64,000 bases of DNA from Streptomyces antibioticus (GTDB lineage: Bacteria; Actinomycetota; Actinomycetes; Streptomycetales; Streptomycetaceae). Positions 1 to 64,000 of the stretch are shown here, piece by piece (positions within the stretch are counted from its first letter, which is position 1; each line of letters starts with the position of its first letter). Under the pieces are notes generated by a model. It searched no databases, was not told where the DNA came from, and saw only the letters and a program-made list of their open reading frames with translations. Where the stretch lies: contig NZ_KQ948430.1 of NCBI RefSeq assembly GCF_001514065.1, positions 478,042-542,041 of the forward strand, read 5' to 3'. Made by a program: the position numbers and the translations under genes.

Positions 1-99
1 GTCTCGACCCGCGTGTTCCTGCTGACCCCCGCCAACACGGAGATCGTGAACGGCGACCCGGCCGCGCACCGCACGGACGGTTTCTTCAACCAGAGCTGA
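1..99 (+). CDS. C-terminal fragment of an unidentified protein
   Basis: An open frame runs from the first base to a TGA at 97-99 and gives 32 residues ending in FFNQS. The start lies outside the window. Codon use (G/C third positions) fits the surrounding genes and a perfect hairpin follows the stop at once, so it is probably the true end of a gene. No family was recognised from so short a piece. Confidence 0.55.
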
Positions 100-124
100 G
101 GCAGGGCCGCTCACCGGCCCTGCC
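100..124. terminator. Perfect 10-bp hairpin between convergent genes
   Basis: GGCAGGGCCG (100-109) pairs exactly with CGGCCCTGCC (115-124) around a 5-base loop, starting on the base after a stop codon. There is no T-tract, as is usual for terminators in high-GC actinomycetes. It sits between a plus-strand stop (99) and a minus-strand stop (136) and could serve both genes. Confidence 0.7.
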
Positions 125-135
125 CCGCGCAGGGT

Positions 136-1326
136 TCACCGGAAGGCATCCAGCCCGGTGAGCGCCTTGCCCAGTACCAGTTGGTGCATTTCGACGGTCC
201 CCTCGTACGTCAGCACCGACTCCAGATTCGTCGCGTGCCGCATGACGGGGTATTCGAGGGAGATCCCGTTGGCACCGAGGACGGTCCGCGAGGTCCGGCA
301 GATCTCGATGGCCTCCCGCACGTTGTTGAGCTTGCCGAAGCTGACCTGCTCGGGACGCAGGCGGCCGGCATCCATGCGCCGCCCCAGATGATGGGCGAGC
401 AGAATCCCCTTGTGCAGTTCGACCGCCATGTCGGCGAGCTTGGCCTGGGTCAGCTGGAACCCGCCGATGGGCCGCCCGAACTGCTCCCGCGTCTTCGCGT
501 ACTCGACCGCGGCCTCCAGACAGCTCCGCGCGGCCCCCATCGCGCCCCACACGATCCCGTACCGGGCGTGCGACAGACAGCTCAGCGGCCCCTTGAGCCC
601 GACGACCTCCGGCAGCACGGCGTCCGAGGGCAGTCGTACGTCGTCGAGAACGAGCTCACTGGTGACGGACGCCCGCAGCGACCACTTGTGCTTGATCTCG
701 GGCGCGGAGAACCCGGGCGAGTCCGTCGGCACGACGAACCCCCGCACCCCCTCCTCGGTCTGCGCCCACACCACGGCGACGCCCGCGACCGAGCCATTGG
801 TGATCCACATCTTCCGCCCGTTGAGCACCCAGTCGGAGCCGTCGCGCTTCGCGTACGTCCGCATGGACGCGGGGTCGGACCCGTGGTCGGGCTCGGTCAG
901 CCCGAAGCAGCCGATGACCTCACCGGCCGCCATGCGCGGCAGCCAGGCCTGCTTCTGCTCCTCGCTCCCGAACCGGTGAATCGCGTACATGGCGAGGGAC
1001 CCCTGCACGGAGACAAGGGAGCGAATACCGGAGTCGGCGGCTTCGAGCTCCAGACAGGCGAGCCCGTACTGCACCGCGCTGGCCCCGGCGCACCCGTACC
1101 CGTCCAGTGACATCCCGAGCGCCCCGATCCCGCCGAGTTCCCGGGCGAGCTCCCGAATCCCGGGCAGCTCCCCGCTCTCGTACCACTCGGCGACATAAGG
1201 CAGCACCCGATCCGCGGCCCAGGCCCGCACGGTGTCCCGGACGGCGAGGTCCTCGGGCTCCAGCAGATCATCGATACCGAGGGGATCGGCGGGATCGAAC
1301 GGCGGCAGCTTCGAGGCCCCAGACAT
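136..1326 (-). CDS. Acyl-CoA dehydrogenase, glutaryl-CoA dehydrogenase-like
   Basis: A 396-residue cytoplasmic flavoenzyme of the acyl-CoA dehydrogenase family, which oxidises an acyl-CoA at the alpha-beta bond and passes electrons to ETF. Visible signatures are the FAD-binding stretch GCFGLTEPDHGSD, the substrate-loop KMWITNGS, and a C-terminal YEGTVEMHQLVLGKALTG segment. The Glu of YEGT is where glutaryl-CoA dehydrogenases keep the catalytic base. Length and C-terminus fit glutaryl-CoA dehydrogenase (lysine/tryptophan catabolism), but the substrate is inferred. The ATG at 1326 was chosen over an in-frame start at 1344 because GGAGGG lies 7 bases before it. It appears monocistronic, and a 15-bp palindrome lies 24 bases upstream. 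Confidence 0.85.
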   Translation of the reverse strand: MSGASKLPPFDPADPLGIDDLLEPEDLAVRDTVRAWAADRVLPYVAEWYESGELPGIRELARELGGIGALGMSLDGYGCAGASAVQYGLACLELEAADSGIRSLVSVQGSLAMYAIHRFGSEEQKQAWLPRMAAGEVIGCFGLTEPDHGSDPASMRTYAKRDGSDWVLNGRKMWITNGSVAGVAVVWAQTEEGVRGFVVPTDSPGFSAPEIKHKWSLRASVTSELVLDDVRLPSDAVLPEVVGLKGPLSCLSHARYGIVWGAMGAARSCLEAAVEYAKTREQFGRPIGGFQLTQAKLADMAVELHKGILLAHHLGRRMDAGRLRPEQVSFGKLNNVREAIEICRTSRTVLGANGISLEYPVMRHATNLESVLTYEGTVEMHQLVLGKALTGLDAFR

Positions 1327-1349
1327 GACAACACCCTCCGACACAGAAA

Positions 1350-1364
1350 ACTAGCACCGCTAGT
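1350..1364. promoter_or_regulatory. Palindromic operator ACTAGC-N3-GCTAGT
   Basis: A perfect 6-3-6 inverted repeat (ACTAGC, ACC, GCTAGT) lies between the acyl-CoA dehydrogenase start at 1326 and the end of the MFS gene at 1470. Its size and placement are typical of a TetR-family dimer site, and TetR-type repressors commonly control acyl-CoA dehydrogenase genes in actinomycetes. The regulator is not next to it, so its identity is unknown. Confidence 0.55.
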
Positions 1365-1469
1365 CAGGACTGGTGCTCGACGTTACCCGCAGCCGCCAAC
1401 GACGCGAAACCCCCACAGGAAACGCCCACTCTCCAGCCGACAGTCACAGGCGGTGCGCGGGTGGGAGAG

Positions 1470-3065
1470 CTACGCGGAGACGCGGGACTCCATGACGTCC
1501 CTCGGCGCCGGAACCTCGACCGGCATCGCCTCGCACTGCATCACCCGCGGCAACCGCAACGCCATCACCGCCCCCAGCAGCAACAACCCCGCACTCACCA
1601 GCAGCGTCACATGCAGCCCGTGCACAAAACAGTCCCGAGCCGTCCGGCGCAGGGCCTCCCCGGCGGACCCACCCAAACGGTCGGCCACCTCGTACGCCTC
1701 GCCCAGCGAATGCCCCGCCGCCGCAGAGGCCGACGCCGGCACGCCCTGCACGGACGACAGTCCAGGCGTGTACGCCGCGTTCATCACACTGCCGAGCAGC
1801 GCGATCCCGATGCCCGCGCCCAGCTGGTACGACGTCTCGCCGATCGCCGCCGCCCCGCCCGCCTGCTCCGGCGGAGCCTCGCTCAGCATCGACTCGTACG
1901 CCCCGAACAGCGTCGTCTCCAGACCGAAGCCGAGCAGCACGAAGCCGAACAGAAGCAACGGCGCGTTGTCCTCGCCGCCCATCCCGAGCAGCGTCAGCAC
2001 CGCGACGGCCGTCAGGCCGAACCCGAAGCTCACCATCCGCCGCGGCCCGAACCGCCGCAGCATCCGCGCCCCGGCAAGACCGGACGCCATCGCGGCCACG
2101 GTCAGCGGCAGCAGCCGCAGCCCGGTCTCCAGCGGGGAGAGCCCCAGCACCAGCTGGAGATACTGCGCCGCGATCAGCTCAAGGCCCACCAGGGCGAGCA
2201 TCGCCAGCACGATGCAGCAGACGGAGGTGGAGAACGCGGGCCGCGCGAACATCCGCAGGTCCACCAGCGGATGCGTACGGCGCCTTTGTCGTCGTACGAA
2301 AAGAACCAGCAGCACCGCGCCCACCACCAGCGGCACCGCGGTGATCCCGTCGATCTCGCCGCCGCCGAGCCGCTTCACGCCCAGCACGACCCCGAAGAGT
2401 CCGGCCGCGGCCATCAGCGCGCCGACCACGTCCCAGGGTCCCTGCCCGCTGCCCTTCGACTCGGGCAGCAGCAGCCGTCCGACCGGCAGGCTGACCAGCA
2501 TCAACGGGATGTTGACGAGGAAGACCGAGCCCCACCAGAAGTGCTCCAGCAAGAACCCGCCGAGCAGCGGACCCACCGCCGCGCCGACCGCGGCCACCGC
2601 GCTCCAGATGCCGATCGCCAGCGCGCGCTCGCGCCGGTCGGGGAAGACCTGGCGGAGGATCGACAGCGTCGCGGGCATGATCATGGCGCCGCCGACGCCG
2701 AGCAGCGCCCGCGCGAAGATCAGCACCTGCGCGTTGTCGGCGAGGGCGGCCAGGCCGGAGGCGACACCGAAGAGGGCGTACCCGAGCAGGAGGACGCGTC
2801 TGCGGCCGACCTTGTCGCCGAGCGTGCCGAAGAGGATCAGCAGCGAGGCGCAGACGAGGGGGTAGACGTCGACGATCCAGAGCAGCTCTATCGCGCCGGG
2901 CTTGAGGTCCTCGGTGACGGCGGGGACCGCCACATGCAGCACGGTCGCGTCGACCGCGACCAGGAGCAGGCTCACGCAGAGGACGACGAGGACGACCCAG
3001 CGGTTGGCACCGGCCCCGGCCGCCCGACGGCGCAGCGCTGCGGCGGCCGTGGTCGTCCCGGACAT
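1470..3065 (-). CDS. MFS drug exporter, DHA2 (14-TM) family
   Basis: A 531-residue integral membrane protein of the EmrB/QacA type, predicted to export drugs or other toxic compounds by proton antiport. After a short Ala/Arg-rich cytoplasmic start, the first helix carries VALLLVAVDATVL-type residues. The motif-A region GDKVGRRRVLL follows, and motif C appears as AVGAAVGPLLGG. Its length suits 14 helices. The ATG at 3065 has GGGAGG seven bases upstream; an open frame continues to 3269 but includes leader hairpins and lacks a ribosome binding site. Substrate cannot be read from sequence. No TetR or MarR gene is adjacent, but two hairpins occupy the leader. Confidence 0.85.
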   Translation of the reverse strand: MSGTTTAAAALRRRAAGAGANRWVVLVVLCVSLLLVAVDATVLHVAVPAVTEDLKPGAIELLWIVDVYPLVCASLLILFGTLGDKVGRRRVLLLGYALFGVASGLAALADNAQVLIFARALLGVGGAMIMPATLSILRQVFPDRRERALAIGIWSAVAAVGAAVGPLLGGFLLEHFWWGSVFLVNIPLMLVSLPVGRLLLPESKGSGQGPWDVVGALMAAAGLFGVVLGVKRLGGGEIDGITAVPLVVGAVLLVLFVRRQRRRTHPLVDLRMFARPAFSTSVCCIVLAMLALVGLELIAAQYLQLVLGLSPLETGLRLLPLTVAAMASGLAGARMLRRFGPRRMVSFGFGLTAVAVLTLLGMGGEDNAPLLLFGFVLLGFGLETTLFGAYESMLSEAPPEQAGGAAAIGETSYQLGAGIGIALLGSVMNAAYTPGLSSVQGVPASASAAAGHSLGEAYEVADRLGGSAGEALRRTARDCFVHGLHVTLLVSAGLLLLGAVMALRLPRVMQCEAMPVEVPAPRDVMESRVSA

Positions 3066-3104
3066 GTACGTACCTCCCAGATGTTCCCTCGCGTTCGGCG
3101 GGCA

Positions 3105-3157
3105 CACGGGGTGGGGACTCCCCGTGATCTCGGCCGGAGGAGCGGTGGTCTCCGGCC
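3105..3157 (-). promoter_or_regulatory. Two hairpins in the leader of the MFS gene
   Basis: On the strand that would be transcribed into the MFS message, GGCCGGAG/CTCCGGCC (8 bp, 3132-3139 with 3150-3157) is followed by CACGGGG/CCCCGTG (7 bp, 3105-3111 with 3120-3126). They lie 40-92 bases before the start codon. Both arms match perfectly. They could be leader RNA structures or operators; nothing in the sequence decides between these. Confidence 0.4.
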
Positions 3158-3325
3158 CGCGCAACGAAGGCGAGTGACACGTCAGCGTACGCGAGTTCAC
3201 GTCTCGGCCAAGTGGTGGACCTCTCACACTCCGCGGAGAACTCGTGTGGCGTACGCCACTCTCCCTCACCTCCGAACACGCCCCTGCGGCGCTCGCGGTT
3301 CACCGGGCGTTCAATAATCGGGCCC

Positions 3326-4651
3326 GTGACCGATCTTGAGACGCGCGCGGCGCCGGCCGAGAACGCCTTGCGCCGCGCGGCCCCGGCCCTCCTCGGGTAC
3401 GCGGCCGTCCGCGCCCTGGGCCTGCTCGCGCTGGCCCTGTGGAGCGCGGCGCGCGACAAGAGCGCGTACACCCTGCTGACGGCCCGCTGGGACGCCCTCT
3501 GGTACACGAGGGTCGCCGAGCTGGGATACGGCTACGAGGTCCGCCTCCCGAACGGCGACGTGCACTCGAACCTCGCCTTCTTCCCGCTCCTGCCGTGGCT
3601 GGAGCGGGGCATCGCGGCGGTGACACCGCTGTCGTACGCCGACGCCGGCTTCGTCGTCAGCCTGCTCGCCTCGCTCGCCGCGGCCTGGGGGATCTTCGCG
3701 GTCGCGGACCATGTGTACGGGCGCCGGGCCGGGGCCTGTGCCGTGCTGGTCTGGGCGGTGCTGCCGGTCGGGATCGTGCAGTCGATGGCGTACAGCGAGT
3801 CGCTGTTCACCGCGCTCGCCGCCTGGTCGCTGTACGCCGTCCTGACCGGCCGCTGGCTGACGGCGGGCACCCTGGCGGCGCTGGCGGGCCTGACCCGGCC
3901 GGTGGGGCTCGCGGTGGTCGCGGCGGTGTGGGTGACGGGCATCGCCGCCTTCCTACGGGACCGGGCCGCCGCCCGCGCACCCTCATCCCTACGGGACCGG
4001 GCCGCCGCCCGCGCACCCTCATCCGTGCGGGACCGGGCCGCCGCCCGAGCTCCCTCGTTCGTGCGGGACCGAAGCGCGGCCGCCGCGCAGGGCGCGGGGG
4101 AGACGACCCGCGCCCCCTCCCCCACCGGCGACGGGCCGGCCGGGGGCGCGCCGGCCTGGCACCGCGCCCTCGGCATGCTCCTCGCGCCCCTCGGCGCCGC
4201 CGGCTACGTCCTGTGGGTCGGCCACCGCACCGGCAAGGGCCCCCTCGGCTACCTCGACGTCCAGGCGGGCTGGCGCAACGGCTTCGACGGCGGCTACGCC
4301 TTCGCCCGCTTCGTCGCCGACAAGTTCACGTCGTTCCCCGCGGCCCTCGCCGGCATCGGTCTGATCGTCGGGGTCGGGCTGGTGGTGTGGCTGTACGTCG
4401 TCTGCGTACGGCAGGGCCAGCCGCTGCCGCTCCTGGTGTACGCCGGTGTCGTGACCGCCCTCGCGCTGTGCGCGTCGAGTTACTTCGGCTCGAAACCGCG
4501 CCTGCTGCTGCCCGCCTTCCCGCTGCTGCTCCCCCTCGCCCTGGCCCTGGCGCGGTCGCGGACGTCCAGGGCGGCCCTGGTGGTGGCCGGTGCGGCCCTG
4601 GCCTCGGCGGTGTACGGGGCGTTCTGGCTGAACGGCTCGGGCCCGCCATGA
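3326..4651 (+). CDS. PIG-V-like polytopic membrane mannosyltransferase
   Basis: A 441-residue membrane glycosyltransferase. RWDALWYTRVAELGY at about residues 52-66 and NLAFFPLLPWLERG shortly after resemble the conserved Asp-containing loop and FFPL-x-P motif of PIG-V-type (GPI mannosyltransferase 2) and related GT-C enzymes. These use a polyprenyl-linked sugar outside the membrane. Roughly nine to ten hydrophobic segments follow. The GTG at 3326 is preferred over upstream in-frame codons because the protein then begins just before the first helix. There is no clear ribosome binding site and an AATAAT-like box lies about 10 bases upstream, so a leaderless message is possible. The middle contains a 12-residue tandem repeat and a long hydrophilic loop. 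Acceptor unknown. Confidence 0.7.
   Translation: MTDLETRAAPAENALRRAAPALLGYAAVRALGLLALALWSAARDKSAYTLLTARWDALWYTRVAELGYGYEVRLPNGDVHSNLAFFPLLPWLERGIAAVTPLSYADAGFVVSLLASLAAAWGIFAVADHVYGRRAGACAVLVWAVLPVGIVQSMAYSESLFTALAAWSLYAVLTGRWLTAGTLAALAGLTRPVGLAVVAAVWVTGIAAFLRDRAAARAPSSLRDRAAARAPSSVRDRAAARAPSFVRDRSAAAAQGAGETTRAPSPTGDGPAGGAPAWHRALGMLLAPLGAAGYVLWVGHRTGKGPLGYLDVQAGWRNGFDGGYAFARFVADKFTSFPAALAGIGLIVGVGLVVWLYVVCVRQGQPLPLLVYAGVVTALALCASSYFGSKPRLLLPAFPLLLPLALALARSRTSRAALVVAGAALASAVYGAFWLNGSGPP
3953..4084 (+). repeat. 36-bp tandem repeat within the mannosyltransferase gene
   Basis: Three full 36-bp units (3953-3988, 3989-4024, 4025-4060) and a partial fourth (from 4061) encode [LV]RDRAAARAPS[SF]. The first two are nearly identical in DNA, with the third diverging at several bases. 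Being a multiple of three, unit gain or loss would keep the frame. It encodes a positively charged loop between hydrophobic segments. Confidence 0.9.
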
Positions 4652-4887
4652 TCGACTCGCGGCGCCCGATGAGCGCCGGGATAATTCCGCCCCATGATTC
4701 GGTGAACGAATTCATAAGCGCCAATAAACCGGAACCCGGAATGATCAAAGGAATTGAAGGGGCAGGCGCGAAGAAAGCGGATTCCTCGGAAATAAACCTC
4801 TTCCTGAGAGGAATCCCACATCACATCGTCATCACAAAGCCGTGGATTCGACCGGGAACTGAGCTCACTCGCTGTAACGTCGATTGG

Positions 4888-5883
4888 GTGCGTACCGAAC
4901 GAAACCTCACCCGTCTGGACCGGGTGTTCGCCAGGCTGGACCGTGAGCCGGAACGACCGGCGCATCTCGACGTGCCGCGGATGTCCCGGCACCGGGTCGC
5001 GCTGCTCGCCGGAACCCTGCTGTTCTACCTGGCGATCGTATGGCTCGTGGTGGACACGTCGTGGCTGGTCCGGCTGGACTGGCAGGTCATGTTCTTCCGG
5101 CCGTACCAGCAGTGGTCGGAGATCCACTGGTTCGTGGACTACTACGTGGTGCTCGGCCAGCGCGGCCCGACCGCGGTGATGGTCGCGGCCTGGCTGGGCT
5201 GGCGCTCCTGGCGGCAGCACACCCTGCGCCCGCTGCTCACCCTCGGCGCCTCGTTGCTCCTGCTGAACATCACGGTGGGCGCCGCCAAGATCGGCATGGG
5301 CCGCCTCGGACCGCACTACGCGACCACCATCGGCTCGAACGAGATGGGTCTGGGCGGCGATATATTTCCCAGCGGCCACACCGCGAACGCCGTGGTGACC
5401 TGGGGAATCCTGGCCTATCTTGCCTCCACCCCGAGGGCCCGCAGATGGCTGTCCGCCGTCTCCGCGGTGACCTCGCTCGGCGTCGGCCTCGCCACCGTCT
5501 ACCTCGGTACGCACTGGCTGAGCGACGTCATGCTCGGCTGGACCGCGGGTCTGCTGGTCCTGCTGGCCCTGCCCTGGTGCGAGCCCCTCATCACCCGCGC
5601 CGAGACCGCCCTCTTCGACCTGCGCGACCGCTGGCGGGCCCGCCGCGCGGTCCCCACGGCCGTCAAGCCGGTCGAGGTCCCGGTGTCGCTCAAGCCGCGC
5701 ACCGCGCCGCAGAGCGAGCCCGCGGCCCGCTCCGGCCGGGCGCCCGCCTATCTGGCGCCGGGCCCCCACACGACCCGCTCGGAGCGCACCCCGGTCACCC
5801 CGGTCGGCCCGCGCCGGCCACCTCATCCCGACCGCGTCGCACGCGGCACGGCCTCGGCGGCCCGCCCCCTGACAGGCGGATAG
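4888..5883 (+). CDS. PAP2 family membrane protein with altered catalytic motifs
   Basis: A 331-residue protein with about five or six membrane helices and a Pro/Arg-rich cytoplasmic tail of about 90 residues. It has the PAP2 (type 2 phosphatidic acid phosphatase / undecaprenyl-pyrophosphatase superfamily) layout: KIGMGRLGP as motif 1, FPSGHTANAV as motif 2 and ATVYLGTHWLSDV as motif 3. The PSGH histidine and the H...D pair are present. The second Arg of motif 1 (normally K-x6-R-P) is Gly, and the Arg that starts motif 3 is Thr, so activity is uncertain. The GTG at 4888 was chosen because sequence before it is AT-rich and uncodon-like; ATG 4981 is an alternative. Confidence 0.75.
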   Translation: MRTERNLTRLDRVFARLDREPERPAHLDVPRMSRHRVALLAGTLLFYLAIVWLVVDTSWLVRLDWQVMFFRPYQQWSEIHWFVDYYVVLGQRGPTAVMVAAWLGWRSWRQHTLRPLLTLGASLLLLNITVGAAKIGMGRLGPHYATTIGSNEMGLGGDIFPSGHTANAVVTWGILAYLASTPRARRWLSAVSAVTSLGVGLATVYLGTHWLSDVMLGWTAGLLVLLALPWCEPLITRAETALFDLRDRWRARRAVPTAVKPVEVPVSLKPRTAPQSEPAARSGRAPAYLAPGPHTTRSERTPVTPVGPRRPPHPDRVARGTASAARPLTGG

Positions 5884-5930
5884 GCCGCCGGCGGACAGCG
5901 GGGACGGTACGCACACACCCACCCCGCAGC

Positions 5931-5964
5931 GACGGCCTCCACTCCTCACCGAGTGGGGGCCGTC
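5931..5964. terminator. 14-bp hairpin between convergent genes
   Basis: GACGGCCTCCACTC (5931-5944) pairs with GAGTGGGGGCCGTC (5951-5964) around CTCACC, with a single T-G pair. It lies 47 bases after the PAP2 stop and 24 bases after the minus-strand I78-type gene end, so it can terminate both. Confidence 0.75.
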
Positions 5965-5987
5965 GTCGTAGGTCGGCTCGTCGTGGG

Positions 5988-6203
5988 TCAGCCCTTCCAG
6001 GAGCGCGCCACGCGCCCGTCCTTCACCTCGAAGTTCAGCCGGCCGCTCCGGTACTCCATCGTGATGATCGCTCCGGGCGGCAGCGAACGGACCGTCGACC
6101 AGCCCTTCTCACGCGCGAGCCGCTCGGCGCGGTTCTGCTCCAGCCCCACATAGGCGTCCGGGTTGTCGTCGGGTTCGGCGGGCGGTATCGGTATCGGTGC
6201 CAT
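5988..6203 (-). CDS. Small I78-type peptidase inhibitor family protein
   Basis: A 71-residue protein with no signal peptide. The order NRAERLAREKGW, then RSLPPGAIITMEYRSGRLNFEVKDGRV, matches the small bacterial I78 peptidase-inhibitor fold (GxxxR... followed by paired strands with MEYRxxRLN). A target protease cannot be inferred. No Shine-Dalgarno sequence precedes the ATG; a TAGCGT box ends 6 bases upstream (6210-6215), which suits a leaderless message. It converges on the PAP2 gene and shares its terminator. Confidence 0.65.
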   Translation of the reverse strand: MAPIPIPPAEPDDNPDAYVGLEQNRAERLAREKGWSTVRSLPPGAIITMEYRSGRLNFEVKDGRVARSWKG

Positions 6204-6597
6204 ACGGCCACGCTAGGCCCTCCGCGCGTACCCGGGCCAGGAATCAGACCACTGTCGGTCACCGGTCCTCCTGCGGTCACGCTTCTGTCACAAGATCCCG
6301 ACAGCCGTTTCCCCGGGTCCGCGTCACACGTACGAGCGGTTCCCTAGGCCTTCCGCGCGTAATCGAACGTAATTCCCGCGTGTCGCGGACGCTCCTCGAA
6401 TAACCGGCCGGAAAGTGCCAGGAGATGTGTCGCCGGAGCCTTTTCCTTCCGATTCCGGGCGCGGCCGGTGGATCCGACACCGCACAGGAAAAACACCGAT
6501 CCACCACACAACCCCCGTACGCCCTCTGTCGCTGTGCGCGGCGACGCGAGCATCATGACGTGACCCGAGGCGCGACAAGCGAAGGGGCGATCCAGCG
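6204..6597. other. 394-bp gene-free region upstream of ctaD
   Basis: This region holds the promoter and leader of ctaD on the right, with GAAGGGG about 10 bases before its ATG, and the promoter of the I78 gene on the left. I found no strong -35/-10 pair, no complete Rex-type TTGTGA...TCACAA palindrome (only an isolated TGTCACAAG) and no convincing small ORF. The AT-richer section at about 6355-6420 (GTAATCGAACGTAATT) is the most likely promoter zone. Confidence 0.4.
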
Positions 6598-8289
6598 ATG
6601 GGTACCGAGACCGTGCAGACGACGGTGCGACCCGTGCGGAGCAGGAACCACGGCCGGGTCGTCGTCGACTGGCTGACCACCACCGACCACAAGAAGATCG
6701 GTCATCTCTACCTGATCACGTCGTTCGTGTTCTTCCTGGCCGGCGGCGTGATGGCGCTGCTGATGCGCGCCGAACTCGCCCGGCCGGGGTTGCAGTTCCT
6801 CACCAACGAGCAGTTCAACCAGTTGTTCACGATGCACGGCACGATCATGCTGCTGCTGTTCGCGACACCGAGCTTCGCGGGCTTCGCCAACGAGCTGATG
6901 CCGTTGCAGATCGGCGCGCCGGACGTGGCCTTCCCCCGGCTGAACATGCTGTCGTACTGGTTCTTCCTGTTCGGCGGGCTCATCGTGATGGGCTCGCTGC
7001 TGGTGCCGTCCGGTCCGGCCGCCTTCGGCTGGTTCGCCTACGCGCCGCTGAACAGCATGGAACGCTCGCCGGGTGTCGGCCCCGACCTGTGGATCATGGG
7101 GCTCGCGCTGGCCGGCTTCGGCACGATCCTCGGCGCGGTCAACTTCATCACCACGATCATCGGGATGCGCGCACCCGGCATGACGATGTTCCGGATGCCG
7201 ATCTTCACCTGGAACACGCTGTTCACGTCGATCCTGATCCTGATGGCGTTCCCGGTGCTGGCGGCGGCGCTGCTGGTGCTGGAGGCGGATCGCCGGTTCG
7301 GCTCGCAGGTGTTCGCGTCGGCCAACGGCGGGGCGCTGCTGTGGCAGCACCTGTTCTGGTTCTTCGGGCATCCCGAGGTCTACATCATCGCGCTGCCGTT
7401 CTTCGGGATCATCACGGAGATCCTGCCGGTCTTCAGCCGCAAGCCGCTGTTCGGCTATCTGACGCTGGTCGGCGCGACGATGGCGATCACCGGTCTGTCG
7501 ATCGTGGTGTGGGCCCACCACATGTTCGTCACCGGCGCGGTGCTGCTGCCGTTCTTCTCGTTCATGACGTTCCTCATCGCCGTGCCGACGGGCGTGAAGT
7601 TCTTCAACTGGATCGGCACCATGATGAAGGGCTCGCTGTCCTTCGAGACGCCGATGCTGTGGGCGTGCGGCTTCCTGGTGACCTTCCTGTTCGGCGGTCT
7701 GACCGGGGTGATCCTGGCGTCGCCGCCGCTGGACTTCCACGTCTCCGACTCGTACTTCGTCGTCGCCCACTTCCATTACGTCGTCTTCGGCACGGTCGTC
7801 TTCGCGATCTTCGGCGGCTTCTCCTTCTGGTGGCCCAAGTTCACCGGCAAGATGCTCGACGAGCGGCTCGGGAAGATCCAGTTCTGGACGCTGTTCGTCG
7901 GTTTCCACACCACGTTCCTGGTGCAGCACTGGCTGGGCGCGGAGGGCATGCCGCGCCGGTACGCCGACTATCTCGCCGCCGACGGGTTCACCGCCCTCAA
8001 CACGATCTCCACGATCGGCGCGTTCCTGCTCGGCATCTCGACCCTGCCGTTCCTCTACAACGTGTGGAAGACCGCCAAGTACGGGGAGAAGGTCGACACC
8101 GACGACCCCTGGGGCTACGGCCGTTCGCTGGAGTGGGCGACGTCCTGCCCGCCCCCGCGGCACAACTTCACGACGCTGCCGCGGATCCGCTCCGAGTCCC
8201 CGGCGTTCGATCTGCACCATCCCGAGTACGCGGCGCAGGCTCCGCAGCCCGAGCCAGCGAGCGAGCAAGCCGGCCGTGAGCCGTCCTGA
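6598..8289 (+). CDS. ctaD: Cytochrome c oxidase subunit I
   Basis: A 563-residue, 12-helix haem-copper oxidase subunit I of the aa3 type, the catalytic subunit that reduces O2 and pumps protons in the cytoplasmic membrane. The first haem-a ligand is the His in FTMHGTIM. The HPEVYI motif supplies the CuB histidine and the Tyr of the cross-link, WAHHMF the two further CuB ligands, and HFHYVVFG the haem a3 and second haem a histidines. It is not accompanied by subunits II, III or assembly genes here, so it is probably a second ctaD besides the one in the main cta cluster. Its last 122 bases overlap the end of the opposing WYL regulator gene. Confidence 0.95.
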
Positions 8290-9208
8290 TCGCCTCCGTC
8301 AGCTCGGCGGGCTCCAGCACCTCGAACTCGAAGCCGGTCATCATCACGTGAATGACCATCACGTCGAGGCTCGCGGCCCCGGTGCGCAGGATGCAGGCGT
8401 CGGGTCCGTCCGCCTCCAGCTGCCCCGCGCTCGGTGAGATCCGCTCCGCGGCCTCCTCGATCGGCACCAGCAGCCGGACGACGGCATGGGCGGCGTACGC
8501 GCGCGTGGAGACGCCCCGGGAGACGTATGCGGCGAGGTCCTCGGCGGGCGGGGTGCGCGGGGCGAAGCGGGGGCCGTGCGGCGGCTTGGGCGTGATGCGG
8601 TCGACGCGGAAGGTCCGCCAGTCGTCGCGGTCGAGATCCCAGGCGACCAGGTACCAGCGGCGCTCGGTGCACACCAGGCGGTGCGGTTCGACGGTACGGC
8701 GGGTCGGCGTGCCCCCGTGGTCGCTGTACTCGAAGCGCAGCCGCTCGGCGTCCCGGCAGAGGTTCGCGAGCTCGGTCAGCACCGCCGGGTCGACCCCGGA
8801 CGGCTGGGGGCCGCGGAGCATCGGCACGGTGAAGGCGTTGAGGGCGCCCACCCGGCGGCGCAGCCGGTTCGGCAGGACCTGCTCCAGCTTGGCGAGGGCA
8901 CGGACGGACGTCTCGCCGATGCCCTCGATGCCCTGCCCGGCGGCCGTGCGCAGGCCGACGGCCACGGCGACGGCCTCGTCGTCGTCCAGCAGCAGCGGCG
9001 GCAGCTCGGCGCCCGCGCCCAGCTGGTAGCCGCCTCCGGTGCCGGGGCTGGCGTTGACGGGATAGCCCAGCTCACGCAGCCGGTCGACGTCCCGGCGCAC
9101 GGTGCGCGGGGTCACGCCGAGGCGGTCGGCGAGGTCGGCGCCGGACCATTCGCGGTGGGCCTGGAGGAGCGAGAGCAGGCGCAGGAGTCGTGCCGAGGTC
9201 TCCAACAT
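8168..9208 (-). CDS. WYL-domain transcriptional regulator (YafY type)
   Basis: A 346-residue DNA-binding protein. The N-terminal HTH (about residues 5-60, [20 protein letters not shown] then [19 protein letters not shown]) is a DeoR-like winged helix. The middle and C-terminal portion is a WYL ligand-sensing domain with [21 protein letters not shown] and WRTFRVDRI. The protein ends in an Arg/Ala/Ser tail of about 35 residues that is antisense to the ctaD end and seems non-conserved. A perfect 19-bp palindrome lies 22 bases before the ATG, so autoregulation is likely. No ribosome binding site is evident and a CAGACT box sits 9 bases upstream of the start. Confidence 0.85.
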
Positions 9209-9230
9209 GGGGCCGAGTCTGCCAGCGATC

Positions 9231-9249
9231 GCGGACAGCGGCTGTCCGC
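9231..9249. promoter_or_regulatory. Perfect 19-bp palindrome before the WYL regulator
   Basis: GCGGACAGC (9231-9239) and GCTGTCCGC (9241-9249) form a 9-1-9 inverted repeat in the 48-base gap between a minus-strand gene end (9257) and the WYL start (9208). Its place over the expected promoter suggests an autoregulatory operator. A hairpin terminator for the upstream gene is the alternative. Confidence 0.6.
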
Positions 9250-9256
9250 AATGCTT

Positions 9257-9613
9257 CTACCGGCCGCAGCGCAGGCTGAGGTTGCCGTGCCGGGTCTCGT
9301 ACGGCACCCGCCCTTCGGCGGCCCGCAGGTCCATCAGTCCGGGCATCAGCCGCCGCTCGTCGTCGTCCACGCGCGCGTACGCGTCCCAGCAGCCCTCCGG
9401 CAGTCCCACGCTGCTCGGCAGGGCCGCGCGCAGTCTGCCGTCGGCGGCCGGGGTCAGCGGCAGGAACACCTCCTCGTGCCCGTCGCGTCGGCGCAGCACG
9501 AGATGGGCGGCGCCGCCTCCTCCGTCCACGGTGACGTCGAAGGTCAGCCCGCCCGCGGAGTCGGCGATGCAGTCGGCCCGCAGGGGCGCCGTCGGCCGAG
9601 CCAACGTTGTCAT
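9257..9613 (-). CDS. Conserved hypothetical protein, 118 aa
   Basis: A hydrophilic protein predicted to be cytoplasmic, without signal peptide or membrane helix. The body reads as alternating strands (GLTFDVTVDGG, AHLVLRRRDGHEEVFLPLTP, then WDAYARVDDDERRLMPGL), which suggests a small beta-sandwich. This resembles domains found beside or within glycosyltransferase-type proteins, but that is a weak impression. The ATG at 9613 is supported by AGGAAGGA about 8 bases upstream. It lies 88 bases after the binding-protein gene on the same strand and may be cotranscribed with it. Confidence 0.55.
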   Translation of the reverse strand: MTTLARPTAPLRADCIADSAGGLTFDVTVDGGGGAAHLVLRRRDGHEEVFLPLTPAADGRLRAALPSSVGLPEGCWDAYARVDDDERRLMPGLMDLRAAEGRVPYETRHGNLSLRCGR

Positions 9614-9701
9614 GCGGTACGGATCCTTCCTCGGCTGTGCTGCCTGCTTAGACCCGTGACTTTGCCCAATGGTTGCCTTACTGGCGAGCCTTTTGGCGGC
9701 C

Positions 9702-11003
9702 TCACTGCCGATAGGGAAGCTGCGGCACATCGAAGCAGGTGTCGTTCATGTCCCCCTGCGAGACCCACCCCTTCCCGTCCTGCCAGCGGGCCACGGAGAG
9801 GCAGGTCCGCCGGGTCTTCGGCGGCTCGGCCAGCCGTTCGAAGCGGACCGGGAGCAGCAGTCCGTCGGCGGTGTAGTCCTCGCTGCGGTTCATGCGGTCG
9901 TCGACACACGCGCGCGTGACGCCGCCGTCCGTCTTCGCACACGCCTTGGCCGCGTCCGTGAACCACATCGCCGCCGCCCAGCCCTCCAGCTGCCACTGCG
10001 AGTGGGTCTCCAGGCCCTTGGTGGCGTCCCGGAACTCCCGTACGGCCGCCTGGCCGGTGTCCTCGTGGTTCCGGCTGGAGCCGGTGGCCCACAGGGCGTT
10101 GCGGCAGCGCGGGGAGTCCTTGTAGTCGCCGGGGACGGTGGAGGTCCAGTTCTGCACGTTGGTGACCTTGGCGGTGACCCGGACGCCGGCGTCGTCCATC
10201 GCCTTGCACAGCTGGGCGTTGCCGTGCGTGTCGACGGCGTCGAACACGAGGTCGACGCCCCGGTCCTTCAGGTCGGCCGCGACGGCACGGAAGTTGGGCA
10301 GCGCGAAGTCGACCTGCTCGTTGACGACCTCGTACCCCTCCGCCTTCAGCCCTTGGACGACGAGCCGGGCGTAGGCGGCGGAGGCGGCCTGGTTGTACGA
10401 GACGACGGCGGCCGTACGGGCCCCGTGCTCGCGCTTGAAGTACCGGTAGACCTCGGTGCCGCCGTACTGCTGTCCGTCCCAGCCGGTGGTGCCGTCGCGG
10501 GGCGCGAGGCTGCCGTAGATGCCGTAGAGGTGCGGCCAGGTGTCGTAGGCGTTCCCGATGGGCTGGCCGCCGATGTCGGGCACGCGCGCGTGGGAGACAC
10601 GGGAGGCGCCCGCGTAGTCGAGGGACGTGGTGGCGACGAGGGCGACGACCTCGTCCTCGTCGATCAGCCGGTGCACGCAGGTGTTGTTGCCGACGCCGCT
10701 GCCGCCGTCGTCGCACTCCCGCACCTCGACCGGGCGCCCGCCGATGCCCCCGCGCGCGTTGAGACGGTCGAAGTAGGCCTTGGCGCCGTCCCGGGGGCCC
10801 GTGAAGGTGTCGCCGCCGACCGGGCTGGTGGCGCTGCTGACGATGCCCACCCGGATCGGCGTCGCCTCCTTGACCGGCGTGGTCCGGTCGCCGCGGTGCT
10901 CGAAGTCGCTCTCCGGGAGCCTGCTGCCGCACGCCGCCGTGAGGGCGAGCAGCAGCACCGCGGCCGCGGCCTCAGCAGCCCGGCAGGGCCGACGCCGACG
11001 CAT
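9702..11003 (-). CDS. ABC transporter substrate-binding lipoprotein, Leu/Ile/Val-type fold
   Basis: A 433-residue exported lipoprotein. The signal has MRRRRP, a hydrophobic stretch and the lipobox LTAAC. The mature part starts its first lobe with IRVGIVSSATSPVGGD and shows the type I periplasmic-binding pattern of LivJ-like proteins (GGRPVEVRECDD, ARTAAVVSYNQAASAAYARL). It should capture an amino acid or similar small molecule for the fused importer encoded divergently at 12128-15756. Its start lies within the end of the lipoprotein gene at 10972-11523 (32-base overlap), implying one transcript and coupled translation. Ligand unknown. Confidence 0.8.
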   Translation of the reverse strand: MRRRRPCRAAEAAAAVLLLALTAACGSRLPESDFEHRGDRTTPVKEATPIRVGIVSSATSPVGGDTFTGPRDGAKAYFDRLNARGGIGGRPVEVRECDDGGSGVGNNTCVHRLIDEDEVVALVATTSLDYAGASRVSHARVPDIGGQPIGNAYDTWPHLYGIYGSLAPRDGTTGWDGQQYGGTEVYRYFKREHGARTAAVVSYNQAASAAYARLVVQGLKAEGYEVVNEQVDFALPNFRAVAADLKDRGVDLVFDAVDTHGNAQLCKAMDDAGVRVTAKVTNVQNWTSTVPGDYKDSPRCRNALWATGSSRNHEDTGQAAVREFRDATKGLETHSQWQLEGWAAAMWFTDAAKACAKTDGGVTRACVDDRMNRSEDYTADGLLLPVRFERLAEPPKTRRTCLSVARWQDGKGWVSQGDMNDTCFDVPQLPYRQ

Positions 11004-11523
11004 TCCCGCTCAACTGGACCAGCGCGCACAGCGTCGTGACGGACACCTTCCAGGTGCCGTCCTGCTCGACCGCCTTCCCTGAAGCGTCCGGCAGGGCGGT
11101 GGCGCCGTTCAGGAGCAGGGTGTACGTCACGGTCGCCTCGGTCGGCGAGGTGAACTGGACCTTGGTGACCTGCGCCTTCACCTGCCCGCCGCGGTCGTCG
11201 CCGCCGAACGCCGCCAGGACGGGCCCCATCTTGTCGCCGTTCTCCAGGACGGCTTGCTTCTCCTTGGTGGACGTCTTGGGGTCGAAGAACTTCTGCCAGT
11301 TCTCCTTGACCTCCTTCTCGGCCGCCGCCTTGTCGGCCGGTCCGCTCACGGAGGGACTGGCGGGCGCGCTCGTCGTCGTCTCCGGAGTAGGGCTGGGCGG
11401 CGGGCTGTCGCTGCCGCCGCCGCTGTCGTCACTGCAGGCCGTGAGGGACGCGGCGAGGACGAACACCACCGCCACCAGCCCTCGGCTGCCGTTCCCCCAC
11501 GTGCGGTCGCTCCCGAGAACCAT
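10972..11523 (-). CDS. Small secreted lipoprotein, 183 aa
   Basis: Signal peptide MVLGSDRTWGNGSRGLVAVV followed by the lipobox SLTAC, a Ser/Pro/Thr spacer, and a compact domain of about 120 residues. That domain starts KAAAEKEVKENWQKFFDP and contains LENGDKMGPVLAAFGG and VTKVQFTSPTEATVTYTLLLNG. This is a low-molecular-weight antigen/lipoprotein-like fold with an NTF2-like feel, but the family is not certain. It precedes and overlaps the binding-protein gene by 32 bases, so the two make an operon. The ATG at 11523 is the last start before the signal; several upstream in-frame starts lack coding character. Confidence 0.7.
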   Translation of the reverse strand: MVLGSDRTWGNGSRGLVAVVFVLAASLTACSDDSGGGSDSPPPSPTPETTTSAPASPSVSGPADKAAAEKEVKENWQKFFDPKTSTKEKQAVLENGDKMGPVLAAFGGDDRGGQVKAQVTKVQFTSPTEATVTYTLLLNGATALPDASGKAVEQDGTWKVSVTTLCALVQLSGNASASALPGC

Positions 11524-11646
11524 CTGGCTCACCACCGGGTGTCGGTCCGGGCCATGTGCGCCCGGTGCTTTCAGGGTCAGCTTCCAGAGTGCATAGTGCA
11601 AAAGATTGGCTGACATGGACAGGCACGCGACATGTGGGAGCCAGAG

Positions 11647-12114
11647 ATGCGGACAGCCCGACTGCGGACCGTGCACCCCGCCCAGTGGGCCGGCTGGGCC
11701 GCGCTCGCCGCGGGCGCGGTGCTGTGCGTCCTCGGCTGGTACGGCATCTCGGGTGAGCGGTTCGCCGAACGCCAGCTGCCCTATCTGGCCTCCTGCACGG
11801 TCCCCGGAGCCGCGCTGATCGTCGCGGGCGCGGTCCTGCTGGCGCACGGCCGGGACACGATCGCCGCCGCGCGCGTGGAGGAGCTGTACGGCCTCCTGGT
11901 GGCCGCCGAGCCGGAGACTCCCCCGGAGCCGGCGACGGCTCCCCTGGCGATCAGCGCGGACCTGCTGATGGTGCCGGGCGGCACCCTGTGGCACCGCGCG
12001 GACTGTCCGCTGGTGGCCGGAAAGGTGGAGGCCGTGCCGGTGGACGCGAAGCTGGTGGCCAGCGGCGAGCTGGGCGCCTGCCCCATCTGCGAGCCCGCCG
12101 AAGAGACCGACTGA
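11647..12114 (+). CDS. Two-helix membrane protein with a Cys-rich C-terminal zinc-ribbon-like end
   Basis: A 155-residue protein. Two membrane helices (about residues 14-36 and 48-68) are followed by an acidic linker and a C-terminal segment LWHRADCPLVAG...GACPICEP. The spacing (H-x3-C, then C-x2-C and a Pro) resembles the small metal-binding ends seen in Ada-like and other treble-clef modules, so zinc binding is likely. It lies 13 bases before the fused transporter gene and is likely cotranscribed, but a transport role is only inferred. GGGAG lies about 7 bases before the ATG at 11647; another ATG at 11632 has no site. Confidence 0.6.
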   Translation: MRTARLRTVHPAQWAGWAALAAGAVLCVLGWYGISGERFAERQLPYLASCTVPGAALIVAGAVLLAHGRDTIAAARVEELYGLLVAAEPETPPEPATAPLAISADLLMVPGGTLWHRADCPLVAGKVEAVPVDAKLVASGELGACPICEPAEETD

Positions 12115-12127
12115 AGCCCCGCGGCCG

Positions 12128-16294
<4,167 letters not shown>

Positions 16295-16342
16295 CTAAGC
16301 AGCTCGCCCTGTGGGGCCGTCGTTACGCGACCGGCGCAGCCA

Positions 16343-16382
16343 GGGGCCCCACCCGGTCGGCGGACCGTCCGGGTGGGGCCCC
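16343..16382 (-). terminator. 14-bp hairpin downstream of the second Rpf gene
   Basis: GGGGCCCCACCCGG (16343-16356) pairs perfectly with CCGGGTGGGGCCCC (16369-16382), loop 12 bases. It lies 22 bases past the stop of the gene at 16405-17037 and before the start of the next Rpf gene, so it probably separates their transcripts. Confidence 0.75.
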
Positions 16383-16404
16383 GTGCCCGGGAGGGGGGAG
16401 CGGC

Positions 16405-17424
<1,020 letters not shown>

Positions 17425-18207
17425 GTGCCGCGCTTGCTCGACGTCAGCGACGAAGTTCGCGCCGAGATCGGCGACGATGAAGCCGACCGGCTGCTCGCCG
17501 GAGACAACGCCCCCGGCAGTTACGACTGCACGTCCTGCCGCACGCCGGGCGACTCCGAAGCGGAGCGCACCAGCACCGTCCTGTTCATCGGCGACGAGAC
17601 CGCGGTCCTGGCCTTCGCCCACGCCACCTGCCTGCCCTCGCAGGTCGTCCAGGTCACCGAGGAGCAGCTCCAGGGGGCGGTGCGGTCCATCACCGGCGAC
17701 AGCGTCGACCTGGAGCCCGACAAGGTCGTCCCCGAGCAGGCGGTGCTCGGCGTCACCAGCGGACTGGTGCTGATCGCCGGGGAGTTGCACCCGGCGCTCG
17801 TCGTCGAGCCGACGGGCCCCATCGTGCGCCCCGGCTCGACCGGCGTCGGTGACGACTTCCTGCCGCTCCTCATCGAGCAGGGGTTCATGCCGGTCACCGA
17901 ACTGTCCGAGGTGCCGCCGGTGTTGCACGGCTGGTCGGTGCTGCTCGCCATGGGCCAGCTGCACGCGGTGCTCCAGCCGTCGGCCAACGGCGGTCAGCCG
18001 GTGGCCTGGTGGCAGGCGCACCAGCCGTTGCAGGTCACCGAGGGCTGGCGGGCCGCCGCCAACAAGCACCAGCAGGTCCTGATGTTCGCGGCACCGGTGG
18101 GGTCGATCGGCCGTCAGCCGCGCGAGGACCTGCTGCGGGGCGCGATCGACAAGGCCGCGGCCAACGGCAAGTTGGTCGCCTCGGCGCTCCCGCTCGCGGG
18201 GACCTGA
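17425..18207 (+). CDS. Conserved hypothetical protein with a CxxC...HxxC pattern
   Basis: A 260-residue soluble protein without signal or membrane segments. Cys residues in CTSC (about 34-37) and HATC (about 66-69) could form a zinc site. The first half reads as alternating strands with DETAVLAFAHATC. The second half has a long segment HGWSVLLAMGQLHAVLQP and a C-terminal helix. The GTG start is supported by GAGGGAG. It lies directly before a small unknown gene and the der-plsC-cmk block. The family was not recognised and I do not propose a function. Confidence 0.6.
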   Translation: MPRLLDVSDEVRAEIGDDEADRLLAGDNAPGSYDCTSCRTPGDSEAERTSTVLFIGDETAVLAFAHATCLPSQVVQVTEEQLQGAVRSITGDSVDLEPDKVVPEQAVLGVTSGLVLIAGELHPALVVEPTGPIVRPGSTGVGDDFLPLLIEQGFMPVTELSEVPPVLHGWSVLLAMGQLHAVLQPSANGGQPVAWWQAHQPLQVTEGWRAAANKHQQVLMFAAPVGSIGRQPREDLLRGAIDKAAANGKLVASALPLAGT

Positions 18208-18272
18208 GCCCGACGCCCCGGTGCGCCTGAACGCGACCGCATCTCCTGAACACCGCGGTCGTTTGGACATAC

Positions 18273-18665
18273 GTGCACCCATACGAAGTTCCCCGTCGCC
18301 CGTCCTTCCAGTCGATCCCGTCATCGCGGTCGGCCCCGGACCCGCTGGGCGGCCCATCGGCCACGCCGATCTACGACGCGCTCTACGCCGAGTACGTCAA
18401 GTCCTTCCGCACACTGCCGGGTGACCGCAGCGGCGAGGACGAGCTGGGCTTCACGGCCTTCGGGAACCTGGCGCTGGGCTCGGAGTCGTACGGCGGGTAC
18501 CGGCCGGGGTCGTTCAGCAGCTCGTACAGCGCCTACAGCGCGGGGGCGCACAGCGCCCGGGTCGGGCAGCAGTCGCAGTGGCAGCGCGTCGGCCAGGTCG
18601 GACAGCACGGCACGATGGTGCAGCACGTACCGGCACTGCCACCGGGTCAGCGCCGGGGCTTCTGA
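18273..18665 (+). CDS. Small conserved hypothetical, Ser/Tyr/Gly-rich, 130 aa
   Basis: A basic, low-complexity protein with no signal peptide. The middle (YDALYAEYVKSFRTLPGDRSGE) is the only segment that looks folded and would form an amphipathic helix. The rest is rich in Ser, Gly, Gln and Tyr. It starts at GTG 18273 without a strong ribosome binding site, 65 bases after the preceding gene, and is followed by a strong bidirectional terminator. Function not inferable. Confidence 0.55.
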   Translation: MHPYEVPRRPSFQSIPSSRSAPDPLGGPSATPIYDALYAEYVKSFRTLPGDRSGEDELGFTAFGNLALGSESYGGYRPGSFSSSYSAYSAGAHSARVGQQSQWQRVGQVGQHGTMVQHVPALPPGQRRGF

Positions 18666-18675
18666 GGCAGCGCGC

Positions 18676-18714
18676 ACGAAGGGCGGCCCCCTCTCCACGG
18701 GGGCCGCCCTTCGT
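18676..18714. terminator. Perfect 16-bp bidirectional terminator hairpin
   Basis: ACGAAGGGCGGCCCCC (18676-18691) pairs with GGGGGCCGCCCTTCGT (18699-18714) around TCTCCAC. It lies 10 bases after a plus-strand stop and 21 bases after the minus-strand der stop, so it serves both. Confidence 0.85.
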
Positions 18715-18735
18715 CATGTCGTACGCCTGCCGCGC

Positions 18736-20214
18736 CTACTTCTTCTTGGCGCCGCGCTTCTCGCGCACCCGCACCGAGATGTGGATCGGGGTGCCCTCGA
18801 AGCCGAACTCCTCGCGCAGGCGGCGCTCGATGAAGCGGCGGTAGCCGGCCTCGATGAAGCCGGAGGCGAAGAGCACGAACCGCGGCGGCTTGGTGCCGGC
18901 CTGGGTGCCGAAGAGGATGCGGGGCTGCTTGCCGCCACGGATCGGGTGCGGGTGGGCGGCGACCAGCTCACCGAGGAAGGCGTTCAGCCGACCGGTCGGG
19001 ACCCGGGTCTCCCAGCCCGCGAGGGCCGTCTCGATCGCCGGGACCAGCTTCTCCATGTGCCGGCCGGTGCGCGCCGAGACATTGACCCGGGGCGCCCAGG
19101 CGACCTGGCCGAGCTCGGTCTCGATCTCCCGCTCCAGGTAGTAGCGGCGCTCCTCGTCGAGGGTGTCCCACTTGTTGTAGGCGAGGACGATCGCGCGGCC
19201 CGCGTCGACCGCCATGGTGACGATGCGCTGGTCCTGGACGGAGATGTTCTCGGAGGCGTCGATCAGGATGACCGCCACCTCGGCCTTCTCCACGGCGGCC
19301 GCGGTGCGCAGCGAGGCGTAGTAGTCGGCGCCCTGCTGGAGGTGGACCCGCTTGCGGATGCCGGCGGTGTCGACGAACTTCCAGGTGACGCCGCCGAGTT
19401 CGATCAGCTCGTCGACCGGGTCACGGGTGGTGCCCGCGAGTTCGTTGACGACGACGCGCTCCTCGTTGGCGACCTTGTTCAGCAGCGAGGACTTGCCGAC
19501 GTTCGGGCGGCCGATGAGGGCGATGCGGCGCGGGCCGCCGACCGCGGTGCCGAAGGTCTGCTCGGGGGCCTCCGGCAGGGCCTCCAGGACGGCGTCCAGC
19601 ATGTCGCCGGTACCGCGGCCGTGCAGCGCGGAGATGGGGTGCGGCTCGCCGAGGCCGAGGGACCACAGGTAGGCCGCGTCGGACTCGCCGCTCTGCCCGT
19701 CGACCTTGTTGGCGGCGAGCACCACGGGCTTGCCGGCCTTGCGCAGCAGTCGTACGACCGCCTCGTCGGTGTCGGTCGCGCCGACCTTGGCGTCGACGAC
19801 GAAGACGACGGCGTCGGACGCCTCGATCGCGTACTCAGCCTGCGCGGCGACCGAGGCGTCGATGCCGAGGACGTCCTGCTCCCAGCCGCCGGTGTCGACG
19901 ACCTTGAAGCGGCGGCCCGCCCACTCGGCCTCGTAGGTGACGCGGTCGCGGGTGACGCCGGGCTTGTCCTCGACGACGGCCTCGCGGCGCCCGATGATGC
20001 GGTTCACCAGCGTCGACTTGCCGACGTTCGGGCGGCCGACGACGGCGAGGACGGGCAGCGGGCCGTGACCGGCCTCCTCGATCGCGCCCTCGACGTCCTC
20101 GAGATCGAAGCCCTCTTCCGCGGCGAGCTCCATGAACTCCGCGTACTCGGCGTCGCCAAGCGCTCCGTGGTCGTGCTCTGCGAAAGAGCCCTCGGAGTGG
20201 ATGTGGTCGTTCAT
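18736..20214 (-). CDS. der: Ribosome-assembly GTPase Der (EngA)
   Basis: A 492-residue tandem GTPase needed for 50S subunit assembly. The first G domain starts near residue 55 ([18 protein letters not shown]) and the second near residue 230 ([24 protein letters not shown]). The C-terminal KH-like domain ends in basic [11 protein letters not shown]. An acidic N-terminal extension of about 50 residues is typical of actinobacterial Der. Although a distant GAGG precedes the ATG, the start fits the family. It follows plsC and cmk on the same strand with an 80-base gap. Confidence 0.95.
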
Positions 20215-20294
20215 GAAGTCGGTACCTCGTCGTTCATCGTGGTGATCGGTGGACCGGCCGGTTTTCTCCGGATTGATCCACTACTTAGTGTCGC

Positions 20295-20939
20295 CTAGTG
20301 CCCGGTCAGGCGCCTGGCGTTTTCCAGGTGGCTGGTGAGCTGCTTCTGGATGCGTTCGGTCGCTTCGTCGAGCGCCTTGCGGGTGCGCCGCCCGGAGCCG
20401 TCGCCCGCCTCGAACGGGTCGCCGAAGACCACGTCGACGCGGCTGCGCAGCGGAGGCAGCCCCTTTATCAACCGTCCCCGCCGCTCGGAACTTCCCAGTA
20501 CGGCGACCGGGACGATCGGGGCGCCGCTGCGGACCGCGAAGTACGCGAGCCCGGCGCGCAGCGCGGCGAAGTCGCCCTCGCCGCGGGTGCCCTCCGGGAA
20601 GATGCCGAGGACGCCGCCGGCCGACAGCACGTCCAGGGCCTGGGTGATGGCCGTGCGGTCGGTGCCCGAGCGGTCGACCTTGACCTGGCCGATGCCGAGC
20701 AGGAACGGGTCCAGCGGGCCTATGAACGCTTCCTTCTTGATCAGGAAGTGGGTCGGCCGGGGCGCGACGCCCATGACCATCGGGCCGTCGATGTTGTGGG
20801 AGTGGTTGACGGCGAAGATCACCGGGCCGGTCACGGGGACCTTCCAGGCGCCCAGCACACGCGGCTTCCACAGCCCGTACATCAGGCCGACGCCGATGCG
20901 GCGCCCGATCTCGGCGCCGCGCAGGGAGGGTGCGGTCAC
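20295..20939 (-). CDS. plsC: 1-acyl-sn-glycerol-3-phosphate acyltransferase (PlsC family)
   Basis: A 214-residue membrane-associated acyltransferase that adds the second acyl chain to lysophosphatidic acid in phospholipid synthesis. The catalytic HX4D motif is NHSHNID and the substrate motif FPEGTRGEG is intact; KVDRSGTDR lies between them. The GTG at 20939 overlaps the cmk stop (GTGA), indicating translational coupling, and gives an ordinary short N-terminus. The unusual pairing of cmk with plsC is common in actinomycetes and other high-GC bacteria. Confidence 0.88.
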   Translation of the reverse strand: MTAPSLRGAEIGRRIGVGLMYGLWKPRVLGAWKVPVTGPVIFAVNHSHNIDGPMVMGVAPRPTHFLIKKEAFIGPLDPFLLGIGQVKVDRSGTDRTAITQALDVLSAGGVLGIFPEGTRGEGDFAALRAGLAYFAVRSGAPIVPVAVLGSSERRGRLIKGLPPLRSRVDVVFGDPFEAGDGSGRRTRKALDEATERIQKQLTSHLENARRLTGH

Positions 20940-21622
20940 TTCCCGGCCCGCTTCTCCTCGACGAGGGTGACGACGCACTCGATGACCTGCGACAGCGTGA
21001 GCTCGGTGGTGTCCACCTCGACCGCGTCGTCCGCCTTGGCGAGCGGCGAGGTCTTCCGGCTGGAGTCCGCCGCGTCCCGCTTGACCAGGGCCTCGCGGGT
21101 GGCGTTGACGTCGGCGCCCTTGAGCTCACCGCTGCGGCGGGCGGCGCGCGCCTCCGGCGAGGCGGTGAGGAAGATCTTGAGGTCGGCGTCGGGCAGCACG
21201 GTGGTGCCGATGTCCCGGCCCTCGACGACGATGCCCTGCTCCGCGCCGGCGGCGATCGAGCGCTGGAGCTCGGTGATCCGGGCCCGCACCTCCGGCACCG
21301 CGCTGACCGCGCTGACCTGGGAGGTGACCTCCTGGGTGCGGATCGGACCGGCGACGTCCGTGCCGTCGACGGTGATCGTCGGATCGGCCGGGTCGGTGCC
21401 GGAGACGATCTCGGGCTTGCCCGCCACGGCGGCGATCGCGGACGGGTCCTCGATGTCGATCCCGTTGGTCACCATCCACCACGTGATCGCCCGGTACTGG
21501 GCGCCGGTGTCCAGGTAGCTCAGACCGAGCTGCGCGGCGACGGCCTTCGACGTGCTCGACTTGCCGGTGCCGGAGGGACCGTCGATGGCGACGATCACGG
21601 GCTGGGCGGCGCCGTTTTCCAC
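20936..21622 (-). CDS. cmk: Cytidylate kinase
   Basis: A 228-residue nucleoside monophosphate kinase that converts CMP and dCMP to diphosphates. The P-loop GPSGTGKSSTSK is at about residues 15-26. The CMP-binding region has YLDTGAQYRAITWW and the lid/NMP region VVEGRDIGTTVLPDADLKIFL. The GTG at 21622 follows GGAAGG at some distance. Stop and start overlap with plsC. The gene begins the cmk-plsC-der run. Confidence 0.93.
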   Translation of the reverse strand: MENGAAQPVIVAIDGPSGTGKSSTSKAVAAQLGLSYLDTGAQYRAITWWMVTNGIDIEDPSAIAAVAGKPEIVSGTDPADPTITVDGTDVAGPIRTQEVTSQVSAVSAVPEVRARITELQRSIAAGAEQGIVVEGRDIGTTVLPDADLKIFLTASPEARAARRSGELKGADVNATREALVKRDAADSSRKTSPLAKADDAVEVDTTELTLSQVIECVVTLVEEKRAGK

Positions 21623-21657
21623 GGGAGGACACCTTCCTGGTGCGGTGTGGTGGGGTG

Positions 21658-21679
21658 GCGGGGCGCGAAAGTGCCCCGC
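21658..21679 (-). terminator. Short hairpin downstream of tyrA
   Basis: GCGGGGC (21658-21664) pairs with GCCCCGC (21673-21679) around an 8-base loop in the 109-base gap between the tyrA stop and cmk start. It may end the chorismate mutase-tyrA transcript. The stem is only 7 bp. Confidence 0.4.
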
Positions 21680-21731
21680 ACCAGGGTACTGGCTCGCCGA
21701 CGGCCTCCTTACGGGCGGAGGGCCGGGGCGC

Positions 21732-22817
21732 TCACTGCCGGATGGACCAGCCCCGCTCGCGCAGCGCCGACGTCAGCACCGGTGCCGTCTGCGGCTCCAC
21801 CATCAGCTGCACCAGGCCCGCCTGCTGCCCGGTCGCGTGCTCGATGCGTACGTCCTCGATGTTGACCCCGGCCCGTCCCGCGTCCGCGAAGATGCGGGCC
21901 AGCTGACCGGGCTGGTCGTCGATGAGGACGGCGACGATCTCGTACGCCCGCGGAGCCGAGCCGTGCTTGCCGGGTACCCGCACCTGGCCGGCCTTCCCGC
22001 GCCGCAGGATGTCCTCGATGCCGACGGCGCCCACGTCCCGCTTGGCCGCGTCGGAGGACTGCAGCGCCCGCAGGGCCTGCACCGTCTCCTCCAGGTCGGC
22101 GGCGACGTCGGAGAGCAGGTCGGCGACCGGCCCCGGATTGGCGGACAGGATGTCGACCCACATCCGGGGCTCGGAGGCGGCGATCCGGGTCACGTCACGG
22201 ATGCCCTGCCCGCACAGCCGTACGGCGGACTCCTCGGCGTTCTCCAGGCGGGCGGCGACCATGTTGGAGACCAGGTGCGGCATGTGGGAGACCAGCGCGA
22301 CCGCACGGTCGTGGGCGTCGGCGTCCATGACCACCGGCACGGCACGGCAGTGCGAGACCAGCTCCAGGGCGAGGTTCAGCACCTCGGTGTCGGTGTCCCG
22401 GGTCGGGGTCAGCACCCAGGGGCGGCCCTCGAAGAGGTCGCCGGTGGCGGCCAGCGGGCCGGACTTCTCCCGGCCGGACATGGGGTGCGTGCCGATGTAG
22501 GAGGCGAGGTCCAGGCCCAGCGCCTCCAGCTCGCGGCGCGGACCGCCCTTGACGCTGGCCACGTCGATGTAGCCGCGGGCGAGGCCGCGCCGCATGGCGT
22601 CCGCGAGCACGCCGGCCACATGGGCGGGCGGGGCGGCGACGATCGCGAGGTCGACGGGCCCCTCGGGCGCCTCGTCGGTGCCGGCGCCGAGCGCGGCGGC
22701 GGTACGGGCCTGCTCGGGGTCGTGGTCGGCGAGGTGCACGGTGACGCCCCGACCGGCGAGCGCGAGCGCGGCGGAGGTGCCGATGAGTCCGGTGCCGATG
22801 ACGAGTGCGGTTCTCAC
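21732..22817 (-). CDS. tyrA: Prephenate dehydrogenase with C-terminal ACT domain
   Basis: A 361-residue NAD(P)-dependent enzyme of tyrosine synthesis that turns prephenate into 4-hydroxyphenylpyruvate. The Rossmann motif is VIGTGLIGTS at the N-terminus, the catalytic His is in IGTHPMSGREKSG, and VSHMPHLVSN follows. From about residue 285 (YEIVAVLIDDQPGQLARIF) an ACT domain suggests feedback control by an aromatic amino acid. The start overlaps the chorismate mutase stop (ATGA), so the two enzymes, which catalyse consecutive steps, are co-translated. Confidence 0.92.
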   Translation of the reverse strand: MRTALVIGTGLIGTSAALALAGRGVTVHLADHDPEQARTAAALGAGTDEAPEGPVDLAIVAAPPAHVAGVLADAMRRGLARGYIDVASVKGGPRRELEALGLDLASYIGTHPMSGREKSGPLAATGDLFEGRPWVLTPTRDTDTEVLNLALELVSHCRAVPVVMDADAHDRAVALVSHMPHLVSNMVAARLENAEESAVRLCGQGIRDVTRIAASEPRMWVDILSANPGPVADLLSDVAADLEETVQALRALQSSDAAKRDVGAVGIEDILRRGKAGQVRVPGKHGSAPRAYEIVAVLIDDQPGQLARIFADAGRAGVNIEDVRIEHATGQQAGLVQLMVEPQTAPVLTSALRERGWSIRQ

Positions 22818-23182
22818 TGGGCGATGTCCTTGCGCAGAGCGGCGGCGGCACCGAGGTAGACGTGGTTGATCTCGGCCCGGGGCCGGTCGGACTCTATGTG
22901 CGCGAGGATCCGTACGACTCGGGGCATGGCGCCCTCGATGTCGAGTTCCTGGGCGCAGATCAGCGGTACGTCGGCGAATCCGCCGCCGAGCTTGCGGGCC
23001 GCGGCGGCCGGGAAGTCGCTGTGCAGGTCAGGCGTGGCCGTGAACCAGACGCTGATCAGATCGTCGGCAGTGAGGTCGTTCCGCTCCAGGACGGCGGTGA
23101 GAAGGGCTCCGACCTTCTCGTCCATGTGACCGGCCTCGTCCCGTTCGAGCTGGACGGCGCCCCGGACCGCTCGTACCGCCAC
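22814..23182 (-). CDS. Chorismate mutase, AroH class
   Basis: A 122-residue monofunctional chorismate mutase with the trimeric AroH-type (Bacillus) fold rather than the helical AroQ type. Typical segments are VRAVRGAVQLERDE at the start with its active-site Arg, NDLTADDLISVWFTATPDL in the middle, and the end VRILAHIESDRPRAEINHVYLGAAAALRKDI. It makes prephenate for the overlapping tyrA gene. AAGGAG lies 7 bases before the GTG. Confidence 0.9.
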   Translation of the reverse strand: MAVRAVRGAVQLERDEAGHMDEKVGALLTAVLERNDLTADDLISVWFTATPDLHSDFPAAAARKLGGGFADVPLICAQELDIEGAMPRVVRILAHIESDRPRAEINHVYLGAAAALRKDIAQ

Positions 23183-23283
23183 GGCGATGCTCCTTGCTGA
23201 TCTACGGCTCTTGGTACATCCAGCCTAGTCAGCCCGCGGGGGGCGGGTGCGGGGCGCCCGCCCCCTGAGACACCCGCGGTGCC

Positions 23284-23688
23284 CTACACGGTCTGCTGCC
23301 TGATGAGCTCCTCCAGGGAGGCGGGCACCTCGCCGTTCGGGGTCAGCCGGTCGACGGCCTGCGGCAGTTCCTGGGCGAGCGCGTCGGCGGCCTGGTCCGG
23401 GGAGACACCGGCCTCCTCGGCGACCTGCTGGAGGGTGTCGTCGGGCAGCGCCTGCTGGATCTGGGTGCCGGTCACCGACTGGTTCTCGCCGCTGCCGAGC
23501 CAGGACTCCTTCTGCTCGGCGAGACCGGACTTGGCGAGGGTGTCGAGCAGCCCGCCCAGCGGGTTGCCGCCGTTGCCGCCCTGCTTGCCGAGGGCGGAGA
23601 GCAGCGCGCCCAGGATGTCGCCCCCGTTGGAACTGCTGCCCGAGCCGAGCAGAGTGCCCAGCAGGCCACCGAGATCGTTTCCCGCCAT
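23284..23688 (-). CDS. DUF937/YidB-like protein
   Basis: A 134-residue protein with no signal peptide. A Gly/Ser-rich first part (LGGLLGTLLGSGSSSNGGDILG) is followed by a predicted helical half (TGTQIQQALPDDTLQQVAEEAGVSPDQAADALAQELPQAVDRLTPNGEVP). This is the recognisable YidB/DUF937 pattern, of unknown function. The ATG at 23688 has AAAGG 9 bases upstream; TTG 23694 is possible. It is monocistronic and divergent from the next gene. Confidence 0.75.
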   Translation of the reverse strand: MAGNDLGGLLGTLLGSGSSSNGGDILGALLSALGKQGGNGGNPLGGLLDTLAKSGLAEQKESWLGSGENQSVTGTQIQQALPDDTLQQVAEEAGVSPDQAADALAQELPQAVDRLTPNGEVPASLEELIRQQTV

Positions 23689-23841
23689 GATCAAAAGCCT
23701 TTCGGGAGTGCGGACCCTGACAATGTCACCCGAATGTCACAGCTCCGCTACTTGGGGAGAAAACACACCGATGCGCCCCTGGACTCGGAGCCGCTGTTCC
23801 GCTCTCATGACAGGAAGCTCGCCTCGGGGGAGGCCCCTTTC

Positions 23842-24498
23842 ATGAAGCGTTCCGGACCGCTGCTCACTCTTCTCGCGGGTCTGCTGGTAGGCCTGTTCAT
23901 GCTGTCGCTCAACGCGACGACGGGCGAGAAGAAGACGTCGTCGTACGTGAAGGAGACACCGAGCCCCAAGGCCTCACCACCGCCCACGGCCCAGTCCCCC
24001 TCTCCGTCACCCTCGCCCTCGAAGTCGCCGATCCCGAACGCCGACTACGCCGGCCGCACCGACGACGACTCCTCCGCGGTCGCCGTGTCCCTGCGTGACG
24101 GCCGGGCGATCGCCTACTTCTGCGACGGCCACGACAAGGAGTCGTGGCTCAAGGGCGACGTCGGGGACGACGGCACGATGAAGCTCACCGGCAAGGGCGG
24201 CGCCGAACTGAACGGCACGCTCAAGCAGGGCAAGCGGATCAGCGGCACGGTCGACATCGGCGGCGGGCACTACAGGTTCACCGCTGACAAGGCGATCAAG
24301 CCGTCCGGTCTGTACCGGGCGACGGCGACCGTGCGGAGCGCGAAGTTCGACGGCGGCTGGATCGTCCTGAAGGACGGCACCCAGGTCGGCATCCTCACGA
24401 AGAACGGCAAGCCCTCCCCCGCACCCGAGATCGACCCGGAGACCGGCGCGGTGACGGTGGACGGCCAGCAGCTCACGGCCCGCCCGGTCACCCCCTGA
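23842..24498 (+). CDS. Secreted or membrane-anchored protein of unknown function, 218 aa
   Basis: An N-terminal hydrophobic segment (KRSGPLLTLLAGLLVGLFML) without lipobox is followed by a Ser/Pro/Lys spacer of about 35 residues. A beta-rich domain of about 150 residues follows (VAVSLRDGRAIAYFCDGHDKESWLKGD, ELNGTLKQGKRISGTV, HYRFTADKA). The overall impression is a small extracytoplasmic beta-barrel, possibly surface bound. GGGGAGG lies 8 bases before the ATG. It precedes the cytochrome-like/Rieske pair by 95 bases on the same strand. Confidence 0.65.
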   Translation: MKRSGPLLTLLAGLLVGLFMLSLNATTGEKKTSSYVKETPSPKASPPPTAQSPSPSPSPSKSPIPNADYAGRTDDDSSAVAVSLRDGRAIAYFCDGHDKESWLKGDVGDDGTMKLTGKGGAELNGTLKQGKRISGTVDIGGGHYRFTADKAIKPSGLYRATATVRSAKFDGGWIVLKDGTQVGILTKNGKPSPAPEIDPETGAVTVDGQQLTARPVTP

Positions 24499-24511
24499 CC
24501 GCCTTCGCCTT

Positions 24512-24570
24512 CGGACCGGACCCTCGGACCAGACCCTCGGACCGGACCTTCAGACCCGATCAGACCCGAT
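24512..24570 (+). repeat. Intergenic tandem repeats
   Basis: Three 13-bp units of CGGACC-[GA]GA-CC[CT]T (24512-24524, 24525-24537, 24538-24550) are followed by two perfect 10-bp CAGACCCGAT units (24551-24570). They fill most of the 95-base gap before the next gene. They could arise by slippage or be repeated protein sites. Confidence 0.8.
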
Positions 24571-24593
24571 CGCCCTCAGCTCTGGGAGCCGAC

Positions 24594-25178
24594 ATGACCG
24601 TCGACCCGAACGCCGCCACGCAGGGATTCCCGAGTCCGCCCCCCGACCACCACCGGCCGAGTGCGGCCCGCTATCTGGTCCCGGCCCTGGTGGCCGCCGC
24701 GGTGGCGGTCGCCCTCGGTGTGTACGGCAAGGTCCACGACCCGGCGGGCACCGCCTTCAACCTCGCCGGCTTCAGCAGCACGGGAGCCGTGAAGTCCTGG
24801 CTGGCGACGGTCGCGGTCTTCTTCGCGCTGGTCCAGTTCACCTCGGCGCTGATGATGTACGGCAAGCTGCCCGGCCCGAGTTGGTCGGGCACCCTGCACC
24901 GCTGGTCGGGCCGAGTGGCCTTCCTGGTGGCGGTGCCGGTGGCGGTGCACTGCCTGTACGCGCTCGGCTATCAGACGTACGAAACGCGCGTTTTCTGGCA
25001 CTCCCTCCTGGGTTGCTTCTTCTTCGGCGCCTTCAGTGCCAAGATGCTGCTGCTCCGCTCGGAGCGCCTTCCCAACTGGCTGCTGCCGATCGTCGGCGGG
25101 CTCGTCCTCGCCGCGCTCACGATCATCTGGCTGACCTCCGCCCTCTGGTTCTTCCGCACCTTCGGAGTGACGACATGA
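24594..25178 (+). CDS. Polytopic membrane protein, cytochrome b561-like
   Basis: A 194-residue membrane protein with a polar start (about 25 residues) and five predicted helices. Histidines near helix ends are in GTLHRWSGR, VPVAVHCLYALG and FWHSLLGCFFFGAF. The arrangement GxLHRxxGR with His about 20 residues later is what one expects of a small b561-type diheme cytochrome. Haem binding is an inference, since no CxxCH motif is present. It overlaps a Rieske gene (ATGA), which strengthens a redox role. Confidence 0.6.
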   Translation: MTVDPNAATQGFPSPPPDHHRPSAARYLVPALVAAAVAVALGVYGKVHDPAGTAFNLAGFSSTGAVKSWLATVAVFFALVQFTSALMMYGKLPGPSWSGTLHRWSGRVAFLVAVPVAVHCLYALGYQTYETRVFWHSLLGCFFFGAFSAKMLLLRSERLPNWLLPIVGGLVLAALTIIWLTSALWFFRTFGVTT

Positions 25179-25588
25179 CGATGCAAGGCCCGACGCGGCG
25201 TTCGGTGCTCCTCGCGACGGGCGCGGCGGCGTTCACCGTGGGGTGCAGCCAGTACGGCGACGAGAACGACTCCGGCTCGGACACCGTCGAGGCCTCCCCC
25301 GGTACGGAGTTGGCGAGCACGAGTGACATCCCGGTCGGCGGCGGCAAGATCTTCAAGGACGAGAAGGTCGTCGTCACCCAGCCGGAGAAGGGCGAGTTCA
25401 AGGCCTTCACCAACATCTGCACCCATCAGCAGTGCCCGGTGGCGAGCGTCTCGGGCGGCACCATCAACTGCAACTGCCACGGCAGCAAGTTCAGCATCAA
25501 GGACGGCTCGGTGGCCCACCCGCCGGCGACCCAGCCACTGGCGGAGAAGAAGATCACGGTCGAGGGCGACTCGATCCGCCTGGCCTAG
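25175..25588 (+). CDS. Rieske [2Fe-2S] lipoprotein, Tat-exported
   Basis: A 137-residue protein. The N-terminus has a twin-arginine signal (TRRSVLLATGAAAFTVGC) that ends in a lipobox-like TVGC, so it would be a lipid-anchored folded redox protein. The Rieske ligands are clear: CTHQQC and CNCHGSKF, spaced by about 13 residues. The acidic spacer (about 25-50) links the lipid anchor to the domain. It is translated from an ATGA overlap with the b561-like membrane protein, and the pair probably forms a small electron-transfer unit at the outer face of the membrane. Its stop overlaps that of the opposing ADP-ribosylglycohydrolase gene. Confidence 0.88.
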   Translation: MTMQGPTRRSVLLATGAAAFTVGCSQYGDENDSGSDTVEASPGTELASTSDIPVGGGKIFKDEKVVVTQPEKGEFKAFTNICTHQQCPVASVSGGTINCNCHGSKFSIKDGSVAHPPATQPLAEKKITVEGDSIRLA

Positions 25589-26604
25589 TCCCACAGGGCT
25601 CCGAGCGTCACCAGTTCGCTCTGGTACTCGATCCGGTCCGCCCACTCCACGGGCCAGGCGTCGGACCCGTGGTACGCCCCCGCGAACGCGCCCGTCAGAC
25701 AGGCGATCGAGTCGGAGTCGCCCGAGCTGCACGCGGCCCGTCGCAGCGCCGTCACCGGCTCGTCGACGAAGAGCAGGAAGCACAACAGCCCGGTCGCCAG
25801 GGCCTCTTCGGCGATCCAGCCAGCCCCGGTGGCCAGACAAGGGTCGGTCTCCGGCGAGACGGTACGGACGGCGTCCCGCAGCCGGTCCAGGATCGCCAGG
25901 CACTCGTCCCAGCCGCGCGCGATGAAGTGCTCGGGCGAGGGGTCCTGACTCCGCGTCCACAGGTCGCCGAGCCAACGCTCCTGGTAGCGGGTGCGGTTGT
26001 CGAGGGCGTACGACCGCAGCAGCCCGATCAGGCCGGTGGGCTCGGCCCCTTGGGCGAGCAGTCTTACGGCGTGCGCGGTGAGGTCGGAGGCGGCGAGCGC
26101 GGTGGGGTGCCCGTGGGTGAGCGCGGACTGCAACTGGGCCGCGCCGGAGCGCTGTTCGTCGCTCAGTCCGGGGGCGAGTCCGATGGGGGCGACGCGCATG
26201 TTGGCGCCGCAGCCCTTGGAGTGGATCTGGCTGGCGTCCTGCCAGAGCCGGTTCTCGTCCTTCAGCAGATCGCAGGCGGTCAGGCAGGTGCGGCCCGGCG
26301 CCCGGTTGTTCTCCGGGGACTGGTACCAGTTCACGAACTCCTCGCGCAGCGGCCGCTCCAGCCGCAGCGGCCCGAGCAGCCCGCGGTCCATCGCGGTCCG
26401 CAGCCCGTGCCCGAGAGCGAGCGTCATCTGGGTGTCGTCGGAGACGATCGCCGGCCTCGACAGCTCCATCTCGCGCCACGGCCCGCACTTGGCGAGGATC
26501 GAGGGGACGTCGTTGAACTCGGTCGGGAATCCGAGCGCGTCCCCGAGGGCGAGCCCGATCAGTGTGCCGGTCGCGGCGCGCTTCCTGACGGTGGTGGCGG
26601 TCAT
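25585..26604 (-). CDS. ADP-ribosylglycohydrolase family protein
   Basis: A 339-residue cytoplasmic enzyme of the DraG/ARH fold, which removes ADP-ribose from proteins or cleaves related substrates using a dinuclear metal centre. The early GLALGDALGFPTEF and SDDTQMTLALG contain the Asp/Thr ligand pattern, and GDSDSIACLTGAFAGAYHG near residue 290 gives the second metal-binding Asp pair. The ATG at 26604 has GGAAGGA about 8 bases upstream and overlaps the stop of the NrtR-like gene (ATGA). The coupling suggests it acts on ADP-ribose metabolism sensed by that regulator. Confidence 0.88.
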   Translation of the reverse strand: MTATTVRKRAATGTLIGLALGDALGFPTEFNDVPSILAKCGPWREMELSRPAIVSDDTQMTLALGHGLRTAMDRGLLGPLRLERPLREEFVNWYQSPENNRAPGRTCLTACDLLKDENRLWQDASQIHSKGCGANMRVAPIGLAPGLSDEQRSGAAQLQSALTHGHPTALAASDLTAHAVRLLAQGAEPTGLIGLLRSYALDNRTRYQERWLGDLWTRSQDPSPEHFIARGWDECLAILDRLRDAVRTVSPETDPCLATGAGWIAEEALATGLLCFLLFVDEPVTALRRAACSSGDSDSIACLTGAFAGAYHGSDAWPVEWADRIEYQSELVTLGALWD

Positions 26605-27326
26605 GCGGGGCGTCCTTCCCGGGACGGTCGGAGGAGGGGCGGGTGCAGGGCGGTGGCCGGTCCCGCGCGGTAGAGGGCGGCCGGTTTGCCGCGGCCGCCG
26701 GTCAACCGGGCGGCGCCGGGGACCTGTTCGACGAAGCCGGGCGTGGCGAGCACCTTGCGGCGGAAGTTGGGCCGGTCGAGCGTGGTGCCCCACACGGTCT
26801 CGTAGACCTGCTGGAGCTCGCCGAGGGTGAACTCGGCCGGGCAGAAGGCGGTGGCGAGGCAGCTGTACTCCAGCTTGGCGCCGACCCGTTCGTGAGCGTC
26901 GGCGAGGATGCGGTCGTGGTCGAAGGCGAGCGGCCGGGCGGCGGAGTACGGCACCCAGCGGGCGTCGGCCGCGTCGCTGCCGCCGTGCGGTTCGGGTGCG
27001 TCGGGCAGCAGGGCGGCGAAGGCGACGGAGACGACCCGCATCCGCGGGTCGCGGTCGGGCTCGCTGTAGGTGCGCAGTTGCTCAAGGTGCAGCCCGGAGA
27101 CGTCGAACAGGCCGGTCTCCTCGGCGAGTTCACGCCGGGCGGCCGTCTCCGCGGACTCGGCGGGCTGCACGAAGCCGCCGGGCAGCGCCAGGTGTCCGGC
27201 GTACGGCTCCTGTCCGCGCTCGACGAGCAGGACATGCAGGGCGCCGGCGCGGAGGGTGAGGACGGCGAGGTCGACGGTGACGGCGAAGGGTTCGTAGGCG
27301 TGCTTGTCGTAGTCGGCCACCTCCAC
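26601..27326 (-). CDS. NrtR-like Nudix transcriptional regulator
   Basis: A 241-residue protein with an N-terminal Nudix domain (about residues 10-150) and a C-terminal winged-helix part. That part starts at ATAFCPAEFTLGELQQVYE, continues DRPNFRRKVL and ends near RGKPAALYR. This architecture defines NrtR, the repressor of NAD-synthesis or ADP-ribose genes that responds to ADP-ribose. The Nudix box (GFVQPAE then RELAEETG) is intact, so hydrolytic activity is possible. The GTG at 27326 was chosen because a run of AGAGAGG lies before it; GTG 27320 is an alternative. A 6-5-6 palindrome lies 17 bases upstream. Confidence 0.85.
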   Translation of the reverse strand: MEVADYDKHAYEPFAVTVDLAVLTLRAGALHVLLVERGQEPYAGHLALPGGFVQPAESAETAARRELAEETGLFDVSGLHLEQLRTYSEPDRDPRMRVVSVAFAALLPDAPEPHGGSDAADARWVPYSAARPLAFDHDRILADAHERVGAKLEYSCLATAFCPAEFTLGELQQVYETVWGTTLDRPNFRRKVLATPGFVEQVPGAARLTGGRGKPAALYRAGPATALHPPLLRPSREGRPA

Positions 27327-27342
27327 CCCCCCCTCTCTCTTA

Positions 27343-27359
27343 ATAGTCAGTACGACTAT
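27343..27359. promoter_or_regulatory. 6-5-6 palindrome ATAGTC-N5-GACTAT, predicted NrtR operator
   Basis: ATAGTC (27343-27348) and GACTAT (27354-27359) are perfect complements, 17 bases before the NrtR-like start and 45 bases before the divergent DUF72 start. The AT-rich site stands out from its surroundings. NrtR proteins are known to bind TAGTC...GACTA-type palindromes, so autoregulation is likely. Confidence 0.65.
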
Positions 27360-27403
27360 AAAGAGGCGGGGTGGGTTCGCACAACCCGGGTAACCGCATC
27401 CGC

Positions 27404-28396
27404 ATGGGCGAGATCCGTGTGGGCACGTGTTCGTGGACGGACCGGGCGTTGACCGGCAGCGGCTGGTATCCGCCGGGGCGGCGGGACGCCGAGGGGCGGC
27501 TGCGGCACTACGCCGAGCGGTTCCCGGTCGTCGAGGTCGACTCGGCGTACTACGCGCTGCCCAACGCCCGCACCAGCGCCCTGTGGACGGAGCGGACGCC
27601 GGCCGGCTTCGTCTTCGACGTGAAGGCGTTCTCACTGCTCACCGGCCATCCGACCCGGAGTGCGGTGATGCCGGACGGGCTGCCCCCCGACTCCGGGAAC
27701 CCGGCGGTGCTCGACGCGGTGTGGGCGCGCTTCACCGAGGGGATCGAGCCGCTGCGGGCGGCCGGGCGGCTCGGCGGGGTGCTGTTCCAGTTCCCGCCGT
27801 GGTTCCGGCCGGGGCAGCGGGCCGGGGCGTTTCTGCGGGAGTGCGCCGAGCGGACCGCCGGCTGGCCCGTCTCCGTGGAGTTCCGGCACCCCGGCTGGTG
27901 GCGCAGCGAGTGGGCGGACGTGACCGCCGCCCTGCTCGCCCGGTACGGCATGGCGGCGGTGGCCGTCGACATGACGCAGACGCTCCCCTCCTCGATCCCG
28001 CCCGTAGCTCCCGTCACCTCACAGCGGCTGTCCGTGGTCCGCTTCCACGGCCGCAGCACGTCCTGGGGCACGGGGAGCAAGGAGGACCGGTTCCGGTGGG
28101 AGTACCGGGAGGCCGAACTCGCCGAGTGGCTGCCCCGGTTGCGCTCGCTGGCCGGGCGGGTCGACGAGCTGCACGTGCTGTTCAACAACTGCTGCGGCAC
28201 CGCGGCCGTCCGTGCCGCCGAGACGATGCGGCGCCTGCTGGCACAGGACGCCCACGTCCCGGCGGCCCGGGAGGCTCACTCCACGGCGGCCCGGGACGGC
28301 GCGAACACCGCCACCACGGCACCGACCGCCGCGATGCCCGCCGCCGCCCAGAGCGCCGGTCCGCAGCCGTCGAGGAAGTCGGTCCGCGAGCCGTAG
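27404..28396 (+). CDS. DUF72 (YecE-like) family protein
   Basis: A 330-residue cytoplasmic TIM-barrel-type protein of unknown biochemical function. Typical family motifs are IRVGTCSWTD at the start, VVEVDSAYYALP, GFVFDVKAFSLLTGHP, VLFQFPPWF and VEFRHPGWW. The FNNCC segment (HVLFNNCC) is also characteristic. The last about 40 residues (STAARDGANTATTAP...) are low complexity and lie in a 121-base overlap with the opposing MFS gene. ATG 27404 was chosen; GTG 27371 with AAGAGG is possible. Confidence 0.85.
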   Translation: MGEIRVGTCSWTDRALTGSGWYPPGRRDAEGRLRHYAERFPVVEVDSAYYALPNARTSALWTERTPAGFVFDVKAFSLLTGHPTRSAVMPDGLPPDSGNPAVLDAVWARFTEGIEPLRAAGRLGGVLFQFPPWFRPGQRAGAFLRECAERTAGWPVSVEFRHPGWWRSEWADVTAALLARYGMAAVAVDMTQTLPSSIPPVAPVTSQRLSVVRFHGRSTSWGTGSKEDRFRWEYREAELAEWLPRLRSLAGRVDELHVLFNNCCGTAAVRAAETMRRLLAQDAHVPAAREAHSTAARDGANTATTAPTAAMPAAAQSAGPQPSRKSVREP

Positions 28397-29703
28397 CCGC
28401 CGTACGTCGTGAAGACCGCGGCGGCCACGGCGATACCGAAGACCCCGCCGAGCTCACGCAGCGCGTTGTTGACGCCGGCCGCCACGCCCGCGTCGCCCAG
28501 GGGAACGGCGGAGGTCACGGCGTTGGCCACGCTCGGGAACACCATGGAGATGCCGACGCCCGCGACGATCAACGGCCCGACGAGGCTGCCGTAGCCGACG
28601 CCGGGTTCCACCTGCCAGGCCAGCAGGGCGAGCCCGATGCCCTGGAGCAGCAGGCCGGCCAGCATGAAGGGCCGGGTGCCGTACCGGTCGGCGAGGGCGC
28701 CCGCGATCGGGGAGATCAGCAGTGGTGTGGCGTTCCAGACGAGGATGCGCACGCCCGATTCCAGGGGGTCGTAGCCGAGCCCGGTCTGGAAGAACTGCGT
28801 CATCATGAACAGGGCGCCGATCAGCGAGGCGAAGCCCAGGAAGGCCGCCGCGTTGGCCGTGGAGAACCGGCGGTTCCTGAAGTGGGCGAGCCTCAGCATC
28901 GGATACCGGGCGCCCTTGTGCTCCCACCTCAGGAAGGCGGCCACGAAGACGATCCCGGCGGCCAGGGTGGCGAGTACCTCCACGCTCCCCCAGCCCACCT
29001 CGGGGGCCCGCACCGGCGCCCAGGCCAGGCCGGTCAGTCCGACGGCCGCCAACAGCAGGCCCACGATGTCGAGTTGGGGGCGCGGCCCGAAGCTCTCGGT
29101 GAGTTTGCGGGCGGCCAGGGGCAGCATCACCAACCCGAGAGGCACGTTCAGCCAGAAGATCCACTGCCAGGACAGGCCCTCGGTCACGGCCCCGCCCAGC
29201 ACGGGCCCCGCGGCCACGCCGAGCCCGGTGACCCCGCCCCACACGCCGATCGCCACGCCCCGCTTCTCGGCCGGGAACGCCTCGCTGATCAGGGTGAGGG
29301 TGAGGGGCAGCAGCACGGCGGCGCCGGCGCCCTGCACCACGCGGGCGGCGATGAGCTGGCCGGAGTCGCCGGCGAGGCCCGCGGCGGTCGAGGCGAGCGT
29401 GAAGACGGCCAGTCCGGTCACGTACATCCGCCGTCGCCCGAAGCGGTCGCCGAGGGCGGCGCCGGTCAGGGTGAGGCAGGCGAAGACGAGGTTGTAGGCG
29501 TTGATCGTCCATTCCAGCTCGGACAGGCTCGCCCCGAAGTCGGCCTGGAGCGCGGGCAGCGCGGTGGCGACGACCACGATGTCGAGGGCGCACAGCAGGG
29601 CGCCGAGCCCGGCGAGGGCGACGGTCCAGACGCGGTGGGGTGGGGCGGGTGGGGCATGGGTTTTCCGGAGGGGGACTTCGAGTGCTTCGGTCGTTTCGGT
29701 CAT
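28276..29703 (-). CDS. MFS drug exporter, DHA2 family, 475 aa
   Basis: An integral membrane exporter with 14 predicted helices. Helix 1 has LCALDIVVVATALPAL, motif A is GDRFGRRRMYV, and motif C is GLGVAAGPVLGG. WQWIFWLNVPLG is typical of EmrB-type exporters. The ATG at 29703 has GGAAGG 7 bases upstream, but that site is paired inside a perfect 12-bp hairpin. Its C-terminal coding end overlaps DUF72 by 121 bases. It is upstream-adjacent to a sigma factor/DinB operon on the same strand, without overlap. Substrate unknown. Confidence 0.88.
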   Translation of the reverse strand: MTETTEALEVPLRKTHAPPAPPHRVWTVALAGLGALLCALDIVVVATALPALQADFGASLSELEWTINAYNLVFACLTLTGAALGDRFGRRRMYVTGLAVFTLASTAAGLAGDSGQLIAARVVQGAGAAVLLPLTLTLISEAFPAEKRGVAIGVWGGVTGLGVAAGPVLGGAVTEGLSWQWIFWLNVPLGLVMLPLAARKLTESFGPRPQLDIVGLLLAAVGLTGLAWAPVRAPEVGWGSVEVLATLAAGIVFVAAFLRWEHKGARYPMLRLAHFRNRRFSTANAAAFLGFASLIGALFMMTQFFQTGLGYDPLESGVRILVWNATPLLISPIAGALADRYGTRPFMLAGLLLQGIGLALLAWQVEPGVGYGSLVGPLIVAGVGISMVFPSVANAVTSAVPLGDAGVAAGVNNALRELGGVFGIAVAAAVFTTYGGYGSRTDFLDGCGPALWAAAGIAAVGAVVAVFAPSRAAVE

Positions 29704-29708
29704 CGTGG

Positions 29709-29739
29709 TGCCTTCCGTGAGTGTCGTTCACGGAAGGCA
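29709..29739 (-). promoter_or_regulatory. 12-bp hairpin holding the MFS ribosome binding site
   Basis: On the minus strand TGCCTTCCGTGA (29728-29739) pairs perfectly with TCACGGAAGGCA (29709-29720), loop ACGACAC. The 3' arm contains the ribosome binding site GGAAGG 7 bases before the MFS start codon. This could be a translational switch, a DNA operator, or a terminator of the preceding gene (stop at 29748). Confidence 0.65.
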
Positions 29740-29747
29740 GACCGGGC

Positions 29748-30293
29748 TCATCGTGGAAAGGAATCGCGGCGGCCCAGGAAGGCCAGGAGCCGGACGTCGG
29801 GCGGCGCGGAGGCCGCCACCGCGACCGGCTCCCCGAACCGCACCCCCCGGTCCTCGGCCGCGACCACGCACCGCGCGACGGGCAGCAGATCGGCCGCCAG
29901 GGCGACCGGGAGAGGGCGGGCCCTGCCGCACGCCTGGGCGACGTCCCAGCCGTGCACGGCGATCTCGACGGCACCGACCGCGCCCATCACCCGTACGTCC
30001 AGCGGCCGTTCGCCGATCAGCACCTCGCCCTCGGCGCCGGCCGCCCACGCGCCGAGCACGGCGCACGCGCGCGTGCGGAAGCCGCACTCCCGGTCGGCGT
30101 GCGGCAGCAGCCCGATCCGGCCGCCGCTCAACCCCTCGTACAACGCGTCGAGGGAGTCGTCGAGATGGCCGAGCAGCTCCCCCAGGTCCCACTCGGCGCA
30201 CGGCGTGCCCCGGCCGAGCCCCATGGACTCCGCCCCGGCGACGCTCCCGAGCGCATAGGCGAGCGAACGCTCCAGCAGTTCCCCCACGTTCAC
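29748..30293 (-). CDS. Mycothiol-dependent DinB-superfamily protein, maleylpyruvate-isomerase-like
   Basis: A 181-residue protein that starts with VNVGELLERSLAYALGSV and has CAEWDLGELLGHLDDSLDAL with the metal-binding-type His, followed by AVEIAVHGWDVAQACG with a second His. This pattern (WDxxxLxxH ... HGWDV) is characteristic of mycothiol-dependent maleylpyruvate isomerase-type DinB proteins in actinomycetes, often of unknown substrate. The GTG overlaps the sigma factor stop (GTGA), so it is co-translated with that gene and may be its target or partner. Confidence 0.8.
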   Translation of the reverse strand: MNVGELLERSLAYALGSVAGAESMGLGRGTPCAEWDLGELLGHLDDSLDALYEGLSGGRIGLLPHADRECGFRTRACAVLGAWAAGAEGEVLIGERPLDVRVMGAVGAVEIAVHGWDVAQACGRARPLPVALAADLLPVARCVVAAEDRGVRFGEPVAVAASAPPDVRLLAFLGRRDSFPR

Positions 30294-31249
30294 GACAGCA
30301 CCTCCGGCAGACCGAAGGAGACGAACAACGAGGGGTCGAGGAAAACCGTCATACGCCCGATCTCCCGGCCGTGGCGCGTGAGCACCTGCACGGAGTGCGC
30401 GCGCAGGACGCCGTCGACGCCCCGCTCGTACATCGCCGCCGCCGGCTGCCCGTTCGCGCGCGTGGGCAGCATCCGCAGCCCTCGCTTGGCACGCGCGCGT
30501 GCCTCCAGGAAGCGCAGCACGTCCTTCTGGCCGCGGAACCACTCCAGGTAGGGCGGCATCTCCAGTTCGACGCCGTCCCGCAACAGCGCGAGGAGGGCGT
30601 CCATGTCGGCGTTCTCGAACGCGGCCATGTACCGGTCGAGCACCTCGCGGTCGGCGGCGCCGTCGGGTTCCACGACGAGATCCTCGTCGGGCGCGATCTC
30701 GTCGAGGTGGGCACGCGCGCGTTGGAGGCTGCTCTTCACGGCGGCGGTGGAGGTGTCGAGCAGGGCCGCGACCTCGGGCGCTCGCCAGGCCAGCACGTCC
30801 CGCAGGATGAGCACGGCCCGCTGCCGCGCGGGCAGATGCTGGAGCGCGGCGACCAGGGCGAGCCGCAGACTGCCCCGCGCGGCCACGACCGTCGCGGGGT
30901 CGAGCAGCGCGTCCGGCAGCGGCTGGAGCCACGGGACGTCCGTCGCGGGGGCCCTCAGCGGCTCCTCAGGCGCCTCTGACGGGCCGCCGAGCCCCGTGGG
31001 CAGCGGGCGGCGCGTACGGCTCTCCAGGGCCGTCAGACACGTGTTGGTGGCGATCCGGTGCAGCCAGGTGCGCAGGGACGCGCGGCCCTCGTAGCCGTCG
31101 TAGGACCGCCAGGCCCGCAGATAGGTCTCCTGCACCAGGTCCTCGGCCTCGTCGGCCGAGCCCGTCATCCGGTAGCAGTGCGCGAGCAGCTCGCGCCGGT
31201 ACGGGTCGGTGAGCCGCACGAACTCGTCGCGGTCCCTCGTCGCGCCCAT
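30290..31249 (-). CDS. ECF sigma factor with SnoaL-like C-terminal domain
   Basis: A 319-residue sigma-70 family protein. Region 2 (about residues 10-75) has YRRELLAHCYRMTGSADEAEDLVQETYLRAW. Region 4 (about 120-185) has LQHLPARQRAVLILRDVLAW and VKSSLQRARAHL. After that, VLDRYMAAFENADMDALLALLRDGVELEMPP is a SnoaL/NTF2-type domain typical of ECF sigma factors that lack a separate anti-sigma gene. The ATG at 31249 has GAGGAG about 6 bases upstream. A 10-bp hairpin or palindrome sits just before it. It is coupled to the DinB gene. Confidence 0.88.
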   Translation of the reverse strand: MGATRDRDEFVRLTDPYRRELLAHCYRMTGSADEAEDLVQETYLRAWRSYDGYEGRASLRTWLHRIATNTCLTALESRTRRPLPTGLGGPSEAPEEPLRAPATDVPWLQPLPDALLDPATVVAARGSLRLALVAALQHLPARQRAVLILRDVLAWRAPEVAALLDTSTAAVKSSLQRARAHLDEIAPDEDLVVEPDGAADREVLDRYMAAFENADMDALLALLRDGVELEMPPYLEWFRGQKDVLRFLEARARAKRGLRMLPTRANGQPAAAMYERGVDGVLRAHSVQVLTRHGREIGRMTVFLDPSLFVSFGLPEVLS

Positions 31250-31259
31250 GGCCACTCCT

Positions 31260-31288
31260 CTCGCCGGTCATGAGTACAGACCGGCGAG
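31260..31288 (-). promoter_or_regulatory. 10-bp inverted repeat before the ECF sigma gene
   Basis: CTCGCCGGTC (31260-31269) and GACCGGCGAG (31279-31288) are perfectly complementary around a 9-base spacer containing TGTACT. The repeat ends at the ribosome binding site of the sigma factor gene. It could be an operator, with TGTACT as -10, or an RNA hairpin adjacent to the site. Confidence 0.5.
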
Positions 31289-31326
31289 GGAGCGAAAACG
31301 CATCGGCGGGACGGACCCGAAGAGGC

Positions 31327-32445
31327 CTAGAGGTCGACTTCCTGCATCAGCATGCCGACCTCGGTGTTGGACAGCCGGCGCAGCCAGCCCGACTTCTGGT
31401 CGCCCAGGGTGATCGGGCCGAAGGCCACGCGCACCAGCTTGTCGACCGGGAAGCCGGCCTCGGCCAGCATCCGGCGCACGATGTGCTTGCGGCCCTCGTG
31501 CAGGGTGACCTCGACGAGGTAGTTCTTGCCGGTCTGCTCGACGACCCGGAAGTGGTCCGCCTTCGCGTACCCGTCCTCCAGCTGGATGCCGTCCTTGAGC
31601 CGCTTGCCCAGGTCGCGCGGGATCGGGCCCACGATGTGCGCGAGGTAGACCTTCTTCACGCCGTACTTGGGGTGGGTCAGCCGGTGCGCCAGCTCACCGT
31701 GGTTGGTGAGCAGGATGACGCCCTCGGTCTCGGTGTCCAGCCGGCCGACGTGGAAGAGCCGCGTCTCCCGGTTGGTGACGTAGTCGCCGAGGCACTGGCG
31801 GCCCTCGTTGTCCTCCATGGTGGAGACGACACCGGCGGGCTTGTTCAGCGAGAAGAACTGGTACGACTGGGTCGCGACGGTCAGGCCGTCGACCTTGACC
31901 TCGTCCTTCTCCGGGTCGACGCGCTTGCCCTGCTCCAGGACGATCTCGCCGTTGACCTCGACCCGCGCCTGCTCGATGAGCTCCTCGCAGGCCCGCCGGG
32001 AGCCGTAGCCCGCGCGCGCGAGGATCTTCTGGAGCCGCTCGCCCTCCTGCTCGGCGCCCGGGAAGGTCTTGGGGAGCTTCACGTCCTTCTTGTTCGCGTA
32101 CCGCTCGCGGTTGCGCTCCTCGGCCCGCGCCTCGTACTCACGGGAGGTCGCCGGCACCCAGCGGCCGCGCCCGGTGCCACCCTGCTTGGGGCCGCCCTTG
32201 GCGCCGCCGCGCGCCGAAGCGCCGCGCCCGGACTTCGGTCCCTGCGGAGAGGCGCCGGGGCCCACGTCGTACTGGCGCTCCTCGGGGCGCGGCTTCTTCG
32301 GCCGCCCGCCCTGCTTGTCGTCACGGGAGTTGCCGGCACCGCGGTAGTTACCGCGGCCACCGCTGCTCCCGCCGCGGCCGCCGCTGTTGCCACCACGGCT
32401 CCCGCCGTTGTTTCCGCTGCTGTTCCTGCCGCTGCTGCTTCGCAT
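31327..32445 (-). CDS. Pseudouridine synthase, RluB/RsuA family, with RGG-like N-terminus
   Basis: A 372-residue enzyme that converts a uridine in rRNA to pseudouridine. An N-terminal extension of about 125 residues is rich in Arg, Gly, Asn and Ser (NNGGSRGGNSGGRGG) and looks disordered. An S4 domain follows (ERLQKILARAGYGSRRACEELI). The catalytic region has NKPAGVVSTMED and HVGRLDTETEGVILLTN with the invariant Asp of GRLD, and TLHEGRKHIVRRML lies towards the C-terminus. The ATG at 32445 has GACGGA about 7 bases upstream. It is the last gene of the parA-scpA-scpB operon, 11 bases after scpB. Confidence 0.9.
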   Translation of the reverse strand: MRSSSGRNSSGNNGGSRGGNSGGRGGSSGGRGNYRGAGNSRDDKQGGRPKKPRPEERQYDVGPGASPQGPKSGRGASARGGAKGGPKQGGTGRGRWVPATSREYEARAEERNRERYANKKDVKLPKTFPGAEQEGERLQKILARAGYGSRRACEELIEQARVEVNGEIVLEQGKRVDPEKDEVKVDGLTVATQSYQFFSLNKPAGVVSTMEDNEGRQCLGDYVTNRETRLFHVGRLDTETEGVILLTNHGELAHRLTHPKYGVKKVYLAHIVGPIPRDLGKRLKDGIQLEDGYAKADHFRVVEQTGKNYLVEVTLHEGRKHIVRRMLAEAGFPVDKLVRVAFGPITLGDQKSGWLRRLSNTEVGMLMQEVDL

Positions 32446-32456
32446 CAAATTTCCGT

Positions 32457-33107
32457 CTAGTCGTCTGCGTCCTGGCCGTCCGGCGCGTCAGGAGCGTCCG
32501 GATCGAACGACGGAACCCCTTCCAGTGTCTCGGCCTCGATCGCCTCCGCCTCCGGGAGGAAGGGCGCGAGCTCCGGGAGCTCGTCCAGACCGCGCAGGCC
32601 CATCCGCTCCAGAAAGTAGTTCGTCGTCGTGTACAGGATCGCACCTGTTTCGGGTTCCGTGCCCGCCTCCTGGACCAGACCCCGCTGCAGAAGGGTGCGC
32701 ATCACACCGTCGCAGTTCACTCCGCGCACCGCGGAGACCCTGCTGCGGCTGACCGGCTGGCGGTAGGCGACGACCGCGAGCGTCTCCAGCGCCGCCTGGG
32801 TGAGCCGGGCCTGCTGCCCGTCCAGGACGAAGCCCTCGACGGCCGCCGCGAACTCGGGCCGGGAGTAGAAACGCCAGCCCCCGGCGATGAGCCGCAGCTC
32901 GAAGCCGCGCCCCTGCACGGTGTACTCGTCGGCCAGCTCCCGCAGCGCGTCACCGATCTGCCGCTTGGGCCGCTGGAGGATCTTCGCCAGGTGCTCCTCG
33001 GTCGCGGGCTCGTCCACGACCATGAGGACGGCCTCCAGAGCCGGCTTGAGTTCGAGGTCGGCGACGGTCCGCAGCCCGGCCGTCACGTCGGTGGTCTCCT
33101 CGCTCAC
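32457..33107 (-). CDS. scpB: Segregation and condensation protein B
   Basis: A 216-residue winged-helix kleisin partner of the SMC complex. Typical segments are LKPALEAVLMVVDEPATEEHLAKIL, LRLIAGGWRFYSRPEFAAAVEGFV and LTQAALETLAVVAYRQPVSRSRVSAVRGV. An acidic tail of about 40 residues ends DGQDADD. The GTG at 33107 has AAGGAGG 6 bases upstream and overlaps the scpA stop (GTGA). With ScpA it forms the non-SMC part of bacterial condensin. Confidence 0.93.
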   Translation of the reverse strand: MSEETTDVTAGLRTVADLELKPALEAVLMVVDEPATEEHLAKILQRPKRQIGDALRELADEYTVQGRGFELRLIAGGWRFYSRPEFAAAVEGFVLDGQQARLTQAALETLAVVAYRQPVSRSRVSAVRGVNCDGVMRTLLQRGLVQEAGTEPETGAILYTTTNYFLERMGLRGLDELPELAPFLPEAEAIEAETLEGVPSFDPDAPDAPDGQDADD

Positions 33108-34147
33108 GCCTTGTCCTCCTTGGGCGGCTCGGGCGGTCGGTCGAACTCGTCGGTCACCGTCGGCGTCTCGTTCCCCTCGCCGCCGGTCCACCGCACGATC
33201 AGGTCCCCGAGGGCGGTCCCCTGGTCGAGGGCGACGGCCTTCTCCCGGTACAGCTCCAGGAGGGCGAGGAACCGCGCTACGACGGTGAGGGTGTCGTCGG
33301 TGTCCTCGACGAGCGCCCGGAAGCTGGCCTCGCCGAGCTCCTTGAGCCGGGCGACGACGATCCCCGCCTGCTCCTGCACGCTGACCAGCGGCGCGTGGAT
33401 GTGGTCGACGTACACCTGCGGCTTGGGCTTGGGCTGCATCGCCTTCACGGCGAGCTTCGCGAACCCCTCCGCCCCGATGCTGATGACGACCTCGGGCAGC
33501 AGCTCCGCGTGATGCGGTTCCAGGCCGACGGTACGGGGGTAGCGGCGGGCCTCCTCGTCGAGGCGCCGGTTGAAGATGTCCGCGATCTGCTTGTACGCGC
33601 GGTACTGGAGCAGCCGCGCGAACAGCAGGTCACGGGCTTCGAGGAGCGCGAGATCGGCCTCGTCCTCGACCTCCGCGGCGGGCAGCAGCCGGGCGGCCTT
33701 CAGGTCCAGCAGCGTCGCGGCGACGACCAGGAACTCGGTCGTCTGGTCCAGGTCCCAGTCCGGCCCCATGGCCCGGATGTGCGCCATGAACTCGTCGGTG
33801 ACCTTGGACAGCGCGACCTCGGTGACGTCCAGCTTGTGCTTGGAGATCAGCTGGAGGAGCAGGTCGAAGGGGCCCTCGAAATTGGCGAGCCGGACCTTGA
33901 AGACGCCGTCGTCGGACTGCTCCTCCACGCCCGGCGCAGGTACCTCTTCAGGCACCTCAGGGACCTCTTCAGGCACCTCAGGCACCTCTACAGGCACCTC
34001 AGGCACCTCTACAGGCGCCTCAGGCACCTCTTCAGATGCCTCAGGGACCTCTTCAGGTGCCTCGGGCGCCCCCGGCCCCCGTCCCAGCGCACGCCGGCGG
34101 CCGGCGGCGGCGCCGGTGGCGGGGACTGGGACGTCGTTCGAGGTCAT
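33104..34147 (-). CDS. scpA: Segregation and condensation protein A with repetitive N-terminal extension
   Basis: A 347-residue kleisin. The core starts near residue 82 (FKVRLANFEGPFDLLLQLISKHKLDVTEVALSKV) and ends with a winged helix that has VVARFLALLELYREKAVALDQ. The N-terminal 80 residues are unusual: Arg-rich start, then many Glu/Pro/Val heptad-like repeats (EVPEVPEEVPEVPEEV). These are not part of the kleisin fold and are presumably disordered and acidic. Its ATG lies 18 bases after the predicted ribbon-helix-helix gene. Confidence 0.92.
   Translation of the reverse strand: MTSNDVPVPATGAAAGRRRALGRGPGAPEAPEEVPEASEEVPEAPVEVPEVPVEVPEVPEEVPEVPEEVPAPGVEEQSDDGVFKVRLANFEGPFDLLLQLISKHKLDVTEVALSKVTDEFMAHIRAMGPDWDLDQTTEFLVVAATLLDLKAARLLPAAEVEDEADLALLEARDLLFARLLQYRAYKQIADIFNRRLDEEARRYPRTVGLEPHHAELLPEVVISIGAEGFAKLAVKAMQPKPKPQVYVDHIHAPLVSVQEQAGIVVARLKELGEASFRALVEDTDDTLTVVARFLALLELYREKAVALDQGTALGDLIVRWTGGEGNETPTVTDEFDRPPEPPKEDKA
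33941..34066 (-). repeat. Tandem repeats coding Pro/Glu/Val N-terminus of ScpA
   Basis: About 125 bases of degenerate tandem repeats based on AGGCACCTC-AGG[CG]ACCTCT (21-bp pairs of related 9-12-bp blocks on the plus strand) code for E-V-P-E-[VA]-P-[VE]. The repeats keep the frame. Several adjacent units are almost identical, indicating recent slippage. Confidence 0.8.
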
Positions 34148-34165
34148 GGCCCCCGCAGGCTACCG

Positions 34166-34729
34166 CTACCGCCCGCGCAGCCGTCGTACGAGGATGCTCG
34201 CGTCCCCGCGGGACTCCAGATCGGCCAGCACCACGGCGACCGCCTCACGGACGATGCGCCCGCGGTCGACGGCCAGCCCGTGCTCGCCGCGGAGCACCAG
34301 ACGCGCGTGCTCCAGATCCATGAGCTCCTCGGCGGAGACGTACACGGTGATCTTCTCGTCGTGCCGCTCCCGGCCGCTGGGCCGGCGCGCGGCCGCCCTG
34401 CTGCCGCCGCCCCGCTGCTTGCGCGGTGCGGCGGCGGCCGCGGCAGAACCTTCCTGCGCGTCCTGACGTCGCGTCGAGCGCTCCGCCGCGGAGCCCCGGC
34501 TGCGGGACTCACCGGCCTCGGCCGGCTCCGTGGCCACGTGCTCCGCCCCGTCGCCGTCCCCGCCCTGCGCGGGCACGGACTGCGGTGCGTCCTCCGCCGC
34601 CACCGCGTCGCTCTCCCCGGCCGGAGCGGGCACCCGGGCATCGCCGTTGGCCCCCCGCCGCGGAGTGGACGGCTGGAGCGCCATTCCCCCTGTCGTACGG
34701 AAGAGTTCGTCGGCCCCCGGCAGACTCAC
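34166..34729 (-). CDS. Predicted ribbon-helix-helix-like protein, partner of ParA
   Basis: A 187-residue protein. The first about 120 residues are low complexity and charged (Ala/Glu/Arg, SRSRGSAAERSTRRQ). The C-terminal 65 residues read as a ribbon-helix-helix unit: strand KITVYVSAEELMDLEHARLVL, turn, helix VDRGRIVREAVAVVLADLESRG. The GTG at 34729 overlaps the ParA stop (GTGA), so it is co-translated with ParA. A RHH protein next to a ParA ATPase recalls plasmid ParG-type partners, but DNA binding is not shown and no function is assigned. Confidence 0.55.
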   Translation of the reverse strand: MSLPGADELFRTTGGMALQPSTPRRGANGDARVPAPAGESDAVAAEDAPQSVPAQGGDGDGAEHVATEPAEAGESRSRGSAAERSTRRQDAQEGSAAAAAAPRKQRGGGSRAAARRPSGRERHDEKITVYVSAEELMDLEHARLVLRGEHGLAVDRGRIVREAVAVVLADLESRGDASILVRRLRGR

Positions 34730-35904
34730 TCGGCGTGACACCGGGCGAGCACCTCCCTGGCGAGCTGGCGGTAGGCGGCGGCACCGACGGAGTTGGAGGC
34801 GTACGTGGTGATCGGCTCACCGGCGACCGTGGTCTCCGGGAAGCGGACCGTGCGCCCGATGACCGTGTGGTACACGTGATCGTCGAACGCCTCGACCACG
34901 CGGGCCAGGACCTCTCGGCTGTGCACCGTGCGCGAGTCGTACATCGTGGCGAGGATGCCGTCGAGCTCCAGCTCGGGGTTGAGCCGCTCCTGGACCTTCT
35001 CGATGGTCTCCGTCAGCAGGGCGACACCACGGAGGGCGAAGAACTCACACTCCAGTGGCACTATCACCTTGTGCGCGGCCGTCAGCGCGTTCACGGTCAG
35101 CAGACCGAGGGACGGCTGACAGTCGATCACGATGTAGTCGTAGTCGGCCATGAGCGGCTTCAGGGCCCGCTGCAGCGTCGACTCGCGGGCGACCTCGGAG
35201 ACCAGCTGGACCTCCGCCGCCGACAGGTCGATGTTGCTCGGCAGCAGGTCCATGTTGGGGACCGCGGTCTTGAGCAGGACCTCGTCGGCCGCCATGCCCC
35301 GCTCCATGAGCAGGTTGTAGACGGTGAGGTCGAGCTCCATCGGATTGACACCGAGACCCACCGACAGCGCGCCCTGCGGGTCGAAGTCCACGAGCAGCAC
35401 CCGGCGTCCGTACTCCGCGAGCGCGGCACCCAGGTTGATGGTCGACGTGGTCTTGCCGACGCCGCCCTTCTGGTTGCACATCGCGATGATCTTCGCGGGG
35501 CCGTGGTCGGTCAGCGGGCCCGGGATCGGGAAGTACGGCAGCGGGCGACCGGTCGGGCCGATGCGCTCACGGCGCTGACGGGCAGCGTCGGGAGCGAGCG
35601 TGGCCGCGTACTCGGGATCCGGCTCGTACTCGGCGTCGGGGTCGTAGAAGTGCCCCTCGGGCAGTTCGTCGTAGTCGGCGAAGTGGTTGTGGGGCGCGCC
35701 ACTTCCGTCGCCGGCCATGGCGTTCACGTGATGGCCATCCATGCTCTGGTGTGCTGACAGAGTCGTCCCTGTCGTCTGGTGACTCTGGTGGGCTGCGAAG
35801 GTGCGCACCGCCACGGAGCCGACAGCCTCGAACCCCGCGGGACCCTGGTCCCGTACCGGCATTCCTGGTTGACCACCCCCGGGAGTAAATGTCGACTCAT
35901 TCAC
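34726..35904 (-). CDS. ParA/MinD-like chromosome-partitioning ATPase
   Basis: A 392-residue ATPase. The first about 135 residues are a non-conserved extension (Gln/His/Asp-rich, up to PLPYFPIPGPLTDHGPAKII). The deviant Walker A CNQKGGVGKTTSTINL is at about residue 145, Walker A' LLVDFDPQGALSVGLG at about 170, and Walker B YDYIVIDCQPSLGLLT at about 240. It is a Soj-like protein, not in the gidB-parA-parB locus, but heads an operon with scpA and scpB. A GTG start at 35904 has GGAGG 11 bases upstream. Confidence 0.88.
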   Translation of the reverse strand: MNESTFTPGGGQPGMPVRDQGPAGFEAVGSVAVRTFAAHQSHQTTGTTLSAHQSMDGHHVNAMAGDGSGAPHNHFADYDELPEGHFYDPDAEYEPDPEYAATLAPDAARQRRERIGPTGRPLPYFPIPGPLTDHGPAKIIAMCNQKGGVGKTTSTINLGAALAEYGRRVLLVDFDPQGALSVGLGVNPMELDLTVYNLLMERGMAADEVLLKTAVPNMDLLPSNIDLSAAEVQLVSEVARESTLQRALKPLMADYDYIVIDCQPSLGLLTVNALTAAHKVIVPLECEFFALRGVALLTETIEKVQERLNPELELDGILATMYDSRTVHSREVLARVVEAFDDHVYHTVIGRTVRFPETTVAGEPITTYASNSVGAAAYRQLAREVLARCHAE

Positions 35905-36274
35905 AAGTCGTCTTACCTCCTTGGTGACCAGGAAACTTCTAGACAGGTCAGCGTTGCACCATGCCGACAGTCGGCGACTCTATGGCGTGTCGGGCGTTCG
36001 CAGCAACACAATCCGCCGGACCCGGCTCGATGTGTCGACAATGAAACATCCCTCTGTCAAGGGCGTACGGCCGTCGCACAGCAGGTTTCACCGGTGTGCG
36101 AATCGACCAAAGAGTTACGTTCGAGGCGAGTTGACCGAGAGTTGCAAAGTGACCATACACACATCCGGCCGGACCTTGTCGGGCAAGGTCCGGCCGGGTG
36201 TGCGTCGTTGACACGCCATGTTGACGTATCGCCTTTATGAAAAGGTGACTTAGCTTTTCAGCGAGGTCAGAGGC
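35905..36274. other. 370-bp region with ald terminator and parA promoter
   Basis: Both flanking genes read leftward. The right end holds a terminator hairpin for ald (36158-36202). The left part must contain the parA promoter: on the minus strand TTGACA occurs at 36055-36060 but no good -10 follows at 17 bases. A TGAAACA half of a parS-like site occurs at 36042-36048 without its other half. No coding character was seen. Confidence 0.4.
36158..36202 (-). terminator. Long hairpin downstream of ald
   Basis: CACACATCCGGCCGGACCTTG (36158-36178) pairs with CAAGGTCCGGCCGGGTGTG (36184-36202), with a two-base bulge, over about 19 bp and a 5-base loop. It lies about 70 bases past the ald stop. Confidence 0.8.
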
Positions 36275-37399
36275 TCAGCCGAGCAGCGTCTCGAGCTCCA
36301 CGTGCTCCAGGCCGTGCGCCTCCGCGACCTCGCGGTAAACGACCTTGCCCTCATGGGTGTTGAGACCCTTGGCGAGCGCGGGGTCGCGGCGCAGCGCCTC
36401 CACCCAGCCGCGGTTGGCGAGTTCGACGATGTAGGGCAGCGTCGCGTTGGTGAGCGCGTAGGTGGAGGTGTTGGGCACCGCGCCGGGCATGTTGGCGACG
36501 CAGTAGAAGACCGAGTTGTGGACCTGGAAGGTCGGCTCGGCGTGCGTGGTCGGGTGGGAGTCCTCGAAGCAGCCGCCCTGGTCGATCGCGATGTCGACAA
36601 GGACACTTCCCGGCTTCATCCGGGCCACGAGCTCGTTGGTGACCAGCTTCGGGGCCTTGGCGCCCGGGATGAGCACCGCGCCGATGACGAGGTCGGCGTC
36701 GAGGACGGCCTTCTCCAGCTCGAAGGAGTTGGACATGATCGCCCGGACCTTGGTGCCGAAGACCTTGTCGGCCTCGCGCAGCTTGTTGATGTCGCGGTCG
36801 AGCAGCGTGACGTGGAAGCCCATGCCGACGGCGATCTGGGTGGCGTTCCAGCCGGAGACGCCGCCGCCGATGACGACGGCACGCGCGGGCTGGGTGCCGG
36901 GGACGCCGCCGGGGAGCACGCCGCGGCCGCCGACCGAGCGCATCAGGTGGTAGGCGCCGACCTGCGGGGCCAGCCGGCCCGCGACCTCGGACATCGGGGC
37001 GAGCAGCGGCAGGGCGCGGTTCGGCAGCTCGACGGTCTCGTAGGCGATCGCGGTGGTGCCGGACTCGATGAGCGCGTCCGTGCACTCCTTGGAGGCGGCC
37101 AGGTGCAGGTAGGTGAAGAGCGTCTGGTCCTTGCGGAGCCGGTGGTACTCCTCGGCGATGGGCTCCTTGACCTTCAGCAGCAGGTCGGCGGTGGCCCACA
37201 CCTCGTCGGCGGTGTCGAGGATCTTGGCGCCGGCGGCGATGTACTCCTCGTCCGGGATCGACGAGCCGACACCGGCGCCCTGCTCGATGACGACCTGGTG
37301 GCCGTGGCGCACCAGCTCGTGCACGCCGGACGGGGTGATGGCCACCCGGAACTCGTTGTTCTTGACCTCGCGGGGGATGCCGACCTTCACGTCGATCAC
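36275..37399 (-). CDS. ald: Alanine dehydrogenase
   Basis: A 374-residue NAD-dependent enzyme interconverting L-alanine and pyruvate plus ammonia. The family's N-terminus KVGIPREVKNNEFRVAITP is intact. The catalytic Lys and His are in LKVKEP and YLHLAA, the NAD-binding loop is VIGGGVSGWNA, and the C-terminal signature is YCVANMPGAVPNTSTYALTNA. The GTG at 37399 has AAGGACC just upstream; an in-frame start at 37459 would add 20 unlike residues. A promoter about 95-120 bases upstream can be proposed. Confidence 0.95.
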   Translation of the reverse strand: MIDVKVGIPREVKNNEFRVAITPSGVHELVRHGHQVVIEQGAGVGSSIPDEEYIAAGAKILDTADEVWATADLLLKVKEPIAEEYHRLRKDQTLFTYLHLAASKECTDALIESGTTAIAYETVELPNRALPLLAPMSEVAGRLAPQVGAYHLMRSVGGRGVLPGGVPGTQPARAVVIGGGVSGWNATQIAVGMGFHVTLLDRDINKLREADKVFGTKVRAIMSNSFELEKAVLDADLVIGAVLIPGAKAPKLVTNELVARMKPGSVLVDIAIDQGGCFEDSHPTTHAEPTFQVHNSVFYCVANMPGAVPNTSTYALTNATLPYIVELANRGWVEALRRDPALAKGLNTHEGKVVYREVAEAHGLEHVELETLLG

Positions 37400-37493
37400 G
37401 GTCCTTGGCTCAGTGGATGTGGGGCAATACAACACATACCCAGGCATGCAAGAGCACACCGGGAGACACCGCAGGAGAAGGTGCGGCAGAGCC

Positions 37494-37521
37494 AGTCTAA
37501 TGAAGGTGTTCCCGCTGTCTA
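37494..37521 (-). promoter_or_regulatory. Predicted ald promoter
   Basis: On the minus strand TAGACA (37516-37521) and TAGACT (37494-37499) are 16 bases apart and resemble a principal-sigma promoter. Transcription would start about 90 bases before the ald GTG. It lies 13 bases beyond the stop of the next gene on the same strand. Confidence 0.4.
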
Positions 37522-37534
37522 GCCTTTCATTGCA

Positions 37535-39595
37535 TCAATCTTCTGCGGGTGTACTACGGATTTCGCAGGCATCAGCGTCTTGTTTCGAAGGATCAGGCCG
37601 CTCCGGTTCCGTTTCCGGCTCCGTAATCTCCTCCCCCAGCAGCCGCTCGGCGGCCCCCCGGTGCAGCGCCGCGGCGGTGGGATCGCCCAGGTGATCCAGG
37701 GTGTCGGCGAGCCTCAGCTGCAACGCCGCCTGGAGCCGTACGTCCTCCGCGCGCCGCGCCCACTCCACCGCCTCCTGGCAGGTGCGCAGCGATTCCTCGG
37801 GGCGTCCGGCGTACTCCTGGACCCGCGCCAGCTCGCTCAACGCCCGCGCATGGGCGGCGACATCGCCCTCCTTGCGATATCCGGCGACCGCGGCCCGCCA
37901 GCCCCGCAGCGCCTCGCCGTAGCGGCCCGCGTAGGTGTGCGCGGCGGCGATACGGCCGTACAGCCGGGCGGCGTCCGCACGCTCGTCCCGGGCCAGGCGC
38001 TGGGCGAGGGCGCGGCCGAACCAGTCGGCGGCCCGGTCGTAGTCCCCGAGCTCCAGATGCGCACCGCCTACGGATTCCATCGCGCGGCCGGTCGCATACG
38101 GGTCGTTCGCCTGGCGTCCGGCGTCCAGCGCGGCCCGGTAGCGGGCCAGCGCGTCGGCCGTGCGCCCGGTCTGCGCGTCCAGGTCCCCCAGGTTCAGCAG
38201 CGCCGCCGCCTGCTCCCGGGGCAGTTCCCGGCGCTCGGCCACGTCCAGGACGAGCCGGTGGATGCCGTACAGGTCGGGTGCGGCGGCCTGGGTGCCGAAG
38301 TGCGCGACCATCGCCCTGACCAGCTGGGACATCAGCCGCCTGGCGAGGGTGTCGAGCTCCCCGTCGGCGACGGCGAGGCGGGCCGAGGCCAGCAGGGCGG
38401 GCCTGCGGATGGTCAGCCAGTCCTCGGCGGCCCGTGGGCTGGGGAAGCGCAGCGAGCGGGGCATGCCCTGGAGCTTCTCCCGGGCCTCGGGGTTGTCCGT
38501 CTCGGTGATGGCGCGGCAGGACTGGAGCAGCCGTACCGTCCGCTCCAGCATCCGGGCGCGGGCCAGCTGGAGCTCGGCGGGGCGGTCCTGGGACTCGGCG
38601 AGGGACTTCAGCAACGGGTGCAGACAGGCCGGCACCTCGTACTGCGGGAGGGGGGACTCCACGGCGTGCAGCAGGCCGAGGGCGACGAAGTCGTCCAGGG
38701 TGGTGCGGGCGCCGCCCACCGAGCAGCCGGCGAGGGCGGAGGCGGTGTGCGGGTCGACCAGGCCGGCCGGGGCGAGGGAGAGCAGTCGCAGTATCCGGGC
38801 GGCGGGGCTGGGCAGGGAGCCGTAGGCGAGGCGGAAGACCCGGTTCAGGGGCGTCCCCTCGTCGCTCTCGGCGTGCAGGTGCTTGGCGAGGTCGGCGACG
38901 GCGGCTTTCGGCCGGGCGGCGAGCCAGCCGCCGGCCAGCGTCAGGGCGGCGGGCTGGCCCTGGCACTCCTCGACGAGGCTCTCGGCGGCACGGGGGTCGA
39001 CGGTGATGCGGACCGAGCCGGTGTGCCGAGTGAGCAGCTCCAGGGCGGACTTGGTGTCGAGACCGCCCAGCGTGCAGGGGCGGACGTCGGAGATGCCGGT
39101 GAGCGGGCCGTCGGACACCGCGACGACCAGGCACTCCGGAGTGTCCGGGAGCAGGGCGTCGACCTGGTCGGCGGTCACCGCGTCGTCGAGCAGGAGCAGC
39201 GCGCTGCGGTCGGCGAGGGCCTCGCGCAGCGCCGCCGTGAGGTCGTCCTCGGCGGCGCCGGCCGGGGTCGGCCGGTCCAGGGCGGTGAGCAGTTCCCGGG
39301 CGGCGTGCTCGACGGGGACGGGGGTGCCGTCGGGCTCGCTGAGGCGGGCCTTGAACACTCCGTCGTAACGGTCGGCGACCTGTCGTACGAGCTCCTCGGC
39401 GAGCGCGGTGCGGCCCGAGCCGGGGCGGCCCGCGATGAGCAGCACGCGCGCGCGTGGGGCCTTCCGGCCGGCGAGGGTGTCGAGGCCCGCCCGTTCGATG
39501 TCGGCGCGGAGTTCCTTCAACTCCCGTGTCCGGCCCAGGAACTGACCTTCGGCCGACAGCTGAACGCCGCTCGTGTCCACCGCCTGATCCGTCAC
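37535..39595 (-). CDS. STAND-type NTPase with TPR repeats
   Basis: A 686-residue protein with an N-terminal ATPase module (about residues 15-330), a helical linker, and TPR-like helices from about residue 425 to 640 (LLNLGDLDAQTGRTADALARYRAALDAGRQ and later A-x-x-Y-A-GR-x-EA units). The P-loop is GRPGSGRTAL: the usual Lys is Arg. Walker B is ALLLLDDAV. Such NB-ARC/TPR proteins are common in streptomycetes as signalling switches or regulators; no DNA-binding domain is visible. GTG 39595 was chosen because GGGAG lies 8 bases upstream. Role unknown. Confidence 0.75.
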   Translation of the reverse strand: MTDQAVDTSGVQLSAEGQFLGRTRELKELRADIERAGLDTLAGRKAPRARVLLIAGRPGSGRTALAEELVRQVADRYDGVFKARLSEPDGTPVPVEHAARELLTALDRPTPAGAAEDDLTAALREALADRSALLLLDDAVTADQVDALLPDTPECLVVAVSDGPLTGISDVRPCTLGGLDTKSALELLTRHTGSVRITVDPRAAESLVEECQGQPAALTLAGGWLAARPKAAVADLAKHLHAESDEGTPLNRVFRLAYGSLPSPAARILRLLSLAPAGLVDPHTASALAGCSVGGARTTLDDFVALGLLHAVESPLPQYEVPACLHPLLKSLAESQDRPAELQLARARMLERTVRLLQSCRAITETDNPEAREKLQGMPRSLRFPSPRAAEDWLTIRRPALLASARLAVADGELDTLARRLMSQLVRAMVAHFGTQAAAPDLYGIHRLVLDVAERRELPREQAAALLNLGDLDAQTGRTADALARYRAALDAGRQANDPYATGRAMESVGGAHLELGDYDRAADWFGRALAQRLARDERADAARLYGRIAAAHTYAGRYGEALRGWRAAVAGYRKEGDVAAHARALSELARVQEYAGRPEESLRTCQEAVEWARRAEDVRLQAALQLRLADTLDHLGDPTAAALHRGAAERLLGEEITEPETEPERPDPSKQDADACEIRSTPAED

Positions 39596-39744
39596 GGGCC
39601 ACACTCCCGTCCCACCGCACGCGCAAGCCCGCCGGGACTCCGAACGGGCATTTACAGAGCGTAGTTCACCCTCTGCAACGTTCCTGGTGGAGCAGGGCGG
39701 ACAGGTCGCCCGATCGGATCAGCCGATGGTCACACCAGAAGTGT

Positions 39745-40371
39745 TCAGGATTCGAAGGGACGCGCGGGCCAGGGGGCGTCCGCGGGGCGCAGTGCGTCGA
39801 GGCCGTCGCCCTGCTGCGCGGCGACCAGCGAAAGCACGCCCACCACCAGGCAGTTGTTGTGCAGCTCGCCCGCCAGCACGCCCCGCACGAGGTCGTCGAG
39901 GGGCACGCGCGCGTACTCCAGGTCGATCTCCTCGTGCTCCACCTCGAAGCGCTCGCCCTCGGCCTCCGACAGATCGCGGGCGAGGAAGATCCTTACGGCC
40001 TCGTCGCAGCCGCCGGCCGTGGTGTAGACGTCGGTCAGCACCCGCCAGTCCTCGGCCTTGACGTGCGCCTCCTCGTACAGCTCGCGCTGCGCCGCATGCA
40101 GCGGGTTCTCACCGGGCACGTCGAGCAGGCCGGCCGGGATCTCCCACAGCTTCTGGCGCACCGGGTGACGGTACTGCTTGATCAGCAGGACCCGGCCCTC
40201 GTCGTCGAGGGCGAGCACGCCGACCGAGCCGGGGTGGACCTGGTAGTCGCGGCGGACGACCTTGCCGTCGGGCATGACCACGTCGTCGGTGCGCACGGAG
40301 GTCTTGTTGCCCACGAAGGGGGTCTCCGTCCCCCGGATCTCCCACTCCTCCGGGGTGTCCTTGATCGTCAT
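39745..40371 (-). CDS. Nudix hydrolase, ADP-ribose pyrophosphatase-like
   Basis: A 208-residue enzyme expected to hydrolyse ADP-ribose or a similar nucleoside diphosphate. The ADPRase-type N-terminal strand region (YQVHPGSVGVLALDDEGRVLLIKQYRHPV) leads to the Nudix box WEIPAGLLDVPGENP...QRELYEEAHV with the catalytic REL-x-EE. A Gly adjacent to the E of the first segment (GEN) is common in actinobacterial forms. It lies between STAND and pyrG genes and is in the same direction as pyrG, 85 bases after it. It is the second Nudix protein in the window besides the NrtR-like one. Confidence 0.85.
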   Translation of the reverse strand: MTIKDTPEEWEIRGTETPFVGNKTSVRTDDVVMPDGKVVRRDYQVHPGSVGVLALDDEGRVLLIKQYRHPVRQKLWEIPAGLLDVPGENPLHAAQRELYEEAHVKAEDWRVLTDVYTTAGGCDEAVRIFLARDLSEAEGERFEVEHEEIDLEYARVPLDDLVRGVLAGELHNNCLVVGVLSLVAAQQGDGLDALRPADAPWPARPFES

Positions 40372-40402
40372 GCCCAGTCCTTCCGCACGTGCTCAAAGAG
40401 AA

Positions 40403-40438
40403 GCCGGGGCGCCGCCTTTTGAATGCGAACGCCCCGGC
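40403..40438 (-). terminator. 9-bp hairpin downstream of pyrG
   Basis: GCCGGGGCG (40403-40411) pairs with CGCCCCGGC (40430-40438) around an 18-base loop, beginning 19 bases past the pyrG stop. The long loop weakens the assignment. Confidence 0.45.
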
Positions 40439-40456
40439 CACCGTACAACTGTTGTG

Positions 40457-42124
<1,668 letters not shown>

Positions 42125-42611
42125 GGCCAAGAGGGGGCTCCCGTGGTCGCTATCTGGGGTGCGGGGCGGCGCTGTGACCGGAGATTCCCGGCGTCGCCGT
42201 CGCTGCGGTCGGGGGTTTTGTCCACCACCGGTCCACGGGCTACCAGGGTATCAGCGCCTCGAGGGGATGGCTTCCGGCCACGCTCCGCGCACGCGTCGAC
42301 ACAGACGCTCACCCGTCACGGGTTTCTTACCTGCTGCTCACCCGTTCGGCCCATCCGCGTTGCCCAGAGCGGCACACAGATCATCTACGTGCGTCGTATC
42401 CTGCTCGGACATTCACTGCCGAGCCCGCCCGGCAACACGGCACCACCCCCCGCCCGTAAGCCCCGGAACAACGTGAGCTCGTCAGTTCGTTGAGAAGAGA
42501 TCGTCGTTTTGCCCAGAGGCAGCGCGACTGTTTTGCTTGACCGCTCAACGACGTATTACAACGACCCCTTGACCGCACTAGCGACCGCCCCCTTTTTCCC
42601 CAGGGGGTGAC
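42125..42611. other. 487-bp intergenic region between divergent pyrG and GH15 genes
   Basis: The longest gene-free stretch in the window. On the plus strand, TTGCTTGACCG (about 42531) and TACAAC (about 42557) could make a promoter for the GH15 gene, with a second TTGACC (about 42571) closer to it. The pyrG promoter should lie near 42390-42420 on the minus strand (AGGATACGAC). AGGGGG just before the GTG at 42612 is the ribosome binding site. No convincing small gene was seen. Confidence 0.35.
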
Positions 42612-44438
42612 GTGGCCGTTCGACTGGAGTTGCACGTGGCCGGGCGCATCGAAGACTACGCACTCATCGGAGACATGCAGACCGCCGCCCTGGTCTGCCG
42701 GGACGGCACAGTGGACTGGCTGTGCCTGCCCCGCTTCGACTCGCATGCCATCTTCGCCGGCCTGCTGGGCACCGAGGAGCACGGCTTCTGGCGCCTGGGG
42801 CCCGCGCATGGCGCCGACGCCGAGCCGCCCACCGCGGCCCGGCGCACCTACCGCGGCGACTCACTGATCCTGGAGTCCGAGTGGGACACCCCGCGCGGCA
42901 CGGTCCGGATCACCGACTTCATGCCGCCTCGTGACGGCGCGCCGCAGCTGATCCGGATCGTGGAGGGCGTCTCGGGCCGGGTCCCGATGCGCTCGGCCCT
43001 GCGGATGCGTTTCTCGTACGGGCGGGTCGTGCCGTGGGTGCACAAGCACGACGGGCGCACGGTCGCCGTCGCGGGCCCCGACTCGGTGTGGTTCGACACC
43101 GACTGCGAGACCTACGGCAAGTCCCTGACCACGTACTCGGACTTCACGGTCGCCCCGGGTGACAGGATCGCCTTCACCATCTCCTGGGAGCCCTCGCACA
43201 AGAACCCGCCGCCGCTGCCCGAGCCGGAGCAGTCCCTGGAGGCCACCGAGGACTTCTGGCGCGAGTGGGTCGAGCACTGTACGTACCACGGCCCCTACCG
43301 CGAGGCCGTCGTCCGCTCCCTGATCACGCTGAAGGCGCTGACGTACGCCCCGACCGGCGGCATCGTCGCGGCTCCGACGACCTCGCTGCCCGAGGACATC
43401 GGCGGCGTCCGCAACTGGGACTACCGCTACACCTGGCTCCGCGACGCCGCGATCACGCTCTCCTCGCTGCTGCGCACCGGCTACCGCGAGGAGGCCCGCG
43501 CCTGGCGCGAGTGGCTGCTGCGCGCGGTCGCCGGCGACCCCGAGAACCTGCAGATCATGTACGGCATCGCGGGTGAGCGGGAGCTGGGCGAGGCCGAGCT
43601 GGACTGGCTGCCGGGCTACGAGAACTCCGCCCCGGTCCGGGTCGGCAACGGCGCGGCCCACCAGCTCCAGCTCGACGTGTACGGCGAGGTCACCGAGGCC
43701 CTGCACCTCGCCCACATGACCGGGCTCGCCCGCAACGACTACGCGTCCCTGCTCCAGCTCAAGCTCATCCGCTACCTGGAGGACCACTGGGACGAGCCGG
43801 ACGAGGGCATCTGGGAGGTGCGCGGCCCGCGCCGCCACTTCGTGCACTCCAAGGTGATGGCCTGGGTCGCCGTCGACCGCACGATCAAGCTCATCGAGTC
43901 CGGGGACGCGGACGGCCCGCTGGAGCGCTGGCGCGAGCTGCGCGACGACATCCACCGGGACGTCTGCGAGAAGGGCTACGACAAGGAGCGCAACACGTTC
44001 ACGCAGTCGTACGGCTCGAAGGAGCTGGACGCCTCCCTGCTGCTGATCCCGCAGATGGGCTTCCTGCCGCCGGACGACAAGCGGGTCATCGGCACCATCG
44101 AGGCGATCCAGCGCGAGCTGTCCACGCCGGACGGCTTCATCCTGCGCTACCCGACCGAGGGCGACAGCGAGGGCGTCGACGGACTGCCCGGTGACGAGGG
44201 GGCGTTCCTGGCCTGCTCGTTCTGGATGGCGGACGACCTCGCGATGATCGGCCGCGTCGACGAGGCCCGCAAGCTGTTCGAGAAGCTCCTTGCCCTGCGC
44301 AACGACCTCGGGCTGCTCGCGGAGGAGTGGGACCCGCACCTGAAGCGCCAGGTCGGCAACTTCCCGCAGGCCTTCAGCCACGTCCCGCTGATCGACACGG
44401 CCCTGCGGCTGACGGCGTCGGGGGCGTACGGGGGCTGA
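42612..44438 (+). CDS. Glycoside hydrolase family 15 protein (glucoamylase/trehalase-like)
   Basis: A 608-residue cytoplasmic GH15 protein. The first about 230 residues are the beta-sandwich that starts RIEDYALIGDMQTAALVCRDGTVDWLCLPRFDS. The (alpha/alpha)6 catalytic barrel follows (VRNWDYRYTWLRDAAIT). A general-acid Glu is likely in DEGIWEVRG and a general-base Glu in LAEEWDPHLKRQVGNFPQAFSHV. There is no signal peptide. This intracellular subgroup includes trehalases in mycobacteria and streptomycetes as well as glucoamylase-like enzymes; substrate not certain. The GTG start is supported by AGGGGGTG. Confidence 0.88.
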   Translation: MAVRLELHVAGRIEDYALIGDMQTAALVCRDGTVDWLCLPRFDSHAIFAGLLGTEEHGFWRLGPAHGADAEPPTAARRTYRGDSLILESEWDTPRGTVRITDFMPPRDGAPQLIRIVEGVSGRVPMRSALRMRFSYGRVVPWVHKHDGRTVAVAGPDSVWFDTDCETYGKSLTTYSDFTVAPGDRIAFTISWEPSHKNPPPLPEPEQSLEATEDFWREWVEHCTYHGPYREAVVRSLITLKALTYAPTGGIVAAPTTSLPEDIGGVRNWDYRYTWLRDAAITLSSLLRTGYREEARAWREWLLRAVAGDPENLQIMYGIAGERELGEAELDWLPGYENSAPVRVGNGAAHQLQLDVYGEVTEALHLAHMTGLARNDYASLLQLKLIRYLEDHWDEPDEGIWEVRGPRRHFVHSKVMAWVAVDRTIKLIESGDADGPLERWRELRDDIHRDVCEKGYDKERNTFTQSYGSKELDASLLLIPQMGFLPPDDKRVIGTIEAIQRELSTPDGFILRYPTEGDSEGVDGLPGDEGAFLACSFWMADDLAMIGRVDEARKLFEKLLALRNDLGLLAEEWDPHLKRQVGNFPQAFSHVPLIDTALRLTASGAYGG

Positions 44439-44450
44439 CTCCCGTCACGG

Positions 44451-44486
44451 GCGTGCCGCTGCCTGCCGTGGGGCGGCGCGGCACGC
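44451..44486 (+). terminator. 9-bp hairpin downstream of GH15 gene
   Basis: GCGTGCCGC (44451-44459) pairs with GCGGCACGC (44478-44486), loop 18 bases, 12 bases past the GH15 stop. Confidence 0.55.
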
Positions 44487-44540
44487 CATGATCGCCGGGT
44501 GCGCTGGACCGATCACAGGCAGGGCGCGGACTCTGATCGG

Positions 44541-45617
44541 GTGTCCACGAACCCCTCACCGCTCTGGCGCGTACGCCCCGGCGCTCGTACTTGGCGCTGC
44601 GCGCCCGCGCCCGCCGGGGTGCGCGCCTTCCACTCCGCGCTCCCCGGCTACGCACCCACACCCCTGACCGAACTCCCACCCCTGGCCGCCGAGTTGGCGG
44701 TCGGCCGGGTCCTCGTCAAGGACGAGTCGAGCCGCCTCGGGCTGCCCGCGTTCAAGGCGCTGGGCGCGTTCTGGGCCGTCCATCGCGTCCTCGCCGAGCG
44801 AGAGCGAGACCGAGAGCCGGGTTCCGTGACGCTGGTGACGGCCTCCGACGGCAACCACGGCCGCGCGGTGGCCCGGGCGGCCCGCCTCGCCGGACAGGGC
44901 GCGCACGTCTTCGTGCCGCGCGGTGTGTCCGCGCCGGCGGTGGCGGCCATCGCCGCCGAGGGGGCGCGGGTCACCGAGGTGACGGGCCCGTACGACGAGG
45001 CCGTGCGGCTCGCGGCCGAGGCGGCCGACGGGCCCGGCTCGATTCTCGTCCAGGACACCGCCTGGCCCGGCTACGAGGAGATCCCCGGCTGGATCGTCGA
45101 GGGCTACGCCACGCTCTGCGCCGAGATCGACGAGCAGCTGGCCGGGACCGCCGGACCCGACCTCGTCTGCGTCCCGGTGGGGGTGGGCTCGCTGGCCCAG
45201 GCCGTCGTCACCCACTACCGCAGCCGCTCCGCCGGACGGGCGCCCGCGCTGCTGTCGGTGGAGCCGGAGACCGCGGCCTGCGTCGCGGCGAGCCTCGCCG
45301 CGGGCACGCCCGTCAGCGTCACGACCGGCGAGACCGTCATGGCCGGGCTGAACTGCGGTACGCCCTCCAGCCTGGCCTGGCCCTACCTGTACGGCGGACT
45401 CGACGCCGCCGTCGCCGTACCGGACGCGGCGAGTGTCCGCGCGGCCGCCGACCTCGCCGACCTGGGCGTCTCCTCGGGGCCCTGCGGGGCGGCCTCGCTC
45501 GCCGGGCTGCGGGCGGTCCTCACCGGTGCGGGTGCGGAGGAACGCCGTGCGGCTCTGGGGCTGGACGCGGCTTCCGTGGTGGTGCTGCTGAGCACCGAGG
45601 GCGCGCCCGCGCGCTGA
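44541..45617 (+). CDS. Diaminopropionate ammonia-lyase-like PLP enzyme
   Basis: A 358-residue fold-type II PLP enzyme. Segment VLVKDESSRLGLPAFKALGAFWA supplies the PLP Lys in AFKALG, and TASDGNHGRAVARAA is the phosphate-binding-type Asn region. GVGSLAQAVVTHYRS binds phosphate and SGPCGAASLAGL closes the site. These match 2,3-diaminopropionate ammonia-lyase (YgeX-like) more than threonine dehydratase, since no ACT domain is present. Two GTG starts (44499 and 44541) are possible and neither has a good ribosome binding site; the later one was taken. Confidence 0.8.
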   Translation: MSTNPSPLWRVRPGARTWRCAPAPAGVRAFHSALPGYAPTPLTELPPLAAELAVGRVLVKDESSRLGLPAFKALGAFWAVHRVLAERERDREPGSVTLVTASDGNHGRAVARAARLAGQGAHVFVPRGVSAPAVAAIAAEGARVTEVTGPYDEAVRLAAEAADGPGSILVQDTAWPGYEEIPGWIVEGYATLCAEIDEQLAGTAGPDLVCVPVGVGSLAQAVVTHYRSRSAGRAPALLSVEPETAACVAASLAAGTPVSVTTGETVMAGLNCGTPSSLAWPYLYGGLDAAVAVPDAASVRAAADLADLGVSSGPCGAASLAGLRAVLTGAGAEERRAALGLDAASVVVLLSTEGAPAR

Positions 45618-45748
45618 CGGCCCGTCCTGGGCGATTTCCGTTCCTGAACATTTCTGACCATTCGGGAACGCCCCTCCCCCTGACAGGACCAAATCCCCCA
45701 CCCCGCCTACGCTGGAACCATCTGCCCCTGCACGAAAGGGGGCGCCCC

Positions 45749-47131
45749 ATGGCCTCCCCATCAAAGGCCGGCACGGCTCTCGCCGCGCTGCGCGAGGAAC
45801 TGGTCGGCGACGTGTTCGCCCCGGGGGACGCGGGCTACGACGAAGCCCGTACCGTCTTCAATTCGATGATCGACCGGCGTCCGGCGGTGATCGCCCAGTG
45901 TGTCGACGAGGCCGACGTCGTACGGGCGGTGCGCTTCGGCCGTGACCTGGATCTGCCGATCGCGGTGCGCGGCGGCGGGCACAGCGTGGCGGGGATGGCG
46001 CTGAACGACGGCGGTCTGGTGATCGACCTGCGCCACATGCGGGCGGTCACCGTCGACCCGACGGCCCGGGAGGTACGGATCGCGGGTGGCGCCACGATGA
46101 GCGACCTCGACCGGACCTGTCAGCCGTACGGTCTGGCGACCACCGGCGGCCGGGCCTCGACCACCGGCGTCGGCGGGTTCGTCCTCGGCGGCGGCACCGG
46201 CTGGCTGGACCGCTGCCACGGACTCGCCGTCGACAACCTCCTCGGCGTCGACCTGGTCACCGCCGACGGCCGTCGGGTGCACGCGAGCGCCGACGACGAG
46301 CCGGAGCTGTTCTGGGGGCTGCACGGCGGCGGCGGCAACTTCGGCATCGCGACCGCACTCACCCTGAGGCTGCACGAACTGCCCGAGTTCGCCATCGCGT
46401 TCCTGCTGTTCATGCCGGAGTACGGCCCCGAGGTCGTCCGCACCTACCGCGACATCATGGCCACGGCCCCGAACGAGGCGAGCGGCGGCGTCATCTATCT
46501 CACCGCCCCGCCCGAGGAGTTCGTGCCGCCGCACCTGGTCGGCACGCTGCTGTGCGCTGCGCTGCTGACGTACGCCGGGTCCGAGGCGGACATGCGCAAG
46601 GTCGCCGAGCCGCTGCTGGCGCTGCCGCACGAGACGGAGATCGTCGGGGCGATGCCGTACGCGGACGTCCAGTGCATGCTCGACGATCCGCCGGGGATGC
46701 GGAACTACTGGTCGGCGGAGTATCTGAGGGAGGCGCCGGACGCGTTCCTGGACGTGTTCTGCGCGCGGGCGGCGTCCATGCCGGTGCCCACCGGCACCAT
46801 CCATGTCCTGTTCCCGCAGGGCGGGGCGATCGCCGACGGGCCGCGCGAGTACCCGGTGCCGTACCGGGACGCGCCGTGGGCCGTGCACCCCTTCGCGATG
46901 TGGGAGGACCCGGCCGACGACGAGCGGGTGATCCAGTGGGTCAGGGACGTCCGCGAGGACAGCCTGCCGTGGAGCACCGGCGCGGTCTACCTCAACTTCA
47001 TCGGCGACGAGGGCGCCGACCGGGTCGTGGCCGGGGTCGGTGCCGAGAACACCGACCGCCTGGCGGCCCTGAAACGTCAGTACGACCCGGACAACGTCTT
47101 CCGCTTCAACCACAACATCAGCCCTGCGTGA
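45749..47131 (+). CDS. FAD-linked oxidase, berberine-bridge-enzyme type
   Basis: A 460-residue oxidoreductase of the PCMH/BBE class. VRGGGHSVAGMALNDGGLVIDLRHM includes the His that is covalently bound to FAD in this family, and TTGGRASTTGVGGFVLGGGTGWL follows. The Cys for bicovalent attachment is not seen in the usual position. The C-terminal BBE strap DPDNVFRFNHNI is typical. There is no signal peptide. GAAAGGGGG lies before the ATG. It converges on the permease gene with a 9-base gap. Substrate unknown; such enzymes often oxidise sugars or secondary metabolites. Confidence 0.87.
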   Translation: MASPSKAGTALAALREELVGDVFAPGDAGYDEARTVFNSMIDRRPAVIAQCVDEADVVRAVRFGRDLDLPIAVRGGGHSVAGMALNDGGLVIDLRHMRAVTVDPTAREVRIAGGATMSDLDRTCQPYGLATTGGRASTTGVGGFVLGGGTGWLDRCHGLAVDNLLGVDLVTADGRRVHASADDEPELFWGLHGGGGNFGIATALTLRLHELPEFAIAFLLFMPEYGPEVVRTYRDIMATAPNEASGGVIYLTAPPEEFVPPHLVGTLLCAALLTYAGSEADMRKVAEPLLALPHETEIVGAMPYADVQCMLDDPPGMRNYWSAEYLREAPDAFLDVFCARAASMPVPTGTIHVLFPQGGAIADGPREYPVPYRDAPWAVHPFAMWEDPADDERVIQWVRDVREDSLPWSTGAVYLNFIGDEGADRVVAGVGAENTDRLAALKRQYDPDNVFRFNHNISPA

Positions 47132-47140
47132 GCACGCTTC

Positions 47141-48637
47141 TCAGGCGTTGACCGCGGCTTCCTCGGTGCGCTCGGCCGCGTCCTCCAGGACGATCCGGCC
47201 GATGATCTCGTAGCGCTCGGGATGCCTGGCCTTGAGGTGGAAGCCGAGGCCGAGGCCGCCGAAGAAGACCAGGCCCACGATCCACGGGATGGCCTTGAAG
47301 AAGAGCGAGTCGGCCGCCGTACCGGCCGCGGTGTCGAGGTTGGTCACCAGCAGGACGACGACCGCGATCATGCCGATGCCGCCGAGGAGCGGGGCGGTGA
47401 GGGTGCGGAACCAGTGGCGGTCCTCGGGGTGGTGCTTGCGGAAGTAGCCGATGACCGCGAACGAGCACAGGGTCTGCACGATGAGGATGGCCATCGTGCC
47501 GAGGATCGCGAGCAGCGTGTAGAGGTGGATGTAGGGGTCCTGGCCGGTCAGCCAGAAGGCCGCCACGAGCGCGACCGCGATGACCGACTGCACGAAGGAG
47601 GCGATGTACGGCGATCCGTGCCTGGCGTGGGTGCGGCCGAGGGCCGGGTGCAGGAAACCCTCGCGGCCGACGGCGTACAAGTAGCGGGCCGCGCACTGGT
47701 GGAAGGCCATCCCGCAGGCGAACGACCCGGTGATCAGCAGCCATTGGAAGGCGTCGACGGCCCAGGCGCCGATGAAGGAGTGCGCCGGGTCGAAGAACAG
47801 GTCGAGCGGGCTGGTCCCGGAGGAGATCTTCACCGAGCCCGCAAGTCCGTTGCCCGCGATGGTCATCCAGGAGACATAGATGTAGAAGAGGCCGACGCCG
47901 ACGACCGAGATGAGGGTCGCGCGCGGGATGACGCGCTTGGGGTCCTTGCTCTCCTCGCCGTACATCGCGGTCGACTCGAAGCCGACCCACGACCAGAACG
48001 CGAAGAACAGTCCGAGCCCGGCGGAGGTGCCGGTGAAGGCGTTCTTCGGGTTGATCGGCTCCATCGGGATGCCGTCGGGGCCGCCGCCGTGCAGGAGTAC
48101 GGCGGTGGCGACCGCGAAGAGGACGGCGATCTCGGCGATCAGCATCACGCCGAGGGCCTTCGCGGTCAGGTTGATGTCGAAGTACGCCAGCGCGGCCGTC
48201 ACCAGCAGCATCGCCGCCGCGTAGACGATCCAGGGCAGGTCGACGCCCAGCTGGTCGTCGACGGTGGTCTTCGCGAAGTAGGAGAAGACGCCGACGATCG
48301 ACGCCTCGAAGACGACGTACGCCAGCACGGCGAGCATCCCCGAGGCCATGCCCGCGATCCGGCCCAGGCCGTGCGAGATGTAGCCGTAGAAGGCGCCGGC
48401 GGCGGTGATCCGCCGGGCCATGGCGACGTATCCGACCGAGAAGACGGTCAGGACCAGGGTCGCGAAGAGATAGCCCGCCGGCGCGCCCGTGCCGTTGCCG
48501 AAGCCGACCGCGATCGGCAGGTTGCCGGTCATCGCGGTGATCGGCGCGGCGGTCGCCACCGCCATGAAGACGACACCCACCAGACCGACGGAATTCGCCT
48601 TCAGCCGATGGACCTCTCGCGTGGGTCTTTCTGTCAT
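47141..48637 (-). CDS. APC superfamily amino acid permease
   Basis: A 498-residue membrane transporter with about 12-13 helices. The first helix starts VGLVGVVFMAVATAAPITAMTGNLP, and the conserved APC segment FWSWVGFESTAMYGEES with KDPKRVIPRATL after it is intact. The C-terminus is cytosolic and charged. It is divergent from a PucR regulator gene 223 bases away, which is likely to control it. The ATG at 48637 has GAGAGGGG about 6 bases upstream. Likely substrate is an amino acid or amine. Confidence 0.88.
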   Translation of the reverse strand: MTERPTREVHRLKANSVGLVGVVFMAVATAAPITAMTGNLPIAVGFGNGTGAPAGYLFATLVLTVFSVGYVAMARRITAAGAFYGYISHGLGRIAGMASGMLAVLAYVVFEASIVGVFSYFAKTTVDDQLGVDLPWIVYAAAMLLVTAALAYFDINLTAKALGVMLIAEIAVLFAVATAVLLHGGGPDGIPMEPINPKNAFTGTSAGLGLFFAFWSWVGFESTAMYGEESKDPKRVIPRATLISVVGVGLFYIYVSWMTIAGNGLAGSVKISSGTSPLDLFFDPAHSFIGAWAVDAFQWLLITGSFACGMAFHQCAARYLYAVGREGFLHPALGRTHARHGSPYIASFVQSVIAVALVAAFWLTGQDPYIHLYTLLAILGTMAILIVQTLCSFAVIGYFRKHHPEDRHWFRTLTAPLLGGIGMIAVVVLLVTNLDTAAGTAADSLFFKAIPWIVGLVFFGGLGLGFHLKARHPERYEIIGRIVLEDAAERTEEAAVNA

Positions 48638-48669
48638 TCCCGCCCCTCTCAACCTGCTCGCGCAACGAA

Positions 48670-48702
48670 ATCCGAAGGCGAAATACGCCTTGCCTTTCGG
48701 AT
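48670..48702. promoter_or_regulatory. Nested inverted repeats in the permease-PucR intergenic region
   Basis: ATCCGAA (48670-48676) and TTCGGAT (48696-48702) form an outer inverted repeat, and AAGGCG (48675-48680) and CGCCTT (48686-48691) an inner one. They lie 33-65 bases upstream of the permease start in its leader or promoter and may be a site for the PucR regulator. Confidence 0.4.
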
Positions 48703-48860
48703 GCGTCAGTGTGGTGGCGGAGTGACACATGCCACAAGCGACACGCGGTCATGCAATTCGGCCAGGGGCGCGACGGATTGTCGTGCACAGGGCCGCGGTG
48801 ATCGTCGCCGTAACCGTCCGGAGATGTCGTCGAAGCATGCGCGCGGGTAGCGTCCGGCTC

Positions 48861-50489
48861 ATGGACAGCAGATTCGACAGCCAGGGCGCCGGCATCACCG
48901 TTCAACGGGCGCTGGAGCTGCCCGGCCTGCGCAGCGGCCTGCCCGAGATCCTCGCGGGCGCCGACCGGCTCGGGCGGTCCGTGCGCTGGGTGCACGCGGG
49001 CGAGGTCCCCAACATCGCCTCCCTCCTGAAGGGCGGCGAACTGCTGCTGACCACGGGTTACGGCCTCGGCACCCGCCCGGCCGAACAGCGGGCGTTCGTC
49101 CGCACCCTCGCCGAGCGCGGCATCGCGGCCCTCGTCATCGAACTCGGCCCCCGCTTCACCCGCCTCCCCGCGGCCCTCGTCGACACGGCCCGCGCGACCG
49201 GCCTCCCCCTCGTCCAACTCCACCGCGAGGTGCCGTTCGTGACGGTCACGGAGGAGATCCACACCGAGATCGTCAACGGCCACTACGCCCTGCTCCAACG
49301 GGCCGAAGAGGTCCACCGCCGATGTACGGAGGCGCTGCTGGGCGGCGGCGGTGTCCCCCAGGTCCTCGGCATCCTGGCCGACTTCAGCGACAACCCGGTC
49401 TTCCTGGAGACGACCGACGGCCAGCTCCTGTACGCAGCCGGCGCCGGGCCCGAGGGCGCGGACCCGCTCCAGGTGTGGGAGGGGCTGCGCGGCCAGCACA
49501 AGGACGCCCCGCCGGCCGGGTCCGTGCTGGTCGACGTGCCCGGCGGCGGGCCCGGCACCGGGTCGGTACGGGCCCGCCTGGTCCTGCTCCCGGTCCGCGC
49601 GCCCCTCGTCCCCGTGCACCGGATGGCGGCCGAGCGGGCGGCAGGCATCCTCGCCGTCGTGCTGATGCAGGCCCGCCAGGAGGAGGAGCTGGCCGCGCGC
49701 GGCCGCGGCGACTTCCTCACCGACCTCGCGGAGGGCCGGATCACCGCGGAGGACGCGCCCGCGCAGGCACGCGTGCTGGGCTTCAAGCCGGGGAGCAGCC
49801 CGCTGTTGCCGGTGGTGATGCGGCTGGGCGACACGCTGTCCCCGGGCGGAGGCTGGGCGGTCCTGGCGAGGGCGGTCTCGGAGGAGCTGGCCTCGGTGGG
49901 GGTCCCGGTCCTGTTGGGCGTACGACCTCTCGAAGGCCGCGTGCTGGTGCTGCTGGGCCTGCGTTCGGAGTCGGAGCGGTCGGCGGTCGCGGACCGGGTC
50001 GCGGCGGCGCTGCGGGCCGGGGTGGAACGGGCCGGGATGCAGCGGCCCGGAGCCCAGCTCCCGGTCGTGGTGGTCGGCGTCGCGGGCGGCTGGGCGGCGG
50101 CCTCGGCGGGGCTGCGGCACGCGGCCGAGACGGCGACGGCGGCCCAGGGCCTGTCGGACCGCCCCTGGTACGACGCCCGGCGCCTGGACATCGACCTGCT
50201 GCTGTGGCGGCTGCGCGACCATCCCGACCTCGCCGCCTTCGTCGACCGCGCGATCGGCCCGGTACGGGACCACGACGCCCGCTCCAAACCGCCGCTCCTG
50301 CCGACCCTGGAGACCTACCTCGCCCACGCCGGCCGCAAGGCGGAGACGGCCCGCGAGCTCCACCTCAACCGCCAGACGCTCTACAACCGCCTCGCGCGGA
50401 TCGGCGAGTTGCTGGGCACGGACCTCGACGACCCGCAGACGGTACTGGCGTTGAGCCTGGCGCTGCGGGCGCGCAGGCTCGTGCCCTAG
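48861..50489 (+). CDS. PucR family transcriptional regulator
   Basis: A 542-residue protein with the PucR N-terminal domain (about residues 12-135; LRSGLPEILAGADRLGRSVRWVHAGEVPNIASLLKGGELLLTTG), a central domain, and a C-terminal HTH (about 490-535; YLAHAGRKAETARELHLNRQTLYNRLARI). PucR-type regulators usually control catabolism of purines, amino acids or polyamines, and the divergent amino acid permease is an obvious target. No ribosome binding site lies before the ATG, but TAGCGT ends 7 bases upstream, so the message may be leaderless. Its stop overlaps that of the glycosyltransferase gene. Confidence 0.88.
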   Translation: MDSRFDSQGAGITVQRALELPGLRSGLPEILAGADRLGRSVRWVHAGEVPNIASLLKGGELLLTTGYGLGTRPAEQRAFVRTLAERGIAALVIELGPRFTRLPAALVDTARATGLPLVQLHREVPFVTVTEEIHTEIVNGHYALLQRAEEVHRRCTEALLGGGGVPQVLGILADFSDNPVFLETTDGQLLYAAGAGPEGADPLQVWEGLRGQHKDAPPAGSVLVDVPGGGPGTGSVRARLVLLPVRAPLVPVHRMAAERAAGILAVVLMQARQEEELAARGRGDFLTDLAEGRITAEDAPAQARVLGFKPGSSPLLPVVMRLGDTLSPGGGWAVLARAVSEELASVGVPVLLGVRPLEGRVLVLLGLRSESERSAVADRVAAALRAGVERAGMQRPGAQLPVVVVGVAGGWAAASAGLRHAAETATAAQGLSDRPWYDARRLDIDLLLWRLRDHPDLAAFVDRAIGPVRDHDARSKPPLLPTLETYLAHAGRKAETARELHLNRQTLYNRLARIGELLGTDLDDPQTVLALSLALRARRLVP

Positions 50490-51658
50490 ATCATCGGGCG
50501 CGGCTGGGTCAACTCGTCGTAGACACTGAGCACTTGGGCGACGGTCTCGTCCTCCGTCGGCCAGGTGGCTGCCTGCCGTACGCCCTTCTCGCGCAGCTCC
50601 TCGCACCGCGCGGGGTCGCCGAGCAGCCGTACGACGGCGCCCGCGAGCGCCTCGACGTCCCCGTACGGCACGAGTTCGGCGGCGTCGCCGACGAGTTCGG
50701 GCATGCTGCCGACGTCGGTCGCGACGAGCGGTACGCGCGCGTGCAGGGCCTCCTGGGCCAGCAGGGAACGCGACTCCCAACTGCTCGACAGCAGCGCGAG
50801 GTCGGCGGCGGCGAGCAGGTCGGCGACGTCGTCGCGCCGCCCGATCAACCGGACCGGCAGTTCCTCGTCCTCGATCCGGCTCTGCAACTCGGCCCGCAGC
50901 GGCCCCTCTCCGGCGATCACGACGAGCGGCACGGGATCGAGCGCCCGCCATGCGCGCGAGGCGTCCAGCAGCGTGTCGTACCCGCGATGCCGGTCGAGCG
51001 AGCCGACGGCCATCAGCAACGGCCGTCCGATGGCGCCGAGTTCGGCCCGCACCTTGGGCCGCAGCCGCTCGGGATCCTCCAGCCGGACGGCACGGCGAGG
51101 CCCGGGCAGGGCGACGGCGGCGAGCCGCGCGTCCCGGGCACCGGTGGTGCGGGCCCGGTCGACGAGGGCGGAGGTGGCCCCCAGCACCACGGAGGCGGCC
51201 TTGACGACCCGCCGCTCCAACAGCCGCACGAGATGGGCCCGCGCTCCCTCGGCGCGCGCCCGGTCGTGCCACGTCACGACGAGCGGAGTGCGCCGCCCGC
51301 TGAGCGCCAGGACGGCACGGAAGGAGGCGTGCAGTCCGTGCGCGTGCACGAGGTCGGCGTCCGCGCAGGCGGCCCGCAGCGCGGCGACGGACCCCGGATC
51401 GCTGCTCCTGGGCACATGCACGTGCTCGGCACCGGCCCCCGTGAAGTCGTAGATGCGATCGGCCTCGACAGGGACGCACACGGTGACCTTCACGCCCCTC
51501 GCGACCAGCCCGGAGGCCAGGGACCGCACATGCGCACTGCTACCGGCGTTGCCGCCGCCGAGCACCTGCACGGTGCGCAACGGTGACTGACCGTGCGGTG
51601 AGTGGCTGCTCACGGGGCTCACGTGGCCGGGGCTCCTGGTTCGGCGTCGGGCGGTCAC
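50486..51658 (-). CDS. Glycosyltransferase family 4 (GT-B fold)
   Basis: A 390-residue enzyme. The N-terminal Rossmann part starts VQVLGGGNAGSSAHVRSLASGL and has DLVHAHGLHASFRAVL. The C-terminal donor-binding part has LMAVGSLDRHRGYDTLLDA and LLSSSWESRSLLAQEALHARVPLVATDVGSMPELV, with the E-x7-E-type motif SWESRSLLAQEA. No membrane segment is seen. It would transfer an activated sugar to an unknown acceptor. The GTG at 51658 was used; GTG 51622 is an alternative. Confidence 0.82.
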   Translation of the reverse strand: MTARRRTRSPGHVSPVSSHSPHGQSPLRTVQVLGGGNAGSSAHVRSLASGLVARGVKVTVCVPVEADRIYDFTGAGAEHVHVPRSSDPGSVAALRAACADADLVHAHGLHASFRAVLALSGRRTPLVVTWHDRARAEGARAHLVRLLERRVVKAASVVLGATSALVDRARTTGARDARLAAVALPGPRRAVRLEDPERLRPKVRAELGAIGRPLLMAVGSLDRHRGYDTLLDASRAWRALDPVPLVVIAGEGPLRAELQSRIEDEELPVRLIGRRDDVADLLAAADLALLSSSWESRSLLAQEALHARVPLVATDVGSMPELVGDAAELVPYGDVEALAGAVVRLLGDPARCEELREKGVRQAATWPTEDETVAQVLSVYDELTQPRPMI

Positions 51659-51863
51659 GAGGAAACGTACAGAAGGTATCGAGCGGAGGGGTGTACCGCG
51701 CGCTTCCTACGCATACTGCGTGCTGCCCCAAGGATGCCAGCACGTACGGGTGTTCCGGGAACGCCGAGGGTGTGCGGATTCGGAGTGAAGGCAGGGCAGG
51801 TCACTCACACGGGTGAATCAACCCCATGCGGAGCGCGACCGGCCCCATCCGCCCACGGCCGCC

Positions 51864-53594
51864 CTACGCGTCCGCCCTCGCCGCCGCCAGCAACTCCTCC
51901 GCATGGGCCCGGGCCGTCTCCGAGTCCTCCTGGCCTGCCAGCATCCGGGACAACTCCCGTACCCGCTCCTCCCCTTCGAGCACCTTCACGCCGGAGCGTG
52001 TGACGGACCCGTCGTTGGTCTTCTCGACCAGCAGCTGCCGGTCGGCGAACGCGGCGACCTGGGGCAGGTGTGTGACGACGACGACCTGCGCGGACTTGGC
52101 CAGCTTCGCGAGCCGTCGGCCGATCTCGACCGCCGCCTTGCCGCCGACACCGGCGTCGACCTCGTCGAAGAGATACGTCGGCACCGGATCGGTCCCCGCG
52201 AACACGACCTCGACGGCCAGCATCACGCGCGAGAGCTCACCACCGGAGGCCCCCTTGGCGATGGGCCGCGGCGGGGCTCCGGGATGCGGCGCGAGCAGCA
52301 GCTCGACCTCGTCCGCACCCGACGGCCCGTACGCGACGGTCCGCCCGCCGACCTCGACGCCGTCCGCGTCCTCGGTCTGCCGGATGTCGAAGGACACGCG
52401 CGCGTGCGGCATGGCCAGCGAGGCCAGCTCCGCGGTCACGGCGGCCGCGAACCGCGAGGCCGCCTCCGCCCGCGCATCGGTCAACGCCTGCGCCAGCCCA
52501 CCCAGTTCGGCCCGCAGCGCGTCCCGCTCATCGGTGAGCTCCCCGATCCGCTCGTCGTCCCCGTCCAGCTCGGTGAGGCGCGCTGCCCCCTGCTCGGCCC
52601 ACGACAGAACAGCGGCGACATCCTCGCCGTACTTCCGCGTCAGCGCCGTGAGCGCGGCCCTGCGCTCCTCGACCGCCGCCAGCCGCAAGGGGTCGGCGTC
52701 CAGATCATCGGCGTACCCCGCCAGCTCCCCGGCGACGTCCCCCAGCAGGATCCCGACCTCGCCGATCCGGTCGGCGAGCGCGGCCAGGGCGGGGTCGTAC
52801 GACCGTACGGCGTCCAGAGCCCGCTGCGCGCCCGCCACCAGCGTCGTGGCGTCGATGCCCTCGGGGTCCTCGGGATTCCCGGCGAGGGCCGCGTGTGCGG
52901 CCGTAGCGGCGGACGACAGCGCCTCGGCGTGCCCGAGCCGCTCGGCCTCCTCCGCCAGCTCGACGTCCTCACCCGCGCGCGGTTCGACCCCGGCGATCTC
53001 GTCGAGCCCGTAGCGCAGCATGTCGGCCTCCTGGGCCCGTTCACGCGCGCGTGTGGTGATCTCGTCGAGCTCGGCGGAGACGGCCCGCAGCCGTCGGTAG
53101 GCCTCGGCGTACTTGGCGAGGGGCACGGCGACGGCGTCGCCGGCGTACCGGTCGAGCGCCTGCCGCTGCCGGGACAGCTTCAGCAGCCCCTGCTGATCGG
53201 TCTGCCCGTGCACGGCGACCAGCTCGTCGGCGAGCTCGGCGAGCACGCCCACGGGCACGCTCCGCCCGCCCAGGTGCGCCCGGGAGCGCCCTTCGGCGGA
53301 AACGGTACGGCTGATCAGCAGCGCCCCGTCGTCGAGCTCGGCCCCGGCCTCTTCGGCGCGTACGACGGCCGTGGCGCCCGCGGGGACGGTGATCCGCCCC
53401 TCCACGACCGCCTTGTCGGCCCCGATCCGCACCAGCGCCGGGTCCGCCCGCCCACCGAGCAGCAGCCCCAGGCTGGTGACCACCATGGTCTTGCCCGCAC
53501 CCGTCTCACCGGTGACAGCGGTGAACCCGGGCGACAGCTCGACGACGGCATCGTCGATGACTCCGAGCGACCGTATCCGCATCTCTTCCAGCAC
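51864..53594 (-). CDS. recN: DNA repair protein RecN
   Basis: A 576-residue SMC-like ATPase that acts early in double-strand-break repair. Walker A GETGAGKT is at about residue 32. The coiled-coil arms are Arg/Glu/Ala-rich (about 155-385), and GGELSRVMLA signature and VPTYLFDEVDAGVGG Walker B are in the C-terminal half. The GTG at 53594 has AAGG 8 bases upstream and gives the typical N-terminus LEEMRIRSLGVIDDAV. I saw no LexA-type GAACN4GTTC box in the 68-base gap before it. It follows nadK and tlyA. Confidence 0.95.
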   Translation of the reverse strand: MLEEMRIRSLGVIDDAVVELSPGFTAVTGETGAGKTMVVTSLGLLLGGRADPALVRIGADKAVVEGRITVPAGATAVVRAEEAGAELDDGALLISRTVSAEGRSRAHLGGRSVPVGVLAELADELVAVHGQTDQQGLLKLSRQRQALDRYAGDAVAVPLAKYAEAYRRLRAVSAELDEITTRARERAQEADMLRYGLDEIAGVEPRAGEDVELAEEAERLGHAEALSSAATAAHAALAGNPEDPEGIDATTLVAGAQRALDAVRSYDPALAALADRIGEVGILLGDVAGELAGYADDLDADPLRLAAVEERRAALTALTRKYGEDVAAVLSWAEQGAARLTELDGDDERIGELTDERDALRAELGGLAQALTDARAEAASRFAAAVTAELASLAMPHARVSFDIRQTEDADGVEVGGRTVAYGPSGADEVELLLAPHPGAPPRPIAKGASGGELSRVMLAVEVVFAGTDPVPTYLFDEVDAGVGGKAAVEIGRRLAKLAKSAQVVVVTHLPQVAAFADRQLLVEKTNDGSVTRSGVKVLEGEERVRELSRMLAGQEDSETARAHAEELLAAARADA

Positions 53595-53662
53595 GGTGAA
53601 GACCTTACGAGGTAAGGGCGCCGGAGTGCGAGGCGCCCTGTCACCCGGGGGAGTGGACCGCT

Positions 53663-54568
53663 CTAGTGCGGCGCCCCCCGCCACCCGGAAACCGGCAACG
53701 CGAACTTCGCCACCAGCCGGTCGGTGAAGGACGCGTGATGCAGCCGGGCCAGCCGCACCGGCACCGCTCCCCGCCGCACCTCGACCCGCGCTCCCGGCGG
53801 CAGCTCGACCGTCCGCCGCCCGTCGCACCACAGCACCCCCGGCGGAATGTGCGGCAGAACCTCCACGGCCAGCACGGAATCCGGCGAGGTCACGAGCGGC
53901 TTCGCGAACAGCGCGTGCGCACTGATCGGCACCATCAGCAACGCCTCGACCTCGGGCCACACCACCGGCCCGCCGGCGGAGAAGGCGTAAGCGGTGGACC
54001 CGGTCGGAGTCGACAGCACGATCCCGTCGCACCCGAACCCGGTGACCGGCCGCCCGTCGATCTCCAGCACCACTTCCAGCAGCTTCTCGGCGCCGGCCTT
54101 CTGCACCGCCGCCTCGTTCAGCGCCCAGTCGGTGTGCACGATGTCCCCGTTGCTGTGGACCACCACATCGACGGTCATCCGCTCCTCGACCTCGTACGCC
54201 TTGGTCACCACCCGGTCGACGACCTTGTCGAGGTCGTCCCGCTCGGCCTCGGCGAGGAACCCCACCCGCCCGAGATTGACGCCCAGCATCGGCACCCCGG
54301 AGGCCCGGGCGAACTCGGCGCCGCGCAGCAGCGTCCCGTCGCCGCCCAGCACGATCAGCAGCTCGCACCCGTCGAGGCACTGCGGAGTCGCCTCCTTGAC
54401 GAGCTCCACCTCCTCCGGAAGCGGCAAGTCCGCGGCCTCGTACTCCAGCACCCGCACGCCGATGCCCTCGCGCAGCAACCCCTTCACGACCAGCTCGGCG
54501 CTGCGGATCGCCGCAGGCCGGCCGGTGTGGGCGAGCAGGAAAACAGTACGAGCTCGGTTCTGTGTCAA
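53663..54568 (-). CDS. nadK: NAD kinase
   Basis: A 301-residue ATP/polyphosphate-dependent kinase that makes NADP. GGDGTLLRGAEF is the diagnostic motif at about residue 75, with NLGRVGFLAE and VLSTPTGSTAYAFSAGGPVV later. The start is a TTG that overlaps the tlyA stop (TTGA), so translation is coupled. The tlyA-nadK-recN order is a conserved actinobacterial arrangement. Confidence 0.95.
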   Translation of the reverse strand: MTQNRARTVFLLAHTGRPAAIRSAELVVKGLLREGIGVRVLEYEAADLPLPEEVELVKEATPQCLDGCELLIVLGGDGTLLRGAEFARASGVPMLGVNLGRVGFLAEAERDDLDKVVDRVVTKAYEVEERMTVDVVVHSNGDIVHTDWALNEAAVQKAGAEKLLEVVLEIDGRPVTGFGCDGIVLSTPTGSTAYAFSAGGPVVWPEVEALLMVPISAHALFAKPLVTSPDSVLAVEVLPHIPPGVLWCDGRRTVELPPGARVEVRRGAVPVRLARLHHASFTDRLVAKFALPVSGWRGAPH

Positions 54569-55380
54569 CGAGGCCCCTCCGCCACTGCACGGTCAACGTC
54601 GGCCGGTTCCAGGGCGGGCGCCCCGGCACGCAGCCACAGAAAGTATTCGACATTGCCCGAGGGCCCGGGCAGCGGACTGGCCGTGACACCCTTCACCCCG
54701 AGCCCGAGTTCCCACGCCTTCTCGGCAACTCCGCGCACGGCCTCCGCCCGCAGCTGCGGACTCCGTACGACTCCCCCGCTGCCCAGCCGTTCCTTCCCCA
54801 CCTCGAACTGCGGCTTGACCATCATCACCAGGTCGGCGTCCGGCTTCACGCACCGCGCCAGGGCGGGCAGCACCAGCCCGAGCGGGATGAAGGACAGATC
54901 CCCCACGACAAGATCCACAGGTTCCCCATCGATCGCTTCAAGCGTCAACTCGCGTACGTTCGTACGGTCCTTGACGGTGACGCGTTCATCGCTCTGCAGA
55001 GTCCACGCGAGTTGTCCGTAACCGACGTCCACGGCGACGACGTGCGCGGCCCCGCTGCGCAGCAGCACATCGGTGAACCCGCCGGTGGACGCACCCGCGT
55101 CCAGCGCCCGCCGCCCCTCGACGACGAGCCCCTGCGGCACGAACGCCGCGAGCGCACCCGCGAGCTTGTGCCCGCCCCGGGACACGTACTCGGGGTCGTT
55201 GTCGTCGCTCTGGACCACGATCGCCGCAGCGGTCTCCACCTGCGTCGCGGGCTTGGTCGCCACGGTCTTGCCGACGGTGACCCGCCCGGCCGCGATCAGC
55301 TGGCTGGCATGCTCACGCGACCGCGCGAGCTTCCGGCGGACCAGCTCCGCGTCCAGACGACGACGTGCGACTCCTGCCAC
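54565..55380 (-). CDS. tlyA: TlyA family rRNA 2'-O-methyltransferase
   Basis: A 271-residue protein with an N-terminal S4 RNA-binding domain (LVRRKLARSREHASQLIAAGRV) and an FtsJ-like methyltransferase domain. The S-adenosylmethionine motif is LDAGASTGGFTDVLL. The catalytic K-D-K-E set can be placed in GGHKL, GDLSF, MVKPQFE and GNVEYFLW. TlyA methylates riboses in 16S and 23S rRNA and affects capreomycin sensitivity in mycobacteria. It is coupled to nadK and lies 7 bases after a small conserved gene. Confidence 0.92.
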   Translation of the reverse strand: MAGVARRRLDAELVRRKLARSREHASQLIAAGRVTVGKTVATKPATQVETAAAIVVQSDDNDPEYVSRGGHKLAGALAAFVPQGLVVEGRRALDAGASTGGFTDVLLRSGAAHVVAVDVGYGQLAWTLQSDERVTVKDRTNVRELTLEAIDGEPVDLVVGDLSFIPLGLVLPALARCVKPDADLVMMVKPQFEVGKERLGSGGVVRSPQLRAEAVRGVAEKAWELGLGVKGVTASPLPGPSGNVEYFLWLRAGAPALEPADVDRAVAEGPR

Positions 55381-55387
55381 GTTCGGT

Positions 55388-55684
55388 TCAGCTCCTGTTC
55401 TGGTACGGCTTCGGGTACGACGGTGAGGGCGCCGGAGGTCCCGGGCGGGCGTCGAGCGCGGTCAGCGCGTCACGCAGCCCCCGGTGTACATCCTCGTACA
55501 CCTCGACGTGTCCGTCGGTGGCGAGGTGGTCGGCATCGGCCAGCCGCTCCAGCTGGGCGTCGACCTCGGCGTTGCCGGTGGGGGTGCGGGGGACGTTCAA
55601 AGGGGCGGGGGCGGCAGGGTCGTCCTCGGGTTCGACTTGGAGGGATTCCGCCGCCTCCGTGGCCTCGGGCACAGAGTCGCTCAT
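55388..55684 (-). CDS. Small conserved acidic protein, 98 aa
   Basis: A 98-residue acidic protein that is disordered except for a helix-forming middle (GNAEVDAQLERLADADHLATDGHVEVYEDVHRGLRDALTAL). It sits directly upstream of tlyA on the same strand with a 7-base gap, an arrangement found in many actinomycetes. The predicted helix with regularly spaced hydrophobic residues suggests a partner protein. Function unknown. Confidence 0.7.
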   Translation of the reverse strand: MSDSVPEATEAAESLQVEPEDDPAAPAPLNVPRTPTGNAEVDAQLERLADADHLATDGHVEVYEDVHRGLRDALTALDARPGPPAPSPSYPKPYQNRS

Positions 55685-55726
55685 GCCCAGACGCTACCCC
55701 GAAGCCCTGGGGTACCGTCGATCGCG

Positions 55727-56074
55727 ATGGCCACGATCGAAGAGTGCCGTGCCGCACTCGAAAAGCTCTCGGACAACATGCAGCACGCCGAAGGGGACGT
55801 CGCCGCCGCGACCGCCCTGGACCGCTCGGTGAGCTGCCGGATCACCGACCTCGACATCACCTTCGTCGGCCGTATGACGGGCGGCCGGATCGTCGTCCAG
55901 GACACGATCCAGGGCGCGCCCAAGGAGAAGGCCCAGATCAGACTGACCATGAAGGGCGACGACCTGGTCGCGCTGGTCAAGGGTGAGCTGAACTTCGCCA
56001 AGGCCTGGGGCTCGGGCAGAGTCAAACTGGAGGCCGGCCTCAAGGACCTCTTCCAGCTCAGGAAGCTTCTCTGA
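55727..56074 (+). CDS. SCP2 sterol-binding domain protein
   Basis: A 115-residue single-domain protein. Segments RITDLDITFVGRMTGGRIVVQ, AQIRLTMKGDDLVALVKGELNFAKAWGSGRVKLEAGLKDLFQLRKLL match the C-terminal half of SCP2/lipid-carrier domains (strand, strand, helix D-L-x-x-L-x-x-G, K-L-x-G). It presumably binds a lipid. No ribosome binding site is seen; TACCGT ends 8 bases before the ATG, suggesting leaderless translation. It is divergent from the small acidic gene and convergent with the siderophore ATPase. Confidence 0.8.
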   Translation: MATIEECRAALEKLSDNMQHAEGDVAAATALDRSVSCRITDLDITFVGRMTGGRIVVQDTIQGAPKEKAQIRLTMKGDDLVALVKGELNFAKAWGSGRVKLEAGLKDLFQLRKLL

Positions 56075-56083
56075 CCACCCGGC

Positions 56084-56944
56084 TCAGGAAGCTTCTCCGA
56101 CCACCGCACGGGCCTTCCGCGCCGCCGGCACCACCAGCGGCGTCCCCGTCTCCGGGTCGTCGATCACCTGACAGCGCAGCCCGAAGACCTCCTCGACCAG
56201 CTCGGCCGTGACGATGTCGCTGGGCGCGCCCTCGGCGATGACGCTGCCGCCCTTGAGGGCGATCAGGTGGGTGGCGTAGCGCGCGGCGTGGTTGAGGTCG
56301 TGCAGGACGGCGACCAGCGTGCGCCCCTGCTCCTCGTGCAGCTCGGCGCACAGGTCGAGGACGTCGATCTGGTGCTGGATGTCCAGATAGGTGGTCGGCT
56401 CGTCGAGGAGCAGCAGCGGCGTCTGCTGGGCGAGCGCCATGGCGATCCAGACGCGCTGCCGCTGACCGCCGGAGAGCTCGTCCACGTAACGGTCGGCGAG
56501 CTCGACGACGCCGGTCTGCGCCATCGACTCCTGGACGACCCGCTCGTCCTCGGTCGACCACTGACGCAGCAGCCCCTGGTGCGGGTACCGGCCGCGGCCC
56601 ACCAGGTCGCCGACCGTGATCCCGTCCGGCGCGATCGACGACTGCGGCAGCAGCCCCAGCGTCCGGGCGACCTTCTTCGCGGGCATCGACTGGATGACCT
56701 GCCCGTCGAGCAGCACCCGGCCCTGAGTCGGCTTCAGCATCCGTGACAGCGCCCGCAGCAGCGTGGACTTGCCGCACGCGTTCGGGCCGACGATCACTGT
56801 GAAGGAGCTGTCGGGGATCTCCACCGACAGCTGCTCGGCGATGACGCGCTGGTCGTAGGCGAGGGTGACGTCCTCGGCGGAGAGGCGGTTCACGGTGCTC
56901 CTTCGGTTGTCCAGGGTGCGGTCGGTACGGCCGGCGGCGGTCAT
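56084..56944 (-). CDS. Iron-siderophore ABC importer ATPase (FecE/FepC type)
   Basis: A 286-residue ATPase. Walker A is GPNACGKSTLL, the Q-loop region LGLLPQSSIAPDGITVGDLVGRGRYPHQ is characteristic of siderophore ATPases, and the signature is ELSGGQRQRVWIA. Walker B is PLLLLDEPTTYLD and the switch VLHDLNHAARYA. The ATG at 56944 overlaps the permease stop (ATGA). GTG 56893 has a closer AAGGAG and is also credible. It should drive uptake of an iron-siderophore with the two upstream permeases. Confidence 0.93.
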   Translation of the reverse strand: MTAAGRTDRTLDNRRSTVNRLSAEDVTLAYDQRVIAEQLSVEIPDSSFTVIVGPNACGKSTLLRALSRMLKPTQGRVLLDGQVIQSMPAKKVARTLGLLPQSSIAPDGITVGDLVGRGRYPHQGLLRQWSTEDERVVQESMAQTGVVELADRYVDELSGGQRQRVWIAMALAQQTPLLLLDEPTTYLDIQHQIDVLDLCAELHEEQGRTLVAVLHDLNHAARYATHLIALKGGSVIAEGAPSDIVTAELVEEVFGLRCQVIDDPETGTPLVVPAARKARAVVGEAS

Positions 56945-58005
56945 ATCCGGCCCGCCTTCCGCTCGGTGACCAGCAGCCACAGCAGATACACGCCGCCGAG
57001 CACGCCGGTGACCACACCCACCGGCATCTGGTCAGCGCCGAACACCTTCTGCGAGAGCAGGTCGGCCATGACCAGGAGGGCCGCGCCCATGCACAGGGAC
57101 GGCAGCAGGTTCGGGCCGGGCGAGCGGGTCAGCCGCCGGGCGAGCTGCGGCGCGGTGAGCGCCACGAAGCCGACCGGCCCCGCGGCGGCGGTCGCGCTCG
57201 CGGTGAGCAGGACGGCGGCCACCATCAACAGCGCCCTGGTGCGCTCGACGCGCACGCCGAGGGCGTTGGACACGTCGTCGCCCATCTCCATCATCCGCAG
57301 CGCCCGCGCGTTGCAGAGGACCAGCGGGACCAGCACGGCGCACAGCCAGAGCAGCGGCCAGACCTGCTCCCAGTCCCGTCCGCTGAGCGAGCCGGTCATC
57401 CAGACGACGGCCTGGGCGGCCTCGGTGATGGTGGACTTGGTCAGCAGATAGCCGTTGACGGCCGTGAGGATCGCGGAGACCCCGATGCCGACCAGCACGA
57501 GCCGGTACCCGTGCACCCCCTGCTTCCAGGCGAGCAGATAGATGGCGAGCCCGGCCCCCAGCCCGCCCACCAGCGCCCCGACGGTGATGTCACCGGCGCT
57601 CCCGGAGAACACCACGATCACGGTGAGGGCCCCGGCCGTCGCCCCCTGCCCGAGCCCGAGGATGTCCGGGCTGCCCAGCGGGTTGCGCGACACGGCCTGG
57701 AACAGCGCCCCGCCAAGCCCGAGGGAGGCCCCGACCAGCAGCCCGACGAGCACCCGCGGCAGCCGCAGCTCGTTGACGATGAACTCCTGCCCCGCGTTCC
57801 CGCCGCCCATCAGCGTCTTGAGCACGTCCCCGGCTGAGATCGGGAAGTCCCCGGTACCGATCAGCACGACGCTCGCGGCGAGCGCGGCGGCCAGCAGCAG
57901 CAGTACGACGACGAGGGCCCGGACGTCGAGCCGGACCGACAGCCCGCCGGGCGTCCGGACGGCACGGTTGGCGCGCGGGGAGCGCTCGGCACGGTTGGTC
58001 TTCAC
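56941..58005 (-). CDS. Iron-siderophore ABC importer permease (FecD type)
   Basis: A 354-residue membrane permease of the BtuC/FecCD family with about 9-10 helices. RLPRVLVGLLVGASLGLGGALFQAVSRNPLGSPDILGLGQGA is the classic segment after the first helix, and EMGDDVSNALGVRVERTR and GPVGFVALTAPQLARRL precede the ATPase-contact loop. GTG 58005 overlaps the first permease stop (GTGA). A Lys/Arg-rich N-terminus of about 28 residues precedes helix 1. Confidence 0.93.
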   Translation of the reverse strand: MKTNRAERSPRANRAVRTPGGLSVRLDVRALVVVLLLLAAALAASVVLIGTGDFPISAGDVLKTLMGGGNAGQEFIVNELRLPRVLVGLLVGASLGLGGALFQAVSRNPLGSPDILGLGQGATAGALTVIVVFSGSAGDITVGALVGGLGAGLAIYLLAWKQGVHGYRLVLVGIGVSAILTAVNGYLLTKSTITEAAQAVVWMTGSLSGRDWEQVWPLLWLCAVLVPLVLCNARALRMMEMGDDVSNALGVRVERTRALLMVAAVLLTASATAAAGPVGFVALTAPQLARRLTRSPGPNLLPSLCMGAALLVMADLLSQKVFGADQMPVGVVTGVLGGVYLLWLLVTERKAGRI

Positions 58006-59045
58006 AGCTGTGCCGTCCTCCGCCGTCGTACGAGAAAGATGAAGACCGGGCCGCCGATGATCGCGGTCACGATGCCGACCTGAAGCTCCGAGGGCCGGGC
58101 GACCACCCGGCCGATGACATCGGCACCGAGCAGCAGCACCGGCGACAGGATCGCCGCGTACGGCAGGATCCAGCGCAGGTCGGGGCCGGTGAAGGAGCGC
58201 ACGACGTGCGGCACCATCAGTCCGACGAACACGATCGGCCCGCAGGCCGCGGTCGCCGCCCCGCACAGCACGACGGCGGCCAGCATCGACAGCGCCCGGG
58301 TCCGGTTGAGGTGGGCGCCGAGGGCCCGCGCGGTGTCGTCGCCCATCTCCATGGCGTTCAGCGGCCGCGCGAGCGCCAGGGCGAGGATCGTGCCGCCCGC
58401 GAGGAACGGCAGGACCTGGAGGATCGTCGACTCGCTCGCCGAGGTCAGCGAACCCACCGTCCAGAAGCGCATCTTGCCGAGCGCAGCCTGGTCCGTGATC
58501 ATCACGGCCTGGAGGTAGCCGTAGAGCGCGGCGCTGATCGCCGTACCGGCGAGCGCGAGCCGCACCGGCGTCGCTCCCCGGCTGCCGCCGAGGAACCAGA
58601 CCAGCGCCCCCACCGCGGCCGCGCCGAAGAACGCGAACCATACGTAGCCACTCAGGCTCGTCACCCCGAAATACGTCATGGCGGTGACGACCGCCGCGGA
58701 CGCGCCCGCGTTGATGCCGAGCAGCCCCGGGTCGGCCAGCGGATTCCGGGTGAGCGCCTGGAGAACGGCCCCGGCGAGGCCGAGCGCGGCCCCGGCCAGC
58801 AGCCCCAGCAGGGTCCGCCACAGCCGCTCGGTCACCACGACGTCGCCGTAGGTCCCCGAGTCCTCGAACAGGCCGTGCCACACCTGCCCCAGCGACAGCT
58901 CTTTCGCCCCGATCGCGATGCTCGCCAAGGCGACGAGCACCAGGATCACGACGGACGCGAGCAACCCGAGCGCGCGTATCGCCCGGCGGGTTGGGGGCGC
59001 GGGGGCGGTTTCCGCGCGCTGTTCGGGAGGACTGTCGACCAACAC
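58002..59045 (-). CDS. Iron-siderophore ABC importer permease (FecC type)
   Basis: A 347-residue permease, the first gene of the siderophore importer operon. LWRTLLGLLAGAALGLAGAVLQALTRNPLADPGLLGINAGAS and EMGDDTARALGAHLNRTR show the BtuC/FecCD pattern. The start is GTG at 59045; the iron box lies 5-23 bases before it, so iron-loaded DmdR1/IdeR-type repressor would block it. No binding-protein gene is present in the operon; a lipoprotein from elsewhere in the genome must serve. Confidence 0.93.
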   Translation of the reverse strand: MLVDSPPEQRAETAPAPPTRRAIRALGLLASVVILVLVALASIAIGAKELSLGQVWHGLFEDSGTYGDVVVTERLWRTLLGLLAGAALGLAGAVLQALTRNPLADPGLLGINAGASAAVVTAMTYFGVTSLSGYVWFAFFGAAAVGALVWFLGGSRGATPVRLALAGTAISAALYGYLQAVMITDQAALGKMRFWTVGSLTSASESTILQVLPFLAGGTILALALARPLNAMEMGDDTARALGAHLNRTRALSMLAAVVLCGAATAACGPIVFVGLMVPHVVRSFTGPDLRWILPYAAILSPVLLLGADVIGRVVARPSELQVGIVTAIIGGPVFIFLVRRRRTAQL

Positions 59046-59049
59046 GCAG

Positions 59050-59068
59050 TTAGGTTAGCCTACCCTCG
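59050..59068. promoter_or_regulatory. Iron box (DmdR/IdeR-type operator)
   Basis: TTAGGTTAGCCTACCCTCG matches the DmdR/IdeR consensus (TTAGGTTAGGCTAACCTAA, from memory) at about 15 of 19 positions, with the first nine identical. It ends 5 bases before the FecC-type start codon on the minus strand, so repressor binding would cover the promoter or start region. Confidence 0.85.
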
Positions 59069-59126
59069 CATTCGGCCACGATCCCGGCTGCCCTGCCGCG
59101 CGACAAGCCGCCCCGCGACGAAGGCC

Positions 59127-60155
59127 TCAGAGTCCGAGCCGCGCCAGCGCCTTCCCCCCGTCCAGCGCGCACGTCCCGTCCCCCGCCGCCGTCCAGGCCG
59201 CAGCACACAGCGCCCGCAGGCCGTCCAACGCCTCCCCGTCACCGTCCAGTTCCAGCCGCTCATCACCGGCCCTGGCGGTCCACCCGCCGCACCGGAAGCC
59301 GCCGTCCGCCTCGACGACCTCGGGCTGCCCGGTCAGCAACCCCCGCAGATCGGCGTCGACATACGTCGGCCGGTGCTGCGGCGGCGCGGCCAGCAGCTGC
59401 GGCCCGTCCGTCACGCCGGTCAGCACGAGCAGCGAGTCGACCTCCCCGTTGAACGCGCCCTCGATGTCCGTGTCCAGCCGGTCCCCCACCACCAGCGGCC
59501 GTACGGCACCGGTCCGCAGGATCGTCTCCCGGTGCATCGGAGGCAGCGGCTTCCCCGCGACCTGCGGCTCGGCGCCGGTCGTGATCCGCACGACCTCCAC
59601 CGCGGCCCCGTTGCCCGGCGCGATCCCCCGCCCGCTCGGGATCGTCAGGTCGGTGTTGGACGCGAACCAGGGCACTCCGCGCGCGACGGCGTAAGAAGCC
59701 TCGGCGAACCGCCCCCACGGCAGGTCGGGCCCACCGAACCCCTGCACCACGGCCGCCGGATCGTCGTCCGCCGACTCCACCGGCACGAGCCCCCGCTCCC
59801 GCAACGCGACCCGCAGCCCCTCACCGCCGATCACAAGGACTCTGGAACCAGCCGGCACCTGCTCACTGATCAGCCGCGCGACGGCCTGGGCGGACGTGAT
59901 CACGTCATCGGCCCCGGTCGGTATCCCCAGCTCGGTCAGATGCTCCGCCACCGCATCGGGCGTCCGCAGCGCGTTGTTGGTGACGTAGGCGAGGTGCATC
60001 CCACCGGACCGAGCCGTGGCGAGCGACTCGACCGCGTGCACGATCGCGTTCCCGCCCGCGTACACCACCCCGTCGAGGTCGAGCAGCGCGGTGTCGTACG
60101 CCTCGCTCAGGGCCTGGCCACTGCCCTCGGGCCTCGTCCTGACGCTCTGGCTCAT
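59127..60155 (-). CDS. HAD superfamily phosphatase, NagD/class IIA type
   Basis: A 342-residue cytoplasmic phosphatase. Motif I is LLDLDGVVYAGG at about residue 25, motif II is in YVTNNALRTP, motif III Lys is in GKPLPPMHRET, and VVGDRLDTDIEGAFNGEVDSLLVLTG is the C-terminal motif III/IV region of class IIA HADs. A likely family substrate is a phosphorylated sugar or pyridoxal phosphate. The ATG at 60155 has GAGGAG about 9 bases upstream. It is divergent from DUF1015 with an ordinary gap and unrelated to the iron operon. Confidence 0.85.
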   Translation of the reverse strand: MSQSVRTRPEGSGQALSEAYDTALLDLDGVVYAGGNAIVHAVESLATARSGGMHLAYVTNNALRTPDAVAEHLTELGIPTGADDVITSAQAVARLISEQVPAGSRVLVIGGEGLRVALRERGLVPVESADDDPAAVVQGFGGPDLPWGRFAEASYAVARGVPWFASNTDLTIPSGRGIAPGNGAAVEVVRITTGAEPQVAGKPLPPMHRETILRTGAVRPLVVGDRLDTDIEGAFNGEVDSLLVLTGVTDGPQLLAAPPQHRPTYVDADLRGLLTGQPEVVEADGGFRCGGWTARAGDERLELDGDGEALDGLRALCAAAWTAAGDGTCALDGGKALARLGL

Positions 60156-60227
60156 TCCACATCGCTCCTCGCTCGACGGCTTTCCCCCGATCATCTCGCA
60201 CGCCACTGACACACGTACGATGCCGGG

Positions 60228-61520
60228 ATGAACACCGCAGGTCACTCGGAAGCAACGGCGCGCCGGGGCCTGGAACTCACCCCGTTCCGAGGCCTCCGCT
60301 ACGACCCCGACCGGGTCGGCAGCCTGGCCGCCGTGACATCACCGCCGTACGACGTCGTCGTACGCCCCGACGGCCTGTACCACCTGCAGTCCAACGACCC
60401 GCACAACATCGTCCGCCTGATCCTCCCCCAGGCCACCACCCCCGCCGCCCGCAACGAACAGGCCGCCGCGACCCTGCGCCGCTGGCTCGCCGAAGGCGTC
60501 CTCGCCGCCGACCCGGTGCCGGGCCTGTACGTGTACGAGCAGCGCGACGGCGCCGGCATGCTGCAACGCGGCATCATCGGCGCCCTGCGCGTCTCGGACC
60601 CCGCGGACCAGGTGGTCCTGCCCCACGAGGACGTCATGCCGCACGTCGTCGCCGACCGCGCGGCCCTCATGCGCGCCACCTCCGCGAACCTGGAGCCCCT
60701 GCTCCTGACGTACCGAGGCAACGGCACCGCCAACGACACCACGGCCGTGGTCGAACGTACGGCCGAACAGGAGCCGCTCCTCTCCACCACCACCGAGGAC
60801 GGCTACAGCCACCGCCTGTGGTCCATCACCGACCCGGCGGACCTGGACCGCATCCAGTCCGACCTGGCCAGGCACCAGGCCCTCATCGCCGACGGCCACC
60901 ACCGCTGGGCGACCTACCGCCGCCTCCGCGCGGAGCACCCCTCCCCCAGCCCCTGGGACTACGGCCTGGTCCTCCTGGTCGACACGGCCCGCTACCCCCT
61001 CCGCGTCCGCGCCATCCACCGCCTCCTGCACGGCCTGCCGGTGACGGACGCCCTGGCCTCGCTCGACGGCCGGTTCCGCGTCCGACGCCTGGAGAGCCCG
61101 CTCCCCGAAGCCCTGGAGGCACTCGCCGACGCCGCCTGCGCGGGCAACGCCTTCCTCCTCGCCGGCGACGGCGCCTTCCACCTCGTCGACCGCCCGGACC
61201 CGGGCCTCCTCGCCCGTACGATCCCCGCCGACCGCCCGGCGGCCTGGCGCACCCTGGACGCGACCGTCCTGCACGCCACGCTCCTCCAGCACGTCTGGCA
61301 CATCCCCGAGAACGACCCCACCCGCATCGCCTACATCCACGACACCGCCGCCACCGTCCGCAAGGCGGAACGCGACGGCGGCACGGCCGTCCTCATGCAC
61401 CCGGTCCGCGAGGAGGTCGTCCGCGACCTGGCCCGCCAGGGCGTCACGATGCCCCGCAAGTCGACGTCCTTCGGCCCGAAACCGGCCTCCGGCCTGGTCC
61501 TGCGCGCGCTGGAAACGTGA
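60228..61520 (+). CDS. DUF1015 family protein
   Basis: A 430-residue cytoplasmic protein. Family landmarks are LTPFRGLRYDPDRVGSLAAVTSPPYDVV near the start, LYVYEQ, VLPHEDVMPHVVADRAALMRATSANLEPLLLTY, and LIADGHHRWATYRRLR. The conserved function is unknown, although some relatives act in serine metabolism. TACGAT ends 6 bases before the ATG and there is no ribosome binding site, so the message may be leaderless. A strong terminator follows. Confidence 0.85.
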   Translation: MNTAGHSEATARRGLELTPFRGLRYDPDRVGSLAAVTSPPYDVVVRPDGLYHLQSNDPHNIVRLILPQATTPAARNEQAAATLRRWLAEGVLAADPVPGLYVYEQRDGAGMLQRGIIGALRVSDPADQVVLPHEDVMPHVVADRAALMRATSANLEPLLLTYRGNGTANDTTAVVERTAEQEPLLSTTTEDGYSHRLWSITDPADLDRIQSDLARHQALIADGHHRWATYRRLRAEHPSPSPWDYGLVLLVDTARYPLRVRAIHRLLHGLPVTDALASLDGRFRVRRLESPLPEALEALADAACAGNAFLLAGDGAFHLVDRPDPGLLARTIPADRPAAWRTLDATVLHATLLQHVWHIPENDPTRIAYIHDTAATVRKAERDGGTAVLMHPVREEVVRDLARQGVTMPRKSTSFGPKPASGLVLRALET

Positions 61521-61525
61521 ACATG

Positions 61526-61565
61526 CGAAAGGGCGGGACCCCGATGCCGGGGTCCCGCCCTTTCG
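61526..61565. terminator. Perfect 17-bp bidirectional terminator hairpin
   Basis: CGAAAGGGCGGGACCCC (61526-61542) pairs with GGGGTCCCGCCCTTTCG (61549-61565) around GATGCC, 5 bases after the DUF1015 stop and 10 bases after the minus-strand stop at 61576. Confidence 0.88.
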
Positions 61566-61575
61566 TGTGTGTAGG

Positions 61576-63699
61576 TCAGTCCTTGTCGTCGTTCTTCGAG
61601 GACACGTCTACGTCGTCCTCGTCGTCCTCCGCCTCTACGGCCTCGACGACCTCGACGTCACCGCCGCTCTCGGCCTGGCTGTCACCCTCGGCCTGGTCAG
61701 CGCCGTCGTCGATCCCGCCGTCGATCTCGCCTTCGTTCTCGCCTTCGTTCTCGTCGAAGGCGTCGACGAACTCGACACCGTCCAGCTCGGCGAGCCGGTC
61801 CGAGGCGTCCGTGCTGCCGTCCTTGTCGGCCTCGACGGCCTTGGCGAACCACTCCCGCGCCTCGCCCTCACGCTCGGCGGCGAGCAGCGCGTCGGCGTAG
61901 GCGTACCGCAGACGCGCGGTCCACGGCTGCACCGAGTTGGAGGCCAGCTCGGGGCTCTGCAGCGTCACGATGGCCGCGTCCAGCTGCCCCATGTCACGCC
62001 GGGCGCCGGCCGCGACGAGCCGCATCTCGACCTGACCGGCCTTGTCCAGCTTGTTGACCTCGGGGGCCCCGGCCATGTCCAGGGCCTTCTCCGGCCGCCC
62101 GAGCCCACGCTCGCAGTCGGCCATGACGGGCCACAGCTCCGCGCTGCCCGTCATCCGCCGCGCGGCCCGGAACTCGGCGAGCGCCTCGGAGTACTTCTGG
62201 TTCGCGTACGCCGCGAACCCGGCCGCCTCCCGTACGGCGGCGACACGCGACGCGAGCCGCAGCGCGATCTTGGAGTAGGCGTAGGCGCGCTCAGGGTCCT
62301 CGTCGATGAGCCGGGCGACCATCACCAGGTTCTTCGCCACGTCCTCCGCGAGCGTCTTCGGCAGGCTCAGCAGCTCCTGGCGTACGTCGCCATCGATCTC
62401 GTCGCCCGTGACGTCCTCGGGGATCGGCAGCCGCTTGATCGGCTCACGGTCCCTGTCCCGGTCCCGGTCGTCCCGCCCACGGAAGCCGCCGCGCCGGTCG
62501 TCACGGCCGTAGCCGCCACGGTTGTCATCACGCCGGTCGTCCCGCCCACGGAACCCGCCGGGCCGCCCACCGCGGTCGTCGCGCCGGGGGCCGCTGCGGA
62601 AGCCACGGTCGTCCCGCCCACGGAAGCCGCCCCGGTCGTCGCGACGCTCGTAGGAGCCGCCGCCCCGGTTGTCACCACGGCTGTCACCGCGGTTGTCGTC
62701 GCGCCGGAACCCACCGCGGTCCCCGCGGTCATCGCCGCGTCGGTCGTCACGGCGGTCGTCACGTCGGCCGTAACCGCCGCCGCCCCGGTTGTCGTCCCGG
62801 CGGAAGCCGCCGCGATCTCCGCGATCCCCGCGGTCGCCCCGGTCATCGCGCCGGAAGCCACCACGGTCGCCTCGGTCGTCACCACGGAATCCGCGGTCAC
62901 GGTCCCGGTCGTCGCGGCCACGGAAGCCGCCCCGGTCGTCGCGACGCTCGTAGGAGCCGCCGCCCCGGTTGTCACCACGGCTGTCACCGCGGTTGTCGTC
63001 GCGCCGGAACCCACCGCGGTCGCCACGGTCATCGCCGCGTCGGTCGTCACGGCGGTCGTCACGTCGGCCGTAACCGCCGCCGCGGTTGTCGCCACGGCTG
63101 TCGTCACGCCGGAACGCCGGACGGGGGCCGCGGTCGTCGTCGCGGCGCTCTCCCCGGTCCCGGTCGTCACGGCGGAAGGCGGGCCGGTCACGGTCGCCGT
63201 CACGGCGGAAGCCGCGGTCCCGGTCGTCCCGACGCGGGCCGCTCGGATCGTCCCGCCGGAACGCCGGGCGGGGCCCACGGTCGTCTCCGCGCCGGTCATC
63301 GCGTCGGTCGTCGCGCCGGCCGTAGCCACCGCCACCGCCCCGGTTGTCGCCACGGTTGTCATCGCGTCGGAAGCCACCGCGGTTGTCACCACGGCTGTCG
63401 TCACGCCGGAAGCCACCGCGGTCGCCACGGTCATCGCCTCGACGGTCGTCACGGCGGTCGTCGCGCCGGCCGTAGCCACCGCCACCGCCCCGGTTGTCGC
63501 CACGGCTGTCGTCGCGCCGGCCGTAGCCGCCACGGTCCCCGCCGCGGTCACTGCTTCGGTCGTTGTCGCGCCGGAAGCCACCACGGTCACCGCGGTCGCC
63601 GCCGCGGTATCCGCCACGGTCACCGCGATCGCCGCGGTCACCGCTGTCCCGTCGCCGCTGGTCGCGCTCCGGTCGGTCGTCGGGAGAGTTGGTGGACAT
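61576..63699 (-). CDS. RG/RD-rich intrinsically disordered protein with C-terminal TPR-like domain
   Basis: A 707-residue protein. Residues 1 to about 430 are almost wholly Arg, Asp and Gly with some Asn and Phe, built from units such as GGFRRDDNRGDRGG and GGYGRRDDRRDDRRGDD. From about 430 (EPIKRLPIPEDVTGDEIDGDV) to about 640 a helical TPR-like domain follows (LASRVAAVREAAGFAAYANQ, ALAEFRAARRMTGSAELWPV, LRYAYADALLAAEREGEAREWF). An acidic tail of about 60 residues ends DVSSKNDDKD. It resembles RGG-box RNA-binding and phase-separating proteins. The ATG at 63699 has AGGAG 7 bases upstream. Start lies 93 bases after the 5S gene on the same strand. Confidence 0.82.
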   Translation of the reverse strand: MSTNSPDDRPERDQRRRDSGDRGDRGDRGGYRGGDRGDRGGFRRDNDRSSDRGGDRGGYGRRDDSRGDNRGGGGGYGRRDDRRDDRRGDDRGDRGGFRRDDSRGDNRGGFRRDDNRGDNRGGGGGYGRRDDRRDDRRGDDRGPRPAFRRDDPSGPRRDDRDRGFRRDGDRDRPAFRRDDRDRGERRDDDRGPRPAFRRDDSRGDNRGGGYGRRDDRRDDRRGDDRGDRGGFRRDDNRGDSRGDNRGGGSYERRDDRGGFRGRDDRDRDRGFRGDDRGDRGGFRRDDRGDRGDRGDRGGFRRDDNRGGGGYGRRDDRRDDRRGDDRGDRGGFRRDDNRGDSRGDNRGGGSYERRDDRGGFRGRDDRGFRSGPRRDDRGGRPGGFRGRDDRRDDNRGGYGRDDRRGGFRGRDDRDRDRDREPIKRLPIPEDVTGDEIDGDVRQELLSLPKTLAEDVAKNLVMVARLIDEDPERAYAYSKIALRLASRVAAVREAAGFAAYANQKYSEALAEFRAARRMTGSAELWPVMADCERGLGRPEKALDMAGAPEVNKLDKAGQVEMRLVAAGARRDMGQLDAAIVTLQSPELASNSVQPWTARLRYAYADALLAAEREGEAREWFAKAVEADKDGSTDASDRLAELDGVEFVDAFDENEGENEGEIDGGIDDGADQAEGDSQAESGGDVEVVEAVEAEDDEDDVDVSSKNDDKD
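62630..63083 (-). repeat. Direct repeats in the RG/RD-rich gene
   Basis: Bases 62630-62783 recur at 62930-63083, exactly 300 bp away, with about 2-3 mismatches over some 150 bp. A further about 80-bp similarity with a 150-bp offset links 63311-63350 and 63461-63500. All offsets are multiples of three. Confidence 0.85.
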
Positions 63700-63740
63700 G
63701 GGTGACTCCTGTCTCGGTACTGCAAGCATTGTAAAAACAA

Positions 63741-63783
63741 AAGGACCCCTGGTCCCAGCTGAACGCTGGGACCAGGGGTCCTT
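63741..63783 (-). terminator. rRNA operon terminator with U-tract
   Basis: AAGGACCCCTGGTCCCAGC (63741-63759) pairs perfectly with GCTGGGACCAGGGGTCCTT (63765-63783), a 19-bp stem with a 5-base loop. On the minus strand it is followed by TTTTGTTTTT, so it is a classic intrinsic terminator for the rRNA operon, 9 bases after the 5S. Confidence 0.9.
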
Positions 63784-63792
63784 CCAAAGATT

Positions 63793-63911
63793 GTTCGGCG
63801 GCGTCCTACTCTCCCACAGGGTCCCCCCTGCAGTACCATCGGCGCTGTAAGGCTTAGCTTCCGGGTTCGGAATGTAACCGGGCGTTTCCCTCACGCTATG
63901 ACCACCGAAAC
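63793..63911 (-). rRNA. rrf: 5S ribosomal RNA
   Basis: The minus strand starts GTTTCGGTGGTCATAGCG and includes CCCGGTTACATTCCGAACCCGG and GGAAGCTAAGCC, then GGGAGAGTAGG and ends CGCCGCCGAAC. This is a complete actinobacterial 5S rRNA of about 119 bases, with complementary ends forming helix I. It is the 3' end of an rRNA operon whose other genes lie beyond the right edge. Confidence 0.95.
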
Positions 63912-64000
63912 CCTAATGGTTTCGAGCGAACAAGCACACTCTGTAGTTATTAGTGATGCGTTCTGCTCAAAAAACCGGCAACGGTCGTTGCCTCAGAACT
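63912..64000 (-). other. 23S-5S internal transcribed spacer
   Basis: Sequence between the 5S and the right edge is typical of the streptomycete 23S-5S spacer. It contains GGCAAC-GACC-GTTGCC (63977-63992) followed by a T6 run on the minus strand. The 23S 3' end was not seen in the window. Confidence 0.7.

Follow-up and report, generated by a model that had tools for sequence, protein, structure and literature searches.

RGG/RG-rich proteins are eukaryotic RNA binders with Arg/Gly-rich regions, and in bacteria the ribonucleoprotein bodies based on RNase E gather RNA through a disordered charged region. The product of tlyA, TlyA, is an rRNA methyltransferase. Among actinobacterial TPR proteins, the presumed counterparts of the protein considered here are Rv1691 and MSMEG_3754, the latter being given as the Rv1691 orthologue in the published excerpts at hand (PMC7092591). 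According to such excerpts, Rv1691 is a TPR-repeat-containing protein of the lprJ-recN operon (PMC3072309), MSMEG_3754 comes from a high-confidence list of 214 proteins obtained in an anti-RNAP beta pull-down, with the ribosome as the most enriched cellular-component term, FLAG-MSMEG_3754 showed no association with DNA (PMC7092591), and MSMEG_3754/Rv1691 stands in a ClpC1 interactome table (PMC10433963). In mycobacteria with two operons, the excerpted text places rrnB downstream of tyrS (PMC10218544). A search of the open-access literature located no function for the RG-rich TPR protein, no paper on its arginine-rich arm or on a phylum-wide position behind rrn, and nothing relevant on a TPR protein linked to rrn, on RGG proteins of actinobacteria or on a TPR protein associated with Streptomyces ribosomes.

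The gene described below was found in the window, i.e. the whole stretch of 64,000 nucleotides of Streptomyces antibioticus DNA that was analysed. Its slot is that of the mycobacterial rrnB downstream of tyrS (PMC10218544), and the published order of HAD phosphatase, tlyA, nadK and recN, as far as the excerpts give it, matches the neighbourhood of its relatives. Judged by highly significant, class-wide matches to the core and by synteny, rather than by direct comparison with the named mycobacterial sequences, the RG-rich protein probably belongs with the Rv1691/MSMEG_3754-type TPR family. In the genus that we take to be the mycobacteria (g8), the arms are short, with 43 aa (L192) and 62 aa (L188) in the two usable loci against 417 aa in the window, so that the pull-down result for MSMEG_3754 may not extend to the long arm. 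The likeness to eukaryotic RGG/RG-rich RNA-binding proteins consists in an Arg/Gly-rich region with spaced aromatics; unlike them, the window protein has about as much Asp as Gly and a TPR core, and no RNA-recognition domain was found in it. With the RNase E bodies it shares a disordered charged region in a bacterial protein, but no nuclease domain was found in it by Pfam scan, its gene is linked to rrn and its condensation would be a prediction.

Protein and locus in Streptomyces antibioticus

An earlier note, made from the letters of the window, had described an RG/RD-rich arm followed by a TPR-like domain and an acidic tail, an order that is borne out by the 707-aa open reading frame and its composition. 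The arm had been put at about 430 residues of Arg, Asp, Gly, Asn and Phe; the composition stands, while the length is 417 residues. The 5S gene was correctly seen to end 93 nt upstream of the ATG, both genes lying on the minus strand. The features of the locus are as follows.

61576–63699, minus strand: coding sequence of the RG-rich TPR protein, 707 aa (open reading frame and translation; the start MSTNSPDDRPER recurs in Streptomyces)
62449–63699, minus strand: N-terminal R/D/G-rich disordered arm, residues 1–417 (composition, charge-hydropathy, codon differences among repeats, model pLDDT)
61762–62448, minus strand: TPR-like helical core, residues 418–646, 229 aa (profile matches, all-helical model, Foldseek)
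61579–61761, minus strand: acidic tail, residues 647–707, 61 aa (27 D/E, 2 R/K; differs among relatives)
63793–63909, minus strand: 5S rRNA, final gene of an rrn operon severed by the contig end (Rfam RF00001, 104.4 bits)
63741–63783, minus strand: terminator-like hairpin with 19-nt arms and a 5-nt loop, followed by TTGTTTTT (sequence; identical sequence measured in L118; aligned in 60 Streptomyces leaders)
63728–63733, minus strand: TACAAT, weak candidate -10 element (sequence)
63706–63710, minus strand: AGGAG, probable ribosome-binding site (sequence; kept in the Streptomyces leader alignment)
61531–61560, no strand assigned: hairpin in the gap that parts the RG-rich gene from its convergent DUF1015 neighbour, a terminator that both probably use (sequence, by eye)
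60228–61520, plus strand: convergent DUF1015 gene (PF06245, E 8.7e-77)
59127–60161 as scanned, open frame beginning at 60245, minus strand: HAD-IIA-type phosphatase gene, the next gene on the same strand (PF13344, PF13242, PF18407)
58002–59045, minus strand: FecCD-type permease gene, after the HAD gene (PF01032)

The contig terminates at the window end, and the 16S and 23S genes of this operon lie outside the view; those of the equivalent operon are visible in relatives, and the draft genome of the window has a single 5S match. The next frame past the FecCD-type permease gene is found at 56941–58881.

The window arm contains 136 R, 107 D, 100 G, 17 F and 13 N, with 55 RG and 22 RGG, and is thus a predicted disordered region rich in RG/RGG; with Asp as prominent as Gly, the term R/D/G polyampholyte describes it better than that of a classic RGG box. 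Together R, D and G make up 82.3% of it; 1000 base-shuffled copies averaged 37.8% and never exceeded 44.1%, and a chance composition was rejected on this basis. In a single-sequence model of the whole protein the pLDDT stayed below 50 across residues 1–434, lending weak support to disorder, and among the relatives a charge-hydropathy plot classed as disordered all 65 of the 65 tested arms of at least 40 aa, and none of their cores. All 66 arms of at least 40 aa have a positive net charge (+0.026 to +0.217 per residue) and more Arg than Lys, with medians of 22% R, 0.7% K (at most 10.8%), 20% G and 2.3% aliphatic residues. With starts picked by rule, arm length ranges from about 24 to 700 aa. 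Tandem repeats are present, and their motif varies by family, being RRDDRRDDRRGDDRG in the window and SGRPSSGRPS, PYEKRDGDKRPYEKRDG, QRRDGDRPSGGY, GGKPADTRGG and RPRRSADGSAPRPRRSSDDGD in other families, while the make-up remains similar. The arm is conserved by composition, not by sequence.

The repeats of the window arm differ from one another by 1438 synonymous and 396 non-synonymous codon differences, i.e. 78% synonymous against a neutral expectation of 24%, whereas the other two frames (245/1666 and 333/1604) have no synonymous excess; these counts come from overlapping, non-independent pairs of similar 14-codon stretches and single-step changes, and are descriptive. Neutral repeats were rejected on these grounds. 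Arm length and tail acidity are correlated (Spearman 0.50, 59 loci, uncorrected for kinship), 26 tails having at least 10 net acidic residues and 24 having two or fewer. The reading frame leading into the core of L108 starts out with non-RG sequence, and this points to a frame break in that assembly.

The best Pfam match of the window core was TPR_19 with 21.9 bits, below the cut-off of 25, and no TPR family profile exceeded its cut-off for the window protein; the relative in L167 reached the cut-off of TPR_14 (23.5 bits). No NCBIfam family covers the window protein. An AlphaFold model of the core, built with 48 aligned Streptomyces relatives, is all-helical (mean pLDDT 68.2, pTM 0.48), and the predicted repeat fold would be shared with generic TPR proteins such as SycD, MamA, YrrB and designed TPRs. 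A profile search of solved structures (PDB) gave two chains of the chloroplast FLU protein, itself a TPR protein (best E 0.0045). Foldseek hits to the core model were mainly TPR proteins, and all of them had E values above 0.001; with that and a mean pLDDT of 68, no specific TPR relative is singled out. The core thus appears to resemble TPR proteins in general, and is named TPR-like since model confidence is moderate.

Distribution in Actinomycetota and position behind rrn

Searches were confined to Actinomycetota. Of 41 genomes of close relatives, the window's own included, 38 gave a match to the core, and at least 548 relatives from named genomes were confirmed, of which the best 80, all Streptomyces, were retained. 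A six-sequence profile detected it in 278 of 296 Actinomycetia genomes, with 98 of 105 genera represented, mostly as a single match; besides G060, two matches each were seen in G070, G127, G136, G245 and G294. In a phylum sample it was found in 128 of 296 genomes (88 of 192 genera), 35 of them within the class and 93 outside, the weakest matches (E about 1e-8 to 1e-3) being possibly other TPR proteins; 168 genomes had no core match, through absence or divergence. It is clear that the RG-rich TPR protein is not a Streptomyces oddity, and that its conservation is wider than could be known from the window. Every one of the 18 class genomes that lack a core match retains tlyA; a coupling of core match loss to tlyA loss was accordingly rejected, and retention of TlyA does not need the RG-rich protein. 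In several of these drafts tlyA lies near a contig start, and the missing gene may reflect an assembly break; the core is also missing from three single-contig genomes (G146, G174 and G244).

From the listed matches in the class (a part of the 278) and in the phylum sample, 69 loci of 68 genomes and 35 families were drawn, selected non-randomly for few contigs and family spread, G060 supplying two of them. In all 69 the core match lies in one reading frame. Starts were assigned by rule, with errors in L186, L193 and L177 among others, so that gaps and arm lengths are approximate.

The earlier note had proposed that composition and position be compared across Streptomyces, and both turn out to be conserved there and widely in the phylum, so that the lack of conservation named as one half of the note's refuting condition is clearly not what is seen. 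Among the best 80 Streptomyces relatives, 5S lies upstream on the same strand in 50 of the 50 informative loci, i.e. those that had a recognised start pattern and 250 nt or more of DNA before it, the others lying near a contig break or deviating from the pattern. The gap to the 5S gene in 55 Streptomyces loci is 85–172 nt (median 126 nt), with arms of 201–513 aa. Across the 35 sampled families, 5S is found on the same strand, at most 400 nt upstream of the rule-picked start, in 53 of 62 informative loci (the 69 minus seven that end at a contig break) and in 29 of 35 families. Of the remaining nine, five have 5S at 667–4904 nt, and four (L186, L213, L216 and L221) keep the gene and its arm without rRNA in the stretch examined; thus the rrn position is not essential. 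Outside the class, nine of 13 loci are adjacent to 5S, one lies farther from it and three are without it. Rfam confirmed 5S in 9 of 9 loci, L113–L121, two of them cut by the contig end, and a complete 23S gene in the six that reach it.

As for neighbours, a tblastn search using marker proteins detected HAD in 51, tlyA in 50, nadK in 49, recN in 42, tyrS in 24 and mpg in 11 of the 69 loci, in stretches of unequal length, many too short to reach the markers; the window was tested for HAD only. In the 55 loci with 8 kb downstream and no contig break, 46 are adjacent to rrn, 37 with and 9 without tlyA/nadK/recN, and 9 are not adjacent, 5 with and 4 without these genes. From these counts, the RG-rich gene tends to keep both rrn and tlyA/nadK/recN, and can persist without either. 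In G060 (L190 and L191) a stretch of 6,678 columns is present twice with 99.2% identity, running from about 0.4 kb before 16S to about eight codons before the stop of the RG-rich gene; tyrS lies upstream of one copy, and HAD, tlyA, nadK and recN lie downstream of the other. Since the duplication spans both rrn and the RG-rich gene, the gene travels with rrn in G060.

Candidate roles of the RG-rich TPR protein

Arm composition, synteny with rrn and tlyA and the co-purification of MSMEG_3754 with RNA polymerase in the excerpted study indirectly suggest a possible link to RNA or ribosomes. We tentatively favour, at somewhat less than even chances, a conserved actinobacterial RNA-associated adaptor acting near nascent rRNA and its synthesis or near ribosomes, with RNA binding as a prediction. 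In such a protein the arm would bind RNA by many weak contacts of arginine and aromatic residues, its target most likely being nascent pre-rRNA, ribosomal particles or their polymerase; the TPR core may dock a protein partner, either an assembly or modification factor or the adjoining HAD phosphatase; the acidic tail, where present, may tune the charge of the arm; and a location behind rrn may favour expression that is local or matched to growth. Condensation of the arm protein is a predicted possibility. Several observations weigh against the adaptor. As excerpted, the pull-down was unspecific, given its 214 proteins, and the tagged protein was not associated with DNA (PMC7092591). More than half of the phylum-sample genomes (168/296) have no core match, 9 of 62 informative loci have the gene elsewhere than directly after rrn, the synteny may be inherited without functional meaning, TlyA is kept in the 18 coreless class genomes, and some loci have the core joined to the HAD phosphatase in one frame or followed by it at a short distance.

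The last of these observations is the starting point of the main rival, in which the core partners or regulates the adjoining HAD phosphatase of the Rv1692 type, the arm directs the enzyme to RNA, ribosomes or an anionic membrane or maintains its solubility, and the location at rrn reflects nothing more than inherited order. Where a separate HAD gene lies downstream on the same strand, it starts at most 60 nt past the stop of the RG-rich gene in 17 of 46 loci, and in two loci of one genus, L193 (G150) and L167 (G160), core and HAD form one open frame, as confirmed by Pfam:

L193:8178–10022, minus strand: fused core-HAD frame (Pfam)
L167:247–2226, minus strand: fused core-HAD frame (Pfam)

The arm is very short in both. 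G239 is a third genome of this genus with a core match. Rv1692 itself is described, in the excerpts of two papers, as a glycerol-3-phosphate phosphatase (PMC12722247, PMC8202295). Against a partnership, the HAD gene of the window lies about 1.3–1.4 kb away behind the convergent gene, and that of L117 and L118 about 1.45 kb away; 18 of 69 loci have no HAD match in the DNA examined and four have HAD on the other strand. A phosphatase partner would also leave the preference for Arg over Lys and the throughout-positive charge of the arm unexplained. We consider this reading unlikely. The HAD neighbour and the core-HAD fusion point to a possible second role, beyond what the earlier note had in view.

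Equal in odds, and hence likewise improbable, is a general RNA-binding or RNA-granule protein, active in mRNA decay, storage or stress and having no special tie to rRNA, the gene then having come to lie behind rrn by an ancestral accident, which the block has preserved because it rearranges slowly. The composition of the arm would fit generic RNA binding, the whole block rather than the RG-rich gene alone is conserved, and the gene with its arm persists in the four loci without rRNA in the stretch examined. Such an accident is harder to reconcile with the nine of 55 loci (one being the duplicate L190) that stay behind rrn without tlyA, nadK or recN found downstream, and with the 6.7-kb stretch of rrn and RG-rich gene that G060 carries twice.

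The favoured adaptor may also be extended to a nucleolus-like organiser, a scaffold whose disordered arm would bind nascent pre-rRNA at sites of rrn transcription while the TPR-like core gathers modification and assembly factors, and which would be old, widespread in the phylum and overlooked as its arm evolves by composition instead of sequence. This bolder version is unlikely.

That the gene is expressed by read-through from rrn, the dose of protein tracking rRNA synthesis, had been suggested in the earlier note and would agree with the same-strand adjacency and the short median gap in Streptomyces. It was not supported as the main route, and we regard it as quite improbable. In 52 of 56 loci the 75 nt that follow 5S contain a hairpin scoring at least 8, the gene is kept in the four of 62 informative loci without rRNA in the stretch examined, and TA[AT]CCT, which appears promoter-like from its sequence, precedes the start in five of six genomes of the presumed mycobacterial genus, two of the five being without 5S upstream. 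It lies 6–7 nt before a GTG start in G042, G178, G108 and G095, stands at a greater distance from the start in G169, and was not seen in G081; G108 has no rRNA within 8 kb upstream and G095 no 5S within 1.5 kb. Since the gene is kept without rrn and the element occurs without 5S, read-through from rrn is not needed. In Streptomyces leaders TACAAT was found in 14 of 60 and TANAAT in 15 of 60, and phylum-wide TANNNT stands 5–9 nt before the start in 5 of 67 loci, against 2.4 expected.

Further elements were observed in the leaders. In 38 distinct Streptomyces leaders (e.g. L077:285–336) a dyad like GCGCGTCGG-NNNN-CCGACTGCGC precedes a GAGAATGACTGCGGTACC-like block, which in turn lies ahead of the start; no GCGCGTCGG/CCGACTGCGC dyad is present in the leader of the window gene. 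When the dyad was evaluated as RNA structure in the 38 leaders, 88.9% of cells were paired as compared with 88.1% in shuffles. In five loci of one family (L171, L172, L175, L177 and L204), DNA close to GTGGCAGCGCTTTTGACTGTTTACGGACGG stands just before ATGACTGA; as it is in frame with the ATG in L172 and L177 only (2/5), it looks like a conserved leader element, and it is retained in L172 although 5S is 4.9 kb away.

Finally, the reading of the arm as functionless GC-rich repeat drift, for which its variable length and tandem repeats could be cited, is highly improbable and was already disfavoured, since synonymous differences dominate among the repeat copies of the window and unrelated motifs give a similar composition and the same charge sign across families.

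Biological meaning

The RG-rich TPR protein is found in most sampled Actinomycetia genomes, yet no function was located for it. Its rRNA-linked position, together with a eukaryote-like arginine-rich arm, makes it a clear, testable case for a disordered adaptor associated with rRNA or ribosomes in bacteria. If the adaptor reading is true, the gene would allow one to ask by genetics whether dedicated scaffolds organise rRNA synthesis in bacteria, and the arm would be an example of selection acting on composition across a very long time.
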